From: Nodosilinea sp. E11
GTDB lineage: Bacteria > Cyanobacteriota > Cyanobacteriia > Phormidesmidales > Phormidesmidaceae
Assembly (NCBI RefSeq): GCF_032813545.1
Contig: NZ_CP136514.1
Location: 62,001 to 126,000, forward strand
Reading direction: 5' to 3'
DNA length: 64,000 nucleotides
Made by a program: the position numbers and the translations under genes. This document shows positions 1 to 64,000 of this stretch, one piece after another. Under the pieces are notes generated by a model. It searched no databases. It saw only the letters and a list, made by a program, of their open reading frames with translations, and was not told the DNA's origin. How positions within the stretch are numbered: position 1 is the stretch's first letter; each line of letters starts with the position of its first letter.

Positions 1-1
1 C

Positions 2-121
2 GTCCTCAATATCAAAAACCTGTTTGATCGGAGTTACATTGAAGGTTCGGAATTTGGTCGAACCGAAATAACCGTTGGTACGCCGTTTACCATCATTGGC
101 AGCATTGCGGTGGAATTTTAA
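2..121 (+). CDS. TonB-dependent outer-membrane receptor, C-terminal end (partial)
   Basis: The open frame enters from the left edge and ends at a TAA. The visible 39 residues contain NIKNLFDRSY, the closing strand motif of TonB-dependent siderophore receptors, and the chain ends in phenylalanine (AVEF), the usual terminal residue of outer-membrane beta-barrels recognised by the BAM machinery. The product would import a ferric siderophore across the outer membrane. Downstream lie a FecB-like binding protein, a DUF1636 protein and, further on, FecCDE and TonB-ExbBD, all consistent with siderophore uptake. The plug domain and the rest of the barrel are outside the window, so the ligand cannot be judged. 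Confidence 0.85.
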   Translation, partial: VLNIKNLFDRSYIEGSEFGRTEITVGTPFTIIGSIAVEF

Positions 122-235
122 GGACTTGCAGAGTAGGGACTCGCAGGCTAATCACATGCCAACCAATTCTCTGTAATCCTTTCACATTCATTACTTGATT
201 GACCTTTTGTTTGAACGCTCCTTCGTGATCAAATA

Positions 236-1228
236 ATGCTCCAACAATTTGCATGGCCCCTTCCTTCACTGTCTCGGTTTCTCCAGATTTTGCTCTTGGC
301 AATCGTCACTTTTTGCTTGACGGTTGCCTGTGGCAGATCAGAGTTCCACAGTTCGACATCATCAGATTGTCGACTGATCCAACACGCCCTTGGTGAAACC
401 TGTGTTCCACTGCATCCACAGCGAATTATTCCAACTGGATCGGGTATATTTGATAATCTTTTAGCCTTGGGAATTGAACCAATTGCTACTGTTTCTACCT
501 TTGTTGACTCACCTCACTTGCAAGCAAAGATAAAAGAATATCCCAATATTGGCCTAGACGGTGAACCCAGTATAGAAAAGATTCTGGCGATGAAGCCCGA
601 TCTAATTATTGGTGATATCTATAACGAAAGCATCTATCATCAACTTTCTCAAATTGCACCAACGGTATTGTTACCCTTTACCCATAGCGGAGACTGGAAA
701 ACCTTTTTTGGGTTAACGGGCGATGCAGTCGGAAAACCCGAGGCAGCCCAACAAGTGATAGATGATTATTACAAACGCTTGGACACCTTTAAGCAACAAA
801 TGGGCGATCGCCTCAGCCAAACAGAAGTGTCCATTGTTTATGTTTATCCTGATACTATTACTGTGTACACCACAGCCGGTTTCAACGGAACCATTCTTCA
901 GGATGCTGGGTTGGCTCGTCCACCCGCTCAGAATCTTGATGCAACTGCCACCCAGCAAAGAGATAGCTCAAGTCCAATTCAGTACCGGATTTCAAAAGAA
1001 GTGCTGCATGAGGCCGATGGTGATGTCATCTTTGTGATTTCAACCCATGGCACTCCAGGCGTTACCGAAAGGCTTGATCGCTTAACAGCAGATCCGCTTT
1101 GGGCAAAGTTAAAGGCTGTGCAGCAAGGCAGAGTCTATGAAGTGCCGGATTATTGGATCGGCAGCGGCCCGATCGCCGCCAATGCCGTGATTGATGATCT
1201 GTTCAAATACTTGCTAGAGCCCTCTTAG
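236..1228 (+). CDS. Iron-siderophore ABC transporter substrate-binding lipoprotein (FecB-like)
   Basis: 330 aa. The N-terminus has a hydrophobic signal segment (residues 15-31) ending in LTVAC, a plausible lipobox with Cys32 as the lipidated residue. The body has the two-lobe FecB/FhuD pattern: the first lobe opens with PQRIIPTGSGIFDNLLALGI, followed by PDLIIGD and, in the second lobe, PDYWIGSGP. The length matches the family. The protein should capture ferric siderophore in the periplasm and hand it to the FecCD permease. It follows the receptor end by about 115 bp and precedes a DUF1636 gene by 2 bp, so the last two are probably co-transcribed. ATG at 236 keeps the whole signal peptide; no strong ribosome binding site is visible. 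Confidence 0.9.
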   Translation: MLQQFAWPLPSLSRFLQILLLAIVTFCLTVACGRSEFHSSTSSDCRLIQHALGETCVPLHPQRIIPTGSGIFDNLLALGIEPIATVSTFVDSPHLQAKIKEYPNIGLDGEPSIEKILAMKPDLIIGDIYNESIYHQLSQIAPTVLLPFTHSGDWKTFFGLTGDAVGKPEAAQQVIDDYYKRLDTFKQQMGDRLSQTEVSIVYVYPDTITVYTTAGFNGTILQDAGLARPPAQNLDATATQQRDSSSPIQYRISKEVLHEADGDVIFVISTHGTPGVTERLDRLTADPLWAKLKAVQQGRVYEVPDYWIGSGPIAANAVIDDLFKYLLEPS

Positions 1229-1230
1229 CC

Positions 1231-1602
1231 ATGCCCGACCAGCTGATTGTGTGCAAAAGCTGCGGCTTTACCGCCGCTGAAGAAAAGCGCGACGGGGAGA
1301 CTGGCGGTGCCCATCTGCTGAAACACCTGGAAGCGCTGTACGAGCAGTGGCCCCGCAAAGATGAGATGGCGATCGCATCTACCGGGTGTCTGTGCATTTG
1401 TGAACAGCCCCGCGCGATCGCCTACGTGGGCACCGGCAAAACCACCTATCTCTTCACCGACTTTGACCCCACCACCTGCGCCACCGACCTGCTCACCGCT
1501 GCCGCACTCTACCTCGACAGCGACGATGGCATGGTGCCCTACTTCAAGCTGCCCGATGAGCTGCAATCTCGCAGAATGGCGCGCATTCCGCCTGCGCCTT
1601 GA
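1231..1602 (+). CDS. DUF1636 Cys-rich protein (putative metal or Fe-S binding)
   Basis: 123 aa. Five cysteines, C8 and C11 (VCKSC) and C53, C55 and C57 (GCLCIC), are arranged like the DUF1636 / thioredoxin-like 2Fe-2S family. The fold is expected to be cytoplasmic because there is no signal peptide. It begins 2 bp after the FecB-like stop codon, so the two are probably translationally coupled. Members of this family often sit beside siderophore or cobalamin transport genes, which suggests a role in intracellular handling of iron released from the siderophore. That role is inference; no enzymatic activity is established from sequence. Confidence 0.8.
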   Translation: MPDQLIVCKSCGFTAAEEKRDGETGGAHLLKHLEALYEQWPRKDEMAIASTGCLCICEQPRAIAYVGTGKTTYLFTDFDPTTCATDLLTAAALYLDSDDGMVPYFKLPDELQSRRMARIPPAP

Positions 1603-1638
1603 GGGAGTTGTCTGGGCGCATGAGGTCTGCGATCGCAC

Positions 1639-2097
1639 TCAATCATCGTTCCGTTGATCTGATTTGCCCGTTTGTCGTTCAAGCGGTGTCAGTACACGAA
1701 GGGTTAAAAAAGTAACTGCGCTCAAAAGAACTGCTATCTCGTATCGGGAATAGGCGATCGCGGCACCGATCGCACCTGTGGTCCACACACTTGCAGCTGT
1801 TGCTGTGCCCCGTACGTTGGCCCCTTCTTTGAGAATTGCACCTCCGCCAATAAAACCGATACCACTCATGAGCCCTTGAATAATGCGGGATTGGGCATCT
1901 GCACTTGCGCCAATAACTGAAATAGCAACTAGAACATAGCCACAGCTAGCAACTGCAACGAGAGGGAAAGTACGGAGTCCCATAATCCGGGTTGACTGCT
2001 CTCGCTCCCAAGCTATGGGCAAGGTGATTAGAAAAACGAGGCCCAGCTTTAATAGGTCACCACCGAGTTGTCCCCAATTAAATTGAAATACCTCCAT
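1639..2097 (-). CDS. MgtC/SapB family membrane protein
   Basis: 152 aa, about four transmembrane helices. It carries the MgtC/SapB hallmarks: an N-terminal LPIAWEREQ segment, GLRTFPLVAV, then SGIGFIGGGAILKEG and GTATAASVWTTGAIG. The family is tied to Mg2+ limitation and, in pathogens, to modulation of ATP synthase. In cyanobacteria the function is unproven. It is convergent to the DUF1636 gene, with only 36 bp between stop codons. It lacks the C-terminal cytoplasmic ACT-like domain of the longer MgtC proteins, which is common for SapB-type members. Confidence 0.88.
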   Translation of the reverse strand: MEVFQFNWGQLGGDLLKLGLVFLITLPIAWEREQSTRIMGLRTFPLVAVASCGYVLVAISVIGASADAQSRIIQGLMSGIGFIGGGAILKEGANVRGTATAASVWTTGAIGAAIAYSRYEIAVLLSAVTFLTLRVLTPLERQTGKSDQRNDD

Positions 2098-2219
2098 TGC
2101 AGTTTTCCCTCACCCAGTTGTAAAGCACTGTAATAGACTACAACACGGATAGGATAGGATCACAAAACGGCTAGGTATACGAAATGTAATAGTCTGCTAT
2201 AGAAGATGCCGTTAGTTAG

Positions 2220-2249
2220 TAGGTTGGGTTGAGCTAGCGAAACCCAACA
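2220..2249. repeat. Short palindromic intergenic repeat (AGGTTGGGTT type)
   Basis: AGGTTGGGTT is followed, after a GAGCTAGCGA spacer, by AACCCAAC, forming an imperfect hairpin. The same sequence family recurs at 3640-3672 on the other side of the IS630 element, and a shorter version lies at 3425-3451. These are widespread small intergenic hairpin repeats; no coding potential. Confidence 0.6.
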
Positions 2250-2272
2250 CTTAATCTGAGCTTCCATCATTA

Positions 2273-3327
2273 TAGCGGTTCTCATTCGGATGAGGTACAG
2301 TAGCAGTCATTTGTGAACCAGTTACGAATGTCTTCCAAGGTAACTTGAGCGTAGGCAAACTCAATCGCTTCGTTTAAGGCTTGATAAGTCCGTGCAGCAA
2401 TTGAACTCAAGCTATTCTTGACCTTCGACCAGAACGGTTCAATAGGTGAAAAGTCTGGTGAATAGGGTGGCAAAAACATCAGTCGTGCACCCACCGCTTC
2501 AAGCGCAGCATTGACCTCTTCCGTGGCTTTATGCGCACGACTATTATCAACGACAAGCACTGCCCCAGGCCACAGATTGGGCGCAACTCGACGGATGATG
2601 TAGGCTTCAAAGGTCAAACCATCCATCGCACCGAGAATTGTCAACGGAGCAATCGGACCGCGCAAACTCAGCGCATTGACCAGCGACACGTTCTGCCCTC
2701 GTGTGGCCGGACGGTCCCCGATTGCACGTTGGCCTTTTGGAGCACGGGCGTACAATCGAACCATGGCTAAGTTAACCCCCGCCTCATCCATAAACACCAA
2801 GTCTTCCGGGGCTACCTCTCGAATGGACTGCCAATAGTCAACCCGGGCTTGTCGCACCCGTGGACTCTCCGCCTCGGTGGCGTGCAGCGCTTTTTTTTAC
2901 GGGTGAGCTCAAGCTTTTGCACCATCCGACCCATGGTCGAGCGACTAATCGTTATCGACGTTTCGGCAGCGAGTTGGTCGCAGAGTTCTTCCAAGGTCGC
3001 ATCATTATCCGCCTCAACTAAGGCTCTCACCAGCTGGAGTTGTTCCCCGTTGAGTTTAGGTTGAGGGCCACCCCCATGGGGCTTAGGTAGGATATCGCCC
3101 GTTTCCCGAAGACGCTTCAAAAGCGTTTCGACAAAACTCGTCGCCACCCCAAACCGCTTAGCCACCTTACGAACCGAGACCCCCTCCATAAAGTGAGCAT
3201 CAATTATCTTTTCTCGAAAATCAAGTGAGTAGGCTTTCATCACGCCCTCCTGCCAGAAATGCGATAGTGTAGCGCCGTTCTGCATTTCCTCTACTTTGAT
3301 CGTACCTCGCCCGTCTAGGAGCCGCTA
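2273..3327 (-). mobile_element. IS630-family insertion sequence, complete, with TA target duplication
   Basis: The terminal inverted repeats start TAGCGG at 2273 and end CCGCTA at 3327. The homology continues imperfectly for about 26 bp, with a shared GAGGTAC inner block. TA dinucleotides flank both sides (2271-2272 and 3328-3329), the target duplication expected for IS630/Tc1/mariner elements. The element is about 1055 bp and holds one transposase split over two frames on the minus strand. Ends, target site and slippery run are all intact, so it may be active. Confidence 0.85.
2282..3285 (-). CDS. IS630 transposase made by -1 frameshift
   Basis: The upstream frame (3285 down to 2812) encodes the helix-turn-helix half: KAYSLDFREKIIDAH, then RKVAKRFGVATSFVE. 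The downstream frame (2857 down to 2282) encodes the DDE half: LVFMDEAG, VLVVDNSRAHK and FLPPYSPDFSPIEPFWSKVK. An A8 run on the coding strand (2891-2898 on the + strand) sits where homology switches frame, and the frame relation is -1. This matches the slippage used by many IS630 elements, so the gene is probably intact and not a pseudogene. The DDE residues would be the Asp in MDEAG, the Asp in VVDNS and the Glu in PIEPFW. Confidence 0.85.
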
Positions 3328-3720
3328 TATTTTGAGCGGGGAGTTTACCCAAATAATTGAGGCACTGATGGAACAATCACTTTTCAAAACACAGTGGGTG
3401 GGAATAGAATTATTCTGGAACTATTAGGTTGACGAAGGAAGCTCAACCTACAGGATCTCTGTGATCGCACTAGAGTTTGAGCGTGGCGATCGCGCATAAA
3501 TGGGTAAAGGAATTGGTGCGCTTAGGGTAGATATTTTGGTAAAAAAACTATTATTAATTGATCGCTCTGTTTAACTTTCACACAAGTGTAGAACGGTGAC
3601 TTGGGTGCTTGGGCCATGCTGGCTTGAGCTAATTCAAATGTAGGTTGGGTTTTGTGCCTCAACCCAACCTACAGAAAATCTACGATCACTCTAAGCTTGC
3701 TCATATTTATTTATTGTTTT
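3328..3720. other. Intergenic region with two hairpin repeats
   Basis: No gene is visible. The stretch contains an 8-bp-stem hairpin (TAGGTTGA with TCAACCTA, 3425-3451) and a perfect 12-bp-stem hairpin (3640-3651 with 3661-3672, 9-nt loop). Both belong to the same family as the repeat at 2220. A HIP1-like GCGATCGC lies near 3486. The 12-bp hairpin lies just beyond the stop codon of the following minus-strand gene and could serve as its terminator, although no T-run follows. Confidence 0.5.
3640..3672. repeat. Perfect 12-bp-stem palindromic repeat
   Basis: GTAGGTTGGGTT (3640-3651) is exactly complementary to AACCCAACCTAC (3661-3672), with a 9-nt loop. This is a member of the widespread intergenic hairpin family also seen at 2220-2249. 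Confidence 0.75.
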
Positions 3721-5013
3721 TCAGTCCCATCTTGAATCCACGGAAAACGTCTGCCCCAACAACTCAGAAAGCTTTTTAGCCGCTGCTTTGGCAGCGGCTT
3801 CTGCTACCCTTAAAGCTTGTTCAGTATCTATACCAGATGTTGTTTTAAAGAGGTAATATTGCTCTCCATCACAAGGAGAAGCATAATCTAAGCTGATTAG
3901 GGCATCTGTAATCTCTGTATTAGCCTCTGAGGTAACGACTGTTGCAAACCCGCACACATCAGCAATGTACCCATCTTTATTGCGAGGAGCAATATCTCTA
4001 TCTTTCTTTGCAGCTTTTTCAGCTTCTTTCCGAGCTTCCTTCAAAGCTTGTTTCACTTTTTCAAGAACTTCAGCTGAAGGTTTTTTGGGCGCTATGCATG
4101 AAAAGCTTTTCAATGGTAAATCTTCTAAACGAATTACTGAGAAGCTACTTAACTGTTGCTCAATTTCCTCCAAAGATACTACTGCTGTATTCTGCAAATT
4201 TTCTCGATCGTAAGTTGAGTCATAAATATTTCCACGCTCATCGTAGTGAGTTTTTACTGAATCAATAAAATCTTTTGCTTCCCATGCTTCTTTTACTATT
4301 ACAAGAATTTGACTCAATTTTGGACTCTGACTTTCTACCCATACTGGGAAACCAGGGAATTCATAGCTTTCCCTAGCATCAGCCCATCTCCACTCACGTT
4401 CATGAGTCCAATCTATCCATTTGTTTTTATCTAAATTCATTGCCACATAGCGATATTGCTCATTTAGTGCTATGCCGCAAGAGGACGCTAAGCATCGAAA
4501 TCCTTTTCCAAAATAAGAATCATCTTTAGATGCCTCTTTATGGTTTCCAGACAATCCATATATTACAGGTCTACCACCAGCTTTGAAGAATTCTTGCTTA
4601 CGCAAAGCAATACCATAAGACTGGACTGAGGAAGAATTATTTCTATTGGATGCATATTCAAGAAGCGCATAAAGTGGCATTTCAGTAAAACATACAGCTG
4701 ATTGTGGACCGTAGATAGTGGGTTTCCTTTTTCGGAATGACCATCCTGACTTTATATAACCGTCAAATAAAATTCTTTTTAATACAGAGTAAGCGCTTGC
4801 ATCAGCATCTAATCCATATGGATGATAAAGGCCATTTTCATATGCATTTTGATCTTCATAAGTAATTTGATCTAAAACATGAATCAAAGGTTTTCCTAGG
4901 CTGTCAAAACGAACTGGCAAGGGTGAATCCATATCTTCGAGATAGTGATTCAAATCTCTATCATGGACGAAGTGAATTACCCACTCTGATAAATCAATAC
5001 GATTTTGATTCAC
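3721..5013 (-). CDS. Putative AbiGi-like phage-defence protein
   Basis: 430 aa, soluble, no signal peptide. The N-terminal half has an order of short motifs that resembles the AbiGi family (abortive phage infection) and related folds: WVIHFVHD, LKRILFDGYIKSGW, VCFTEMPLYALLEY, YGIALRKQEF followed by PVIYGL, and EREWRW. Residues about 300-345 are a charged Lys/Glu/Ala-rich helix, likely a linker or coiled coil, followed by a separate C-terminal domain of about 85 residues that I do not recognise. The base composition is AT-richer and lacks HIP1 sites, unlike its neighbours, which suggests recent acquisition. It stands alone, with no visible partner toxin. Family assignment rests on motif resemblance only. 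Confidence 0.45.
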   Translation of the reverse strand: MNQNRIDLSEWVIHFVHDRDLNHYLEDMDSPLPVRFDSLGKPLIHVLDQITYEDQNAYENGLYHPYGLDADASAYSVLKRILFDGYIKSGWSFRKRKPTIYGPQSAVCFTEMPLYALLEYASNRNNSSSVQSYGIALRKQEFFKAGGRPVIYGLSGNHKEASKDDSYFGKGFRCLASSCGIALNEQYRYVAMNLDKNKWIDWTHEREWRWADARESYEFPGFPVWVESQSPKLSQILVIVKEAWEAKDFIDSVKTHYDERGNIYDSTYDRENLQNTAVVSLEEIEQQLSSFSVIRLEDLPLKSFSCIAPKKPSAEVLEKVKQALKEARKEAEKAAKKDRDIAPRNKDGYIADVCGFATVVTSEANTEITDALISLDYASPCDGEQYYLFKTTSGIDTEQALRVAEAAAKAAAKKLSELLGQTFSVDSRWD

Positions 5014-5222
5014 TTAAGAATTCCTGAGTTGAGTAGATTGACGGTTTATTAAGATTTTCCCCTGTCTGATTAACTACCTCTATGAGCAAATTATCTGCAT
5101 ATTAGCTTCCTTAAGGAAAAATGAGCAAAACTACTCTGGCTAAATACTTGCCAGCGCATCGTGCTGTTCTCCACCCCTACGGTTGACGGGGAGCTTTTGT
5201 ATCATTATCCTTTTACATTAAG

Positions 5223-5434
5223 CCGTTCAGCAGAACGGTGACTACGCAGAACTCGAAAATCTTGGCGCTGTCTGAAGGTGTCTCACCACCAACAGACAGC
5301 TAACCCCGCAAGTCTGACCGGCAGATTGCGAGGCTAGGCATATGGTACCCTAGCCCCCTCAGTTTGCAATTCAAGCGTGGGTGGCTAGGGTTTTCGCGTT
5401 CTGTCTTCCTAAACCACAACTGGAGACAGAACCC
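5223..5434 (+). ncRNA. Candidate structured RNA / 5' leader
   Basis: Five consecutive hairpins are readable by eye. They are CCGTTC/GAACGG (5223-5238); GCTGTCTG/CAGACAGC with an inner GGTG/CACC (5267-5300); CGCAA-TCTG/CAGA-TTGCG (5308-5331); GGCTAGG (5332-5338) with CCCTAGCC (5348-5355); and GTTCTGTCTTCC/GGAGACAGAAC (5398-5432), which ends 2 nt before the ATG and contains the TGGAG ribosome-binding region. CCCTAGCC can instead pair with a second GGCTAGGG at 5383-5390, giving two mutually exclusive folds. This layout resembles a cis-regulatory leader; the RNA family is unknown to me. Confidence 0.5.
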
Positions 5435-5761
5435 ATGTTTGAATACCTCGAACCCGATGCCAGCGACGACCAAGGGAATCCAGGGACCGGGTCCCTGCCG
5501 CTTTCGTCAGGGGCCGGGGGCAATGACAGAGGGACCCGGTCCCTAAAGCCCTCAACCCCCGAGAAGGTGCGGCACATGCTCTACGGCAGCCTTGCCGGCA
5601 TCGATCGCACCATCAAAATCCTCCACGCCCACGGCTACACCGACCCCAACGACTGGAGCGACCCCATCCCCGTGCCGCCCACCAGCGACATCCTCAGCCC
5701 AGCATCCAGCGGAGCCGAGATGTGGATGGCAATTGCCACCAAAACCGTGCTAATCGAATAG
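5435..5761 (+). CDS. Small conserved hypothetical cyanobacterial protein
   Basis: 108 aa from the ATG at 5435, which directly follows a hairpin containing TGGAG. An in-frame upstream start at 5381 exists but would place translation through the structured leader, so the later ATG is preferred. The chain opens with MFEYLEPDA and closes with KVRHMLYGSLAGIDRTIKI and MAIATKTVLIE, a pattern I associate with small cyanobacterial proteins of unknown function. Between these conserved parts lies a Gly/Ser-rich stretch of about 28 residues, encoded by a palindromic DNA insertion (5482-5544). No transmembrane segment or catalytic motif is visible. Confidence 0.55.
   Translation: MFEYLEPDASDDQGNPGTGSLPLSSGAGGNDRGTRSLKPSTPEKVRHMLYGSLAGIDRTIKILHAHGYTDPNDWSDPIPVPPTSDILSPASSGAEMWMAIATKTVLIE
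5482..5544. repeat. 15-bp inverted repeats inserted in frame inside a gene
   Basis: AGGGACCGGGTCCCT (5482-5496) and its exact reverse complement AGGGACCCGGTCCCT (5530-5544) bracket a 33-bp spacer. Each arm is itself nearly palindromic. The unit is in frame and adds low-complexity residues to the small host protein. It looks like a REP- or MITE-type palindromic insertion. Confidence 0.7.
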
Positions 5762-5770
5762 CGCACCCTA

Positions 5771-5801
5771 CCCCCGACGGCAAGGGGTATGCCGTCGGGG
5801 G
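5771..5801 (+). terminator. Strong hairpin downstream of the small gene (terminator-like)
   Basis: CCCCCGACGGC (5771-5781) pairs perfectly with GCCGTCGGGGG (5791-5801) around a 9-nt loop, 9 bp after the stop codon at 5761. No U-tract follows, so it may act with Rho-independent-like pausing or simply protect the 3' end. Confidence 0.55.
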
Positions 5802-6025
5802 CGGCGATCGCCAACATCCAGCCTGCTACCCCCGCAATTTGGCACATTGAGCAGCCCATTTAACAACCCCTATGCCAAATTGACCCAGCAGTGTAGTCCC
5901 AAGAACAGCCCTCTACAAAAACTCCGTTGAGTGGCCAAAAATATCCGGCAAAGGCTCCTAGGAAAAGTGATGGAGTGCGAGAGTGATGGCTCAACACCCG
6001 ATCACTCCATTACCCCATCACCCCT

Positions 6026-7957
6026 ATGCCCCCCATCACCCACCTCCTCTGGCAGCTCATCCGCTACGCCCAGCGGCTCTACTGGGTCGATACCCTGCTG
6101 TGGCTGTTCATCCTGGGCCTGCCTGCGGTGCCGGGGCTGATCATTCGCGAGTTTTTTGACACCCTCACCGGAGAGTCGCGCTTTGAGGCGTCGCCATGGG
6201 TGTGGATTGGGCTGCTGCTGGCAGTGGGTCTGGCGCGGATGGTGGCGATTTTTGTGGGGCGCATTACCAAGACCCAGCACCGCTTTTTGATCAGCGGGTT
6301 GGTGCGACACAACCTGCTGTTTGAGCTGCTCAAGCGCCCCGGAGCCGAACTGGCCACAGGCGGGGCCAACGGCCAAAATGCCTCCCCCGGCGAAATTCTC
6401 AGCTATTTTCGCGACGATGCGGCGCAGATTGAGGATGTGGTAGTGGGCACCAACGAGATCTTTGGGGCTGGGGTGTTTGCGGTGGGCTCTGTAGCGCTGC
6501 TAATCAGCGTTAACCCAACGATGACGCTGCTGGTGTTTTTGCCGCTGTGCGCGATCGCACTTCTCGCCCACCAGGCCGAGCACCGGCTCAAACGCTATCG
6601 CCGCGCCAGCCGCCAGGCCACCCAGCGCGTCACCGGGCTAATTGGTGAACTGTTCACCGCCGTGCAGGCCGTGAAGGTGGCCGGGGCCGAAGCCCAAATG
6701 CTGGATGAGTTGAAGGAGCGGTGCGATCGCCGCCGCGACCTGATGGTGCGCGACCAGGTGTTTAGCGCCGTGCTCAACTCCGGCTTTGAAAACATCGTCA
6801 GCATCGGCACCGGGCTAATTTTGCTGGTCGCCTCCCAGAGCCTTGGTGCCCAGGGCGACCTCACCGTCGGCGACTTTGCCCTGTTTGTCTATTACTTATC
6901 GTCTGTTACCTATTTCCTCGCCTTTCTCGGCGGCTTTATCGCCACCACCAAGCAGAGCGAAGTCTCCTTTGAGCGCATGGGGGGCTTGGTGGGAGCGTGG
7001 GAGCGTGGGCGAGTAGGAGGGTGGGAGCGTGGGAGCGTAGGCGAAACCAGCACCCATGAAATAACCGAACCGAACCCACCTACCCACCTACCCACTCACT
7101 CGCCCACCTACCCACTCGTCTACCCATCCACCCCTCACCCCCTCACCCATCCCCACCCCCTCTACCTCAAACCCCTCCTTGGCCCCGAGCCGACCTTACC
7201 GGCGATCGCCCCTGCTCTCATCCCCGATCCCCTTCACGAGCTGCGGGTTGAAGGGTTGACCTACCGCTATCCAGGCGGTGGCGGCATCAGCAATATCAGC
7301 TTTAGCCTAAAGGCGGGAAGTTTGACCGTAATTACAGGCCAGGTGGGGGCAGGCAAAACCACGCTGCTGCGAGTGCTGCTGGGCCTGCTGCCCAGTCAGT
7401 CTGGCGCGCTGTATTGGAATGGTCAGCGGATCCGCGACCCGGCGAATTTCCTAGTGCCGCCTCGGGCTGCCTATACGCCGCAGATTCCTCAACTGTTTAG
7501 CGCCTCCCTGGGGGAGAATCTGCTGTTGGGCCTGGGGGATGCCGTCAGTCCAGAACAGATGGAATGGGCGATCGCCACTGCTGTCTTTGATCGCGATCTT
7601 ACTGCCATGCCCGAGGGGCTAGAGACCCTAATCGGCACTCGCGGCTTTCGGCTTTCTGGTGGGCAAAAACAGCGGGCCGCCGCCGCCCGCATGCTGCTGC
7701 GCCAGCCCGCCCTGCTGGTGTTTGACGACCTCTCTAGTGCCCTGGACGTCGAGACTGAACAACGCCTGTGGGAGCAGTTGTTTAACCCATCCACTCATCC
7801 ACCCATCTACCCGTCCACCCATGCACCCATGCACCCCACCTGTCTGGTCGTCTCCCATCGGCCCTCAGTGCTCCATCGCGCCGATCAAATTCTGCAATTA
7901 GAAGCCGGACGCTTGGAGTTTGTCGACTCTCCTAGCGATCTACAACAGGTTGATTAG
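6026..7957 (+). CDS. ABC exporter, fused permease and ATPase, with repeat-encoded inserts
   Basis: 643 aa. An N-terminal six-helix membrane domain (about residues 10-310) is followed by an ATPase domain (about 400-640) with Walker A GQVGAGKTT, signature LSGGQKQR, Walker B LLVFDD and H-loop VVSHR. The usual catalytic Glu after Walker B is Asp (FDDLSSALD). Two low-complexity inserts stand out: residues about 318-385, in the linker between domains, and about 590-606 (STHPPIYPSTHAPMHP), between the D-loop and H-loop. Both are encoded by CCCACC/CCCATC short repeats and keep the frame. Position beside the FecCDE block suggests siderophore export or processing, but the substrate cannot be read from sequence. 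It is convergent with the FecE-like gene. Confidence 0.85.
   Translation: MPPITHLLWQLIRYAQRLYWVDTLLWLFILGLPAVPGLIIREFFDTLTGESRFEASPWVWIGLLLAVGLARMVAIFVGRITKTQHRFLISGLVRHNLLFELLKRPGAELATGGANGQNASPGEILSYFRDDAAQIEDVVVGTNEIFGAGVFAVGSVALLISVNPTMTLLVFLPLCAIALLAHQAEHRLKRYRRASRQATQRVTGLIGELFTAVQAVKVAGAEAQMLDELKERCDRRRDLMVRDQVFSAVLNSGFENIVSIGTGLILLVASQSLGAQGDLTVGDFALFVYYLSSVTYFLAFLGGFIATTKQSEVSFERMGGLVGAWERGRVGGWERGSVGETSTHEITEPNPPTHLPTHSPTYPLVYPSTPHPLTHPHPLYLKPLLGPEPTLPAIAPALIPDPLHELRVEGLTYRYPGGGGISNISFSLKAGSLTVITGQVGAGKTTLLRVLLGLLPSQSGALYWNGQRIRDPANFLVPPRAAYTPQIPQLFSASLGENLLLGLGDAVSPEQMEWAIATAVFDRDLTAMPEGLETLIGTRGFRLSGGQKQRAAAARMLLRQPALLVFDDLSSALDVETEQRLWEQLFNPSTHPPIYPSTHAPMHPTCLVVSHRPSVLHRADQILQLEAGRLEFVDSPSDLQQVD
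6983..7175 (+). repeat. Short tandem repeats (GTGGGAGC / CCCACCTA types), in frame in the exporter gene
   Basis: A purine-rich part built from GTGGGAGCGTGGG-like units (about 6983-7045) is followed by a pyrimidine-rich part built from CCCACCTA, CCCACTC and CCCATCC units (about 7075-7175). The two halves are roughly complementary and could fold into a long hairpin. Related heptad-like units occur at 7784-7837, just before the exporter start (about 5985-6035) and upstream of the FecCD gene (about 9940-9990). They resemble cyanobacterial short tandemly repeated repetitive sequences. Confidence 0.65.
7784..7837 (+). repeat. Second short tandem repeat (CCCATCCA type) inside the exporter gene
   Basis: Units such as CCATCCACT, CACCCATCTA and CACCCATGCA are repeated in frame and encode STHPP/YPSTH/APMHP residues within the ATPase domain. 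It is the same sequence class as 6983-7175. Confidence 0.6.
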
Positions 7958-8027
7958 CTGGCTTAAGCCAGTACCAGCACTCGACCCAAAACTTAGCTTC
8001 GGTAGAGTAATTTATAGATTGATAAAA

Positions 8028-8846
8028 CTAATTCTCAATGGACTGGCCGATGGGCAGGCACAGCGGCGTGTTCGACACAGGGTCGGTGATAATGCGGCTC
8101 TTGAGGGCAAATACCTGCTCCACCATCGTCTCGGTTACAACTGTAGTGGGTTGTCCCTGGGCGATGACCTGTCCATCGCGCAAAGCAACTAGATGATGGC
8201 TGTAGCGGCAGGCCATATTCAGGTCGTGGAGTACCATCACAATGGTGCGACCCCCCTGGCGATTGAGCTGGTAGAGCAGATCCAGCACTTCAATTTGGTG
8301 GGCCAGATCGAGGTAGGTGGTGGGCTCATCCAGCAACAGGGTTTCGGTATCTTGGGCCAGGGCCATGGCAATCCAGGCGCGCTGGCGCTGCCCGCCGGAG
8401 AGGGTGTCGAGGGGGCGGTTGGCAAACTCGTGTAGGTGGGTGGTGGCGATCGCCTCTTCCACCTTCAGCTCATCGTCCTTCGACCACTGCTGGAGCCAGT
8501 TTTGGTGCGGGTAGCGGCCCTGGGCCACCAGCTCGCGCACGGTCAGCCCTTCGGGGGCGGCAGGGCTTTGAGGCAAAATACCCAGGCGCTTGGCCAGGTC
8601 TTTGGTGGGCAGGTGGGCGATCGCATCACCATCCAAATACACCGTACCGCCCTGGGGCTTGAGCAACCGCGCCATGCCCCGCAGCAGCGTGGATTTACCA
8701 CAGCCGTTTGGCCCCACCAGCGTAGTGATCTGCCCCTGGGGAATCGCCAGATCTAGACCTTGGATGATCACGTTGCCGTCGTAGGCCAGGGTGAGCTTGC
8801 GGGTGGTGAGGGCGATTTGGGTGGCGGTATTGGTGAGCATGAGCAA
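8028..8846 (-). CDS. Ferric-siderophore ABC transporter ATPase (FecE/FhuC-like)
   Basis: 272 aa, the normal length for FecE/FhuC. It has Walker [11 protein letters not shown]-loop ILPQSP, signature LSGGQRQR, Walker [14 protein letters not shown] and H-loop VLHDLN, all intact. The YLDLAHQ segment after Walker B is typical of iron-siderophore and B12 importers. It should power the FecCD permeases encoded immediately upstream on the same strand (8886-11094). The gene ends about 70 bp from the convergent exporter gene. It is probably the last gene of a fecCDE transcript. Confidence 0.93.
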
Positions 8847-8885
8847 ATTTTGAGTTTTGAATTTTGAATTACTGGTTGCATTGGC

Positions 8886-9941
8886 CTAGGAGGCCGGTCT
8901 TTGACCATCGCGATACAGCAGCCACAAAAAATAGGGTGCGCCGATGATGGCAGTAATCACCCCGCAGGGCAGCTCGATGGGGGCGAAGGCGAGGCGACCC
9001 ACGATGTCAGCCAGTTCAACAATGCAGGCTCCCGTCAGCGCTGCGGCTGGAATTAACCCAGCGTGGGAGGGGCCAACGAGGTTGCGGGCCAGGTGCGGAG
9101 CCATTAGCCCAACAAAGCCGATGGTGCCTGCGGTGGCTACCGAGGCACCGGCCAGGGCCACAGCGCAGAGCAGCAGCAGGCTGCGAGTCCATTCCACTCG
9201 GCTGCCGAGACCCTGGGCCAGGTTGTCCCCTAGATTCAGGGTGTCGAGATCTCTGGCCAGCACCAGGGTCAACGGCAGAAACACCGCCAGCCAGGGCAGC
9301 AGCGGCCACAGATGCTCCCAGCTGCGCCCGTAGACACTGCCCGTCAGCCACACCAGAGCCTGACTAACGTCGTAGATGTTGCCGAAAGTGATCATCAAAG
9401 TGGTGAAAGCCCCGGTCAGCGAGGTCAGACCGATGCCGACCAGAATCAGACGCATGGGCGAGCTGCCGCCGTTCCAGGCTAGAAGGTAGATGGCGATCGC
9501 CGCCCCCAGCCCGCCCAAAAATGCGGCGATCGGTAACCACCCCACCGCCACCTGCGGAAACAGCACGATCAGCGCTACCGCCACCAGACTGGCTCCTGCA
9601 TTGATGCCGATAATTTCTGGTGCCGCCAGGGGGTTGCGGGTCAGCCCTTGCAAAATCGTTCCCGCCGTCGCCAGCCCCATGCCCACCAGCAGCGCCACCA
9701 GGGCGCGGGGCAGACGCAAAGTATTCACCACAAAGGCATAGTCGAGGCTGGCCGGAAAGCCCAAAATAGTTTTGACCACCTCCAACGGCGGCACCGGGTA
9801 TTCTCCCTGGCTGACGTTGAAGATCAAAGAGAGTAGGGCGATCGCCACCAGCACCGCCAACACCGCAGGCACCCGCCGATCAACCCGAAATGAGAGGGGG
9901 AAGCGTTGAGGGCGGATGGAGAGCCAAGGTGTAATGGGCAT
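8886..9941 (-). CDS. FecCD-family iron-siderophore permease (second subunit)
   Basis: 351 aa with about nine or ten hydrophobic helices. FecCD hallmarks include LRLPRALVALLVGMGLA, GLTRNPLAAPEIIGINAGA, GTIGFVGLMAPHLARNLVG and the C-terminal ELPCGVITAIIGAPYFLWLL. It would pair with the other FecCD protein (10051-11094) as an inner-membrane heterodimer for ferric siderophore. The start ATG at 9941 is followed by a normal-looking soluble N-terminus. The DNA just upstream (9940-9990) consists of GGGTGAT-type short repeats that also occur near the exporter gene, so the native leader may have been altered. Confidence 0.92.
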   Translation of the reverse strand: MPITPWLSIRPQRFPLSFRVDRRVPAVLAVLVAIALLSLIFNVSQGEYPVPPLEVVKTILGFPASLDYAFVVNTLRLPRALVALLVGMGLATAGTILQGLTRNPLAAPEIIGINAGASLVAVALIVLFPQVAVGWLPIAAFLGGLGAAIAIYLLAWNGGSSPMRLILVGIGLTSLTGAFTTLMITFGNIYDVSQALVWLTGSVYGRSWEHLWPLLPWLAVFLPLTLVLARDLDTLNLGDNLAQGLGSRVEWTRSLLLLCAVALAGASVATAGTIGFVGLMAPHLARNLVGPSHAGLIPAAALTGACIVELADIVGRLAFAPIELPCGVITAIIGAPYFLWLLYRDGQRPAS

Positions 9942-10001
9942 GGGGGTGATGGAGTGACGGGGTGATGGGGGAGGTTAGGAAGATAGGGGAGGGAACTGTA
10001 G

Positions 10002-10025
10002 GGTGCATCCGCGAAGCGATGCACC
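10002..10025. repeat. GGTGCATC palindromic intergenic repeat
   Basis: GGTGCATC (10002-10009) pairs with GATGCACC (10018-10025) across the loop CGCGAAGC. This is a very common cyanobacterial intergenic hairpin type and sits between the two fecCD genes. Confidence 0.65.
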
Positions 10026-10050
10026 GTTTTGCGACACCGAAGCCTGTGTT

Positions 10051-11094
10051 TCACCGCTTAATTTTTGACCTGGCCAAATAGATAAAGAACGGTGCCCCCA
10101 CGATCGCGGTCATAATCCCCACCGGCAGTTCCTGAGGGCGAATGACCAGCCGGGCAGCGAGGTCGGCCACCGATAGCAAAATGCCGCCAAAAATGATTGA
10201 GTAGGGCAAGATCCAGCGGTAGTCCACACCCACGACAAAGCGCACCACGTGGGGTACCACCAGGCCAACAAAGCCAATGGGACCAGCCAGGGCCACGGCA
10301 CTACCGGATAGCAGGACGACGGCGATCGCCGCGCCCACCTTGACCCAGGCCGCCTGCAACCCCAAACCCTGGGCCACGTCTTCCCCCAGGCTCATCAGCG
10401 TCAGTTGCCGCCCCAGCGTTAAAGATGCGACTAGCCCCACGGCGATGTAGGGCAGCACCGATAACATCGTCGCCATGTCCTGTCCGGCCAGCGACCCCGC
10501 TAGCCAAAAGCGCATTTCATCTAGGGTGCGCTGGCTGAGGATGAGAATGCCTGTAGTCAGTGAACTCAGTAGGTATGTCAGAACGGCCCCGGCGATCACC
10601 AGCTTGAGCGGGGTGAGGCCACTGCGGCCCATGGAACCCAGCCAGTAGACGGTAAAGGCTGCGATCGCAGCTCCCGCAAAGGCAAACCCCACATAACTAC
10701 CGCTACCCCGCCAAAACACCGCTAGCACCAGGGCCAGAGCCGCACCCACGTTGATGCCCAAAATATCCGGTGCTGCCAGCGGGTTGCGGGTCAACCCCTG
10801 GGTAATGGCTCCAGCCACCGCCAGGGCTGCCCCTACCACCACCGCCAAAATCGCCCTGGGCAGCCGCACTGTGCGAATAATCAAGTGTTCGGTGGAGCCG
10901 TCAAACTGAAAGATGGCTTGCCATACCATCTCCGGCGCGATATCCGCTGCCCCCAGCAAAACGCTTGCCAAAAGACAGACCAGCAGCAGCAAACTGCCCA
11001 ACGCCAACCCTAACACCAGCACTAGAGGCGATTGGGACAGCCTTAAGAAATGCTTTGGCCCATCTGACGGCCTGTTTGACTGAAGGTAGGACAC
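10051..11094 (-). CDS. FecCD-family iron-siderophore permease (first subunit)
   Basis: 347 aa, about nine helices. It carries TVRLPRAILAVVVGAALAVAG, GLTRNPLAAPDILGINVGAAL, GPIGFVGLVVPHVVR and QELPVGIMTAIVGAPFFIYL, the standard FecCD landmarks. It lies five bases downstream of the exbD stop codon on the same strand, so exbB, exbD, fecC, fecD and fecE may form one transcript. It would form the translocation channel with the second permease. Confidence 0.92.
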   Translation of the reverse strand: MSYLQSNRPSDGPKHFLRLSQSPLVLVLGLALGSLLLLVCLLASVLLGAADIAPEMVWQAIFQFDGSTEHLIIRTVRLPRAILAVVVGAALAVAGAITQGLTRNPLAAPDILGINVGAALALVLAVFWRGSGSYVGFAFAGAAIAAFTVYWLGSMGRSGLTPLKLVIAGAVLTYLLSSLTTGILILSQRTLDEMRFWLAGSLAGQDMATMLSVLPYIAVGLVASLTLGRQLTLMSLGEDVAQGLGLQAAWVKVGAAIAVVLLSGSAVALAGPIGFVGLVVPHVVRFVVGVDYRWILPYSIIFGGILLSVADLAARLVIRPQELPVGIMTAIVGAPFFIYLARSKIKR

Positions 11095-11099
11095 CAGCG

Positions 11100-11504
11100 T
11101 TAATTCTCCCGTTGAGTTGCGATCCCCAGGGTGGCCCCTTCGATCGCTCGCAGCTCGTCCATTACCGCAATCACGCGACCGTGGTTGACGGCTTCATCGG
11201 CATTGATCACAATCACCGATTCCTGAGTGGTACCCATTAGGTCGCGCACACTCGATTGCAGATCTTCGAGGGCAATGGATTCTCGATTCAGCGCGATCGC
11301 ACCAGAATCCTCCACTGAAACCGTAATCTGCGTTCGCTCCTGCACCTCAGAACTGTCGGCCTTGGGCAAATTTACCGGCAGCGCCTCAGAGCGCGTCAAA
11401 TACAGACTAGAGATAATGAAAAACGTCAAAATCGCGAAGATGACATCGATCATCGGCACAATATTTAGTTCAAACTCGTCTTCGGGCTCTTCGGGGAAAA
11501 ACAT
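11100..11504 (-). CDS. exbD: Biopolymer transport protein ExbD/TolR family
   Basis: 134 aa. A short cytoplasmic N-terminus is followed by one transmembrane helix (IVPMIDVIFAILTFFIISSL) that contains the essential Asp of ExbD in MIDVIF. A periplasmic domain of about 100 residues follows. It works with ExbB to use the proton gradient for TonB-driven uptake. The gene lies 124 bp after exbB and 5 bp before fecC, in the same direction. Confidence 0.92.
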   Translation of the reverse strand: MFFPEEPEDEFELNIVPMIDVIFAILTFFIISSLYLTRSEALPVNLPKADSSEVQERTQITVSVEDSGAIALNRESIALEDLQSSVRDLMGTTQESVIVINADEAVNHGRVIAVMDELRAIEGATLGIATQREN

Positions 11505-11628
11505 GGGAGAAAGGGTGTTGGGTGTCGGGTATCGGCGTCCCCTCTTGGGAGGGGCAGGGGTGGATTAATTGGGTTTGCGGTCTACGGTTTGCGGTTCGGG
11601 CCTTGGACCGTTTGCCGCATACCCTGCC

Positions 11629-12276
11629 CTACCTGGCAAAGGTCTCTTCCTTGATCTGACTCATCCGCTCATAGTGGGTCTCGTACAAAATTTCGAGTTG
11701 CCCGCCGTATTCCTGAATAAGTGCCACCTGGCGCTTGTAGAGGCCGCGAAACAGGTTGGCAAACAGCAGCGTGCCAATCGCGACCACCAGCCCAGCAGCG
11801 GTGGAAACCAACGCTTCGCTAATGCCGCCGGTCACCGCCCCGGCGTTCGCCCCCACATCCCCGAGCTGTAGGGCATCGAAGGAGGCAATTAGGCCCAAAA
11901 TGGTGCCAAGTAGCCCGAGCAACGGGGCCACGCTGATGATGGTGGCAAAGACGGTGCTAAAGCGTCGCAGATGGGGCAGTTCGGCCTGCATGGCGCTGGC
12001 CAGGGCCAGGTGAAATTGCTTGGGGCTGGCCCCTTCAATGTCCAGGGCTTCTAGAAAAATGCGGGCGATCGGCAGGCTAACGTTCTGGCGCAGCTTGGGA
12101 TAAACATCCATCGGGGCCTGCCGGTAGGTGCGCAGAATGTCTTGCATCACCGGGCGCTGGCGCTGATTGAGCCGAAACCAGAAGATCAGCCGCTCGATGA
12201 TCAGCGCGATCGCCACCAGCGAAAACCCCAGCAGCGGCCACATGACGATGCCGCCCGCCGCAAAAATACTGCCCAT
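11629..12276 (-). CDS. exbB: ExbB/TolQ proton-channel protein
   Basis: 215 aa. Three transmembrane helices: GGIVMWPLLGFSLVAIALII near the N-terminus, and the paired helices around FATIISVAPLLGLLGTILGL and GGISEALVSTAAGLVVAIGT, which are the MotA/TolQ/ExbB proton-channel signature. It forms the pentameric channel around ExbD and energises TonB (encoded divergently from 12679). It is the likely first gene of the exbB-exbD-fecCDE transcript. Confidence 0.93.
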   Translation of the reverse strand: MGSIFAAGGIVMWPLLGFSLVAIALIIERLIFWFRLNQRQRPVMQDILRTYRQAPMDVYPKLRQNVSLPIARIFLEALDIEGASPKQFHLALASAMQAELPHLRRFSTVFATIISVAPLLGLLGTILGLIASFDALQLGDVGANAGAVTGGISEALVSTAAGLVVAIGTLLFANLFRGLYKRQVALIQEYGGQLEILYETHYERMSQIKEETFAR

Positions 12277-12678
12277 AGTCTAAGTCCTGTCATAGATTCC
12301 CGCTTGCAGCGGCCCGATTTTTGGGGCCTCCTCAACCCGAGGTTAGGGTAGCCCAACCCAGGCTATTGCAAATCACTGTCAAATGCATTGAGCCTGATTC
12401 CGATACTATTGTCAAGTCTTAAAGAGAATAGATCCTGATAGTATGGTTAGGAAGAACGCGATCGCAGGGAAGATTCGACCTTTGATTTAGCCTGAGTTCC
12501 TTTGCTGTCAGAAGCTGCACTACATTTGCTAGGCTCAAAATTCGTGTCGCCGAAGCTTTGGTCTCAAATCCAGACCTTAGCCTTCTCGGTCAGATTATCA
12601 ATAGCCCTCGGTGTAGTCCATAATTTTTCTCAACTATAGTGAAGCGGGTTGTGCGTTGCCGTTACTCAAACATTGCCC
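12277..12678. promoter_or_regulatory. Divergent promoter region between exbB and tonB
   Basis: No gene is seen in these 402 bases. The centre holds an inverted repeat, ATACTAT (12403-12409) and ATAGTAT (12438-12444), in an AT-rich stretch. Such a site could serve an iron-responsive regulator, but I cannot match it to a clean Fur box. Divergent placement means both exbB-exbD-fec and tonB could be controlled from here. Confidence 0.4.
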
Positions 12679-14190
12679 ATGAGTCTTTCTAACCTCTGCT
12701 ACGAACAACACCAGCAAGACCAGGCCAAGCTGCGCAAGCTGTTGCTGTGGGGGCTGTTGGGGTCGGTGGGGGTACATGCGATCGCCCTGGGTCTCAGCCA
12801 GCTCAACCTGTGGCCAAACGCCGACGAAGCCAACATTTCCCCTATCGAGCTGATTGTCACCGAGCCTTTGGTCGAAACCCCAGAGCCAGAGGTACTTGAC
12901 CCCACCCAGCCCGCCGAACTCAACACCGAGACTAACGACCCGGCTCCGGCGGCATCGGCCCCATCTCCCAAAGCTGCCGTTGTCACTGCGCCCCAACCCG
13001 TCGCCGTCGCCGAGCCCGAGATCCCTGAACCGGTAGAGCCTGAACCCCTAGCCGAAACCGCAGCGGAATCAGAGCTAGAGGTGGCCGAAGACGAGGAGGA
13101 AGAAATCCCAGAGGCCGACCTGCCGCCCGAAACCGTTGAACCTGAGGAGGCAGTTGCTGAAGCCGAAGAGTCAGTTGCCGAGACCGAGCCAACCGAGCCT
13201 GACTTAGAAGACTCCTCTCAGTTCGATCGCCTGCGCAACTTTCTACAGCGACGGCGAGAAGCCGAGGGCGAAGTCGCAACGACAACTCCAGCGGACGGTA
13301 ACGCTGACTCAGCTGGGCCTCCCGCCTCTGACTCAGCTGGGCCTCCCGCCTCTGACTCAGCAGGTACTGCCGCCACCACCGCCCGCACTGGTACTTCAGA
13401 GACCACCAACCCTTCGGGCGGCAACGGCCAAGGCCAGGGCTCGCGCACCGTGGCCTGTCAAAACTGCGTGCGTCCCAGCTATCCCCAAAGCGCCCTGGAG
13501 GCAGGGGCCGAAGGCCAACCCATGGTCAGCGTCGATATCAACCCCGACGGCAGCGTGCGCAGTGTCACCCTAACCCGATCTAGCGGCAATCCAGCAATCG
13601 ACCAAGCGGCCATTCAGGCCGCCAGAAATTCCCGCTTTCAACCGGTCGCAGGCGGTGCCAGTGTGCCCATCGAGTACGATCTCACCATTGAAGGGTCACG
13701 TCGCAACCGCGATGCCCGCAGCCGAGGCGAGCGCCAGGCGGTAGAGCTACCGCCCGAGCCTACCCCCACGCCCGCAACCGCAACAACCGAGCCCAGCCCT
13801 GAACTAACAACCACGCCAATTCCACCGGTTGAGGTCGCTGAGCCAGCCGCAGATCCAACTGCGCCAGCATCTTCAGCGCTAGAGACAACAGAGCCAGAAG
13901 CCCTAGAAGCAGAACCCGTAGAAGCAGAACCCGCACAGGCAGAACCAGCCGAGGCAGAATCCATAGCCCCAGAGCCAGCACCCGTGAGCCCGCCTCAACC
14001 TTCACCTGCCCCTAGTCCGCCTGCGCCCAGCGCTTCCCCACCCCCTACGCCTACGACTCCTGCAACTCCTGCAACTCCTACGGCTCCTGCGGCTCCTGCG
14101 GCTCCACCACTCACACCAGTTGCGCCAGCCGAGCCGACCCCGCCGCCAGCGGTCGAGTCTTCTCAGCCAGATGCACCAACTGAAGAGTAG
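12679..14190 (+). CDS. tonB: TonB energy transducer with an internal TonB_C domain and long acidic/proline tail
   Basis: 503 aa from the ATG at 12679; an in-frame TTG at 12649 is a less likely start. Residues about 20-42 form the inner-membrane anchor (LLLWGLLGSVGVHAIALGL). A Glu/Pro/Ala-rich spacer follows, with a duplicated 24-bp unit encoding GPPASDSA near 13310. The TonB_C domain lies at about 258-342 (PSYPQSALEAGAEG, NPDGSVRSVTL, AARNSRFQPVAGG). Unusually, about 160 residues of Pro/Ala/Glu/Thr-rich low-complexity sequence follow it. In most TonB proteins the domain that touches the receptor is at the very C-terminus. It is divergent from exbB and serves the siderophore receptor. Confidence 0.85.
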   Translation: MSLSNLCYEQHQQDQAKLRKLLLWGLLGSVGVHAIALGLSQLNLWPNADEANISPIELIVTEPLVETPEPEVLDPTQPAELNTETNDPAPAASAPSPKAAVVTAPQPVAVAEPEIPEPVEPEPLAETAAESELEVAEDEEEEIPEADLPPETVEPEEAVAEAEESVAETEPTEPDLEDSSQFDRLRNFLQRRREAEGEVATTTPADGNADSAGPPASDSAGPPASDSAGTAATTARTGTSETTNPSGGNGQGQGSRTVACQNCVRPSYPQSALEAGAEGQPMVSVDINPDGSVRSVTLTRSSGNPAIDQAAIQAARNSRFQPVAGGASVPIEYDLTIEGSRRNRDARSRGERQAVELPPEPTPTPATATTEPSPELTTTPIPPVEVAEPAADPTAPASSALETTEPEALEAEPVEAEPAQAEPAEAESIAPEPAPVSPPQPSPAPSPPAPSASPPPTPTTPATPATPTAPAAPAAPPLTPVAPAEPTPPPAVESSQPDAPTEE

Positions 14191-15161
14191 GAACAGATAA
14201 AACTATGAGGGCATAGGCTAAGCAAGCTGTGTTCTCAAACATGGGCTAGAGCAGTACAACACCACTTTGAGATTGTCAGCCTTGGCCCTGTCGAGCGTCT
14301 GATCTCGCCCAGCAAGATCCACTACGCCCACATCTAGAGATGGGCCGATGCCTACCCCCATGCGATCGCCTTGACCAGATTGCGGCGGCGCTCACTAAGT
14401 TGTCTGAACTTGGGGGGCCAGTGCGAGGCGTTGACCTGCTCAAAAATAAGGAGCCAGGGGCATGAGCCAGCCGCAGAGCGATCGCACCCAGGAGAACATC
14501 CATGCGGCCACTGACCCGGCCCAATGCTCTGAGAGGGGCAGGCGAAATGGGTGGGAGTTAAAACATGTGAGGCGGAACGAAGACCCTATACTCAAGGTCG
14601 ATTGCGTGTTTTAGGGTGAACAAACTAGCTTTGAGGACACCCGCTATGGTGACTAACGAAACCTGGATCATCTACAAAGCAGACTCCAGTAGCGGCCCAG
14701 GGTGCGAGAGTCCTTACCCTGGCAGACCCCGGCAACGGCGTCACCCAGGGTAAGGATGGGGACTGAGGCGTGGCTGAAGTGCAGCAATTCAACAGCCCCG
14801 ACACCAGCATAAAGATTGTGATTTGTGTGTGGAGCCACTAGCCTATCGAGGCCCAATGGCAGGAGCTGCGACACGGTGCCCCCATCACCGCTGAGTCCCT
14901 GCCTGGGATGGCCCCGTAGCGCGATCGCACCCTAGTCTCTCTCTTCCCCATCAAGAACCCCCATGAACACCGCTGGCCCTGGCGGGGCTTTGTGTATCGA
15001 TCGCCTTGGCCTGCTTCATCTGGGGCTGAGCCTATTCCTCACCCAGCAAAAACCCTTTCGGGTTGAGGGAATAACATAGGTTTCTAATACCGCTATAAAT
15101 TTATTGACTGCTATAATTGAACGTCATAGATGATGCTGTTACCGCTCAACTGTCCATCGCT
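14191..15161. other. Gene-poor stretch with possible decayed coding remnants
   Basis: No intact gene is visible over about 970 bases. Around 14257-14365 one frame reads LGPVERLISPSKIHYAHI, then a stop, then RWADAYPHA, which faintly recalls DUF4336-type proteins. That identification is weak. HIP1-type sites occur throughout. Just before the next gene, TATAAT at 15112-15117 sits in two near-direct copies of GCTATAA, 20 bp apart, a plausible promoter/operator. Confidence 0.35.
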
Positions 15162-17069
15162 ATGGCCGCTCTATCTCAAACCTTCGACACCACCCGCGCC
15201 GAAATCGTCGCGGCGATGGAGCAGCGCATCGAAAACGGCGATCGCACTAAACTCACCAAAAAAGAACTGGAGGAGCTCATCGCTATCCTCGTCGCCAAGC
15301 TGGTGGAGATGAATGCCCTGGGCACGGACACCAAGGCGGCGATTGACCGGCTCTGTGCGGCGGAGCAGGAGCTTTTGGAAATGGCGTACCCGCGCAGTAG
15401 TATCAATTCGGTCTATTTCCCGCGCTATACCAAAGCGATTAAATCCGCGATCGAGGCCGGGCGTATCACCCTCAATGGCAAAAACTCGTACCCTCGCCGG
15501 TGGGTGAAGCGCAATCCGCTGCCGGGGGAGCCCAGCAGTGGCTCTGAGGCGCGGCACTATGCCTTAGACGGGTTTACGTACCCGATTGAGGTGCAGGCTC
15601 AGCTCAGAGCCGCTACGACCCAAAATGCCAATGCTCGTCAGGATGAGCGACAACCCGTCGATCTCGATGCCTACATGGACAAAATTAACCTCCTGTTGGC
15701 CTCCAATGACCCCATCGACTTAATCATCGCGATCGCGGCTGTTACCGGACGGCGGCATACGGAGGTCGTTAGCCTCGGGCAGCTCGAACCCTGCGTGGCG
15801 GATATGGCTCAGATGATTCCCCAGCAGCATCCCTATGTGCTGCGCTTTACCGGCCAGCAGAAGGCCGCTAAGCCTGCTTACAACATGCTGACCCTGGTGC
15901 CCGCTCAGGATGTCATGCTGGCGGTTGAAAAACTCAGGGCCTCCGCCGATGTTCGGGATTTAAGCGGCGTCGCCTCGGATGACCCTAGGATGGAGGCGCT
16001 CAACGCTCGGGTCAATCGCCGGGTGGTTAAGGTGCTGGGGGGGGTGCTGCCGACGCCTCAAGGGTTTACCAATATCTCGATTCATCGCTGCCGGGCAGTC
16101 TATGTGCCGATCGCGCTCCACTTCTTTTGCCCACCCAATATGGCGGAGCAGCGCCTGGCTCAGCATCTACTGGGTCATGTGCTGCTCGATGACACGACTA
16201 CGGGCAATGCCTCGGTGACGGGCCATTACTACCAGTATTATCTCACTCGCAATGGAAAGCCCCTGACGGCGCGGGGGGTGAAGTTGGCGGCGAGTGGCCC
16301 GATTCCGTTGCCGCCTGAGGAGTTGGATGCACCGGTTGAACAATCCTCGATAGAAACCCAAGGAGCGCTGATTGTGGCTGATTCTCTTCCCGCTAAGACA
16401 ACGCCGAGTCCGCAGGTTAATGGGTCAAGGGAGGGTGATCCGGTGTGGGTGACGATCTCCACTCAGGCGGCGACCATCTCGACTCAGGCCCAAACTATCT
16501 CGGCTCAGGCGGTGACGATTGACCGGCTGGCGCGCGCAGGCGGGGGACAGGGTGATGACTCGGAATTCAAAGCTCTCAAGGTCGAATATGACCGGCTTTT
16601 GGGGATGCTGGAGGAGTTGAGGGCGATCGCGGATGACCCTAATCAACTCCAGGCTGCTCAGCGCTTCTTTGACTTCGATTTTGACCGCGAGGGCCAGGGC
16701 GAGGGGGCTGTGCCAGCGGCGGCGGCACCGGCACCGACACGGGCTCAACCTGCTGCTGACAACCACGATAAGGCGCAAGGCACGAAGCCTTATCTGCGCG
16801 GGGTGCGGTTGCTTGAACTCGCTCGACTGTGGGCGCAGGAGCATCCCGATGAGACGGTTAAGTTCTCGGGGGCGTTACTTAAGGCGGTCGGCGTTCATGC
16901 GGCCGCGATTAAGGCCATCACCACGGATCTTGACGAGGACATCGAGGCCTTCAACAAATCCCTGGGTGATGACTCCCTCAAAACTCACAACAAGGGCAGA
17001 ACCGAGCCGTTCCTCAAATTCGCAGCCGAAAAACTTCAACAGGAAGGGCTCTATCAACCTAGAAGCTAA
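15162..17069 (+). CDS. Telomere resolvase (protelomerase)-like tyrosine recombinase
   Basis: 635 aa from the ATG at 15162. A TTG at 15117 would overlap a TATAAT box and is less likely. The central domain (about residues 165-390) lines up with phage TelK-type protelomerases. IAIAAVTGRRHTEVV contains the first catalytic Arg, and LRFTGQQKAAKP the beta-hairpin Lys. HRCRAVYVPIALHFF contains the HxxR box, and HLLGH is followed by a HYYQYYL stretch with the probable nucleophilic Tyr. Residues about 425-460 are a heptad-like TISTQAATISTQ coiled coil, and a C-terminal helical domain of about 110 residues (KPYLRGVRLLELARLW) follows. These enzymes convert replicated inverted-repeat telomeres into closed hairpins of linear plasmids. 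The alternative is a divergent Xer-type integrase. Confidence 0.7.
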   Translation: MAALSQTFDTTRAEIVAAMEQRIENGDRTKLTKKELEELIAILVAKLVEMNALGTDTKAAIDRLCAAEQELLEMAYPRSSINSVYFPRYTKAIKSAIEAGRITLNGKNSYPRRWVKRNPLPGEPSSGSEARHYALDGFTYPIEVQAQLRAATTQNANARQDERQPVDLDAYMDKINLLLASNDPIDLIIAIAAVTGRRHTEVVSLGQLEPCVADMAQMIPQQHPYVLRFTGQQKAAKPAYNMLTLVPAQDVMLAVEKLRASADVRDLSGVASDDPRMEALNARVNRRVVKVLGGVLPTPQGFTNISIHRCRAVYVPIALHFFCPPNMAEQRLAQHLLGHVLLDDTTTGNASVTGHYYQYYLTRNGKPLTARGVKLAASGPIPLPPEELDAPVEQSSIETQGALIVADSLPAKTTPSPQVNGSREGDPVWVTISTQAATISTQAQTISAQAVTIDRLARAGGGQGDDSEFKALKVEYDRLLGMLEELRAIADDPNQLQAAQRFFDFDFDREGQGEGAVPAAAAPAPTRAQPAADNHDKAQGTKPYLRGVRLLELARLWAQEHPDETVKFSGALLKAVGVHAAAIKAITTDLDEDIEAFNKSLGDDSLKTHNKGRTEPFLKFAAEKLQQEGLYQPRS

Positions 17070-17089
17070 GTCACCGCCTCGCTATCTAA

Positions 17090-17479
17090 TTAGGCGTCGT
17101 CTTCATTGCCCTCTTCGTCCAGTTTAACTAAGTGAATATGTTTATAGCCCAGCTTGATTTTGAATACGTCGCCGGTCTTCAGTCCCATCTCTTGGGTATA
17201 GGCTGCACCAATCACAATCTGTCCATTCTTGTGCACCGTTAGGGTATAAGTCGCTTCTCGACCTCGTCCCTCTGAACCCTTTTGGGGTTCCAGTTGAATG
17301 CCTTTGGCAGACAACAGGGCATCGTAAAACTCAGATAGGTTCACTCGGGTCTGGCCATCTTTGCTGATGGTGTAATACCCACATTCCTTGGCCAGTTCCC
17401 GTTTGCTCTGGCCATCATTCTCTTTCACCTTGGCCAGAAGTTCTTTGCCAACCAACACGCCTTTCTCTTTTACTGCCAT
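17090..17479 (-). CDS. cyAbrB-type transcriptional regulator
   Basis: 129 aa. The C-terminal half, YTLTVHKNGQIVIGAAYTQE followed by GDVFKIKLGYKHIHL, is the cyanobacterial AbrB DNA-binding domain. The N-terminal half carries KENDGQSKRELAKECGYYT. CyAbrB proteins bind AT-rich promoters and act as global repressors; plasmid-borne copies are common. The gene is convergent with the telomere-resolvase gene (20 bp between stops). It lies downstream of, and in the same direction as, the 220-aa membrane protein and ParA, so it could be the last gene of that operon or independently transcribed. The intervening 150 bp is AT-rich. Confidence 0.85.
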   Translation of the reverse strand: MAVKEKGVLVGKELLAKVKENDGQSKRELAKECGYYTISKDGQTRVNLSEFYDALLSAKGIQLEPQKGSEGRGREATYTLTVHKNGQIVIGAAYTQEMGLKTGDVFKIKLGYKHIHLVKLDEEGNEDDA

Positions 17480-17630
17480 AGCTTAGAACGCCCAAAAAAT
17501 ATAGGTCAAAATCCGAATCAATCCTCAGAAAATAATTCTGCGGCATCTAGAATTTCTTTCTTACTCTATCCAAGAATCCCAATAAAAAAACAGAGGATTT
17601 TATCCCCTTTGGCTCAGAGGGCGTGTTGTT

Positions 17631-18293
17631 CTAATCGTCCTCGACGATTCCCAGCCAAATTTCGATGCGCTCTAGACGGCGATCTACGGTTCCGCCACTG
17701 GCGCGGACGTCGGTAAGGGCGCTCTGAAACCCGCTGCCTCGGAAAATTAGGTACTGAAGCATTCCCATCACCGCTGCACCCACCAACACCCACACCACCG
17801 CTGCCCTCCACTGCGCGAGTTCAGTCCAAATCGACGTTCCGCTTCCGCTTCTCAGGGTGGCCCTGCGCTGAATCAACCGTCGCAGCGTCTGTAATTCCGC
17901 CTTGACCTCGGTTGCGCTCTGCGGATCGTTCACCGGGTGTACCTGGCTCTCGATTTTCTCCAGCTCCATGATCAAGTTGGGCAGCGAGGTCGCTAAGGTC
18001 GTGAATGGCCCTTCCGCCCGCTTCAACATCACCTCTGATGACACCAAGTATTGACTGAATCTGACTAAGTGTTCGCCTAGTGTCCTGTAGCCGCTGCTCA
18101 CCTCCGCTGTCTCTTGGGTGCGAACCTCCAACAGCCGCGATAGGCTCTGGGTGATCTCCTGCCATTGATCCAAACTCACGCGAATATGGGCAACGTCCTG
18201 CTGGTGAACTCGCTCTAGGGCTTCCATCCGCAGCAGCAGTTCATGCAGAACCGTTTCAATACTGGCAATGTCCTCCACGCTTGGCTGTCCCAT
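17631..18293 (-). CDS. Coiled-coil protein with one membrane helix, ParA-linked, unknown function
   Basis: 220 aa. Residues 1-150 are a long amphipathic, charged helical region with heptad character (SIETVLHELLLRMEALERV; ELQTLRRLIQRRATLR). One hydrophobic helix follows at about 165-187 (AAVVWVLVGAAVMGMLQYLI), then a short tail of about 30 residues ending in acidic VEDD. No known family is recognised. Its start codon directly abuts the ParA stop codon, with no spacer, so translation is probably coupled. A membrane-anchored coiled coil downstream of ParA could tether or position the segregation machinery; this is inference. Confidence 0.6.
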   Translation of the reverse strand: MGQPSVEDIASIETVLHELLLRMEALERVHQQDVAHIRVSLDQWQEITQSLSRLLEVRTQETAEVSSGYRTLGEHLVRFSQYLVSSEVMLKRAEGPFTTLATSLPNLIMELEKIESQVHPVNDPQSATEVKAELQTLRRLIQRRATLRSGSGTSIWTELAQWRAAVVWVLVGAAVMGMLQYLIFRGSGFQSALTDVRASGGTVDRRLERIEIWLGIVEDD

Positions 18294-19082
18294 CTACGCG
18301 ACCTCAGCCACTGGGGCCGGTAGACCCATCAACGCCCCTGCCGTCTCGATCTGCGCCTTACTACGCCGAACAAACGACCGCGCTAAGAGCTTGTCGCCCA
18401 ACGTCAGGCTATCGAGGGCCGTGAAGGGGATGTAGCTGGCTTGCATGGCTTTGAAGGTGGTGTCGGCCAACCGGGGAAGGTCAATCTCTACCCCGCCATA
18501 CTTCTTGAATCGCTTTCGGGCTTTCGACTCATCCCAGAAGGAAAACGAGTCGTCTGCGCCTTCAACCGCAAAATACTGGTTCTTAACCACCACCCAGCGA
18601 ACTGTATCACCGCAGAACTCTAGCATTCGGCCAATCGACTCGATCGGCCCGTAGCTAGCGCTGAGCACGCTGATTAACGTCACCTCGTAACCCATATCGC
18701 TACAGGCCGGAATGATGTCAAACAAATCTATTTGCTCCCGCAATTTTGTGCTTGAGGCGGCGGGCATATCCACCACCACCACATCAGCGGGACAGCGTTG
18801 GGCCAAAACGGGCAGCTGACTGGCGACTGAGGGGGTCAGCTCCCCTGACAGCAGCGTTACCAGGTTTTTGCCCCCTGTTAGCGATAGGCAGTCCATTGTC
18901 GGCACCGCAAAGCGTTCTGGGTCTGAGTGGAACGATGAAAACTCTGGGTTTTCCTGGTCTGAGTCAATGCCAATTACTTTAGCCCCGGCTTGCTCTAACG
19001 CCGTGTACAGCAACCGGGCAAACAGCGTTTTTCCCGTTCCTCCCTTCGCGCCATTGATAATATTGACTGTTCTAGTTGTCAT
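18294..19082 (-). CDS. ParA/MinD-family partition ATPase
   Basis: 262 aa. The deviant Walker A box GAKGGTGKTLFA (residues about 11-22) has the signature Lys of ParA/MinD ATPases. IGIDSDQENP is the switch region, and VVVVDMPAASS replaces the usual Walker B context. There is no N-terminal helix-turn-helix, so it is a small, type Ib-like or SIMIBI ParA. It would drive plasmid partition with a centromere-binding protein. The flanking 174-aa basic protein upstream and the large repeat array beyond it are the candidate partner and centromere. It is transcribed leftward with both neighbours. Confidence 0.85.
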   Translation of the reverse strand: MTTRTVNIINGAKGGTGKTLFARLLYTALEQAGAKVIGIDSDQENPEFSSFHSDPERFAVPTMDCLSLTGGKNLVTLLSGELTPSVASQLPVLAQRCPADVVVVDMPAASSTKLREQIDLFDIIPACSDMGYEVTLISVLSASYGPIESIGRMLEFCGDTVRWVVVKNQYFAVEGADDSFSFWDESKARKRFKKYGGVEIDLPRLADTTFKAMQASYIPFTALDSLTLGDKLLARSFVRRSKAQIETAGALMGLPAPVAEVA

Positions 19083-19114
19083 GGAATAAGCCCTCTAAAC
19101 AACACGTTAACTCT

Positions 19115-19639
19115 CTACAAACCACTGATGTGAACCGGCGGGGTGAAGCCGGGTCGCCGGGGTACTTGAAAGCCTCCATGAGCATCAGCCGCTTTTTTCC
19201 TCTTTTTACCGGCAGTGACAACGGTGTCCTTGGGAATCTCAGCAACGGTTTCTTCGGGACTGGCAGAATCCACCTCTGGCGGCAGGTCGTCTACCGTCGC
19301 CACTTCAACTACAGGTGGTGACTTGATGGCACTAGGTTTGCTCTTGCTCTTCTTCCTTTTCTTACTACTAGAGGTAGCCTTGATGGCATAGTAGTAACTC
19401 TTCAAAGTGGATGAACTGATAGAAATCTTCTGACTGGTAACAGCCTCAAAGGAATCCATCAAGTGAGTTGCAGCAATACCCCAGTCCTTCTCTGTTTTCC
19501 TAAACAAAGTGATTTGCTTAAAACATGACTTAACAACGTCATAAGCTGTTATCTCATCATTTATGACTGCTGATTCTTGCGGAAAAGTGGCAGAAAAGTG
19601 ATTACTTATCTTGCCTCCAAGAGACTCATCTAAAGCCAC
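19115..19639 (-). CDS. Small basic protein beside ParA, candidate centromere-binding protein
   Basis: 174 aa, unrecognised. Residues about 25-85 form a compact helical domain (AYDVVKSCFKQITLFRKTE, SQKISISSSTLKSYYYAIKA) whose last segment looks like a recognition helix. A Lys/Ser-rich patch follows (SSSKKRKKSKSKPS), then a disordered acidic/proline tail with a second basic patch (GKKRKKAADAHGG). It lies 32 bp upstream of parA in the same direction and starts 60 bp from the repeat array. That order (centromere, binding protein, ATPase) mirrors some plasmid partition operons. Function is inferred from context only. Confidence 0.55.
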   Translation of the reverse strand: MALDESLGGKISNHFSATFPQESAVINDEITAYDVVKSCFKQITLFRKTEKDWGIAATHLMDSFEAVTSQKISISSSTLKSYYYAIKATSSSKKRKKSKSKPSAIKSPPVVEVATVDDLPPEVDSASPEETVAEIPKDTVVTAGKKRKKAADAHGGFQVPRRPGFTPPVHISGL

Positions 19640-19696
19640 AGCAACACCTTTGATTAATTAAAAATCATCAAACGAATAGTCATCTTCCCTAAACTT

Positions 19697-20405
19697 CCAC
19701 CCTCAACCATTCTCAACATTTGCCCTCAACTCTTTTCAATCCTTGCCTTCAACTCTCCTAAACCTCTTCAATCAACTCTTTCTCAACTTTTAGCATCAAC
19801 TCTTCTCAACATTGGCCTTTAACTCTTTTCAACCTTTACCATCAACTTTTCTCAACCCTTGCCCTCAACTTTCCTAAACCTTTTCAATCAAATCCTTCTC
19901 AACCTTTAGCATCAACCATTCTCAACATTGGCCTTTAACTCTTTTCAACCTTTACCATCAACTTTTCTCAACCCTTGCCCTCAACTTTCCTAAACCTTTA
20001 CCCTCAACTCTTCTCAGCCTTTAGCATCAACTCTTCTTAACCTTTATCATCAACTCTTTCCCAACCTTTAGCATCAACCATTCTCAACATTGGCCTTCGA
20101 CTCTTTTCAATCCTTGCACTCAACTCTCCTAAACCTTTACCCTCAACTCTTCTCAGCCTTTAGCATCAACCATTCTCAACATTTGCCTTCAACTCTTTTC
20201 AACCCTTGCCCTCAACTCTCCTAAACCTTTACCCTCAACTCTTCTCAGCCTTTAGCATCAACCATTCTCAACATTTGCCTTCAACTCTTTTCAACCCTTA
20301 CCCTCAACTCTCCTAAACCTTTACCCTCAACTCTTCTCAACCTTTAGCATCAACCATTCTCAACATTTGCCCTCAACTCTCTTCAACCTCTTTGTCAACT
20401 TTTTT
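19697..20405. repeat. About 31 tandem pyrimidine-rich 22-24 bp repeats (candidate centromere or origin)
   Basis: Degenerate units follow the pattern TCAAC-TCTTC-TCAAC-CTTTAGCA. TCAAC boxes therefore recur every 10-12 bp, about one helical turn. The + strand has very few G residues for 700 bp. At the right end a higher-order repeat of four units (about 91 bp) recurs about four times, starting near 20080. No frame through the array stays open. It lies between the leftward ParA operon and the rightward mobilisation genes. Iteron-like and helically phased repeats are typical of plasmid centromeres and replication origins. It is not CRISPR: there are no unique spacers and the units are imperfect. 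Confidence 0.85.
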
Positions 20406-20622
20406 GGAAGTAGAATTTTTAGGGCAAGTAGTGGCTAGACAGCACTATTACCGCTGATTTATACTGACAGTAACAGCAGAAAATCTTTCCATGGAATTCG
20501 CCTGCTCATGACCTGGGGCTTACCGCTCAAAACTTACTTCGGATAGTAACTTACGAATATCTCCCCAATATCGAAAAATCGCCTTTCTGGACAAAGAATT
20601 GTTAAGTATTTCTATACCAGTC
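20406..20622 (+). promoter_or_regulatory. Region between the array and mob genes, candidate oriT/promoter
   Basis: 217 bases without a gene. It contains paired AACTTAC motifs near 20540 and 20558 and an AT-rich run before the mobC-like start. An origin of transfer usually lies next to the relaxase-accessory gene, so this is the best place for oriT, but no nic site can be named from the sequence. Confidence 0.3.
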
Positions 20623-20955
20623 ATGAATACCTCGCGCACCAAACGGATCGTTGTCTACGTTTCTGAGGCTGAGGCCAAGGCCATTAACCGGGCGGCTAAG
20701 CCAACAAAGGCGGCAAGCTTCCTCCGCACGCTGGGCCTCTGTCCCCCAACAGTTTCAGTTACCCATCGCGATCTCTACGGCCACGTCAGTCGATTGAATA
20801 AGGCATTGGCTGAGATTGAAGAACGCTATGCCACCTCAGCACCCCCCGCTATGCTCCAAGCCTTGAAAGACCTATATCAGTCGAACCTTGAGATCCAGCG
20901 CACCTTGATACCCGTCAGCCCAGGCGAGGACAATCATGATCATCAAGATGGTTAA
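20623..20955 (+). CDS. MobC-like relaxase accessory protein
   Basis: 110 aa from the ATG at 20623; a TTG at 20599 in the same frame is less likely. The N-terminus RTKRIVVYVSEAEAKAINRA followed by KAASFLRTLGL has the ribbon-helix-helix look of MobC/MbeC accessory proteins. The C-terminal half is helical (LNKALAEIEERYAT). It overlaps the relaxase gene by 20 bp, so the two are translationally coupled. Its role would be to bind oriT and assist relaxase loading. It lies just right of the repeat array. Confidence 0.7.
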   Translation: MNTSRTKRIVVYVSEAEAKAINRAAKPTKAASFLRTLGLCPPTVSVTHRDLYGHVSRLNKALAEIEERYATSAPPAMLQALKDLYQSNLEIQRTLIPVSPGEDNHDHQDG

Positions 20956-22105
20956 GGGCCGTAACGCCCACGGTCTGTGTTCTTATCTACTTGACCCAAA
21001 CAAGGTCAATAGCACCCAGCCCCTCATCATCTCCAACATGGCTTGGAGTGACCCTAAGGATTTGGCGCGTGAATTTAATTGGGTCGTCTCTCGCCCTCGG
21101 GATCGACAGGTGAAACAGACCATGGCTCACCTGATGGTCAGCCTCCCACCGAGCGAACACGTCGATACCCATCAGATCGCTCTGATCTCCCTGAAAATAT
21201 TGGACAGCATGGGCCATGGGGGCTGCCCCTTCTTCGTCACTGAGCACCACGACAAGGAGGCGGTCAATGGCGTGCAGCATTGGCACATTGCGACCTCCGC
21301 CATCGACTTAGAAGGCAATCGCGTCAATGACAGCTTTAGCAGGCTCAGACTCCAACGTCTGGCGCGGCAGCTAGAGCAGGAGATGGGCCTTATGCCCCTC
21401 GATGTTGCCCCAGATAGCCAGCGCCGTAACCTCTCCACTGGCGAATGTCGGCGCAAAGAACGCACCGGGGAAACGTTGCCCAAGGAAACGATCTGGGATG
21501 AGATTGACTGCGCCACCCACGACAACCCCACCATGGCTATGCTGGTAACCCGGCTCAAGGCGAGGGGGGTTGAGGTTCACCTGCGAAAAGCTTCAAATCC
21601 TGGGGATGGGCCTGCCTTTATCGGTATTTCCTACGCTGTTGATGGCCATTCTTTTTCCGGTCGCCGATTGGGGCCTGCTTACTCGATCAATGGTCTTCAA
21701 AAGCACCGACAGGTTGAGTATCGTCCTGACCAAGATGAGGCGCTGGCTCAATTAATGGCGATGAATCAGGCCCAGTGTCAGCAGCTCCTCACCGATTACG
21801 AGGCGTTTCAGCAGCTCTGGAAGGAACACTACGCTCATTATTCTAAGGTCGCCCAAGGCGGCTCTGGTGAGCCCCAGGGGAGACAACTCGATGCCGACGT
21901 TGCCCGGCTGGCTGCCTCAGAAGAAGAATCCATTTTTTCCGTTGTGGGTATCCTCCGGCAGGGGCCAGTGGCGCAAGCCCTGCGCCGCAACCAGGGCCAC
22001 TATGCGGCGTTGGAGTACTGCCAAGAAATCGCTCATCAACTGACTCACTGTCAGAGTGAACCCGAACTTCAGTTAACCCAAAAAGCCCTAGAGATTGAGC
22101 TTTAG
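20936..22105 (+). CDS. MOBP-type relaxase (MobA/VirD2 family)
   Basis: 389 aa. Relaxase domain at about residues 1-165: MIIKMVKGRNAHGLCSYLL with the early Tyr, TMAHLMVSLPP, and the metal-binding region VQHWHIATSAIDLEGNRVND, the HxH-type motif of VirD2/MobA relaxases. The remaining part (about 170-389) is charged and helical, with no primase or helicase domain visible, so this is a short mobilisation relaxase. It nicks oriT and pilots single-stranded DNA into a conjugation channel supplied by another element. It is coupled to the mobC-like gene. A group II intron follows 84 bp downstream. Confidence 0.85.
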   Translation: MIIKMVKGRNAHGLCSYLLDPNKVNSTQPLIISNMAWSDPKDLAREFNWVVSRPRDRQVKQTMAHLMVSLPPSEHVDTHQIALISLKILDSMGHGGCPFFVTEHHDKEAVNGVQHWHIATSAIDLEGNRVNDSFSRLRLQRLARQLEQEMGLMPLDVAPDSQRRNLSTGECRRKERTGETLPKETIWDEIDCATHDNPTMAMLVTRLKARGVEVHLRKASNPGDGPAFIGISYAVDGHSFSGRRLGPAYSINGLQKHRQVEYRPDQDEALAQLMAMNQAQCQQLLTDYEAFQQLWKEHYAHYSKVAQGGSGEPQGRQLDADVARLAASEEESIFSVVGILRQGPVAQALRRNQGHYAALEYCQEIAHQLTHCQSEPELQLTQKALEIEL

Positions 22106-22793
22106 CTAAAACTGTGTTTTCTGAAGCATTGGCCATGAGCACTTATGCTCTGTGCCAGTAGCGCTCAAACGTGGACTAGCTTTGGACTGTGCGACCCGTT
22201 CGCTCGAAATGAGTTGAAAGACTCAGGGATGAGCGGCAAGGAAAGTGCCCAAGCGCACCTTGACAACTAGATAACCGTGTAGGTGAGAGCCCATATCTCA
22301 ATGCGCTCAAGTCCTACCCCCTAGGTGCAAGGGTGACAGCCTATTCCCCACTCAGCGACTGGCTATCAACGGGTGAAGCGGGAATAAAAGGCGGTAACCA
22401 GGGAGCCTCACCTGGAATCCCGTCGAGCACGAATGTATGGAGAGCGAACGCGAAGATGCGTAGCCATCGTTAACTAGAACCAGTCGCCGAGGCCAATCGA
22501 CTGGGGCCAAAAGGCAAAGGATAAGGGGCTGACCTACGGTCCAGGGATCAGTAAGCACTCCCGATAAACCCGGTGGATAGCATCCTCCTAACCATTCAAC
22601 CAACGGTTATCTGGAACGGGATAACCTGCTACGACTCTCTCAAGCAACGGTCGATAGCTTGAGTAGGTGCCAAACCGCAAGAGCGTAGCAGGCAGGATTG
22701 CCTAAGAAGCAAAGGCCCAGCCGAAGGGCTGGGATAAGCTGACGTAGGCACGATGATGCAAAAGATAGAGTGGCAAGTCGCAGTACAGACGTC

Positions 22794-24500
22794 ATGAACA
22801 CGTCCTTTACGACGATGTATGAATGGCACTCGCTGCCCTGGCGCAAGCTAGAGCGGCAGGTGTACAAGCTGCAAACGCGAATCTATCGAGCCTCCCGTCG
22901 TGGCGATGTCAAAACAGTTCACAGATTGCAACGACTCCTACTAAAGTCCTGGGCAGCCCGATGCCTAGCTGTGCGCCGGGTCAGTCAAGACAACCAGGGA
23001 AAACGAACCGCTGGGGTAGATGGCGTAAAGTCACTGAACCCATTACGTCGGATTCTTCTGGTCAAACGATTGAGACTGACCGATAAAGCTCAACCCACTC
23101 GCCGAGTATGGATTCCCAAACCCGGTAAGGAAGAAAAGCGCCCGCTCGGTATTCCAACAATGGCCGATAGAGCCCGACAAGCGCTGTTGAAGCTGGCGTT
23201 GGAACCCGAATGGGAAGCCCGATTTGAGCCCAATAGCTACGGGTTCCGCCCAGGACGCTCAGCCCACGATGCGATAGAGGCCATCTTTAACTGCATCCGG
23301 ATTACTCCCAAGTACGTTCTGGACGCGGATATTGCGCAGTGCTTTGACCGCATCAGTCACCAAGCCCTGCTGCAAGAGCTCAACGCTCCGCCCCTGATTC
23401 GTCGTCAGGTCAGAGCGTGGCTCAAGGGGGGAGTGATGGAATCAGGGCAGTGGTTTCCAACCGAAGAGGGCACTCCCCAGGGAGGAGTTATCTCCCCATT
23501 GCTAGCCAATATCGCCCTACACGGAATGGAACGCCGAATCAAACAGGTGAGCCCTAAAGCGCATCTGATTCGATATGCCGATGACTTCGTCATTCTCCAC
23601 GAACAGCTTGACGTCATTCAAGCCTGCCAGCAGGCCATTGTCTCCTGGCTAGCCGAGCGAGGCTTAGCGCTACAGCCAAGCAAAACCCGGTACTCGCACA
23701 CCTTGCACCCGTATCAGGGCAATGTGGGATTTGACTTTCTGGGGTTTACAGTCCGGCAAAACCGGGTCGGTAAACATCAGTCCAAGTCCCACCTTGGCCA
23801 CAAAACGCTCATTACGCCCAGCAAGGCGAACCTAAAACGACACCTAGCGCAAGTTAGGTCTATTATCCAGGCTTATAGAGCAGCACCACAAAGTGCGCTG
23901 ATTCGGGTACTCAACCCGGTTATCCGAGGCTGGACGAATTACTACGCCTCTGGCGTCAGTAAGAAGACCTTTCAGAAAGCGCAGTGGCAGACGTTTTGGA
24001 AGCTATGGCGATGGGCGACCCGTCGGCACTCCAACAAGAGTCGTCAGTGGGTCGCGCGTAAATACTGGCACCAGTCCCAATTCTCGACCAGCGATGGCAA
24101 GAGTCGGCTCATCAATCACCAAGACACCGCCATTAGGCGACATGTCAAAGTGAAAGCCGACAGAAGCCCTTACGACGGGGACTGGCTCTATTGGAGTCAA
24201 CGCCTAGGCAAGCACCCTGAACTCCCGACCCGAGTTGCGGTCTTACTAAAACGACAGTCAGGGAAGTGCCCAGCCTGTGGTCTGTATTTCAGGGCAGAAG
24301 ACCGGATGGAGGTAGACCATGTCCTACCCCTTTGCCAGGGAGGGGACAACCGATACTCTAACCTGCAACTTCTGCACCGACACTGTCACGACAACAAAAC
24401 GCTAAGCGATTTGAGGAGGTCTGCCTTGTCAAGGCATTGCATTGTTGAGGAGCTAGATGAGGGGAAACTCTCACGTCTGGTTCTGAAGACGAGCCGTTGA
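22794..24500 (+). CDS. Group II intron reverse transcriptase/maturase with HNH endonuclease
   Basis: 568 aa from the ATG at 22794; a GTG at 22770 is an alternative. Reverse transcriptase landmarks: GVDGVKSLNP, YGFRPGRSAHDAI, GTPQGGVISPLLANIALHG and the catalytic IRYADDFVI. A maturase X domain follows (WTNYYASGVSKKTFQKAQW), then an HNH endonuclease: CPACGLYFR, MEVDHVLPLCQGG, NLQLLHRHCHDNKT. All key residues are present, so the protein may support both splicing and retrohoming. The stop codon lies beyond domain V, so the last ~17 codons are encoded by the ribozyme core itself. Confidence 0.93.
   Translation: MNTSFTTMYEWHSLPWRKLERQVYKLQTRIYRASRRGDVKTVHRLQRLLLKSWAARCLAVRRVSQDNQGKRTAGVDGVKSLNPLRRILLVKRLRLTDKAQPTRRVWIPKPGKEEKRPLGIPTMADRARQALLKLALEPEWEARFEPNSYGFRPGRSAHDAIEAIFNCIRITPKYVLDADIAQCFDRISHQALLQELNAPPLIRRQVRAWLKGGVMESGQWFPTEEGTPQGGVISPLLANIALHGMERRIKQVSPKAHLIRYADDFVILHEQLDVIQACQQAIVSWLAERGLALQPSKTRYSHTLHPYQGNVGFDFLGFTVRQNRVGKHQSKSHLGHKTLITPSKANLKRHLAQVRSIIQAYRAAPQSALIRVLNPVIRGWTNYYASGVSKKTFQKAQWQTFWKLWRWATRRHSNKSRQWVARKYWHQSQFSTSDGKSRLINHQDTAIRRHVKVKADRSPYDGDWLYWSQRLGKHPELPTRVAVLLKRQSGKCPACGLYFRAEDRMEVDHVLPLCQGGDNRYSNLQLLHRHCHDNKTLSDLRRSALSRHCIVEELDEGKLSRLVLKTSR
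24450..24484 (+). ncRNA. Group II intron domain V
   Basis: A 34-35 nt hairpin starting GAGCTAGATGAGG, with a GGAAA-type tetraloop region and closing CTCACGTCTGGTTCT. This is the catalytic domain V of the intron. It overlaps the coding frame of the maturase. Confidence 0.8.
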
Positions 24501-24524
24501 GGCGACTCAGCGGCTTAGTTTAAC

Positions 24525-24896
24525 CGGCTACCTTGTGCCAGTTGTCTCAACGCCTGATTTTACCGTTCTACCTGCAAAACGCAGCTAAAGCTCTCGATTG
24601 ACTTGGATGCCTTGTGCAGAGAGGGTTTCCTTAGGAGATGCAGCTGCAGCAGGGTTGCGGCGCGGACAACTAGCTTGAGCAGTTTTGCTGTTTTTAGGCT
24701 GAACGTCTTGTTTATGGAGCAAACGTGAAGCGATCGCTCGGCAGATGTTGGGTGCTTGCTAACCGAGCGATATTGTGTCTGGGCTCTTGACTAGCCCAAC
24801 GCCGATAACCATCATTATTTGAGCTTGACTGAGCAAAAGCTGTCGGCCCTAGTGAACTGCGGGTATCAGCCTAGCGCCAGAGGACAAAAGGGTTAA
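24525..24896. other. Intergenic region with a dispersed degenerate repeat
   Basis: No gene seen. About 24604-24675 (GGAGATGCAGCTGCAGCAGG context) matches the left half of the repeat at 38170-38250 almost base for base. A HIP1 site lies near 24738. GAGGACAAAAGGG just before 24897 may be the ribosome binding site of the following protease gene. Confidence 0.5.
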
Positions 24897-25787
24897 TTGT
24901 CGGTAACGTCAGCAGGGTTGAGAGGGGCAATTGTTGTGATCAAGTTGCTGGTTCGTCTGGCTATAGGGGTGCTGTTTGCCCTCTTTGGGCTGTTCAATTA
25001 CGTCACAACTGTGTCAGAAAATCCAATCACAGGAGAACGCCAGCGCGTCGCTTTAACCCCCCAAGAAGAGGTTGTTTTGGGCCAGCAGGGCAGCCAGGAA
25101 GTGGTGCAATCGTTTGGCGGCCTGTACCCCGATCCGGTCTTGCAGAGCTACGTGGATCAGGTGGGCCAACAGGTGGTGAGCCGTTCCGCTGCTGCCCAAT
25201 CGTCCTACTCCTTTGAGTTTCACCTGCTGAACGACCCCGATACCGTCAATGCCCTGGCTCTGCCAGGAGGACAAATTTTTGTCACCACCGGCCTGCTCCG
25301 CCAGCTAACCGCAGAATCCCAGCTAGCAGGGGTTTTGGGCCATGAGATTGGCCATGTCATTGCCCGCCATGGCTCAGAGCACCTGGCCCGGCGGCAGCTA
25401 GGGGTGGCTTTAGTCAATGCGGTGGGGGTAGCGGCCAGCGATGATCCCACCAGCGGTCGGCAGGCAGCGATGATTGCTCAGGCCGTGAATCAGCTCGTCA
25501 ATCTGAACTATGGGCGGCAGGATGAGCTAGAAAGCGATCGCTTGGGCTTTGACTTCATGACGGCCGCCGAGTACAACCCCGAGGGACTGGTGGAGCTGAT
25601 GGAGATTTTAGATCAGGCGAGTGAAGGTGGCCGACCGCCAGAGTTTCTCAGCAGCCACCCCAATCCGGGCAACCGGGTTGAACGTTTAGAGGCGCTCATT
25701 CAAGAAACCTATCCCCAGGGAGTGCCCCCAGCGTTAGAGGAGGGTCAACAGAACTTTTCTCAAACCGTGCCGCCCCGTCTACGCTAA
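24897..25787 (+). CDS. M48-family metalloprotease
   Basis: 296 aa. An N-terminal hydrophobic anchor (residues about 12-35) is followed by a M48 peptidase domain. LGHEIGHVIARHG carries the HExxH zinc motif, and the third ligand lies in DELESDRLGFDFM. SSHPNPGNRVERL is the conserved downstream motif. It resembles BepA/YfgC- and Oma1-like enzymes that degrade misfolded envelope proteins. The start is a TTG at 24897 preceded by AAAAGGG; a GTG at 24936 would shorten the N-terminus but keep most of the anchor. It is followed 17 bp later by a DUF456 membrane gene, a probable operon. Confidence 0.88.
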   Translation: MSVTSAGLRGAIVVIKLLVRLAIGVLFALFGLFNYVTTVSENPITGERQRVALTPQEEVVLGQQGSQEVVQSFGGLYPDPVLQSYVDQVGQQVVSRSAAAQSSYSFEFHLLNDPDTVNALALPGGQIFVTTGLLRQLTAESQLAGVLGHEIGHVIARHGSEHLARRQLGVALVNAVGVAASDDPTSGRQAAMIAQAVNQLVNLNYGRQDELESDRLGFDFMTAAEYNPEGLVELMEILDQASEGGRPPEFLSSHPNPGNRVERLEALIQETYPQGVPPALEEGQQNFSQTVPPRLR

Positions 25788-25804
25788 CTCCGTGAGGTCA
25801 AAAC

Positions 25805-26347
25805 ATGGACTACGTACAACTGTATTGGATTCTTGTGGGGGTTATGGCCCTGGGAGCTGTGGGTGAACTGATTCCTGGCATGCCAGGATCAAGCTTGATT
25901 CTGTTGGCAATTTTGATTTGGTCAGTCATCACCCAGTTCGCAGGCATTGGCTGGCCCATCTTGATTGTGTTTGCCATGCTGATTGCCAGTGCCGCTATTG
26001 AGTTCTTGGCGGCCTACTGGGGCGCTAAGCAATTTGGGGCTAGCAAGTGGGGCCAGCTCGGGGCGTTGATTGGTCTGGTGGTCGGCATTGTGGGACTGCT
26101 GCCTGCCTTGCCGCTAGGCGGCCCCATCTTAGGAATCCTGATTGGTCCCTTTATCGGAGCCTTTTTAGGAGAATATCTGACCCGCAAAGAGCTCGATGGA
26201 GAGTCTAAAGCCAAAGTTGCCCTGCGCGCCAGCCTCGGCACGGTAGTCGGCTCTCTGCTAGGCAACTTAATTGACGGACTCCTAGCAATTGTGGCCGTTG
26301 TTGTCTTTGTTCTGAGTACCTGGCCCCTGGTAGCAAGGCTGCCATAG
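25805..26347 (+). CDS. DUF456 membrane protein
   Basis: 180 aa with four or five hydrophobic helices and Gly-rich segments typical of DUF456: GELIPGMPGSSLILLAILIW, AYWGAKQFGASKWGQLGALI, and PLGGPILGILIGPFIGAFLGE. The function of the family is unknown. It is cotranscribed with the upstream M48 protease (17 bp gap), which suggests an envelope-stress role by association only. Confidence 0.85.
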   Translation: MDYVQLYWILVGVMALGAVGELIPGMPGSSLILLAILIWSVITQFAGIGWPILIVFAMLIASAAIEFLAAYWGAKQFGASKWGQLGALIGLVVGIVGLLPALPLGGPILGILIGPFIGAFLGEYLTRKELDGESKAKVALRASLGTVVGSLLGNLIDGLLAIVAVVVFVLSTWPLVARLP

Positions 26348-27144
26348 TGCCTTCTAGTGAATGTTCGCGGTCTTCAGCCACTGGCGTTGCTGATTCCAGG
26401 CATGATTACCCCTCAACTCTTCTCCCGTTGGAAGAAGGGTTGAGGACGTCTTGTCCCATCTCCTCTTGGGAGATGGCTAGGGTGAGGGACAATTTTGACG
26501 AGTCATACACTCATCCAGCAACGCCCAAATATATTCGTCCGAAATAGACAAATGTGCTGAAATCACACGACCCGTACTAGCGAGTGAAGGAGGAATAGTT
26601 GCCTGCACGCGCAATGAGCCGATCTACTTACCACACACCCGTACCCGCAGGGGGCTTTAACGTAGCTAAGCGGCAGTTGTCCAGCACCGTGTTGGACAAC
26701 TTGTGGAACGTTTCACGAGAAAGCTGCCGAGCGAGATTGTGATGCTGCTCTGTGGCGCAGGCAGCTATACCAGGCCACTGTGCGGCCTAATCGAGGGTAA
26801 CTCCCAGTCGCTGGTGCTTCAGCTTTCCTGAGGGCACGATCACTCCACCATGCTTTTAAGTCCGGCGTCAGACGTGCCCTCAGGGACGTAAGGCACCCCA
26901 GCTTCTCCATCTACTTTCATCACCAATTCGAGCGTTAACCTGGTCAGTGCGGCCAAATCGACCGTGACACCTAGGCATCAAAGACATAGAGTGTGATGTT
27001 GTCGGGTACCCTTATAGCGCCGAACAATGATCTGCACTCGCTCCATATCTTTTGCTTCGACAGCAATGAAACATTGCCGCAAATTGCTTCTAAAAACTTG
27101 TAGTCCACTTATCTAACGGGAAAGCGCTATCTAGAGATAAGGAG
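26348..27144. other. Long intergenic region with palindromic and degenerate repeats
   Basis: Nearly 800 bases without a gene I can support. It contains a common CCCTCAACTCTTCTCCC/GGAAGAAGGGTTGAGG hairpin at about 26409-26444, a TCCAGCACCGTGTTGGA hairpin near 26678, and at about 26715-26905 a degenerate copy of the repeat at 38195-38380 (shared ACTCCCAGTCGCTGG and TCAGCTTTCC cores). The short frames here look random. Confidence 0.5.
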
Positions 27145-27714
27145 TCATCTTGAGGTAATCAAGCTAGACCGATCTAAAATTGAAATTAAGCGATCGCGCA
27201 TCCCTCTACAGCTACAGCCTGCCGAAATCACAACAACGTCTGAACGATTTACTAGTTGCAGCCAAAATTGAGCGCTGCTATCTGAGCGTGATTGTACTAA
27301 ATATCCTATTTGATCGTCTAAAGTGTAAGGAGAAATCTGCCCCTGAAAGTGGGTATTCCGCTCAACAAATTGCTGCAACTTAAGATTCTCGGAATTATTG
27401 ACCGAGCGAACAATAACGGAAGCGTATCCCCTTCCTAATGCTTGTCCACCTTGGGCAACACAGGTAAGAACTTGATAAGTTCCAGGATTTACAACCTCAA
27501 CTGTACCGTCATTGCGAAGAATTGCTCTGAAGTTGGAGGGAATCGTGAGTGCCACGCCGAACTGGGGTAGCTCCAATTCTCGGGTAGTTTCAGCCGCTGG
27601 AATTGGTCCCGGATCAGGGCAGTAGCTAGATTGAGCGATCGCTGGCGAATTCGGCAATAGACCAAATATATTAACTAGCACAGCTGTCAAAAAAACAGAA
27701 AGTATGTGTTTCAT
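27145..27714 (-). CDS. Secreted protein of unknown function
   Basis: 189 aa. A clear signal peptide, MKHILSVFLTAVLVNIFGLL, ends near SPAIAQSS with an AxA cleavage site. The mature part has a small beta-rich look (LPQFGVALTIPSNFRAILR, VEVVNPGTYQVLTC) and three further cysteines (CVAQ, then CSCRGMRDR), which may form disulfides. I do not recognise a family. The composition is AT-richer than the neighbouring genes. It lies 43 bp downstream of the YjdF-like gene on the same strand and may be cotranscribed. Confidence 0.6.
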   Translation of the reverse strand: MKHILSVFLTAVLVNIFGLLPNSPAIAQSSYCPDPGPIPAAETTRELELPQFGVALTIPSNFRAILRNDGTVEVVNPGTYQVLTCVAQGGQALGRGYASVIVRSVNNSENLKLQQFVERNTHFQGQISPYTLDDQIGYLVQSRSDSSAQFWLQLVNRSDVVVISAGCSCRGMRDRLISILDRSSLITSR

Positions 27715-27757
27715 TGTTTTCTGTCAACAGTAGAAATGGTGATTGCAAAGTAACTTA

Positions 27758-28363
27758 TTATTTATGATGACTTAGATGGCTTTTTGCTGCCTCTTTCCCC
27801 ACACTCAAATTTGTCCACTTTTGCAATGCCCAAAGACTGAAAATGGCTGCCAACCCTGATCCTAACGTGTCCATGATCATGTCAGTGACTGTATCATCGA
27901 CGTTGCCAATCACGTCGGCTGCCAAAATCCTACCTGCTAACCATTCAGTGATTTCCCACAACGCTCCAATTGCAATACCAAAGCTAGTAATCGCTACTAG
28001 ATATAGCAGTATGTGTTGACGAAAAATCGGTAGCATGGGGCTGTACACCAAAAAACTCAGAGCTAGTGTAATTGAAAACATGGTGAACCCATGAACTAGC
28101 TCGTCATAAAGTCCAGGGGCATAAAACCATTCCCATACCCAACCTCCGGCATTGAGTAAAGCTGCAAGGACAAACAGAAAATCAAACAGGGTTGGTAGTT
28201 TATCATCTTTCACCACAAATATAAGAGAGACGACTAGGAAAAGAGCTAGGGCGATCGTATCTTGCCACTTACCCTGAATAGCAGTGGCGAGAACAGCGAT
28301 TACAAGTAGCGTTTGCCCAATCCAAGCAGCAAAGCGGTACCCTTTCCAGTTGATAGACATCAC
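27758..28363 (-). CDS. YjdF/DUF2238-like membrane protein
   Basis: 201 aa with about six transmembrane helices. Motifs include LYDELVHGFTMFSITLALSF, GIAIGALWEITEWLAG and DVIGNVDDTVTDMIMDTLG. The conserved charged residues (DELVH, WEITEW, DDTVTDMIMD) resemble the DUF2238/YjdF membrane family. Function unknown. It is upstream of the secreted-protein gene and downstream of the AI-2E-type transporter, all leftward. Confidence 0.7.
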   Translation of the reverse strand: MMSINWKGYRFAAWIGQTLLVIAVLATAIQGKWQDTIALALFLVVSLIFVVKDDKLPTLFDFLFVLAALLNAGGWVWEWFYAPGLYDELVHGFTMFSITLALSFLVYSPMLPIFRQHILLYLVAITSFGIAIGALWEITEWLAGRILAADVIGNVDDTVTDMIMDTLGSGLAAIFSLWALQKWTNLSVGKEAAKSHLSHHK

Positions 28364-28501
28364 CTTTTCTCCACATATTAAGTTTGCTCAATCGCTTTCA
28401 CGGCGGCAGATAACGCTCTGTGACGTCCTGGCGATCTAACTCTTCGAAGATTTCTTCATGGCTGCCATGCTCAATCGCCCATGGGAGCAATTAAGCCCAG
28501 C

Positions 28502-29560
28502 CTATCGCTGGTGCACCTGATCTTGGCTTGGGGGACGGGGGGCTTGCCAAGAATCCATTACATCTTTGACCAGCACTTCTTGTAGGCAAGTTTGTACCAC
28601 AATCAGCAGTGGAACAGACAAAAATAGCCCTAGCAACCCAAACAAGGCCGCAAATATGACGACCGAAAGCAGCGTAAACAGGGGCATGAGCGATACGGTT
28701 TGTTTCATGAGTATGGGCATGAGGATAAGGCTTTCAAGCTGCTGGATTAAGAAGTACAAGATCAGCACGGCAAGCCCTTTCCAGGGAGCATCTAGTAAGG
28801 CTAGTAGTATGGCTGGAATCGCGCTAATAACGGGGCCAACGTTAGGAATAATCTCTAGCAGCCCGGCGAGAATGGCATTGACTAGGGGCAGCGGCACTCC
28901 CAAAATCAGCAGCCCAATATAGCTCAGAGTGCCGATGGTTGCCATGCCTACTAGGGTGCCTTGAAACCAGCCCACCAACGAATGTTCGCACTTGTTCAAA
29001 ATTTCGTTCACGCGATCGCGGTAGAAGGCGGGAAATGCGACGATGACGGTGCGTCGGTAGGAGCCAGGATTGACTAGCAACATGACGGTAGCTGCTACAA
29101 CGAGCAATAGGTTGACTACCGCGTTGATCGACGAGTTGAGGATGATGAAAAAGTTGCCAAACGTGCTGGATACTAGTGCCTGGGCTTCATTTAGCAGGCG
29201 GTCTACCCCTTGGCTTTCTCCTAGACCCATGCCGGGAATGCGGCCCTGAAACCAGTTGTAAATGTTACTTAGGCGCTCGAGCGCCCCTGGCAGCAGCGCG
29301 CTTAGATTCTGAAGTTGGCCAATAAATCGGGGCAGAATAATGGCAAAAAGGCCAAAGACCAGCAGCAGGAGCAGGGCAATGGTGATGGCGATCGCAAGTC
29401 CCCGTTTAATCCGCAGCCGCCGTAAGACTCGCACCACCCGGTTTAGCACGGTCGCTATTACCACCGCTGCAAACAATAGCAGCAGCACCTGACGAATTTC
29501 CCAGAGCAAGTAGATAGAGACTCCCAGGGCCAGCAGGCCGACCCATTTTTTAAACTGCAT
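28502..29560 (-). CDS. AI-2E family transporter (UPF0118 permease)
   Basis: 352 aa, about seven or eight helices. The family pattern is clear: YLLWEIRQVLLLLFAAVVIA at the N-terminus, a long hydrophilic loop after ALLPGALERLSNIY, then LLEIIPNVGPVISAIPAILL and the C-terminal FGLLGLFLSVPLLIVVQ. Members move small solutes, autoinducer-2 or Na+/Li+ for protons; the substrate here cannot be told. The gene is on the minus strand and divergent from the HPP gene, with about 300 bp between them. Confidence 0.88.
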   Translation of the reverse strand: MQFKKWVGLLALGVSIYLLWEIRQVLLLLFAAVVIATVLNRVVRVLRRLRIKRGLAIAITIALLLLLVFGLFAIILPRFIGQLQNLSALLPGALERLSNIYNWFQGRIPGMGLGESQGVDRLLNEAQALVSSTFGNFFIILNSSINAVVNLLLVVAATVMLLVNPGSYRRTVIVAFPAFYRDRVNEILNKCEHSLVGWFQGTLVGMATIGTLSYIGLLILGVPLPLVNAILAGLLEIIPNVGPVISAIPAILLALLDAPWKGLAVLILYFLIQQLESLILMPILMKQTVSLMPLFTLLSVVIFAALFGLLGLFLSVPLLIVVQTCLQEVLVKDVMDSWQAPRPPSQDQVHQR

Positions 29561-29861
29561 CGCTCTATCTCCAGTGGTCCACAGGTGAGGCTTGTGAGTT
29601 ACCTTGGAGACGAGTCACTATCACCCCAAACGGTGCTCACTTGGCCGATAGTAATCGGTTTGAGTCAGCCTCGCTTCTGTTTAAGGGAACAGTTGTGGAG
29701 CGTCAATCTGTAGCTTTGGCGCGGTTGGGTCGGGTGAGGTCTAGCTCGTTTTGGCTCATGCGATCGCGGCTGGATTTGGAGAGTTGGACATGCTGAATTT
29801 TTCAGCGTTGCTGATTCTAAGTGGGAACCGATTGCTGTAGCCACTGGAACCTCGTTCAAAT

Positions 29862-30377
29862 ATGAGTCAAGATCGCAAAAGCCTGAAGCCTATTAAAGGT
29901 GCTAATCGTGCCCTGCGCCGCCGGCTGAATCTAAGGGGAGAACTCGCCCTGGCGATCGCCCCAACGGCGGTAGTTTTAGCAGTTTTGGCCCTGGTCGAAG
30001 CGCTCAGCCAGCAGCGACTGCTGTTTGCCTCGTTGGCCTCCAGCGCCTTTTTGATCTACCTCGACCCACAGCACGGCACCAACTCGGTGCGCACGCTGCT
30101 GATCTCGCAGCTGATGGCGGCAGGTCTGGGCTTTATCACCTACACAACGGTGGGCTCGGGCTACCTGTCGGGCGGATTGGCAATGGTGATTACTATCGTG
30201 CTGATGATTGTGCTGGATGTGGTTCACCCGCCTGCGGTGGCGACGTCGCTGAGCTTTGCGCTGCGTTCGGGCAACGAGAGTAACCTGCTTTTATTTGGCC
30301 TAGCGGTGGGCATTACCGCCACGCTGGTTATGCTCGAAAAGCTGTCGCTGTGGGTGCTGGCCCGCCATAGTTCCTAG
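29862..30377 (+). CDS. HPP family membrane protein
   Basis: 171 aa with four helices. The family-defining motif is visible in VVHPPAVATSLSFAL near residue 125, along with LIYLDPQHGTNSVRTLLI. Some cyanobacterial HPP proteins take part in nitrite transport into the cell or thylakoid; that role is not demonstrated for this one. It begins with a soluble basic N-terminus of about 28 residues. The DUF389 gene follows 120 bp downstream. Confidence 0.85.
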   Translation: MSQDRKSLKPIKGANRALRRRLNLRGELALAIAPTAVVLAVLALVEALSQQRLLFASLASSAFLIYLDPQHGTNSVRTLLISQLMAAGLGFITYTTVGSGYLSGGLAMVITIVLMIVLDVVHPPAVATSLSFALRSGNESNLLLFGLAVGITATLVMLEKLSLWVLARHSS

Positions 30378-30497
30378 CGTTTCAACAGCCCATCCCCTTC
30401 GGCCCAGTCAACTACTAGCCTTTCAGGCGATGCTAAGCTCGCCGACCATCCCCAGGATAGAGAGCGTGACTGAACGAGCTCTACCTGCGGATTTTCC

Positions 30498-31780
30498 ATG
30501 CGCCAACTGTTGATTCAAGTGCCTAGCGGCAACGGCGAGACCGTGTTGCAAAAGGCCAGGGACTATCAGGGCACCAACCTGGCCCAGTGGCAGGCCACTG
30601 GCGACAACCCCCACGACATGGTGCTGGTGCATGTCTCTAACCAGCGGGTAGAGTCGCTGCTAGAGGCGCTTCAAGATCTGCCGGAGCTAAAGGTTACCCT
30701 GGTGCCAACCGGGGTCATGGCCCTGCACCCCCCCGCCGGGCAGGCCGCGGAGCAGGTCACCCAGGTGGAGGAGCGCAGCCCGATTGAGATTTTTCTGGCC
30801 GGGCTACAGAGCGTGGGCTCGTGGAAGGGGTTTTTGAGCTATGCCGCGATCGCAGGCGTGATCGTCTGGATTGGGCTATTTACCAACACCACATACCTGC
30901 TGGTGGCGGCCATGCTGATCGCCCCCTTTGCCGGACCCGCCATGAATACGGCGATTGCCTCGGCCCGGGGCGATCGCCACCTGATGGGCCGCAGCGTGCT
31001 GCGCTACTTCACCGCCCTGCTGGTCACCATTGCGGTGGCGGCCCTGCTCAGCCTGGTGTTTCAGCAGCAGATTGCCACCCCGCTGATGATCGACAACAGC
31101 CAGATCTCAGCGGTGGCAGTGCTGCTGCCCCTGGCCGCGGGGGCGGCGGGGGCCGTCAACCTGGTGCAGTCGGAGCGCAGCAGCCTGGTGTCGGGCACGG
31201 CCACTGGCATGCTGGTGGCGGCCTCGCTGGCTCCCCCGGCGGGCATTATCGGCATGGCCATGGCCATTGGCCGCTGGGATATGGCCGTCAATGGGGTGTT
31301 TTTGCTGCTGCTCCAGCTCAGCGGCATCAACCTGTCGGCGGCGATTTTGTTTCGCACCTTTGGGCTATCTACCCGCGGGGCGCGCTACCGGCGGGGCAAG
31401 CCCGGAGTGTTTCCGGTGGCGCTGGGGTCAGTGCGATCGCTCTGGCCGGCCTGCTCACCTGGCAGCTGTCAAACTCGCCCAGCCTACAGCGCTCCAGCCG
31501 CACCCAGCGGGCCAATGCCGAAGTGCAATCCGTCATTCAACAATTTCCCCAGGTCAAGCTGGTGGAGTCAACGGCGCGGTTTACTCGGGCTGACATCCAG
31601 GGCCAAAATACGCTGCTGTCGGAGGTCTTTGTGCAGCGCCAGCCCAACAGTAGCGATTCTGACGCAGACATTCGGGCTGAGTTGACCCAGGCCATTCAAG
31701 CTCACCTGCTTGATGAGGGGTTTGATGTGACGCCCTTAGTCAGCGTCAATGTGCTCGAAGCGCCTCCTGCTAAAAATTAA
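30498..31780 (+). pseudogene. DUF389 membrane protein gene, frameshifted near 31400-31440
   Basis: The first frame (from the ATG at 30498) encodes a cytoplasmic N-domain (RQLLIQVPSGNGETVLQKA) and the DUF389 membrane domain: YLLVAAMLIAPFAGPAMN and GTATGMLVAASLAPPAGII. After GARYRRGKPG, family-like sequence continues in another frame (AGVSAIALAGLLTWQLSNSP through EAPPAKN, ending at 31780). A single-base indel near 31400-31440 explains this. The product would otherwise be about 427 aa. It is either a recent mutation or a sequencing error, because both parts look otherwise well preserved. Confidence 0.75.
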
Positions 31781-31864
31781 TTCAGCACACCCATAACCCA
31801 CTGGGGGTAGAGGCCGAGTCCCCTGGTTTTCCTTAGGCTGGCATAGATATTATTCTCTAGATCT

Positions 31865-32505
31865 ATGAATTTCGACTATTCACCCATCTGGGAAAAAATT
31901 CAGGCGATGGTCAATGGTTTTCTGGCTCTGTTGCCAAACATTGCCCTGGCCATTGTCGTATTTTTAATTTTCTTTTGGGTAGCTAAAGGCATTAGAACAA
32001 CGGTTAGACGGCTCACCCAGCGGCGGCGGCGGACGCGAAATGTCGGTCTGGTTTTAGGGCGTTTGGCTCAGGGCACAACGGTTTTGGTGGGTCTTTTTGT
32101 CGCCCTTTCCATTGTCATTCTCACCCTGCAGGCTGGCGATTTGGTGCAGCTCCTGGGCATCAGCGGGGTGGCGATTGGCTTTGCCTTTCGAGATATCTTG
32201 CAGAATTTCTTGGCGGGCATTCTCATTTTATTGACTGAGCCGTTTCAAATCGACGATCAAATCATTTTCAAAGACTTTGAGGGCACCGTCGAGCACATTG
32301 AAACTCGCGCCACCACTCTTAGAACCTACGACGGTCGCCGCATTGTGATTCCTAATGGAGAGCTATTTACCAATTCGGTTTTGGTCAACACCGCCTTTGA
32401 AAACCGCCGGTTGCAGTACGACATTGGTATCGGCTATGGCGATGATATTGCCACGGCTAAAGAGCTAATTTTAGAAGCCATTTATGACACCGACGACGTG
32501 TTGGC
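31865..32505 (+). pseudogene. MscS-type mechanosensitive channel, C-terminus cut off by an IS
   Basis: About 214 residues of a small-conductance mechanosensitive channel. Three membrane helices are followed by the MscS signature GISGVAIGFAFRDILQNFLA, then the beta domain with IDDQIIFKDFEGTVEHIETR and IVIPNGELFTNSV. The frame runs into an IS1-like element at 32506, which supplies the last residues and a stop. The C-terminal alpha/beta domain of MscS is missing, and the sequence beyond the element does not resume it. The pore and middle domain are complete, so a truncated channel could still be made. Confidence 0.8.
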
Positions 32506-33573
32506 GGCACTGGTCTGCTAGACGGTGATGAGTAAAATGACTGTAGTGCAACTACTTCAGTCTCATGGATTGTCCTTACTGCCAGAGTCAACAGGTCGTA
32601 AAGAATGGTCGGGAATCGCTCTCAGATGGCACTGTGCTTCAGCGCTATCGGTGTAAAGGGTGTAGCAAGTGCTTCAACGACCGAACCGGCACCCCGATGG
32701 CTCGCCTGCGAACCCCCAGTTCAGTGGTCGCGACTGCCCTCAATGGTCGCAGCGAAGGGCTGGGAGTACGAGCGACAGGTCGCCTGTTTGGGACGTCGCA
32801 CTCCACCATTTTGCGCTGGGAAGAGCGGTTAGCCCGTCAAGCTGACACCTGGTCCCCCCCAGCCCCAGGCGAACAAGAGGTGACGCTGGAAGGCGATGAA
32901 GTCTACACTCGCGTGGGCGAGAACCGTCCCCCCCGCTAGCTCTCAGGGATGGACGATTCACTTTATTGAGCGCCAGAGCCGCTACTGGGTGTCAGCGATA
33001 GCAGGACACAAAGATGAACTGCTGTTTCAGCGGGGAACTCAACAGGCCTGGCAGTGGGCGCAAGCGTGCTCTTATATCCGGTGGTTCACTGATGGTGAGT
33101 GGCGCTACGCCAAAGCGTTGTGGGACTTAGCCAGTGTCTATCTGGTGCTACGCAATTCTCCGAGTGCCTATCGCACCCGAAAAGTCTGGCGGTATGGCCT
33201 GGAAGTAGCCATGAAAGTGAAAGGGTCTCAAGGCCTGCGGCGAATCATGTGGGTAAGACCAGAGCATCCCTACACCGCCGTTAGCCCGCTAGCCGAGGTG
33301 CATGCCAACCATAACGAGGCTCACAATGCGGCCTTAAGGCGGCGATGCAGCGCTTATCGTCGGCGTCAAAACCTCTATGCTAAAACGCAAGACGGGTTGC
33401 AGCGAGCCTTAGATGTCCAACGGATCATCCACAATTGGGTTAGACCGCATTGGGGATTGGGGAAACAGACGACTCCGGCGATGGCAATCGGCCTATACAG
33501 TCGCCCGCTATCCACCCAGGAACTCCTCGGTATGAGAGGGTTTCCATGCATCTCCTCTTAACAGACCAGTGCC
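32506..33573 (+). mobile_element. IS1-like insertion sequence with matching terminal inverted repeats
   Basis: The left end GGCACTGGTCTGCTA (32506-32520) and right end TAACAGACCAGTGCC (33559-33573) are inverted repeats differing at one base. The element is about 1068 bp. No direct duplication of flanking bases is visible, and the interrupted MscS frame does not continue to the right. An adjacent deletion or rearrangement therefore probably followed insertion. Confidence 0.75.
32565..33561 (+). pseudogene. IS1-like transposase, frame broken at a C7 run
   Basis: The first frame (32565-32939) holds the zinc-binding CPYC...CKGC N-terminus and a helix-turn-helix (GVRATGRLFGTSHSTILRW), ending GENRPPR-stop. 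Homology resumes in the +1 frame from SSQGWTIHFIERQSRYW to 33561, with WFTDGEWRYAKALWD and EVHANHNEAHNAALRRR. The switch falls on a run of seven C (32928-32934); loss of one C would restore one frame. A programmed shift, as in classical IS1, cannot be excluded, but homopolymer slippage or mutation is simpler. Confidence 0.65.
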
Positions 33574-33910
33574 AGAAGAAGTTATGCCACCGTTTCTGGC
33601 TACCTTTGAGGGTGCTCAACCCTGTGTCACCGGTGTTGGGGTCGAGGCACTGGCTGCAGCCGAATTGCAGGTCGAGATGGAGTTGGTGGTCAGGCTTCCT
33701 GACTAATTTCTGCTTTCAGGATATGAAGCCTGAGAATATTTGCCAGTCAGAAATTGGGCCTAACAACCGTGGTGCATCGGACAGACTCAAGCCGCTGGTG
33801 ATGAGTTCAAAGCTATTTGCAAACGTTGACCACGATCGTTAGCTTTCTTCCTGAAGGTTATTGCAATCACTTATATTTTGTCGGTTGACATGACCTTCCT
33901 AGAGAGGATA
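33574..33910. other. Short open tail and non-coding DNA
   Basis: A frame directly abutting the IS end reads PEEVMPPFLATFEGAQP and ends LVVRLPD-stop near 33705. It does not resemble the missing MscS C-terminus and may be the end of another deleted gene. No other gene is seen before the oxidoreductase stop at 33911. Confidence 0.35.
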
Positions 33911-34777
33911 TCAGACGAAAAGTTGAATCACCCCGGTAATATTGTCCTTTCCATATCCCTCGGTGATCGCCTTTTGATAAACATCCTGTAGAGCTGTAGC
34001 TATAGGCATTTTGGCCCCGGAGGTCTGCTCTGTGGCGATTGCATAGCGAAAGTCTTTTTCAACCAGTTCAATCGGAAATAGCGGAGCATGATTGCCCGTC
34101 AGCATTAGGTTGCCAGCCAGCTTGGCAGCGGGACTGAGAATCGGTAACTCTCCCAGCAAGGCCATTGCCCTGTCTCCAGAGATGCCGCCTTTGGCCAGCA
34201 TGCCAAGGGCTTCTGCCAATGCAGCAACTTGAATGCCAAACAGAGCATTGACCGCTAGTTTCATCGCCATGCCTTGACCGTTCTCCCCTAGATGGTGAAT
34301 CTCACTAGCCCCCGCAGAGGATAGGACTGTCTGCACCTGAGCCAGGGTTTCAGCTTCCCCCCCAACCAGATAAATCAGTTTTCCCGCTTCGGCTTGGGGG
34401 CGGGAACCTACTACGGGCGCATCGAGAAGGGCTGCACCACGCTGGGTGATCGCGGCGGCCAACTCACGGATGTATCCGACTGTTAAGGTGCTGGACTCGA
34501 TCGCAATGCTAGTCTTGTTCAGTCCCAGTGCGGCCCCGACCTTGGGATCAAGCCAAACGTTGCGGGAACTTTCATTATTCGTAACCATGCTGATCACAAT
34601 ATCAGCTTGTTCAGCGGCGGCTTTAGGGTTGTCGGCGTAGACCGCTCCCTGATCAATTAAGGGCTTGACCTTATCGGCAGTGCGGTTATACACAATTAGC
34701 TTGTACTGAGCCTTGAGTAGATTTTGAGCCATGCGAGAACCCATAGCCCCCGCGCCTAATAATGCGATTCGGGTCAT
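33911..34777 (-). CDS. NAD(P)-dependent 3-hydroxyisobutyrate dehydrogenase-family oxidoreductase
   Basis: 288 aa from the ATG at 34777, chosen because GGAGG lies 7 bases upstream; an in-frame start at 34807 lacks this. Rossmann motif LLGAGAMGSRMAQNLL at the N-terminus, then VISMVTNNES, VGSRPQAEAGKLIYLVGG and the catalytic-Lys helix GQGMAMKLAVNALFG. These proteins reduce or oxidise beta-hydroxy acids, or act as imine or glyoxylate reductases. It is divergent from a LysR regulator, a common arrangement in which the regulator controls the enzyme gene. Confidence 0.88.
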   Translation of the reverse strand: MTRIALLGAGAMGSRMAQNLLKAQYKLIVYNRTADKVKPLIDQGAVYADNPKAAAEQADIVISMVTNNESSRNVWLDPKVGAALGLNKTSIAIESSTLTVGYIRELAAAITQRGAALLDAPVVGSRPQAEAGKLIYLVGGEAETLAQVQTVLSSAGASEIHHLGENGQGMAMKLAVNALFGIQVAALAEALGMLAKGGISGDRAMALLGELPILSPAAKLAGNLMLTGNHAPLFPIELVEKDFRYAIATEQTSGAKMPIATALQDVYQKAITEGYGKDNITGVIQLFV

Positions 34778-34885
34778 GAATTGGCCTCCAAAGAAACTGT
34801 GAACCATGAGCTCACTCTACTCACTGCATATAAAGCAATAAAGACCAACTCATGAACAACACTCGTGTGTTTTTTTCATGAATCG

Positions 34886-34908
34886 CCGTGATTCCATTAC
34901 GATCACGG
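34886..34908. promoter_or_regulatory. Inverted repeat between oxidoreductase and lysR genes, likely LysR operator
   Basis: CCGTGAT (34886-34892) and ATCACGG (34902-34908) form a perfect dyad with a 9-bp centre, 43 bp before the lysR start. Two TCATGA palindromes lie just to the left. Dyads of this size in a divergent lysR region are normally the regulator's binding site. Confidence 0.55.
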
Positions 34909-34951
34909 TTAGCACACGAGCACCAACATTGATGGGGAGTCGGTTTCAGCG

Positions 34952-35848
34952 ATGGATGTATCGGCCTTGCAGCTCTTTGTGGAGGTCATGAACCAGGGCA
35001 GCTTTGCGGCTGTAGCGCGAGATCGCAATCTAGACCCCTCATCAGTTTCCCGAGCGATCGCGGGGCTAGAAGCTGAACTCGGCGTGCGGCTCTTTCAACG
35101 CACCACCCGCCAGCTGTCCCCCACCGAGGCCGGAACCACCTATTTTGAGCGCATCGAACCGCTGCTAGCCGAGATGCAGCAAGCCATTGACATCATCACG
35201 GACGTTTCTAGAAAGCCTCGGGGAACCCTTCGCGTCACGGCTTCTGTTTCCTTTGGGCACCACTGCATTGTGCCACTGCTTCCGGCATTAGCTGCACAAT
35301 ATCCTGATCTCACCGTCGATCTCTGGTTGACTGATACGGTAGTTGATCTGGTGGCTGACCGCATTGATGTTGCCGTGCGCCTCGGAGTCCTGGCGGATTC
35401 TACCCTGGTGGCCCAACGGTTAATGCCCACCCAATATGCAGTCTGTGCAAGTCCGGTTTATCTTAAGCGATCGCACTCCTTACAGCAGTCAATGGATTTG
35501 GCCAATCACAATTGTTTGCTATTCCCCCTCGCCGGATTTCGCTCGCGGTGGCTGTTGAAGGATCAGACCGGACAGGTCAGCGAGGTGTCAGTCTCTGGAC
35601 GTACCGTAATTTCAAGTGCGATTGCTTTGCAGCAATGTGCGATCGCGGGGATGGGATTGGCGCTTCTACCCAAGTGGTTAGTGGATGTCGATGTGCAGGC
35701 AGGTACCCTTATCAACGTGTTTCCAGACTATGAGGTGACGGCAACAAATTTCAGCACCGCCGCTTGGTTGGTCTATCCGTCCCGTGCCTATATGCCCCTT
35801 AAAGTTCGCGCATTCATAAATTTTCTAAAGCAGTCTGTCTCAGGCTAA
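34952..35848 (+). CDS. LysR-family transcriptional regulator
   Basis: 298 aa. N-terminal winged helix-turn-helix: ALQLFVEVMNQGSFAAVARD, then SSVSRAIAGLEAELGVRLFQ. The effector-binding domain follows (about 90-295), with PRGTLRVTASVSFG, VDLWLTDTVVDLVADRIDVA and GMGLALLPKWLV. This subgroup resembles regulators of adjacent dehydrogenases. It is divergent from the oxidoreductase and probably controls it and itself. The effector is unknown. Confidence 0.92.
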   Translation: MDVSALQLFVEVMNQGSFAAVARDRNLDPSSVSRAIAGLEAELGVRLFQRTTRQLSPTEAGTTYFERIEPLLAEMQQAIDIITDVSRKPRGTLRVTASVSFGHHCIVPLLPALAAQYPDLTVDLWLTDTVVDLVADRIDVAVRLGVLADSTLVAQRLMPTQYAVCASPVYLKRSHSLQQSMDLANHNCLLFPLAGFRSRWLLKDQTGQVSEVSVSGRTVISSAIALQQCAIAGMGLALLPKWLVDVDVQAGTLINVFPDYEVTATNFSTAAWLVYPSRAYMPLKVRAFINFLKQSVSG

Positions 35849-35885
35849 ATGAGCGATAGTCTGCGTATTGTGATACGAAGCTAAA

Positions 35886-37190
35886 TCGGGATAGGGAGAA
35901 TCCTCACGAATCCCCCCCTCCCACACCACCCATCGTGCGGCTCCGCAATGGGCGGTTCTCAACCTAACTGCTAGACGAATTAGCAGACTTCTCATCGTAA
36001 CCCTGGGCTTTCATCCAGAGGTCACGAATCGAGATCAATCCCTGCTGTGCTAACCACTCATTGGTCATCCCCGTCTGCGTCGCCAGCGTCCGTGACAACC
36101 GCCAATAGCCCTTCCGGCTCAAGCCAGTTGAAAAAGCGTGTTGTCTCGGGGTTCCCAGCTTGAGCAGGTTGCCAATGCGCGTCCTCGGTCTGCGCCACTG
36201 TTTCCAATAACACATCCGAATTCGACGCCTTAGCCACCCATCTAACTCGGGAATTGGCCCATACCGCTGGGAAATCCCAAAGTAGCCCATCCAACCCCGC
36301 AGGTAGAGGCTGATCCGCTTCAGCCGGTATTCCATCGACACTCGCCACCGCCGCGAAGTCAACCCCCGCAAGCGGTGCTTGAAGTCCTGGAAAGCTCGCT
36401 CAGACCAAACAATGCGGATTCCCTGGAACGTAAAGCTCAGGTACTCCAATCGCTCAATCCGACAAACCCGACTTTTCTGCGGATTCACCTTGAGTCTTAG
36501 CACCTGGGTCAGATAGCGAGTCACGCTCGCCATCACCCGCTGGCCCGCACGCGGTGTTTTGACCAGAATAACCAGGTCGTCCACATAGCGGGCAAAACGG
36601 TGGCCTCGGCGCTTCAACTCCTGGTCGAGGTCATCCAGCAGAATGTTGGCGAGCAACGGCGATAGGGGTGACCCTTGCGGGGTTCCCCACTCCGTTGTCT
36701 GAACCACGCCCTCGACCATCACCCCGGCTCGCAGGTATCGACCTATCAAGCCTAGCAAGGTCTTATCCCGCACCTTGCGGGCCACCCTCGCCATCAAAAC
36801 ATCGTGGTTCACGGTGTCGAAGAACTTTTCCAAGTCCAAATCCATCACCCCCCGATATCCTTGCTTGACGTAGTCCTTTACCTGTTTAATCGCGCCGTGG
36901 GCACTGCGCTGCGGACGACAACCAAAGCTGAACTCGGAAAACTCCGGGTCAAACATTGGCGTCAGCACTTGTGAGATGGCTTGTTGGATCACCCGGTCTA
37001 GGACTGTGGGCACGCCCAACAAGCGCTCGCCCTTCCCCCCTGGCTTGGGGATTACGACCCGTCGCACCGGAGCGGGGCGGTAGCGTCCATCTCGTAAGGA
37101 TTGGCGAATCTCGGCCCAGTGAAGCCGGGCGTAGGCGGCAAAGTCGTCCAGCAACATCCCGTCAATGCCGGGGGCACCCTGATTGGACTT
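35886..37190 (-). mobile_element. Group II intron, 5'-truncated
   Basis: On the minus strand the 3' part is intact: domain V at 35926-35960 (GAGAACCGCCCATTGCGG and its partner) and a domain VI stem ending near 35886. The reverse transcriptase frame is present, but no domain I-III RNA lies before it. Within a few bases upstream the sequence becomes a GntR regulator gene. This fits an incomplete retrotransposition event or a later deletion. Confidence 0.7.
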
Positions 37191-37214
37191 CACAGGTAGC
37201 TTGGGCAGCGTCAT
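35964..37214 (-). CDS. Group II intron reverse transcriptase/maturase, N-terminally truncated
   Basis: 416 aa. RT motifs are preserved: SNQGAPGIDGMLLDDF, SFGCRPQRSAHGAIKQV, GTPQGSPLSPLLANILLDD and the catalytic FARYVDDLVI (YVDD in place of YADD). The maturase domain includes LRGWMGYFGISQRYG. There is no HNH domain. The usual N-terminal extension (about 40-60 residues) is missing: homology starts abruptly at NQGAPG, and the preceding codons come from the joined gntR region. It is probably not mobile because the RNA 5' part is gone. Confidence 0.85.
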   Translation of the reverse strand: MTLPKLPVKSNQGAPGIDGMLLDDFAAYARLHWAEIRQSLRDGRYRPAPVRRVVIPKPGGKGERLLGVPTVLDRVIQQAISQVLTPMFDPEFSEFSFGCRPQRSAHGAIKQVKDYVKQGYRGVMDLDLEKFFDTVNHDVLMARVARKVRDKTLLGLIGRYLRAGVMVEGVVQTTEWGTPQGSPLSPLLANILLDDLDQELKRRGHRFARYVDDLVILVKTPRAGQRVMASVTRYLTQVLRLKVNPQKSRVCRIERLEYLSFTFQGIRIVWSERAFQDFKHRLRGLTSRRWRVSMEYRLKRISLYLRGWMGYFGISQRYGPIPELDGWLRRRIRMCYWKQWRRPRTRIGNLLKLGTPRQHAFSTGLSRKGYWRLSRTLATQTGMTNEWLAQQGLISIRDLWMKAQGYDEKSANSSSS

Positions 37215-37644
37215 CTAGCTGGTTGTGGAACTGGCGATTGAGATCAACCCATGGCTCATGCTCAGTTGTAGCTTCCATTTGGGTTAATAGAGCGGCAGCC
37301 TGCTGAAGCGCTTGGGGGGTAATTCGAGCAATACTCTTTTTGACGACGAGGGGAATCAAAACCGATCGCAGCTCGTAGACCTCTTCCAGCTCACCCAGGG
37401 TTGGCATACGGACTACGGCTCCTTTAAACGCATCCAGCTCGATCAGACCTTGGGTACTGAGCTCGCGCAGCGCCTCGCGAATGGGCGTAACGCTGACGTT
37501 AAAGGCTTCTGCCAACTCCGACTGCACCAGACGGGTACCGCCAGGCAACTGCCCTAGAAGAATCGCCTGGCGGAGGTGCTCAGTAACGGTGGCATGGGTA
37601 GTGCGGGGAGCTTGCTTGAAACTTCCCAATTGCAGCTTGACCAA
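37190..37644 (-). pseudogene. GntR/FadR-family regulator, C-terminus lost at a group II intron junction
   Basis: About 150 codons remain. The winged helix DNA-binding domain is complete (TVTEHLRQAILLGQLPGGTR, ELAEAFNVSVTPIREALREL), as is the first part of the FCD effector domain (LEEVYELRSVLIPLVVKKSI). At about residue 145 the frame passes into the truncated group II intron, giving a short fused tail ending SGCPRH. The rest of the FCD domain is not found on the far side of the intron. The start is a TTG at 37644; no better start is seen. A truncated DNA-binding protein could still repress. Confidence 0.7.
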
Positions 37645-37977
37645 GGTGGCGGCTCCAAAAGCTAAGGTCTGCCAGGGTAGATCAGCCGCTGTAGTGCCTT
37701 GCAGAAAACACGACTCTGGGCTGTAACCCCAATTACTATGGCATCCTCACAAAGATCTTGCATCATATATGATGCAATCTATATTACGGTTTTGCTCGGG
37801 CGAGGCCAGTATAGTTGCGGCAGATTGAGCAAGCGATGAGCTCCGATCTGCTGTTCGTCAGCGGTTAAGTTTCTGACTAGCCCAATAGTTTGTGTGGTGC
37901 TGTAGGCCTAGGTCTGCGGCGTCGCTGTTGTAGTAGCGAACGGCTTTGTGCCTATGTTTTAATTCCCGGTTTTGTCG
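37645..37977. other. Intergenic region
   Basis: No gene is seen in these 333 bases. An ATCATATATGAT-type palindrome at about 37762-37773 lies upstream of the gntR remnant and may be its operator. Confidence 0.35.
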
Positions 37978-38085
37978 ATGGCCCTCAATGATCTCGAAGA
38001 TGTCCTTGAGGCCCGCTGCCGTACTTTGCTGTCAATGCAACCCGAGATTAAAGCCTTGACCAATTATCACTGGTGGCCCGCATGA
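37978..38085 (+). pseudogene. C-terminal fragment of an IS630-type transposase
   Basis: 36 codons: NDLEDVLEARCRTLLSMQ through ALTNYHWWPA, then stop. The same sequence, nearly identical, forms the C-terminal part of the transposase at the right edge of the window (63374-64000). Only this tail is left here, with no upstream DDE domain. Confidence 0.75.
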
Positions 38086-38159
38086 CAAGTCTAATTATTT
38101 CGGGGGTATGCGATCCGGATTTAGTATGATTTTGCCGTTCTCCCTAAACGTCCCAGTCA

Positions 38160-38385
38160 ATCGAGAGGTTTGGTTGGGATGCTTTGTGTAAAGAGGGGTT
38201 TCACAGGAGATGCAGCTGCGGCATGGTTGCGGCGCGGGCAGCTATGCAGCCGGATTGGGGGCTACTCCCAGTCGCTGGAGCCTCAGCTTTCCTTGGAAAG
38301 CGAACACTCCATCGTAAGCTTGAGATTCGCGCCAACCGTGCCCTTCGTTACGAAGGGCACGCCACTTCCCCAGCTACCTTGCCCC
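38160..38385. repeat. Dispersed degenerate repeat, third copy
   Basis: Shares GGAGATGCAGCTGC and GGTTGCGGCGCGG with 24604-24675, and CTACTCCCAGTCGCTGG, TCAGCTTTCC and ACTCCA blocks with 26715-26905. No reading frame is conserved among the three copies, so they look like decayed copies of a non-coding or long-dead mobile sequence. Confidence 0.55.
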
Positions 38386-38494
38386 CAAATCCAGACTCGT
38401 TGACTAAGACCGGCACCTTGAGATTTTGCTGATTGGTCAGGGTAGTTTTGCCGCTGTCCAAAAAGCCCTTGATGATTGTGACTGGCAGGCCACG
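38377..38494 (-). pseudogene. CobW-family GTPase, N-terminal remnant
   Basis: The frame reads RGLPVTIIKGFLDSGKTTL followed by TNQQNLKVPVLVNESGFGG, matching the start of CobW/COG0523 metallochaperone GTPases (P-loop GFLGSGKTTL, then the VLVNEFG switch). A few residues after the P-loop are deleted and the frame ends soon after. Only this piece of a ~330-aa protein remains. Confidence 0.65.
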
Positions 38495-38655
38495 CTTAGG
38501 GATGGGTGGGGAAGTTATAGGGGGAGAGGTATCGTTTGTAGAGGGGTTTGGGGTCAAGTGTTAGGTATCAGGTCGATACCCGATACCCATTTCCCCTACC
38601 CAAAACCCTTCCCAGCTAGCGTTTGTACCCATACCAGCTCTGAGGTCAGCTCAGC

Positions 38656-40482
38656 TCAGGTTGGTACTGTTGGGGCCTCCAACAGTGACGCTGCCAAGTC
38701 GGCACGGGATGGGGGCCGTTTTAGCAAAATTTCTGAGGCGGGTTGAGGTTTGTCAAACAGGTAGCCCTGGCAAAATTCACACCCCAGCGCTTGCAGAAAC
38801 TGGAGTTGTTCTGGGGTTTCGATGCCTTCGGCAATCACGGACAGCGATAGCTGACTGCTAAGGGCAATGATGGTGTTGATCACCTGGTGGCTGCGGTTGC
38901 CGGTGTGAATCTGCTGCACGAAGGAGCGATCGATTTTTAAGGTATCGATGGGGAAGCGATGTAGGTAGGCCAGGGAGGAATAACCAGTGCCGAAGTCATC
39001 TAGGCTGATTTGAATCTGGCGCGATCGCAGTTGTTCCATCACCGCGATCGCCGCTTCGGCGTCGTTCATCAGGGCACTTTCGGTAACTTCTAGCTTCAGG
39101 CAGGCCGGATTCACCCCGGTGGCGGCCAACATTTGGTCAATGTCGGCTACCAGGGTAGGGCTGTCAAACTGTCGCACCGAGAGATTAACGCTCACGGTTA
39201 AGTCGGGGGCACCCTGCTGGTGCCAGATCCGCAGTTGCTCGCAGGCTTGCCGCAACACCACTAGCCCCACTTGCACCACCAATCCGGTCTCTTCCATACA
39301 GGGAATAAATTCTCCTGGCGGCACCAGATGTCGCTCGGGGTGCTGCCAACGCACTAGGGCTTCAAAGCCAACGATCTGACCGGTGGCCGACCGAATAATG
39401 GGTTGATAGTAGGTGACAAATTCCTGATGCTCCAAGGCCCGTTGCAGGTCAGTTTCCAGGGCAAGACGATGGCGGGTGGCGGTGGTCAACTGGGCATCAA
39501 ACACTTGGTAGCTACCCTTGCCCTGCTGCTTTGCCCGATGCATGGCAGTATCTGCCGCCTGGAGCAGGGTCTCTGGCTGGGCCGTGGCGGTATCGGCCAG
39601 CGCCACCCCCATGCAGACCGACATAAAAAAGTCACAGTTGGCTACCCGAAAGGGTTTGGCAAAGCTCTCAAATACAGCCTGGGTCCAGCTTTCTAGCAGG
39701 GCCGGGTGATCCAGGTGGTGCAATAGAAAGCAAAACTCATCGCCCCCCATTCGGGCCAACACATCCCCAGGGCGCAGCAGCTGCTGTAGGCGCTGGGCAA
39801 TGGCTTTGAGTAAGTCGTTGCCGACGTCATAGCCAAAGGCCCCATTCACTAACTTAAAGTGGTCGCAGTCTAGATGGGCTAGAGCAACTCCATGATCAGG
39901 CATAGGGGCCGTGATTGCCCCCTCTTTAGACCTGTCCGCAGACTGCAACGCCATCGACGTCGCTTGCAACAATTGGGGGCGACTGGGAAGCTGAGTCAGG
40001 GCATCTGTGTCAATCATCACCTGGAGCTGGGCGGTGCGCTGCTGGACCAAGCTCTCAAGCTCGGCGTTGAAACTCGCTAGCTGCTGGTATTGCTGGCGAA
40101 TACGCAGCATGGAGCGAACTCTGGCCACCAGTTCAACCCGGTTGATGGGCTTGCTGAGAAAGTCATCGGCCCCGGCCTCCAGGCAGCGGCTGAGATCCTG
40201 CTTGGAGTCGAGAGCCGTCACCATGATGATGGGCACGCCGCGCTCCTGGGGCAGAGCCTTGATTTGCCGACATACCGCCATGCCGTCGAGCCCAGGCATC
40301 ATCACATCTAGCAAAATCAGGTCGGGCTGCACAGTGTTGAGGCAGTCCAGGGCGGCCTGGCCATTACTCACGTAATGCAGGATGTAGCCCTGAACGCTGA
40401 GCATGGCCTCAATAACATCAAAATTGTCGGGTTCATCATCCACCACCAAGAGGGTGGGAGGTGCGGTGGAAGGTAAGGCCAT
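38656..40482 (-). CDS. Response regulator with GGDEF and EAL domains (c-di-GMP turnover)
   Basis: 608 aa. Receiver domain at about 10-130, with phospho-Asp in DLILLDVMMPGLDGM. GGDEF domain at about 160-335, with intact RMGGDEFCFLL. EAL domain at about 345-600, with FEALVRWQHPERHL, SLDDFGTGYSSLAYL and AEGIETPEQLQ. All metal and catalytic residues that can be checked are present, so it may both make and degrade cyclic di-GMP. It lies 74 bp downstream of the giant hybrid kinase and is almost certainly its partner, phosphorylated through the receiver domain. The C-terminus ends with a short Ala/Pro tail. Confidence 0.93.
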   Translation of the reverse strand: MALPSTAPPTLLVVDDEPDNFDVIEAMLSVQGYILHYVSNGQAALDCLNTVQPDLILLDVMMPGLDGMAVCRQIKALPQERGVPIIMVTALDSKQDLSRCLEAGADDFLSKPINRVELVARVRSMLRIRQQYQQLASFNAELESLVQQRTAQLQVMIDTDALTQLPSRPQLLQATSMALQSADRSKEGAITAPMPDHGVALAHLDCDHFKLVNGAFGYDVGNDLLKAIAQRLQQLLRPGDVLARMGGDEFCFLLHHLDHPALLESWTQAVFESFAKPFRVANCDFFMSVCMGVALADTATAQPETLLQAADTAMHRAKQQGKGSYQVFDAQLTTATRHRLALETDLQRALEHQEFVTYYQPIIRSATGQIVGFEALVRWQHPERHLVPPGEFIPCMEETGLVVQVGLVVLRQACEQLRIWHQQGAPDLTVSVNLSVRQFDSPTLVADIDQMLAATGVNPACLKLEVTESALMNDAEAAIAVMEQLRSRQIQISLDDFGTGYSSLAYLHRFPIDTLKIDRSFVQQIHTGNRSHQVINTIIALSSQLSLSVIAEGIETPEQLQFLQALGCEFCQGYLFDKPQPASEILLKRPPSRADLAASLLEAPTVPT

Positions 40483-40556
40483 GAGATTAAATCGAGTGGC
40501 TAGCTAAGTGTTGGAGAATACTGGGTAGTATCGGTACCGCGACCCTGCTGTGGGCT

Positions 40557-43500
40557 TTAGGGGCTGGGTTTCGGGTGTTGGGTTTCAGGAATTGGGAGGG
40601 GGATGCTGGAGGTCTGCGGGATCAGTGTCTGGATGATCTCGACCAGTTGCTTGAGCCGAACCGGCTTACTCAAATATTCGGTTGCGCCAGCGGCCAGGCA
40701 GCGATCGCGATCGCCGGGCATGGCCAACGAGGTCAGGGCAATCACCGGTACCTCATCTAGGCTCGGGTCACGGCGAATATGGCCGATCGCCTCCAGGCCA
40801 TCCATCCCTGGCATCTGGATATCCATCAAAATCAGATCGGGCCTGAGGTGCTGGAGGTAGTCAAGGGCTTCCTGCCCGTTGTAGGCGATTTCAACCCGAT
40901 AGTTCTTGGCCTGTAAATAGCTCACGATGGTACTAATGTTGGCTTCATTGTCTTCGGCCAGCAAAATTAGCGGTGCTGGGGCAGAAGTAGTTGCCGGTGA
41001 GGGTGTCTCAAGGGAAGCGATAGACGCCGGCTCCGGGGAGGGAATCGCCGCTCCACAGGGAAGAGCAAAGGTAAAGCAGCTGCCCACCCCCACATCACTG
41101 GTGAGCCCCACCCGCCCTTGGTGCAGCTCCACAATGCGCTTGACCAAGGCCAACCCCAGCCCGGTGCCCTGGTACTGCCGGTTGAGGGCACTGTCTACCT
41201 GCACAAAGGGTTGAAACAGACGCTGCTGCTCTGCGGGGGTAATGCCAATGCCGGTGTCGGTCACTGCAAATTGCAGGTAGGCAGGGGCTGCTGAGGATAG
41301 CGTGGGCTCAAGGGGGGTGACCTCAAGGGTGATTTGACCCCCCTCGGGGGTGAATTTCACCGCGTTGTTGAGCAGATTGATTAGCACTTGCCGAATACGG
41401 CGTTCATCTACATATAAAGTGGGCAAATTTGCGGGCAAATTTAGGGTGAGTTGAATGCGTTTGTGTAGGGCGAGTTGTTTAATAAACGCCAGGCTAGAGT
41501 GACACAGAGGAGCGATCGCCGTGGGAGCGCAGTCCAGTTCTACCTGGCCGGCTTCAATCTTGGCCACATCTAGCACATCGTTGATCAGCTCCAGCAGGTG
41601 TGAGCCACTGCGCTCAACGGTTTTAAGCGCCTTGAGTTGTTTGGCATTGACCGGGCCAAATACATCCTTCTCTTGCAGCGCTTCTGTCATGCCCAGGATG
41701 GCATTGAGGGGGGTGCGCAGTTCGTGGCTCATGTTGGCCAAAAATTCATCTTTGAGGCGGGTGGCGCGGATCAGTTCCTCGTTGCGTTGGGTGAGTTGGG
41801 CTTGGGCCTGTTGCCGTTCGGTGAGTTCCTGCTGTAATTGATCAAATAAATAGGATTGCTGAATGGCGATCGCCAGTTGGTTGGCAATCTGTTGCAAAAG
41901 CTGAGCTTCCTCCGGCTGCCAGACCCGTCGGGTGTGGCAGGCATGAACCACTAGCACCCCCCACAGTTTATTGCTGTCTGCGGGGGACACCCAGCGATGA
42001 TCTTCTGGACTGCGTAGTTCTTGGAGAATTGGGGCGACCATTTTGGACTGAATTTGCCCGGCCTGGGAATAGTCCACCAAACAATCGGTCCAGATGTCAT
42101 CCATCACGTCGGGCACAATCCGGGGCTGCCCTTGCCAATAGCGTTCTAGAATATCTTGGGACCAGGTTTCATCCTCCCAATGCATAGCTTTGAGTCGGGG
42201 GAGATCCGGGGCGACGGCTTCTTCAACAATGTGGCTTTGGCCATTGGGGCAAACCTGAAACACAATCACCCGATCGCCCTGGAGCAACTCCTGTACCTGC
42301 TGGGTGGCGATCTCCAACAGTTCTGGCAAATCCAAGGACTGTCGAATCTGTCGCAGAATCAGTTCTAGGGCCGTTTGCTGCCGCAGTTGTTGGGTGATTT
42401 TGGCCTCTGCCTGTTGCCGCTCTCGCAACTCCGTCTGAACCTGCTTATACAGGCTGGCCTGCTGAATGGCGATCGCCAACTGATTGGCAATTTGTTGCAA
42501 TAAGTCAACTTCCCAATGTAGCCATTGGCGGCAGGTCTCATTCTGATAAATGGCCAGGAGTCCCCAAAGGGTTTCCCCTGAAAAGATCGGGGCAATAGCG
42601 AAGGCTTTGGCTTGAAACTGTTCTAGAAGTTCAATATGACAGGATTGAAGGTCCGCCTGGTAGATATCTGGAATAACAAAGGCTTCGTGGTTTTGAAATC
42701 GCCCCCCCTGGGTTTCCTGAAGATAGGTATCTTCCCAGACTTTCTGAATACCAGGGTTCATCAGTTTGACCCAGGGCTCATGCACAGATTCAGCAATAAA
42801 GTCACCGCTCCAATCGGGACGAAACTGATACACAGCCACCCGATCGGCTTGCAGTGTGTGCTGCATTTGCTCAACAGCAGTATTTAGAATGGCCCTCAGG
42901 TCTAAGGACTGACGAATCCGTTGGGTGATCTCCCGCAGCACGGTTTCCCGTTCGGTCTGCTGACGCAAGGTTTGCTCGGCTTGCTTGCGAACGGTGATGT
43001 CTTGGGAGGTGCCGACAACACCGATGATAGTCCCGGCTCCGTCCCGGAGGGGCAGTTTGTTGGTTTCTACCCACCGTGGTTCACTCCCGGCTGGGGTGAT
43101 GGTTTCTTCAATGCCTAGCCTGGCAATGCCTGACGTGACTACCTGAAGACTGTCAGCGGTGTAGCTTTCGGCTTCCGCCTGGGGCAAGCCGAGGTCAAAA
43201 TTGTTTTTGCCGAGCACATCGGCAGGCTCGGCAAACCCAGCGGCGGTGGCAAAGGCCTGGTTGCAGCCCAGAATCACCGACTGCCGATCTTTCCAAAAGA
43301 CCGACAGGGGCACAGTATTTAGAACGGTTTGCAACAATTGCTGAGAGTCTTGCAGGGCCGTTTCGTAGCCTTTGCGATCGCTAATATCCACCACCACACA
43401 CACGCAGCTTTCGTCTTCACGAGACAGCATCGCCACCCCAATCAGCACTGGAACCCAATGCCCGTCTTTATGGCGGTAGACTTTTTCCCACGGATCAATG

Positions 43501-45125
43501 GCATTGTGGTGCTGGAGGTGGGCGATCGCGGCCTGGTCTTGGGCCTGATACTCCGGGGGCGTCAGCTCTGCCCAGTTGAGGCAATTGCCCGACTCTAGCT
43601 CCTGGCGGGTGTAGCCCAGCATCTCTAGGAAGCGATCGTTGGCGTCGCTAATGCGGCCATTGAAGTCGGTGAACATCATCCCCACTACGTTCGACTCAAA
43701 CACCCGCCGAAAGCGTAATTCACTATCCCTGAAAGCCTGTTCTGTCTGGCGGCGATCGCGAACATCGTGGAAGATGCTTTGGATGATAATTTCTCCCCCC
43801 ACTTCAATGGCCGATCCCGTGATATCTACGGGTACCCGCTGCCCATCCCGCCGCAGGATCTCAAGGTCTAAATTATGGATCCTTTTCCTCTTGACCAAGG
43901 CTGCAAAGGCTTCTGCCACGTGAGGTAAACTGTCTGGCGGATGCAGCTGGCTGAAGTGCATCCCCACCAACTCGTGGTTTTCGTACCCCAACAACTCCAC
44001 GGCTTGAGGGTTAACCTCAATCAGATATCCCCCAGGATTAGCCAGCAAAATAGCATCACTAGCGCCCTCCATCAATGCGCGGTAGCGGGCCTCTCGCCGC
44101 TGTAGCTCCTCCTCTACCGCCTTTTTGGCCGTAATCGCTTGGTTGCTCTCCGTTGTATGCCATTCCAACGCTGCCGCCTGGCTCTGTAGCAGGGCAATCC
44201 GCTCCGTCTCCAAGCGCGTCACCTTTTGCTCCAGCACTTTCGCCAGTTGGTACAGTTCGACAGGGTTAAAGACTCGCAGCAGGCTGGTTTGGGTGACAAT
44301 ACCCAGCAATTCCCCCTGCTCGCCAGCCACAACCAGCCGCCGAACCCAGCACTGCTCCATAATTTGCTGCACCTCCCATAGGGATACCTCAGGGGCAACG
44401 CTAAATACAGGACTACTCATCACCGTCTGGGCCGTGGTTTTCGTCCAACTCAGTCCCATCGACTGGAACTGCACCAGATCTCGCTCCGTCAACAGCCCCA
44501 CCGCCTGCTGGAAGGGGGCATCAGCGCTGCCTCCGGGCACCATAATCACCACCGAACTCACCCGGCGATCGGCCATCAGCCGGGCAATTTCTAGCATGGA
44601 GCGATCTGGCCCGGCCGTGAGCACCTGAGCGGTCATCACCTCGTGCACCAGCCGCAGCCGCAGTAAATCTACGGGCCGGGTCAGCTGCCGCAGGCTTTCG
44701 TGGGTGATTAGGCCCACTAGGCGATTTTGCTCATCTACAATCGGCAGATGGCGGATGTGCTGCTGTCTCAGCAGATCAATGGTGCTAATTAGGTCAACGA
44801 GGTCAGATTGACGTCGGGTGATCACCGGATGGGCCATCGCCTCTGCCACCAAAAGCTGGTCGAGGGGTTGCTGCTGGGCACTGAGGCGCACCACATCCCG
44901 CTCGGTCAAGATACCTACCACCTGGTCGTTGTCCACCACCACCACACAGCTAGAGCGAGCCTCTGGGTGTAGGCTTTCCTCAGCGGTGTGGTCGCGGTCA
45001 ATCGGGCAAAGGGTGCGAACGTCGCTCATCAGGGCGATCGCGCTCATCACCGAGCTACCTGGCTCTATGGTCAGGGGATCGTGAATAATGGCAGCTGTGA
45101 GAGCAGTGGGCTTAGGATTAGCCAT
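40557..45125 (-). CDS. Hybrid histidine kinase with four CBS, three PAS, two GAF and a receiver domain
   Basis: 1522 aa, no membrane helix, so cytoplasmic. Four CBS repeats at about 1-290 (each with a GILTERD- or GLLTERD-like end) are followed by a coiled coil. Three PAS/PAC units lie at about 350-735 (YRALMEGASDAILLANPGG; GRISDANDRFLEMLGYTRQE; FWKDRQSVILGCNQAF). Two GAF domains of phytochrome-like type follow at about 745-1095 (TLQADRVAVYQFRPDWSGDF; LLQGDRVIVFQVCP). HisKA has NMSHELRTPLNAILGM (His near residue 1130), and HATPase has VLINLLNNAVKFTPEGG and GTGLGLALV. The C-terminal receiver (about 1390-1510) has LILMDIQMPGMDG. The GAF domains lack an obvious bilin Cys context. CBS domains suggest adenine-nucleotide sensing. 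Confidence 0.93.
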   Translation of the reverse strand: MANPKPTALTAAIIHDPLTIEPGSSVMSAIALMSDVRTLCPIDRDHTAEESLHPEARSSCVVVVDNDQVVGILTERDVVRLSAQQQPLDQLLVAEAMAHPVITRRQSDLVDLISTIDLLRQQHIRHLPIVDEQNRLVGLITHESLRQLTRPVDLLRLRLVHEVMTAQVLTAGPDRSMLEIARLMADRRVSSVVIMVPGGSADAPFQQAVGLLTERDLVQFQSMGLSWTKTTAQTVMSSPVFSVAPEVSLWEVQQIMEQCWVRRLVVAGEQGELLGIVTQTSLLRVFNPVELYQLAKVLEQKVTRLETERIALLQSQAAALEWHTTESNQAITAKKAVEEELQRREARYRALMEGASDAILLANPGGYLIEVNPQAVELLGYENHELVGMHFSQLHPPDSLPHVAEAFAALVKRKRIHNLDLEILRRDGQRVPVDITGSAIEVGGEIIIQSIFHDVRDRRQTEQAFRDSELRFRRVFESNVVGMMFTDFNGRISDANDRFLEMLGYTRQELESGNCLNWAELTPPEYQAQDQAAIAHLQHHNAIDPWEKVYRHKDGHWVPVLIGVAMLSREDESCVCVVVDISDRKGYETALQDSQQLLQTVLNTVPLSVFWKDRQSVILGCNQAFATAAGFAEPADVLGKNNFDLGLPQAEAESYTADSLQVVTSGIARLGIEETITPAGSEPRWVETNKLPLRDGAGTIIGVVGTSQDITVRKQAEQTLRQQTERETVLREITQRIRQSLDLRAILNTAVEQMQHTLQADRVAVYQFRPDWSGDFIAESVHEPWVKLMNPGIQKVWEDTYLQETQGGRFQNHEAFVIPDIYQADLQSCHIELLEQFQAKAFAIAPIFSGETLWGLLAIYQNETCRQWLHWEVDLLQQIANQLAIAIQQASLYKQVQTELRERQQAEAKITQQLRQQTALELILRQIRQSLDLPELLEIATQQVQELLQGDRVIVFQVCPNGQSHIVEEAVAPDLPRLKAMHWEDETWSQDILERYWQGQPRIVPDVMDDIWTDCLVDYSQAGQIQSKMVAPILQELRSPEDHRWVSPADSNKLWGVLVVHACHTRRVWQPEEAQLLQQIANQLAIAIQQSYLFDQLQQELTERQQAQAQLTQRNEELIRATRLKDEFLANMSHELRTPLNAILGMTEALQEKDVFGPVNAKQLKALKTVERSGSHLLELINDVLDVAKIEAGQVELDCAPTAIAPLCHSSLAFIKQLALHKRIQLTLNLPANLPTLYVDERRIRQVLINLLNNAVKFTPEGGQITLEVTPLEPTLSSAAPAYLQFAVTDTGIGITPAEQQRLFQPFVQVDSALNRQYQGTGLGLALVKRIVELHQGRVGLTSDVGVGSCFTFALPCGAAIPSPEPASIASLETPSPATTSAPAPLILLAEDNEANISTIVSYLQAKNYRVEIAYNGQEALDYLQHLRPDLILMDIQMPGMDGLEAIGHIRRDPSLDEVPVIALTSLAMPGDRDRCLAAGATEYLSKPVRLKQLVEIIQTLIPQTSSIPLPIPETQHPKPSP

Positions 45126-45375
45126 GGGCTTAACCCACTTTGGCTATAAACATGCTGATATACCTATTTATTCGGTCTTCTCAATCGACCAAGTTCCTTG
45201 TTCAGTGTGCCCGCTCTGTCCCCCAATATACTTACGCAAACGCCCTGTGTAAAAATTTCGGCTAAAACACCTAATCCCTATAGACTCCACCAGGCGGTCT
45301 GCCAACTCTAGAGTATTGATAAGACTGCGCTGAGGAGCAGGCGGCGTTAGAAATCAGCGAAACAATCCGCCACCG
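45126..45375. other. Intergenic region upstream of the hybrid kinase
   Basis: No gene seen. It holds the promoter region of the leftward kinase operon, with an AT-rich segment at about 45140-45170, and then runs into the end of an IS6 remnant. Confidence 0.4.
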
Positions 45376-46077
45376 GGTTCTGTCGCAAAAACAAAATTAG
45401 GGGATGAAATCCCTCTTCCTTATCTATATCTATGCAGCGATACCGAAGATTTGGTGGATGAAAGAGATCTGTCCTGTCACATCCCCTCTATCGACATTTT
45501 GGATCTGTCCTTTGCGGATCATCGCCATCGCTTCGTACCCTTTGAGGGTGCGTCGAGCCGTATGGAAGGAGCCGAAGCCCAATCCCGGTTTGACCAAGCG
45601 CTTGATGCGGCGATGGTCTTGTTCAATCATGTTGTTGAGATACTTGACGGGACGAAGTTCGGTCTCTTCCGGAAGCGCTTTTTCTGTTTTGAGGTCATCT
45701 GCCGCCGCCGGATAGGCGGCATGCTTGTCCACGTTGATGACACGAGGAGTAGACGTGTGACGGGCTCTCAAAGCCTTTTTGAAAAAGCGTTTGGCCGCTT
45801 TGGCATCGCGCTGAGCACTCAACATAACGTCCAAGGTCTGGCCGCTGGAATCTACGGCTTGATAAAGATATTTCCATTCCCCTTTAACTTTCACGTAGGT
45901 TTCGTCCACTTTCCAGGAGTCGTTCGTCGGGCGCAGATGCGGACGACAATGCTTGTCTAGCTCCGGTCCATACTGTAAGACCCATCGATTGATCGTGCTG
46001 TGGTCAACCGACAAGCCGCGCTCTGCCATCATCTCTTCTAAGTCCCGATAGCTCAGGGCATAACGGCAATACCAGCC
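45376..46077 (-). pseudogene. IS6-family element, one end only, transposase truncated at the N-terminus
   Basis: The end GGTTCTGTCGCAAA near 45376 is the typical IS6/IS26 terminal repeat. The transposase (45430-46074) has SYRDLEEMMAERGLSVDHST, WKVDETYVKVKGEWKYLYQA with the first Asp, VINVDKHAAYP with the second Asp, and MIEQDHRRIKRL with the Glu. About 35 N-terminal residues are missing beyond WYCRYAL, where the frame meets stops. The second terminal repeat is absent. The catalytic DDE triad survives, but the element cannot transpose by itself. Confidence 0.8.
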
Positions 46078-46444
46078 CTACTACTGCATGAGATCACATC
46101 AGGCCCGAGGGATACGCCAAACAGCGCAATCTGGCCTACCTCTACGAGTACCCCCCAAACCAAGGGCACCATAGGCCCACAGCGAGTTCCTGAGAGCGTC
46201 CTAGAGCGTAGATACACCCTGAGAGCCACCCCCACTGGTAGCGCTGGGCAGTGGAGGTTTGTTTTTAAAGCACAATGCCCCAGCGCGATCGCAGTGGCCC
46301 AAAGACGTTGGCCCATGCTGCCCTGGTGACGATAGGACAGTCTCATAGGACAGTGACCACCGCAGAGGATAGTACAGGATTACTACTGCGTCTATCTTTC
46401 CTGCCTCCAATGCTGTAAACCCTTATTCTTTATAGGGTCTAGCC
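46078..46444. other. Region upstream of umuC with a possible SOS box
   Basis: No gene seen. AGTACAGGATTACT at 46371-46384 differs by one base from the cyanobacterial LexA-type consensus RGTACNNNDGTWCB and lies 61 bp before the umuC start, where an SOS operator would be expected. No umuD is recognisable upstream; it may have been lost when the IS6 end was truncated. Confidence 0.4.
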
Positions 46445-46477
46445 ATGTTCGCCCTGGTAGATTGCAACTCGTTTTTC

Positions 46478-47913
46478 GTAATTGCTCAACTCAGTAGCCA
46501 ATCCGACTGGTTTGAAGTAAGGGCGCGAGAAATGGCCTCGAAGGCAGACATACCCTGCCGCCGAGCGGTGTTCACCAGCGAGCGCACCTGGGCGAACAAC
46601 TCTGCACCCCAGTCGGAGCGAAAGCCGTGGGTGACCTTGCGAAAGACCACACTCCAACGCAAGGCTTGTTCACTGGCATTATTGGTCGGTGGTACCGTCT
46701 CATCGTCTAGGAACAGCAGCAGATGCTCCCGAATCTTCAAGTAGCGTTTGAGCAATTGCTGACCCTCGGGCGACTTGGGCTTCAAGTTCAAGATTTCCCG
46801 TAGGCTGCCTCTCAATCGAGACCGGTACTGCTGAAGGGTTGATTCAGCCAATTGATGTCGTCGTCGATTCACGGCAATGGCGCGCAGTAATAGCCGCTTC
46901 ATCCGGGGGGCAAACAGGTCATCGCCCGCATCAATGGCATACTGGCAATCCCTGAGTTGATGGGCCAGACAGACTTGCCACTGCTCAGCAGGATGGGCCT
47001 TTTGCGCACTGAATAAATCGGAGACCCAGACCTGGGGGCGGTGCCCGGCCATCGTCTCATCAATCACGGCTTTCCCCCGGCTGGGGCGAATCACATGCAG
47101 GCACACCTGCTCGTTCTGAAACACCCACTCCCACTGATTACGACCATTGAGGCGGGCACTCGTCTCATCGCTGCACACCAGACGGGCACGGCGCAGACGC
47201 TCGACAATTTGTGCCACTGGCGCGGCAAGTTGGGTTTGAACCCGCTGGAGCAGATTCGCAATTGCCCCTTCCGATATCGTCACCCCGTACAACTCCCCCA
47301 TCAGTTGGCTGAGCCGTTGATAGCTCACCGCATGACCGTACCTCAGATACGTCACCACACTGGCGATACTTTGACCAAAGGGCGAACCAGGCTCTAACCC
47401 AACTGGCACGGGGGCTTCATAGCTCTGCTGACAGCATGGACATTGACCCCCATACCGTTCTACTCGGGTCACCTGGGGCTGAACCTGGGGCAGTTCAATC
47501 CGCTCATAGACCGCTTTGAGCTGTTGATGAGCACGTTCTACCGCGTTGCCACAGTGAGGGCAACGGTTCACTCGCGCTACCACCACTTGGTCAGGCGATG
47601 CGCTCAGGTCTCGGCCACCTCCCGCTCGACCCACACTCGCCGTTCGCTCGCTTTGGCTGGGCTTAGAACCCTCTGAGTTAGGCTTAAATCCTTTCGCGGG
47701 TGGCAAACTCGAATTGCGCGACGTTTTCTTGGTGCGTTTGCCTTTTAGCCTCTCGACGTCTGCCTGCAACGCTTGCACCATCTGCCACAGCTCTCGGATC
47801 AGAGCATCTTTCTCCTCAGAACTGAGGCCTTCTAACGGCGGCAGGTCTTTCATGCCAAAAGTCTACCACTCTCCCTCATTCGCCGGTACCCGTCAACCCA
47901 GTTGAGCAATTAC
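46478..47913 (-). mobile_element. IS66-family element, copy 1, with 8-bp target duplication
   Basis: The ends are GTAATTGCTCAAC (46478) and GTTGAGCAATTAC (47901-47913), perfect 13-bp inverted repeats. CGTTTTTC is duplicated at 46470-46477 and 47914-47921. Length 1436 bp, with one transposase gene and no tnpA/tnpB, like the IS66 subgroup with a single ORF (ISBst12 type). A second copy of identical length lies inverted at 54600-56035. Confidence 0.93.
46486..47853 (-). CDS. IS66-family transposase (copy 1)
   Basis: 455 aa. The N-terminal leucine-zipper-like helix LIRELWQMVQALQADVERLK is followed by a basic linker KGKRTKKTSRNSSLPP, a zinc-finger pair (CPHCGNAVE; CPCCQQSYEAP) and the DDE-type core: CSDETSARLNGRNQWEWVF, VWVSDLFSAQ, and the C-terminal PPTNNASEQALRW with the Glu. 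All three acidic residues appear present, so it may be active. It is nearly identical to the copy at 54660-56027, with scattered substitutions. Confidence 0.93.
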   Translation of the reverse strand: MKDLPPLEGLSSEEKDALIRELWQMVQALQADVERLKGKRTKKTSRNSSLPPAKGFKPNSEGSKPSQSERTASVGRAGGGRDLSASPDQVVVARVNRCPHCGNAVERAHQQLKAVYERIELPQVQPQVTRVERYGGQCPCCQQSYEAPVPVGLEPGSPFGQSIASVVTYLRYGHAVSYQRLSQLMGELYGVTISEGAIANLLQRVQTQLAAPVAQIVERLRRARLVCSDETSARLNGRNQWEWVFQNEQVCLHVIRPSRGKAVIDETMAGHRPQVWVSDLFSAQKAHPAEQWQVCLAHQLRDCQYAIDAGDDLFAPRMKRLLLRAIAVNRRRHQLAESTLQQYRSRLRGSLREILNLKPKSPEGQQLLKRYLKIREHLLLFLDDETVPPTNNASEQALRWSVVFRKVTHGFRSDWGAELFAQVRSLVNTARRQGMSAFEAISRALTSNQSDWLLS

Positions 47914-48700
47914 CGTTTTTCGCCTCCTGTGAGAAAGTCTTCCGGCCCGACCTGGAGGGCAAGCCAGTGGTGGTGCTCTCCAACAACGATGGCTGTGTGC
48001 GCCAGGAAGTGGCGTTAAGGAATGAGTGAACGATGGATACGTCTTAACATCAGTAACTCTATCTCTTATGCAGGTAAGAGATAAGCCGTTGGGGCTAAGC
48101 ATCATAGGATGCTCTATGGTGTGAGCAGCATGCCCCTGAAAGGCGCGGTGAGGTGCGAAATAGGCCACCAAGAGGCCGTGCTTGGCTAAGAGGGAATACG
48201 GTGAATCCAACTGAAGGGGATTGACACCTACGGGTTAAACGTTGCCCCTGTCCTACCCTATTTAATCCAGGACAGCGACAGAGTCTCAACGCAATACATC
48301 CGCGCTGAGGCTGGAGTGTAGCTACAATGCAGCCGTAGTTACACTTTTGGTATGGGTTACCTGAACTACCCCATACCCACGTCGGGATACTGCAGAGCGC
48401 AGGAAAAGGTGGATTGTGTAGCCCCCGCCTAAGTTCCCTCACAGAGTCCTTAACGACAAACCTGGGAACCTCTTGAAGGACGTAACTCGTGAGCAAATGA
48501 GTACAGGCGACGAAAGTCTCCTGGAACCCACGCAAGTCCTATCGCCAAACAGCGAGTATCAGGAGGGTCGGTGTGGTCATAATAGTCGGGGGAGTCACGC
48601 CCCTCTTAAAGAGACGGTAGCGCCGTTTACAGGGCGAAGGACCACAGCTTGCGGAACGTTTCAATGCAAACTAGCTGAATGCCAACATGGGTGAAGTCTC

Positions 48701-50377
48701 GTGAACGTTAGCGAAATGCAGCGAAAACTGAGTCTATGGGCAGAACAGGACAAAGAACGAAAGTTCTATGACCTGTACTCACTGCTCGTGAATGATGACT
48801 GGCTCAAGGTGGCGCATGGCCATGTCAAACGGAACCGGGGTAGTAAGACGGCCGGAACTGACGGCATGACGATGGCAGACTTCGATGAGACACTAAAGGG
48901 CAACCTCTTGTCTTTGCGAATCGCCTTGAAAGAGGGGACGTTTGAACCCTACCCAGTGCGGAGAGTGACGATACAGCAGCGGAAACCAGACGGACGAATT
49001 AAACAACGACCGTTAGGCATCCCCGCTATCCGAGACCGGATTGTACAAGACGCTCTTCGGATGATCCTAGAGCCCATTTATGAGGCAGATTTTAGTCCTC
49101 GCTCCTATGGGTTTCGACCCAACCGTTGCACGATGGACGCCATAGCTTACATCGTGAATCAACTACGGGCTCGCAACGGACACTACTTCTGGATCATTAA
49201 GGGAGACATTGCCTCGTACTTTGATACCGTCCAGCACCGCATTCTCATGCGACTGCTCAGACGGCGGGTCAAAGACGAGAAACTCCTGAAATTGACCTGG
49301 CAGTTCCTGCGGGCAGGAGTAATGGAGGGCAAGCTCTTTCGGGAGACCCAACAGGGAACCCCGCAAGGCGGAATTCTAAGTCCACTGCTAGCCAACATAT
49401 ACCTCCATGAATTGGATGACTATATGCAGGGCTATACCGGCCTAAGCCCTTATTTCAAGGCGAAGCGGAGAAAGGCAAGGGACGCGAATTTCCTGTACGT
49501 GCGTTATGCCGACGATTTTATCGTGATGTGTAATGGCACCAAAGCCCAAGCCCTCCACATGAAACAAGAACTACAGGCGTTCTTGAAAGCCAAGCTCAAC
49601 TTAAACTTGGCCATGGACAAGACTAAGGTCACCCATGCCAATGATGGGTTCCAGTTCCTCGGCATCTGGATTCAACGAGCTATTGGGTCACGCGGAGTGA
49701 TGGTTCCACGAACCGCCATTCCCGATGCGGCAAAGAAGCGGTTTCTAGACAAAATGAAGCTGGTTCTGAGCCCACGCACCCATCAAAGCTCGGTCAATGC
49801 CAAGCTGCTGGCGCTGAATCGGATCATCTCAGGATGGGGACGATACTACCAGTATGTGTCGAGCCCCAAGCATGTGTTTAGTCGGCTCGATGCCCAGGTG
49901 TTCTGGCTAATGGGACACTGGCTGGGCCGGAAGTACAAACTCAGCATGCCAAAGGTGATGGAAAAGTACTACCAAGGGTCAACCTTTGGGACAGATACCC
50001 ACACTCTGAGGCTGTTGAGGGAAATTCCGACCAAACGGTATCTACCCAAGCAACATGCGAATCCTTACACGGCACCGGGCCAGGCTATTCAACGGGAGGA
50101 CGTGTTCTCCTTAGATGATGCCTGGACAGGGCACGAGAGTCGAAATCGAGAAAGTATGGACTGGCGGCCTGACATCCTGGCGAGGGATGGCCATGTTTGT
50201 GCCCACTGTCGGCAATGCTACCCGGCAGCAGACCTCGAAGTTGACCACAAAAGACCTCGTGGAGCGTTTAAAGACCCTCGGGATGCGGATTATCTGGAAA
50301 ACCTTCAGTTGCTCTGCATCACCTGCCATAAGCTCAAAACTCAGCAGGATAAGCAAGTGTTGAGCCGTATGCGGTGA
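48701..50377 (+). CDS. Group II intron reverse transcriptase/maturase with HNH endonuclease
   Basis: 558 aa, starting at a GTG (48701); an ATG at 48716 is an alternative. RT landmarks: GSKTAGTDGMTMADFDETLK, YGFRPNRCTMDAIAY, GTPQGGILSPLLANIYLHELD and the catalytic LYVRYADDFIVM. Maturase domain: ISGWGRYYQYVSSPKHVFSR. HNH domain near the C-terminus: CAHCRQCYPAADLEVDHKRP, then LLCITCHKLK. All active-site residues are present, so it is likely competent for splicing and retrohoming. It differs clearly from the RT at 22794-24500, so the two introns are unrelated insertions. Confidence 0.93.
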   Translation: MNVSEMQRKLSLWAEQDKERKFYDLYSLLVNDDWLKVAHGHVKRNRGSKTAGTDGMTMADFDETLKGNLLSLRIALKEGTFEPYPVRRVTIQQRKPDGRIKQRPLGIPAIRDRIVQDALRMILEPIYEADFSPRSYGFRPNRCTMDAIAYIVNQLRARNGHYFWIIKGDIASYFDTVQHRILMRLLRRRVKDEKLLKLTWQFLRAGVMEGKLFRETQQGTPQGGILSPLLANIYLHELDDYMQGYTGLSPYFKAKRRKARDANFLYVRYADDFIVMCNGTKAQALHMKQELQAFLKAKLNLNLAMDKTKVTHANDGFQFLGIWIQRAIGSRGVMVPRTAIPDAAKKRFLDKMKLVLSPRTHQSSVNAKLLALNRIISGWGRYYQYVSSPKHVFSRLDAQVFWLMGHWLGRKYKLSMPKVMEKYYQGSTFGTDTHTLRLLREIPTKRYLPKQHANPYTAPGQAIQREDVFSLDDAWTGHESRNRESMDWRPDILARDGHVCAHCRQCYPAADLEVDHKRPRGAFKDPRDADYLENLQLLCITCHKLKTQQDKQVLSRMR

Positions 50378-50396
50378 AAGTCGCACGTACGGTTCT
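50362..50396 (+). ncRNA. Group II intron domain V
   Basis: GAGCCGTATGCGGTGAAAG pairs with the following TCGCACGTACGGTTCT, the classical domain V hairpin of bacterial group II introns, with a GAAA-type loop. It begins inside the last codons of the maturase gene. Confidence 0.9.
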
Positions 50397-50553
50397 AAAC
50401 GGGGGGGATGGTGGAAACGGAACTGCTAAGGCAGAAACCGCGCCCCGTCCCTACCCACCGTCGTGGCGCGATCGCCCGAAGCCAAGCCGCTGGTGGCCAT
50501 GCAGGCAACGCTGTACTCTATCCAAGACCTGGTGAACCGGGTGCGTATTTGCA

Positions 50554-52370
50554 TAACTTCGGGCTCTTGGCCACTTTTGGTGATCCATCTAGGGAGAGCT
50601 ATAGACAATAGGAGGATCCATTCTCACATCAGCTACCCCCATGGACCTCATCTCGCATCTACTCCCCAGCCAAACTGAATTGAGCTTGCAGCACTGGGAT
50701 TTGGATACGGTCACCCAGCAGGTCACGGTTCACCTTGTCTCTACTCAGACCGTAGCTCAGTGTCCTCTCTGTCATCGCCCGAGTCACCGTATCCATAGCC
50801 ACTACGACAGAACCCTGAAAGACTTACCTGTTGTCCAATTCAGCCTGACGATAGTGCTGACGGTCTGCAAGGTTTTCTGCCTCAATGACACCTGTCCTCG
50901 ACGGATTTTTACCGAACGCTTACCCGAAATCGTGGCCCCTTGGGCTAGGCGTACCGTTCGGTATGCTGACCATCTCAAAGCCATGGCCCTAGCGTTGGGG
51001 GGTGCCGCTGGGGCTCGCCTGAGCGAACAGGTTGGCTATAGGCATAGTCGAAACTCAATGCTGCGGGTCATTTCGAGCCTGCCGTTACCGTCTTTAACGA
51101 CCCCAAAGGTCTTAGGGGTAGACGATTTTGCCCTACGCAAAGGGCACAACTATGGCACGATTTTGGTGGATCTTGAGCAGCATCAGCCCATTGCGTTGCT
51201 TCCGGATCGCACGGCAGAAACCCTTGAACGCTGGCTCAAAGAGCATCCCGGCGTCGAAATCTTATCTCGGGACCGTTCCAAGACCTACAAGCGAGGGATG
51301 AGCCAAGGCGCACCGGATGCGATTCAAGTGGCCGACCGCTTTCATCTGTTGCACAATCTCGAAGAGACGTTGGAAACAGCATTTAAGGGACACCACTCAG
51401 TCCTCCAACAGGTTGAAAAAGACCAGTGTCAGGCGGATGGTCTCGAGGTTCCGCATCCCTTAGACCTACCTGAGGATCCACAGTCTCCCAAAGCGCTCAA
51501 CCGGGCTCATCGTTTGGAGACCTATGAGCAAACCCATGCCTTACGGCAGCAAGGATACGCCATTAAAGACATCGCCCACCATCTCGGTATTGGCAAACGG
51601 ACGGTCTACAAGTATTTGGCCGCGTCAACCTTTCCTGAACGACAACCCACTATCCATAAACAAGGAAGTGGGTTGGAGGCCTATAAACCCTATCTCCAGG
51701 ATCAATGGAATCGGGGACAGCACCAGACCAAAGCCCTCTTTCACCAGATCCAACAGCAAGGCTATCCGGGAAGTTACTCGACCCTAGCCCGCTATACCCA
51801 TCAGCTGCGTCAATTAACGGCTTCGGGCCTACCTAGCCCGGAATCTCTTAACGATTTGTCGGGCCGGGGGCCAGCCCCTCCCCGTTCAACCGCTCCTCAC
51901 AAGCCCTTGAGTGCTCGCCGAGCGGCATGGCTGATCTTACAGCGAACAGAAACCCGCACAACTGAAGATGATGTCTTATTAGAGCAGCTGGCTCAACAGC
52001 CCGAGTTATTGGGGGCTATCTCGCTGGCCCAAGGCTTTATAAATCTCGTTCGGCAGCGGCTTTCCAATCAGCTGGATGATTGGCTACAGGCGGCTAAAAC
52101 CAGCTCAATAAAAGCGTTTCAGAGCTTCGCCGAGGGATTGGAGGAGGATTATGACGCGGTCAAAGCCGCGATGACGTTAGCGGTTAGCAATGGACCAGTA
52201 GAGGGGCAGAATAATCGGCTTAAGATGCTGAAACGGCAGATGTTTGGGCGAGCTAACTTGGAGTTGTTAGAGAAGCGGTTTATTTTGACCAGCTAAACAG
52301 CTGTAATTTGAGGGCCGCAAAAGGTGCCAGTTTTGCACATCACCAAAAGTGGCCAAGAGCCCGAAGTTGA
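50554..52370 (+). mobile_element. ISL3-family element inserted in umuC
   Basis: Long terminal inverted repeats: AACTTCGGGCTCTTGG, continuing through CCACTTTTGGTGAT, on the left (50555-50584), and the reverse complement on the right (52338-52368). Both outer flanks are similar (TGCGTATTTGCA at 50542 and TGCGATTTTGCA at 52371), which may be an altered target duplication of umuC sequence. Length about 1.8 kb, with one transposase gene. Exact outer ends are uncertain by a few bases. Confidence 0.85.
50641..52296 (+). CDS. ISL3-family transposase
   Basis: 551 aa. The N-terminal zinc finger (CPLCHRPSHRIHSHY and a downstream CLNDTCPRRIFTERLP) and the DDE core are visible: VLGVDDFALRKGHNYGTILV with the first Asp, EILSRDRSKTYKRGM with the second, and the C-terminal SNGPVEGQNNRLKMLKRQMF with the Glu. 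An internal helix-turn-helix, YAIKDIAHHLGIGKRTVYKY, lies at about 300-320. The full-length frame ends 72 bp before the right inverted repeat, so the element looks intact. Confidence 0.93.
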   Translation: MDLISHLLPSQTELSLQHWDLDTVTQQVTVHLVSTQTVAQCPLCHRPSHRIHSHYDRTLKDLPVVQFSLTIVLTVCKVFCLNDTCPRRIFTERLPEIVAPWARRTVRYADHLKAMALALGGAAGARLSEQVGYRHSRNSMLRVISSLPLPSLTTPKVLGVDDFALRKGHNYGTILVDLEQHQPIALLPDRTAETLERWLKEHPGVEILSRDRSKTYKRGMSQGAPDAIQVADRFHLLHNLEETLETAFKGHHSVLQQVEKDQCQADGLEVPHPLDLPEDPQSPKALNRAHRLETYEQTHALRQQGYAIKDIAHHLGIGKRTVYKYLAASTFPERQPTIHKQGSGLEAYKPYLQDQWNRGQHQTKALFHQIQQQGYPGSYSTLARYTHQLRQLTASGLPSPESLNDLSGRGPAPPRSTAPHKPLSARRAAWLILQRTETRTTEDDVLLEQLAQQPELLGAISLAQGFINLVRQRLSNQLDDWLQAAKTSSIKAFQSFAEGLEEDYDAVKAAMTLAVSNGPVEGQNNRLKMLKRQMFGRANLELLEKRFILTS

Positions 52371-53508
52371 TGCGATTTTGCACCGGGGCAAGATCCACGC
52401 CTTCTCATCAAACCCCATGCTCTACAAGGACATGTCGCGGCGGGTCATTCAGACCCTCCAGCACTTTAGCCCCGAGGTTGAGCAATACTCCATCGATGAA
52501 GCCTTTCTGGGCCTGCACGGGTTCACTAAAGCTGATCTGGGCGACTACGGCCAGAAGATTCGCACCACAGTCAAGCAGTGGACAGGCATTCCGGTATCAG
52601 TGGGCATTGCCAAAACCAAGACCCTGGCCAAGCTAGCCGCCCAGGTCGCCAAGCGCTACCCAAACCTGAACGGAGTCCTCGACCTTGAATCCCTGGCCGA
52701 TCCTGACGCTGTGCTGGCCAGCCTTGATGTGGGGGAGGTCTGGGGCGTTGGCAAAAACCTCAAGGCCAAGCTCAACAGCATGGGTATCAAAACGGTGCTC
52801 TAGCTCAAGCAGGCCGACGAGCGAGTGATCAAGAAAAAATTTGGAGTGCTTGGCCTGAGAACCCTTTTGGAACTGCGCGGCACCCCCTGTTTCCCGATGG
52901 AGCCCGTGGCCGCCCCCGTCTCCATGCGGATTGTCTCTCGCTCCTTTGGCCACCTGGTGACAGAACTCTCTGACATCAAAGAGGCGGTGGCCACCTACAC
53001 CACCCGCTGCGCCGAAAAGCTCAGGGCCGATGGCCTGCTGGCGGGTCACTTCACCGTCTCCATGCGCACCAGCTACTACCGCCCCGAGAACCAGTATGGT
53101 GCGGCTCGCTCTGTAGCCCTCGACCAGCCCACTAACGATACCGCTGTGCTCATCCACGAGGCCATGAGGCTAGCTGAAGCGGCATTTACGCCGGGGTATG
53201 AGTATCTGAAGGCCAAAGTCATCGCCACTGAGCTAATCCCTGTGGGCGAGGTGCAAGGTAGCTTATTTGCGGCCCCGGTGGATACTGAGAAGCGCGATCG
53301 CTTGATGGCAGCAATGGACAGCCTTAACCGAAAGCTCTGCCCCGACGCTGTCAAGTTTGGCGCGATGGGCCTGAAGCCCACCTGGACTATGCGGTCAGAG
53401 TATTTCTCGCAACGCTACACGACCCACTGGGGGGAGATCCCAACTGTGAAGGCTTGGCAAACAGAATCCCATAAATCAACAAGACTGTCTTACGAGACCG
53501 TCTTATAG

Positions 53509-53705
53509 GACAGCTAGAAAACCGGGAAATCTAGAGTAGAGGGGCGGTCTGACTGCTTCTCTCTAAGTTGTCATGGGTTTTTATCCCTGAAACTGCCGTC
53601 GCTCATCATGCGGACACTGTTCTACTTGGCAACCTCCATCTCCCCAGGTCTGAGGGTGCAGCTAGCTTTGTCGCCGTGTAAAAAGTCGAAAAAAGGAAAT
53701 AGTCA
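53509..53705. other. Intergenic region
   Basis: No gene is seen. A weak hairpin (GAGACCGTCTTATAGGAC) overlaps the umuC end. The remainder carries the promoter of the following small secreted-protein gene. Confidence 0.4.
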
Positions 53706-54089
53706 ATGAAACCAATGATGAATGTCCTATCTATTGCTTTAGCACTCTCATTTCCAACAGCCGTACAATCTGCTGAAATGCTTGCTAATCCAAGAGAACA
53801 TTCTTTCAACATGAGTTTATATTATTCTTCTGGCCTATCTCCTACACTTGTGGTATCTGAAAGCGTAAATGTACGTTCATCTATACCTCTAGAATCGGGT
53901 AGAGGAGGATTTATTTTTGCTCGTCTAGATCTTGGTGACAGTGTTTATGTAATCAGCTGTGAGGAATATACTATGGGACATCTCTGGGTCTATGTATATA
54001 TCCCAGAGTTAAAGGAGTATGGATATGTGGCCGCTGAATTCTTGCAGAGCAATTTCAACTTTATTTGTGAAAGAACTATCCAGCGATAG
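53706..54089 (+). CDS. Small secreted protein, SH3-like
   Basis: 127 aa. Signal peptide MKPMMNVLSIALALSFPTAV ending at QSAEM. The mature part has an SH3b-like pattern: SESVNVRSSI, GFIFARLDLGDSVYVISCEE and LWVYVYIPELKEYGYVAAEF, with two cysteines. Such domains bind peptidoglycan or peptides. The gene is AT-rich with no HIP1 site, unlike core genes here, which suggests transfer. A second short secreted-protein gene follows. Confidence 0.6.
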   Translation: MKPMMNVLSIALALSFPTAVQSAEMLANPREHSFNMSLYYSSGLSPTLVVSESVNVRSSIPLESGRGGFIFARLDLGDSVYVISCEEYTMGHLWVYVYIPELKEYGYVAAEFLQSNFNFICERTIQR

Positions 54090-54192
54090 GCAGAAGGTTA
54101 GTGCAACATCAACTTTCAAAAGATTGGTAGAGTTTCGATTGAGGCAAGGGTGTCGTGTTTCTTCTATTTCAAGGATGACTGCAAGGGCTTCT

Positions 54193-54599
54193 ATGAAAAT
54201 AAAGCGATTTACATCACTAGCTCTGTCTAGCTTTCTTCTTATTTCAGGATTAAGCATCTCTTCAGAAAAAGCATCAGCTCAGGCATCAGAGGTTACTTGC
54301 GCAATTGCATTGGCCGATGCTTTTTCGGTGATTGAAAATGATCGAAATGTGAATGTTGTTGATTTACGTTCTTATGAACTGGCAGGAACCTATAGAAATT
54401 ATCCCAGAGAAACACCACATGCAGTGCTATATGTACTCGAAGGTCGTGCACGGAAGATATTTTAGTTTCAGGCCAGTTCATGACAATTCTTGCCACTAGA
54501 ATCACAACTGCTTGTCCGTCTATTGGACTTGTGGAATTTGGATTGAACCATTCATCCTGGAGAGAAGCACTTGGTAAAGTTAATGGGCAAATGACATTC
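54193..54599 (+). pseudogene. Small secreted protein gene, frameshifted and truncated by IS66
   Basis: From the ATG at 54193: signal peptide MKIKRFTSLALSSFLLISGL ending near KASAQAS, then a cysteine-containing mature part (EVTCAIALADAFSVIENDRN). The frame stops at 54465, while similar-looking coding sequence continues in the +1 frame (EDILVSGQFMTILATRI, ACPSIGLVEFGLNHSSW) into the IS66 end at 54600. I infer one frameshift near 54430 and loss of the 3' end. Family not recognised. Confidence 0.5.
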
Positions 54600-56035
54600 G
54601 TAATTGCTCAACTAGGTTGACGGGTACCGACGGATAGGAGAGGGTGGTAAACTTTTGGCATGAGAGACCTGCCGCCACTAGAAGGCCTCAGTTCTGAGGA
54701 GAAAGATGCTCTAATCCGAGAGCTGTGGCAGATGGTGCAAGCGTTGCAGGCAGACGTCGAGAGGCTTAAAGGCAAACGCACCAAGAAAACGTCGCGCAAT
54801 TCGAGTTTGCCACCGGCGAAAGGATTTAAGCCTAACTCAGAGGATTCTAAGCCAAGCCAAAGCGAGCGAACGGCGAGTGTGGGTCGTGCGGGAGGTGGCC
54901 GAGACCTGAGCGCATCGCCCGACCCAGTGGTGGTAGCGCGAGTGAACCGTTGCCCTCACTGCGGCAACGCGGTAGAGCGTGCTCATCAACAACTCAAAGC
55001 GGTGTATGAACGGATTGAACTGCCTCAGGTTCGACCCCAAGTGACTCGGGTCGAACGCTACGGTGGGCAATGTGCGTGCTGTCAGCAGAGCTATGAAGCC
55101 CCCGTGCCAGTTGGGTTAGAGCCCGGTTCACCCTTTGGTCAGAGTATCGCCAGCGTACTGACGTATCTGAGGTACGGTCATGCGGTGAGCTATCAGCGGC
55201 TGAGCCAACTGATGGGAGACCTGTACGGGGTGGCCATATCAGAAGGGGCAATTGCCAACCTCCTAAAACGGGTTCAAACCCAACTTGCCGCACCAGTGGC
55301 GCAAATTGTCGCACGTCTGCGCCGTGCCCGTCTGGTATGCAGCGATGAAACCAGTGCCCGCATCAACGGTCGCAACCAGTGGGAGTGGGTGTTCCAGAAT
55401 GAGCAGGTGTGCCTGCATGTGATTCGCCCTAGTCGAGGGAAGGCCGTCATTGACGAGACGATGGCCGGGCACCGCCCCCAGGTCTGGGTCTCCGATTTAT
55501 TCAGTGCGCAAAAGGCCCACCCCGCCGAGCAGTGGCAAGTCTGTCTGGCCCATCAACTCAGGGATTGCCAGTATGCCATTGATGCGGGCGATGACCTGTT
55601 TGCCCCTCGGATGAAGCGGTTGTTACTGCGCGCCATTGCCGTGAATCGACGACGACATCAGTTAGCTGAATCCACGCTTCAGCAGTACCGGTCTCGATTG
55701 AGAGGCAGCCTACGGGAGATCTTGAATTTGAGGCCCAAGTCCCCTGAGGGTCAGCAACTGCTCAAACGCTACTTGAAGATTCGGGAGCATCTGCTGCTTT
55801 TTCTAGATGATGAGACGGTGCCGCCGACCAACAATTCCAGTGAACAGGCGCTGCGATGGAGTGTGGTCTTTCGCAAGGTCACCCATGGCTTTCGCCCCGA
55901 CTGGGGTGCAGAGTTGTTTGCCCAGGTGCGCTCACTGGTGAATACGGCTCGCCGGCAGGGTATCTCTGCCTTCGATGCTCTTTCTCGTGCCCTTACCTCA
56001 CAGCAGTCTGATTGGCTACTGAGTTGAGCAATTAC
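54600..56035 (+). mobile_element. IS66-family element, copy 2, no target duplication
   Basis: Same ends (GTAATTGCTCAAC and GTTGAGCAATTAC) and the same 1436-bp length as copy 1, in opposite orientation. The 8-bp flanks TGACATTC and CCTGCGGG do not match. Different broken genes lie on its two sides (a secreted protein and a NERD-helicase), so a deletion or recombination has removed DNA next to it. Confidence 0.93.
54660..56027 (+). CDS. IS66-family transposase (copy 2)
   Basis: 455 aa, near-identical to copy 1. Differences are scattered single residues (for example CACCQQSYEA here against CPCCQQSYEA there, and PPTNNSSEQALRW against PPTNNASEQALRW). The leucine-rich N-terminus, zinc-finger pair and DDE residues are present. 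Both copies are full length, so either could mobilise the other. Confidence 0.93.
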   Translation: MRDLPPLEGLSSEEKDALIRELWQMVQALQADVERLKGKRTKKTSRNSSLPPAKGFKPNSEDSKPSQSERTASVGRAGGGRDLSASPDPVVVARVNRCPHCGNAVERAHQQLKAVYERIELPQVRPQVTRVERYGGQCACCQQSYEAPVPVGLEPGSPFGQSIASVLTYLRYGHAVSYQRLSQLMGDLYGVAISEGAIANLLKRVQTQLAAPVAQIVARLRRARLVCSDETSARINGRNQWEWVFQNEQVCLHVIRPSRGKAVIDETMAGHRPQVWVSDLFSAQKAHPAEQWQVCLAHQLRDCQYAIDAGDDLFAPRMKRLLLRAIAVNRRRHQLAESTLQQYRSRLRGSLREILNLRPKSPEGQQLLKRYLKIREHLLLFLDDETVPPTNNSSEQALRWSVVFRKVTHGFRPDWGAELFAQVRSLVNTARRQGISAFDALSRALTSQQSDWLLS

Positions 56036-56728
56036 CCTGCGGGATAGCGGTCTGTAGGGTGTCGGCGGGCTCGTCGTCAAAGAAAGAGAGCTGCTTGGCG
56101 GAGATTCGCATCTCGGAGTACAGGTGCCAGCGGATGCGATCGATCTGCTCGTTGATGAGGGTGGTGCCAAAGTTGTAGTGGCTCATGGCCCAGATCTGTT
56201 CTAGAAAGGCTCCTGGATCTACGGCCTCGGTCATTTCGTCTTTGCAGATGACCAGGTGAGGATCGATGACCTGGGCCAGCACCGGCTCAGCGTCGAACTG
56301 GCGGCGGGTGATGTTGGGCAGCACCACACCATAGGCGTAGGGGCAGATGAGCTTGCCCTGGTATCGGCCTGCACCAGCTCTGGGTCTTGCTCCAGTAGTG
56401 AGCACATCGCCAGGACGTAATCTCGCGCCTGGTGGAGAGGGTTTTTAACGTGTTTGATTGAGCCCTGGGGTGGGGTTGCGATCGCAAACTCATCCGGGTT
56501 CACAGACTTGATGGTGTCTAGCCGCCAGTCTTTGACCTCCAGCACGCAGAGACCCCGTGAGGGGTGCAGGAGGATGAAATCAGGATACAGGGCTTTGGGG
56601 CCGACGGGTACGTCATACCAGAGCATGTAGTCATCCTCTAGTTTGGCCTCCAGGCGCTGGGCCAGGCGCTTCTCTCCCCCGGTCATGCGACCGGCGCAGC
56701 TGCTGTAGGAGGGGATGAGAGTGGCCAT
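56036..56728 (-). pseudogene. NERD-domain helicase (UvrD-type) N-terminal fragment, frameshifted and cut by IS66
   Basis: From the ATG at 56728: MATLIPSYSSCAGRMTGGEK, then VPVGPKALYPDFILLHPSRG and LCVLEVKDWRLDTI, the nuclease-related (NERD) domain with its D...ExK residues. After ELVQAD the frame shifts near 56365 and continues RYQGKLICPYAYGVVLPNIT to QLSFFDDEPADTLQT, where IS66 copy 2 interrupts it. The helicase motifs expected downstream are missing. Such proteins in cyanobacteria are DNA-repair or defence-type helicases of about 600 residues. Confidence 0.75.
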
Positions 56729-57285
56729 GGTCTAAAACCCTGTGATTGCTCTCAGTGTGCCCGTGGGGCAGGGGTTTAGTGGCGATAGCGCAATGGATTC
56801 ACAGAGTCTTGGGAGATTGGTGGTGATTGCACCCTACCGGGCTCTTCGGCAGCTGTGCTAGTTTGGCGGAGTCGGGGGGACTGTGTGAGTTCCAGACAGA
56901 CCCCCCAACGGAAAGAGCCCCCCCCCGGCAGTGGGTTAATCTACCGAGGGGTATCAACTTAAGCCGGGATAGGTTGCGTCAGTAATGAGCTTTCCCCTCT
57001 GGGGACGCTTCGCGAACGACAAGCTCAGCTCGAACATTCGCCCTGTGCGCGCAGCGGCTCCTGTGGAGCAACCTGTCGAAGGGTGAACGGGCTTCGACAA
57101 GCTCAGCCTGAGCGGTTTTCCTTCAATCGGCCAAGTCATACTGAGAATTGCTCTAGCTGTTGCCAAAGGTTTATATATAGCAGTCAACCAGTTTATGCTA
57201 GTCAACAGGTGGGGCGACAGACCGCGACCGGTTGGGCGACAGCCCGTTTGGTCGGAACCTGATTGATATCCATGGGTAAGTTTAG
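56729..57285. other. Intergenic region containing a flanking repeat
   Basis: No gene seen. It contains an 8-base G or C run area near 56874-56935, the 67-bp repeat at 57017-57083, and the convergent tail GCTTCGACAAGCTCAG (57091-57106) that can pair with it. An oligo-repeat GGGCGACAG occurs twice near 57211-57250. Confidence 0.45.
57017..57083. repeat. 67-bp direct repeat, left copy, bounding the metal island
   Basis: Starts CGACAAGCTCAG and ends CCTGTCGAAGGG. The copy at 63295-63361 is in the same orientation and differs at only four positions. The ends are mutually complementary (CGACA...TGTCG), so each copy can form a hairpin. The family is a common bacterial intergenic repeat. Confidence 0.8.
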
Positions 57286-58779
57286 TTAAGCCTGGATATT
57301 TAGAATACCGGCCATGCCCAAGTCTTCATGATCAAGAATGTGACAATGGTACAGAGACTTTCCCGTAAAGGTGTCAAAGCGGATACGAAGGCGGACTGTT
57401 GCTCCGGCAGGCACTAAAACGGTGTCTTTCCAGGCTCAATAGGCTTCTGTCTGACCATTCTGGTGGATCACTTGAAAGGGGTTGGTGTGCACATGGAAGG
57501 GATGACCCATGCTGTCGGTGTTCACTAAATCCCAGTCTTCGGTGGTATTGAGCGTCACCTGGGTGTCAATCCGGTCGTGGTGATAGGCCCGATTGTTAAT
57601 CAGAAATACCATCCTTTGTCCAGGGGCCATACCGTGATGGAGCCGGAACTCTCGGGTCTGCTGGGGCTCCGGCAGGGCGATCACAGGAATCAATTGCTGA
57701 GGTAAGGGAACTGAGGCGGATTCACTGGCATAGGTGAGGGTAGCCAGGGTTTGGGGAGAATCAGCTGGGGATTGTCCCATCGGGCCACGGCCCATGCCGA
57801 CCATTCCCCCTTGACCCATTCTTCCTTGGCCCATACCGCCTCGCCCCATCATGCCCATGGAACCCCGGTCGTAGGGTAAATTCACTAATCGATAGGTGCC
57901 CCCAGGGCGATCGCCCTTGACCAGCACCTCAGCTCGTTCCCCAGGGGCCAGCAATAGCTCTGGGAGTTCTTGGGGGGCTGCGATCGCACCCCCATCCGTT
58001 GCAATCAGATACATGGGGTGGTCATCTAGGCTCAGGCGATAGAAGCGGGCCGCCGACGCATTCACCAAGCGCAGCCGCAACAGCCCCCCAGCCTCAAGGG
58101 TGAAACTAGGGGTTTGCTGCCCATTCACCGTGACCAGGTCGCCCTCGCGCCCCAGCATGGCCTGCATCGGGTGGGCTTGCCCCAGCGGGTTGCTAGAGTC
58201 GATATCCTTCAAAAAGACAAAGATCTCTTTTGCGGCTTGAATTTCTGGGATTTGATCCAACGCGCCGCGCACCACAAAAATGCCGCCCAACCCGGCAAAG
58301 ACCTGACGACCGACCAGCCCATGCCGGTGGGGATGGTAATAAAAGGTGCCACCGGGGTGATCTTCAGGAATGGTGAATTCGTAGGTAAAGGTTTCCCCGT
58401 CAGGGATATCCAAGAAGATGTTGTCGGCATGGCCCGATGGAGAAACATGCAAACCATGGAAATGCAGATTCGTGGCCTCTCCTAGCTGATTATTTAGCCT
58501 CAGCCCGACCGTATCCCCAGGATATGCCTCTAGGCGAGGCCCAGGGATTTGGCCGTTATAGCTCATCAGCTCAATTGCCCTGCCGCCCACGGTGACGGTG
58601 CCTCGCGTCGCGGCTAGGCTGACGTCTAGCAGGCCGTCCTGACTAGCGATCGCAGTACTAGACCCTACCGGGCTAGACGAGGATATCGGGTGGGGATGCC
58701 GCGCACATTGGTACAGCAACAGTGACCCTGTGCTAACGGTACTGAGGGCCAAAAACTTTCTGCGGCTGAAGTGAGGCAT
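57286..58779 (-). pseudogene. Multicopper oxidase with an in-frame TGA before the last copper-binding segment
   Basis: The frame from the ATG at 58779 encodes a twin-arginine-like leader (SRRKFLALSTVSTGSLLLYQ), then HFHGLHVSPSG and FYYHPHRHGLVG, which hold type 2/type 3 copper ligands. A Met/Gly-rich insert (MGMMGRGGMGQGRMGQGGMV) lies at about 305-335, followed by GHPFHVHTNPFQVI. A TGA (57433-57435) stops it at residue 447. The same frame then continues AWKDTVLVPAGATVRLRIRF and GKSLYHCHILDHEDLGM to a TAA at 57286. The missing 49 residues carry the HCHxxxHxxxxM ligands of type 1 copper. A CGA-to-TGA change is the simplest cause. Without readthrough the enzyme should be inactive. Confidence 0.85.
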
Positions 58780-58830
58780 GGTCTGATCAGCAGTTATAAA
58801 GACATCGGGTTTTATCTAAAGTCGGACATT

Positions 58831-58938
58831 CTATTGACCGTACCAGACCTGTCGCCAAGCTTCAATCTGGTCACTTTCGGCCTGCTGGGCACTGATGATG
58901 TCGTCCGCCAGGGCTGGCATTTCGGGGCGATCGCTCTT
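58831..58938 (-). pseudogene. DUF305 protein, C-terminal fragment
   Basis: The frame SDRPEMPALADDIISAQQAE, then SDQIEAWRQVWYGQ and a stop, matches the end of DUF305 proteins (PEM-LA-I--AQ--EI--M--W). The upstream body with the HxxM region is missing: the fragment begins right at a MerR-type promoter. It precedes the multicopper oxidase on the same strand. Confidence 0.65.
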
Positions 58939-58945
58939 TCCTCTA

Positions 58946-58976
58946 CTCTAAACACTCCAGTGGAATGGAGAGTCAA
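58946..58976 (-). promoter_or_regulatory. MerR-type operator/promoter upstream of the multicopper oxidase
   Basis: On the minus strand, TTGACT (-35) and TTAGAG (-10) are separated by exactly 19 bp, and the spacer contains the dyad CTCCA...TGGAG. The overlong 19-bp spacer with a central dyad is the hallmark of promoters controlled by MerR-family metal regulators (CueR, ZntR, PbrR). It points towards the DUF305 fragment and the multicopper oxidase. Confidence 0.7.
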
Positions 58977-59017
58977 CCCTGGAAGGAGCTTTTAGCACTG
59001 ACAGCGGGATCTATCGG

Positions 59018-59656
59018 CTAAGCGGTGACGATCATCAGCCCCCAGAATGGCCCAAACCGCTGCCGCTGGGAGGCCTTGACCTGAAAACCAGCCTGACGCA
59101 AGAACTGGTGTAGTTCCTGTTGGCTATAGCACTGCTGATGGGCTGGATCCCGCCATTGCAGCCAGAGGTCGCACAGCCGACACCACAGAAAGTCGCGACA
59201 CCAGTCTAAAATCACCAGCCGTCCGCCTGGCTTGATCACCCGTTTCATCTCTTTGAGGGCGGCTAGCGGGTCGGGAAAATAGTGAAAGGCACTGGCAGAG
59301 ACAATCACATCGAAGGTGTGATCGCCGTAGGGTAACGCCTCAGCGGTACCCACCTGAAACGAGACCTGGGGAAAGGGGCGACATTTTTGGCGAGCGACCG
59401 CAACCATAGCCTCAGCCAGATCGATGCCGTCGATAATCTGCTGGGGGTGGTCTTGCAGGTGCAACCATTCGAGTTCTCCCGTGCCACAGCCCACATCTAA
59501 CACCCGTTCGTGGGGCTGTAGATCGGCCCAGTGCAACAAAAACTGAAGGGTCTGGTGAGTATAGTTCTGCCAGCGGCGATCGTAGCGGCTGGCCATCTGG
59601 TTGTACTGCTGCTGTACCATACGCGTATCCCTATTTGGATGGGTATTTGTATTCAT
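59018..59656 (-). CDS. SAM-dependent class I methyltransferase
   Basis: 212 aa. Motif I VLDVGCGTGELEWL, motif II-like IDGIDLAEAMV, motif post-I YGDHTFDVIVSASAFHYF and motif III PGGRLVILDW, a UbiE/Coq5-type fold. The substrate is unknown. It sits inside the metal island, so a role in heavy-metal or metalloid detoxification is possible but unproven. The start at 59656 has no clear ribosome site; an internal ATG at 59620 is an alternative. A MerR-type dyad lies 47 bp upstream. Confidence 0.85.
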   Translation of the reverse strand: MNTNTHPNRDTRMVQQQYNQMASRYDRRWQNYTHQTLQFLLHWADLQPHERVLDVGCGTGELEWLHLQDHPQQIIDGIDLAEAMVAVARQKCRPFPQVSFQVGTAEALPYGDHTFDVIVSASAFHYFPDPLAALKEMKRVIKPGGRLVILDWCRDFLWCRLCDLWLQWRDPAHQQCYSQQELHQFLRQAGFQVKASQRQRFGPFWGLMIVTA

Positions 59657-59702
59657 AGTTGTGTTGATAAATGTGCGATCGCAACGGTTTGTAACTCCGC
59701 CC

Positions 59703-59733
59703 TAGACTCTTTAGTTAGCTAGAGAGTCTAGGG
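59703..59733. promoter_or_regulatory. MerR-type dyad operator, between methyltransferase and DUF305 genes
   Basis: Arms TAGACTCTTTAG and CTAGAGAGTCTA form a dyad with a TTAG centre. On the + strand TAGACT and CTAGGG are 19 bp apart. Both this site and the one before copA are followed by GGTAAAGCAA/GGTGAAGCAA. The dyad is nearly symmetric, so it could serve the leftward methyltransferase (start 59656) or the rightward DUF305 gene. Confidence 0.65.
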
Positions 59734-60119
59734 TAAAGCAACGGCAACCGACATTCTGTCAGAAATTAAGCGTCAGCCATTAAGATTCATCCCCTGGATA
59801 GGTGTGGATGGGGGCATTTTTATATAGGTTTCTATTGTCAAGCAAAAATTAATCGAGAGCGTTTGTGCTTCTCAATTGCAAAAAATATCAAGCTAGTTTC
59901 GATGCAGCCATGGCCTGTGCAGTGAAATGTAAACACTATACTGAAATCTGTATGGGCAAGCTGAAATGGTGAAGCGCATGCGCCTACGCCAATAGAAAAA
60001 CTTCTAAGCAGAACGACCAAGTACAGCGATCTTCCAAGTAGAACTTATTTATTAGCTTGATTAGCTTGTAAAGATTATTTTTAATTTTTGTATCGCCACT
60101 ATTACTACGGAGAAGACTG
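59734..60119. other. Leader region upstream of the DUF305 gene
   Basis: No gene seen in 386 bases of AT-rich DNA. TTAGCTTGATTAGCTTG is a short direct repeat at about 60053-60069. The long untranslated stretch between the MerR-type dyad and the DUF305 start is unusual and may mark a deleted gene. Confidence 0.35.
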
Positions 60120-60695
60120 ATGGATAGCAGCAAACAAACTACCGCAGAACATGCGGGTGCTGATCAGCACCAAGGAATGCAGGGTAGTTACATTAGATAC
60201 TTTGCAATGATTGGCACCTCAATCGTTGTGATGTTTTTCTTGATGTATCTGCATTCGTACCACATTTTTGATCATGCCCGGCTTAGTGAAACACGACTCT
60301 TCATGGCACTGATCATGGGTGCTGCCATGATGGTAATTATGCTGTCATACATGCTGCATATGTATAAGAGCCGCAACATTAACATCGCCATCTACCTAAG
60401 CGCCCTTGTGCTGTTTGGCGCTTCACTGTGGCTGGTGCGCAGTCAGATTACGGTGAGCGACGTCGATTATCTAGAAGGCATGATTCCTCACCACTCAATT
60501 GCTATTTTGACCAGTGAGCGAGCCCAGATTCAAGATCTTCGTGTGCGTGAACTGGCCGATGAAATCATCGAAGCCCAGTGGCAAGAGATCAGAGAGATGG
60601 AGTGGCTAATTTCTGACATTCGGGAAAATGGTTTGGTTGCTGCACAATCTGAGCTAGAAGCAAGACCGATTCCAGATTTCTCGACAGCCCCCTAG
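60120..60695 (+). CDS. DUF305 membrane protein
   Basis: 191 aa. Three transmembrane helices (about residues 26-48, 60-80 and 88-108) are followed by an external DUF305 domain with YLEGMIPHHSIAILTSERAQ and ELADEIIEAQWQEIREMEWL. The HH and Met-rich pattern is thought to bind metal; the family is common beside copper-resistance genes in bacteria. Start ATG at 60120 preceded by GGAGAAG. The MerR-type operator of copA overlaps its stop codon, so copA can be transcribed separately. Confidence 0.85.
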   Translation: MDSSKQTTAEHAGADQHQGMQGSYIRYFAMIGTSIVVMFFLMYLHSYHIFDHARLSETRLFMALIMGAAMMVIMLSYMLHMYKSRNINIAIYLSALVLFGASLWLVRSQITVSDVDYLEGMIPHHSIAILTSERAQIQDLRVRELADEIIEAQWQEIREMEWLISDIRENGLVAAQSELEARPIPDFSTAP

Positions 60696-60723
60696 ACTCT
60701 CTAGCGCACTAGAGGGTCTAGGG
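60693..60723 (+). promoter_or_regulatory. MerR-type operator/promoter of copA
   Basis: TAGACT (-35) and CTAGGG (-10) are 19 bp apart, with the dyad arms TAGACTCTCTAG and CTAGAGGGTCTA around CGCA. The sequence is close to PbrR/CadR/ZntR-type sites in the MerR family. It lies 38 bp before the copA start and overlaps the DUF305 stop codon. Confidence 0.72.
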
Positions 60724-60760
60724 TGAAGCAAAGGCCATTGATATTTATAAGGGCATCACC

Positions 60761-63241
60761 ATGGGGTCAGCTACCCAAACGACCCAATTGATCGTGCCGG
60801 GAATGGGCAGTAACCACTGTGCCGGGTTGGTCAGCACCTCTCTGAATCGCCTTGATGGGGTGAGCCAGGTGCATACGCAAATTGCTGACCACGAGGTTAC
60901 GGTGACCTTTGACCCTCAGCAGTTGGCTCCTGAAGACTTGCGCCAGGCGGTAGAGCAGGCGGGCTATGACGTGGCCCAGGTACGCAGCACCTCAGGTCAA
61001 GCCAGCCAGCAGTTGGTTTTGACGGTGCCGGGGATGGGCAGCAACCACTGCGCCGGGCTAGTGCGGACATCCCTGGAGCGCTTAGCGGGGGTGAGTGAGG
61101 TTCAACCTCGGGTGCCCGACCGGCAGGTGCTGGTGAGCTTTGACCCCCAACAGGTGGGGGCCGATGCCCTGCGCCAGGCGGTAGAGCAGGCGGGCTATGA
61201 AGTGGCCCAGGTGGCCTCGGTAGGAGAACCCGAGGCAGCAGATGACGACATTGAGGCCAACTATCTCCGGGCGGCCAAGCGCAAGCTCACCCTGGCGGCG
61301 GTTCCCACCGCGATCATCATGGGGCTGATGCTGGTGCATATGCTGTGGGTCGAGATTCCGGGGTATTTGTTGATCGTGGCGGTGCTGGCCTTTCCGGTCG
61401 TGTTTGTGGCCGGGGCCAGCACCCATCGCTCCGCCAAGCGATCGCTGCTCAATCGCACCGCCAATATGGATGTGTTGATCAGCATGGGCAGTTTGCCCCC
61501 CTACTTAATTGGCCTGCTGGGGTTTGTCTATCCCATGACCTCCTTTATGGAGATGGCCGCCACCATCATGACCTTTCACCTGCTGGGGCGCTATCTAGAA
61601 ACTCTGGCCAAGGGGCAGGCATCCCAGGCGATTCGAGCGTTGCTGACCTTGGGGGCCAAGACGGCGCAGGTGCTGCGCCATGGAGAAGAGGTAGAAGTGC
61701 CGGTGCAGGAGCTGGCCGTGGGGGATGTAATGGTGGTGCGTCCCGGCGAGAAAATCCCCACCGATGGGGAGATTGTCGAGGGCACGAGCCACATCGATGA
61801 ATCTTTGGCCACCGGGGAATCGGTGCCCGTGGAAAAGGGGCCGGGGGAGATGGTGATGGGGGCTACTCTGAACCAGGAAGGGCTGATGCAGATCAAGGCG
61901 ACTCGGGTGGGTTCAGATACTTTTTTGTCCCAGGTGATTCGCCTGGTGAAGGAAGCCCAGGGTTCCCAGGTGCCGATTCAAGAATTTGCCGACCAGGCCA
62001 CGGCCTATTTTGTGCCCGTGGTGCTCGTGATTGCCCTAGTCTCCCTGCTGGGTTGGTGGTTCTTTGCCGAGACCCTGCGGCCAATTCTGGTGTGGGGCGC
62101 AGGCTTTCTGCCCTGGGTAGATCCGACGTTGAATTCGTGGCTGCTGGGACTTTTGGCTGCGATCGCAGTTTTGGTGATTGCCTGCCCCTGCGCCCTCGGG
62201 TTAGCCACTCCTACCGCCCTAATGGTGAGTTCTGGCATGGGGGCCAAACGGGGGGTGCTGATTCGATCTGGAGACGCGATTCAGGTGATGAAGGATATTC
62301 GCACTGTGGTGTTGGATAAAACCGGCACCATCACCCAGGGCAAACCAGCCCTCACCGATGTGCAGGTGATGGGGCCGAACCTGTCCCGGCAGCAGTTGCT
62401 GCGGGCCGCCGCCAGTGTAGAAGCGGGTTCTGAGCATCCCCTGGGGCAGTCCATTATCAAAGGAGCCCGAGCCGAAGGGATAGAGATTCCTGCCGTCAGT
62501 GAGTTTCAGGCGCTCACCGCCCGAGGGGTGCAGGGACGGGTCGAGGGTGAACTGGTGCGGGTCGGCAGTCGCCGCCTGCTGCAAGAGGCTGGCATCTCGC
62601 CCCAACCGCTGGAAGCCGCCCTAGCAGCACTAGAAGCCCAGGGCAAAACCGCCATGGCCGTGGCCATTGGCGACCAAGCCGCTGGGGTAATCGCCGTCTC
62701 AGATACGGTCAAGGCTGACTCTAAAGCCGCCATTGCCCGCTTCAAAGCCCAGGGCATTACCCCGGTGATGGTGACGGGCGACAACGAACGCACCGCCCAG
62801 GCGATCGCCACCGAAGTCGGCATCGACCGGGTGCTGGCCGGGGTGCTGCCCGAGGGTAAAGTAGACGCCATCAAGCACCTACAGAGCAAACACGACAAGG
62901 TGGCCATGGTAGGAGACGGCATTAACGACGCCCCGGCCCTGACCCAGGCGGATGTGGGCATTGCCATTGGGGCGGGGGCCGATGTGGCAATTGAGGCCGC
63001 CGATGTCACCCTGGTACAAGGAGAACTCTCCAAGGTGAACGAAGTCTTTCAGCTCTCCCGCGCCACCTTCCGCAAAATTGTGCAGAACCTGTTTTGGGCC
63101 TCGATCTACAATCTGTTAGCGATCCCCATTGCGGCTTTGGGTCTGCTGCATCCGATGCTGGGGGTGGTGGCCATGACCGCCAGCTCCCTCTCGGTGATTG
63201 GCAACTCGATGCTGCTAAAGCGACTGCAATTTGAGGAGTAA
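60761..63241 (+). CDS. copA: Copper-translocating P1B-type ATPase with two atypical HMA domains
   Basis: 826 aa. Two N-terminal heavy-metal-associated domains (about 5-72 and 83-150) both carry [11 protein letters not shown], in which the first Cys of the usual GMxCxxC is Ser. P-type landmarks are intact: TGES actuator ([15 protein letters not shown]), ion-binding [15 protein letters not shown], phosphorylation site [11 protein letters not shown] motif SEHPLGQSI and [10 protein letters not shown]. The late membrane helices have the YN ([12 protein letters not shown]) and MxxSS ([12 protein letters not shown]) signatures of Cu+-exporting P1B-1 pumps. Controlled by the MerR-type promoter at 60693. 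It exports Cu+ from the cytoplasm. Confidence 0.93.
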
Positions 63242-63294
63242 TTTCAACGCGAAACTAGACCCTAGGGCATGGGGATCAAGTCACTAATGGGCCT

Positions 63295-63361
63295 CGACAA
63301 GCTCAGGGCGAACATTCGCCCTGTTCGCGCAGCGGCTCCTTTGGAGCAACCTGTCGAAGGG
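63295..63361. repeat. 67-bp direct repeat, right copy, bounding the metal island
   Basis: Matches the copy at 57017-57083 in 63 of 67 positions, in the same orientation. It lies 53 bp after the copA stop codon. The two copies delimit about 6.2 kb carrying all the copper-related genes. Confidence 0.8.
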
Positions 63362-63373
63362 CATCACCTGGGT

Positions 63374-64000
63374 TTACGGCACAGAGCTACAGGTGCATAT
63401 TACGTCCCGCCTTACGTGGATACCCCTACCGGGGGGGATGCTCTCAGTTATTCGCTGGCGATCGCCCTGCCGGTCAGCCCAGGGCCACCAATGATAGTTA
63501 GTTAGGGCCTTAATCTCGGATTGCATCGACAGCAGAGTGCGGCAGCGGGCCTCAAGGACATCTTCGAGATCACTGAGGGCGTCAAAGCAGCGGTTGACTA
63601 AGGGCTCATCGGCGAGTCGCCAGAGCCGTTCTGCCGGCTGTAACTCGGGTGAGTAAGGCGGCAAGACCTCTAGATGAATGCCGTCGGGTATCACCAGGTC
63701 TTTGCAGGTGTGCCATCCAGCCCCATCGATGACCAACAAAATCCGCTTGTGAGGGCCAGCCCCGACTTGATCTGCAAAGGTAGCCAGGGCTTGGTTAAAC
63801 CAATCGCTATTCACCCGAGGCAGAATGAGCCACTCGGTATCGCCGGTCGTGGGATGAACAAACCCGTAGAGGTACGTCCACTCATAGCGTGGGTCAACCA
63901 GGGCCAACGGTCGTTGCCCGACTTTGGCCCACACCTTGCGAATAATCGGTTTCAATCCCAAGCGATGCTCATCAAACGACCACGCTTCGACCAGCGCGTC
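63374..64000 (-). CDS. IS630-type transposase, running off the right edge, C-terminus altered
   Basis: About 209 visible codons of a transposase whose start lies beyond the window: DEHRLGLKPIIRKVW, YGFVHPTTGDTEWLIL, ILLVIDGAGWHTC with the second Asp, and VLPPYSPELQPAERLWR with the Glu. The normal end should be at about TNYHWWP (near 63480), where a second fragment in the window (37978-38085) stops. Here the frame runs on another ~35 codons (RQGDRQRITES, ending CTCSSVP), indicating that the end of the element is damaged. Confidence 0.8.
   Translation of the reverse strand, partial: DALVEAWSFDEHRLGLKPIIRKVWAKVGQRPLALVDPRYEWTYLYGFVHPTTGDTEWLILPRVNSDWFNQALATFADQVGAGPHKRILLVIDGAGWHTCKDLVIPDGIHLEVLPPYSPELQPAERLWRLADEPLVNRCFDALSDLEDVLEARCRTLLSMQSEIKALTNYHWWPWADRQGDRQRITESIPPGRGIHVRRDVICTCSSVP

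Follow-up and report, generated by a model that had tools for sequence, protein, structure and literature searches.

The window analysed here, a stretch of 64,000 nucleotides, corresponds to bases 62,001-126,000 of contig C1 (497,759 bp) of Nodosilinea sp. E11. On its forward strand lies a complete open reading frame (15162-17069) that starts with ATG and encodes a protein of 635 aa; an alternative TTG start is present at 15117, and close homologues begin at the ATG. The protein matches PF16684, the catalytic domain of ResT and TelK in Pfam, with an E-value of 9.1e-40 and 136.6 bits against a cut-off of 27, the match covering residues 163-347 (15648-16202). The remaining three Pfam matches were weak and under their cut-offs, and PHROGs returned two families of unknown function (E 3.6e-20 and 2.9e-13). 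When the PDB was searched with the single sequence, TelA (E 0.005) and ResT (0.047) were found, and a profile of eight cyanobacterial homologues retrieved TelK (3.8e-15), TelA (9.7e-13) and ResT (5.1e-8). Up to E 1, the profile matches included no Xer, Cre or phage integrase, the rest being unrelated coiled-coil and other proteins, and no integrase family was matched in Pfam, PHROGs or the PDB profile search. The HMM comparison thereby upheld the membership in the telomere-resolvase family that had been proposed from the sequence-only reading. The protein is almost certainly a protelomerase, judged by its family matches, and protelomerases seal linear DNA ends into hairpins. Its close relatives are found in Nodosilinea nodulosa PCC 7104, Phormidium tenue FACHB-1052, Leptolyngbya sp. 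FACHB-60, Nodosilinea sp. LEGE 07298, Nodosilinea sp. LEGE 06152 and two MAGs.

The order of motifs noticed at first sight is indeed present in full: AAVTGRR (residues 192-198), TGQQK (230-234), HRCR (308-311), LLGH (336-339), HYYQYY (355-360) and TISTQAAT (431-438). R197, R198, K234, H308, R311, H339, Y356 and Y359 are invariant in 8/8 aligned cyanobacterial homologues, two of which come from the same genus. This invariance, together with the PF16684 E-value, places the motifs beyond chance. The TelA residues named in the excerpted text of the source are Arg255, Lys286, Tyr363, Arg366, His394 and Tyr405 (PMC3558466). Using the homologue alignment, the PDB alignments to TelA and an inferred chain-numbering offset of 20, we mapped Arg198 (15753-15755, forward strand, as are all following residues) as the putative counterpart of Arg255, Lys234 (15861-15863) of Lys286, His308-x-x-Arg311 (16083-16094) of Tyr363/Arg366, and His339 of LLGH (16176-16178) of His394. 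The R-K-(H/Y)xxR-H-Y catalytic set is thus kept in 8/8 homologues and aligned to TelA, with the tyrosine assigned from spacing only. On that spacing, the likely nucleophile is the invariant Tyr356 (16227-16229), which would correspond to TelA Tyr405, with Tyr359 as the alternative; the tyrosine follows the LLGH histidine at +17 in our protein, at +10 in the insert-free homologue L024 and at 11 in TelA. A structure model built from 10 close sequences reached a mean pLDDT of 40, so that the predicted coiled coil and C-terminal helical domain are of low confidence. The muzzle and stirrup domains had initially been treated as a hallmark that the fold should show, but they are no requirement of the family, because TelA is described as lacking both in the excerpted text (PMC3558466).

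The genes downstream of the protelomerase gene support the plasmid-type module that had been supposed. On the reverse strand, an AbrB-like protein (17090-17479; PF14250, E 2.1e-30) is followed by an unknown protein with weak matches to helical families only (17631-18293), a ParA/MipZ-like ATPase (18294-19082; CbiA, E 4.7e-7) and an adjoining unknown protein with no Pfam match (19115-19639). The forward strand encodes a NikA-like mobilization protein, weakly matched below the cut-off (20599-20955; PF21983, E 2.2e-4), and a MobA/VirD2-type relaxase (20936-22105; PF03432, E 6.6e-21). Directly beyond the relaxase gene, at 22770-24500, lies a group II intron reverse transcriptase/maturase with an HNH domain. 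Two alike imperfect 34-bp inverted repeats of the CCCTAGACTC...GAGTCTAGGG type occur about 1 kb apart at 59700-59733 and 60690-60723. A palindrome scan of the window gave four matches, each with a score of 12, and none contained the telomere core described below.

The genome (G000) comprises 6.1 Mb in seven contigs and carries three PF16684 genes: the window copy at 77.6 kb of C1, a C-terminally shortened copy at 487 kb of C1, and one at 158.8 kb of C7. C7 (5,458,963 bp) holds the sole 16S rRNA gene and the sole dnaA found in the genome and is for this reason taken as the chromosome. The beginning of C1, compared with the reverse complement of its other end, is 99.9% identical over 6,884 bp, and the ends of C7 are likewise inverted relative to each other (6,555 bp, 99.985%). 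C1 and C7 have 4,587 bp of their ends in common at 98.9% identity, and farther inward the two sequences diverge, so the C7 ends are no simple copies of those of C1. Among the best 40 of 60 candidates, the outermost 1,000 bp of C1 matched the genome 12 times, and none of these matches was farther than 6.6 kb from the nearest of the four C1/C7 ends. Inverted ends of at least 200 bp (E 1e-15) were absent from 13 other contigs, namely C2-C6 of the same genome, two of G009 and six of G014, which has no protelomerase gene. An assembly break at one repeat copy was considered as the source of these ends and discarded, since it would yield direct rather than inverted repeats; C1 and C7 should hence be linear or closed via head-to-head junctions. 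The sequence 13-20 kb inside the right C7 end matches the main contig of relatives, for instance G009:C1 at 5.55 Mb, which shows this end to be joined to chromosome-type DNA.

The sequence-only reading had raised the possibility of a linear replicon, and the telomere-like inverted repeats at its ends do make C1 look linear. From these terminal sequences, C1 is very probably linear with hairpin ends, and C7, the main chromosome, is probably linear too. Across 23 stretches of 20 kb taken from C7, neither GC skew nor coding strand showed a clear origin/terminus pattern. Near the right C7 end, a KdpA portion and a KdpD sensor portion are fused in a single ORF (L009:3185-4366), and phage-tail-like genes for sheath, hub and baseplate J lie directly inside the left C7 inverted repeat (L008:7324-15853).

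A palindromic target had also been proposed, and complete palindromes were found at the very ends of relatives' contigs, but the assembly of the strain itself contains half-sites only. The relatives' contigs terminate exactly on perfect 36-44-bp palindromes with GGAATTCC or GGATATCC at the centre. Phormidium tenue contig15 (172,842 bp) carries perfect palindromes of 36 and 44 bp at its two tips, one at each, from base 1, and its ends are alike but non-identical (76% over 1.8 kb, 86% over 6.6 kb). Leptolyngbya sp. FACHB-60 contig83 has a perfect palindrome of 42 bp at its end and Nodosilinea sp. LEGE 06152 Contig_29 one of 36 bp at its start. Among 38 contig tips tested, three showed a palindrome with arms of 18-22 and 35 had arms of at most 5. 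Across 26 genus genomes, the core TTTTTTGGNNNNCCAAAAAA was found three times, never more than 12 bp from a contig end, as opposed to none for the reversed control. Such contig-terminal palindromes are what reading round a hairpin turn would give.

The half-site occurs four times in the genome of the strain, once by each C1/C7 end and 3.1-4.0 kb from it. The intact palindrome is unseen there because the true tips of C1 and C7 are unassembled; we estimate that roughly the outermost 0.6-1.6 kb of the four tips is missing, assuming that the outer telomere segment equals the inner one. In other genomes, the half-site turned up once in G003, where it adjoins a transposon end, and once in the interior of a contig of G011, a genome without a protelomerase gene. 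A perfect 50-bp palindrome on the 11.6-kb contig C6 (L015:9079-9128) was set aside as a target, being made up of GATTAATC repeats in an array that lies 2.5 kb from the end of the contig.

The inverted ends of C1 and C7 carry tniQ, tniB and tniA (L004:649-3779 and the equivalent places at the three other ends), with TniQ (5.5e-7) and TniB (8.9e-28) domains and with rve and Mu-transpos_C on the third gene. When all 37 candidates were scored (37/37), the 2,571-bp transposon core was present in four full copies, one per C1/C7 end and 100% identical, and in four partial matches, which are also sub-telomeric; no copy was found elsewhere in the genome. The identity of the four copies may stem from homogenisation of the ends. 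The right end of the transposon, ...CACGCGACA, adjoins AATTCCAAAAAACTCTAGAC, the palindrome centre in a telomere half-site. Of the two flanks on which Tn5053/Tn402-type transposons would show a 5-bp target duplication, the right one is fixed, with the junction ACA|AATTC; the outer telomere segment, located beyond the transposon, has the inner segment's orientation. A similar transposon end adjoins ACTTCCAAAAAACTCTAGAC in G003:C18, and the same end stands beside a candidate worn half-site in G022:C593 and in an inner copy in C1. Of 14 other sub-telomere stretches, two contained fragments resembling tniA, namely those of G022:C593 and of the Gloeocapsa plasmid start.

Elements of the Tn5053 family enter res sites, aided by the resolvase of that site (PMC7765201, in part). 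The transposon described here shares tniA, tniB, tniQ and insertion at a recombinase's own site with these Tn5053/Tn402-type "res-site hunter" elements (PMC7765201, in part). It differs in that its target is the telomere palindrome instead of the res site of a serine resolvase, and in that full copies occur at telomeres only. By analogy, the transposon may use the protelomerase as its Tn5053 relatives use resolvase.

A PF16684 gene was present in 7/23 genomes of the same genus (11/38 over the whole set) and in 15/386 sampled cyanobacterial genomes; the gene scan covered 23 of the 26 genus genomes screened for the sub-telomere element. With 19 candidates scored per genome, the element was matched in 7/26 genus genomes, and G009 and G021 were left out of the count for having matches of 31-46 bp only. 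The remaining five genomes (G000, G003, G004, G019 and G022) all carry the gene (5/5), and G009 and G010 have the gene without the element. In G004, G009 and G022, and for the second C1 copy, the distance from the gene to a contig end is about 3-10 kb, against 77 kb for the window copy; with several contigs too short, this nearness means little. In Nodosilinea nodulosa PCC 7104, the gene is 6.5 kb from a contig end at which the telomere element is absent. Synechococcus elongatus, included as a control genome, also gave a PF16684 match above the cut-off. None of 65 candidate stretches on viral contigs was confirmed, and phage records gave weak matches only, in Vibrio phages.

Several plasmids in other cyanobacteria have comparable ends. 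Gloeocapsa PCC 7428 pGLO7428.02 (201,822 bp, recorded as linear) has the same 36-bp palindrome at both ends and an identical inverted repeat of 1,340 bp. In a Gloeocapsopsis dulcis plasmid recorded as circular, a perfect palindrome with the same centre spans all 3,024 bp fetched, and in plasmids 4 and 7 of Fischerella NIES-4106, which are also recorded as circular, the ends are exactly inverted over 2,828 and 1,491 bp. Judging from these ends, the three plasmids (L169, L170 and L175) look like end-joined linear hairpin plasmids. The Nostoc plasmids pNPM9 and pNPM10 carry protelomerase genes, with a 192-bp near-palindrome across the ends of pNPM9 and inverted ends of 957 bp in pNPM10. In G110, which has two protelomerase genes, the 17 loci scanned included contig-terminal palindromes of 106 bp (L157:1-106, at the C53 start) and 38 bp (L162:10114-10151, at the C59 end), one centred on AAATTAACGGAC as in Nostoc and the other on TCATGA as in the TelA target. 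Neither a terminal palindrome nor inverted ends were found in Gloeothece verrucosa Cy782202, which has the gene and is recorded as linear, and no such ends were present in Calothrix PCC 7716 plasmid p8 or Nostoc UHCC 0926 pn6, both with the gene; the G. citriformis and G. verrucosa records likewise lacked the palindrome pattern. The single-contig genome G067 contains, at about 2.11 Mb of its 4.68-Mb contig C1 (L152:7111-13269), a perfect palindrome of 6,159 bp with arms of 3,079, a 1-bp spacer and two divergent protelomerase genes, possibly representing a telomere junction that has been closed.

In a tree of 22 catalytic regions, to which a long-branch warning applies, the enzymes associated with GGAATTCC or GGATATCC ends fall into one 12-row clade (98/99), which also includes five rows without a known end. 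The enzymes from Nostoc and Fischerella, associated with two other centres, group in a separate clade (100/99). Hairpin-ended linear replicons occur in Borrelia, in Agrobacterium, in some phages and as small Nostoc plasmids. TelA from Agrobacterium tumefaciens C58 resembles our protein in its catalytic domain and residues and, for ours putatively, in having a chromosome-sized linear replicon as substrate. Unlike TelA, our protein has a long C-terminal region, and it scored 26.3 bits against the cut-off of 800 of the TelA equivalog model NF052462; the telomere centre also differs from the TCATGA given for TelA in the excerpted text (PMC3558466), and the putative substrate is perhaps the main chromosome, whereas that of TelA is a chromid. 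TelK from phage phiKO2 and ResT from Borrelia are, with TelA, the best PDB profile matches, but the match is confined to the catalytic region and the setting is neither phage-like nor Borrelia-like.

The linear plasmids of Nostoc sp. N6 are likewise cyanobacterial and have inverted ends (PMC5987646, in part), and the excerpted text infers their hairpins from palindromic reads and a coverage drop (PMC5987646). They differ in being small (about 22 kb), in their telomere centre AAATTAACGGAC and in the clade of their enzyme. The enzyme of Gloeocapsa sp. PCC 7428 pGLO7428.02 is 41% identical over 64% of the query, and its replicon shares the centre of the 36-bp terminal palindrome but differs as a 202-kb plasmid with other palindrome flanks. 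For Cyanothece 51142, a 430-kb linear chromosome is mentioned in an excerpted text in which the words "telomere" and "resolvase" are absent (PMC5987646). One excerpt also counts cyanobacteria as bacteria whose linear chromosomes end in hairpins, giving no reference at that word (PMC3558466), and linear plasmids of Rhizobiaceae have been described by the same reasoning (PMC13293297, in part). The excerpts of PMC8987985 and PMC4443254 contain nothing further on the subject. Among the matches listed from the open-access literature, most subscription journals being outside this scope, the text available described neither a hairpin-ended main chromosome in cyanobacteria nor a transposon aimed at telomere sites.

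Taken together, we propose, with a probability of roughly 80%, that the enzyme resolves the replicated hairpin telomeres of linear C1 and probably those of the linear chromosome C7. Replication from an internal origin would run round the hairpin ends and generate head-to-head junctions. A dimer of the enzyme would bind the junction palindrome, which measures 36-44 bp in this group with TTGGAATTCCAA or TTGGATATCCAA at its centre, and both strands would be cut near the centre via the tyrosine, then refolded and resealed as two hairpins. The substrates would be the ends of C1, the enzyme's own replicon, and probably the ends of C7, because the C7 end repeats are nearly the same as those of C1 and C7 has its own copy of the gene. 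We infer from sequence that the ends are covalently closed, that the enzyme is active and cleaves near the centre, that the window copy acts on the C1 and C7 ends, and that C7 is linear in the cell; this is the one genome in which putative chromosomal telomeres were seen. We suggest more tentatively, and with less than even odds, that the main chromosome acquired its hairpin telomeres by capture from a plasmid, and that a Tn5053-type transposon that aims at the resolution palindrome and lives at telomeres contributed to transferring them between plasmid and chromosome and to homogenising them.

Of the alternatives, the one that survives best, though we regard it as unlikely, is that linearity is confined to the 498-kb replicon and plasmids like it and the enzyme serves plasmids alone, the chromosome being circular and the C7 ends being either fused or integrated head-to-head telomeres or an assembly error. 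In the other examples, the telomeric contigs are indeed plasmids or short contigs, and G067 carries its long perfect palindrome with two protelomerase genes inside a 4.68-Mb contig; the missing tips of C1 and C7 and the 98.9% likeness of their ends make exchange or mis-assembly thinkable. However, the inverted orientation of the repeats, the divergence of C7 from C1 farther inward and the chromosome-type DNA 13-20 kb inside the right C7 end argue for telomeres that belong to C7. It is highly improbable that protein caps, as in Streptomyces, protect linear ends, with the protelomerase being incidental. Long inverted terminal repeats do occur in protein-capped linear replicons of this type as well, but the perfect palindromes from base 1 on relatives' contigs fit hairpins and not free ends, and the gene is present in all five genus genomes with the telomere element. 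Slightly less probable still is the reuse of the enzyme for dimer resolution on a circular replicon, an option entertained at the outset. The adjoining partition and mobilization genes would fit it, but it found no support, as C1 has inverted ends of 6.9 kb and the catalytic residues are all kept. An ordinary Xer-type or phage integrase is scarcely credible; these too are tyrosine recombinases with a residue order similar to that of protelomerases, but the profile searches matched no integrase family.

The family to which the enzyme belongs is already known; what appears to be new is its apparent use on the main chromosome of a cyanobacterium, together with a telomere-bound transposon. At least three public plasmid records called circular look like end-joined linear plasmids. 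If the transposon has indeed settled at telomere-resolution sites, it would represent a new target choice for the Tn5053 group. If resolution of hairpin telomeres by the protelomerase does extend to the main chromosome, replication, segregation and end protection in a linear phototroph genome would become directly testable, with species of the same genus that lack the gene as natural controls and the palindromes as ready substrates.
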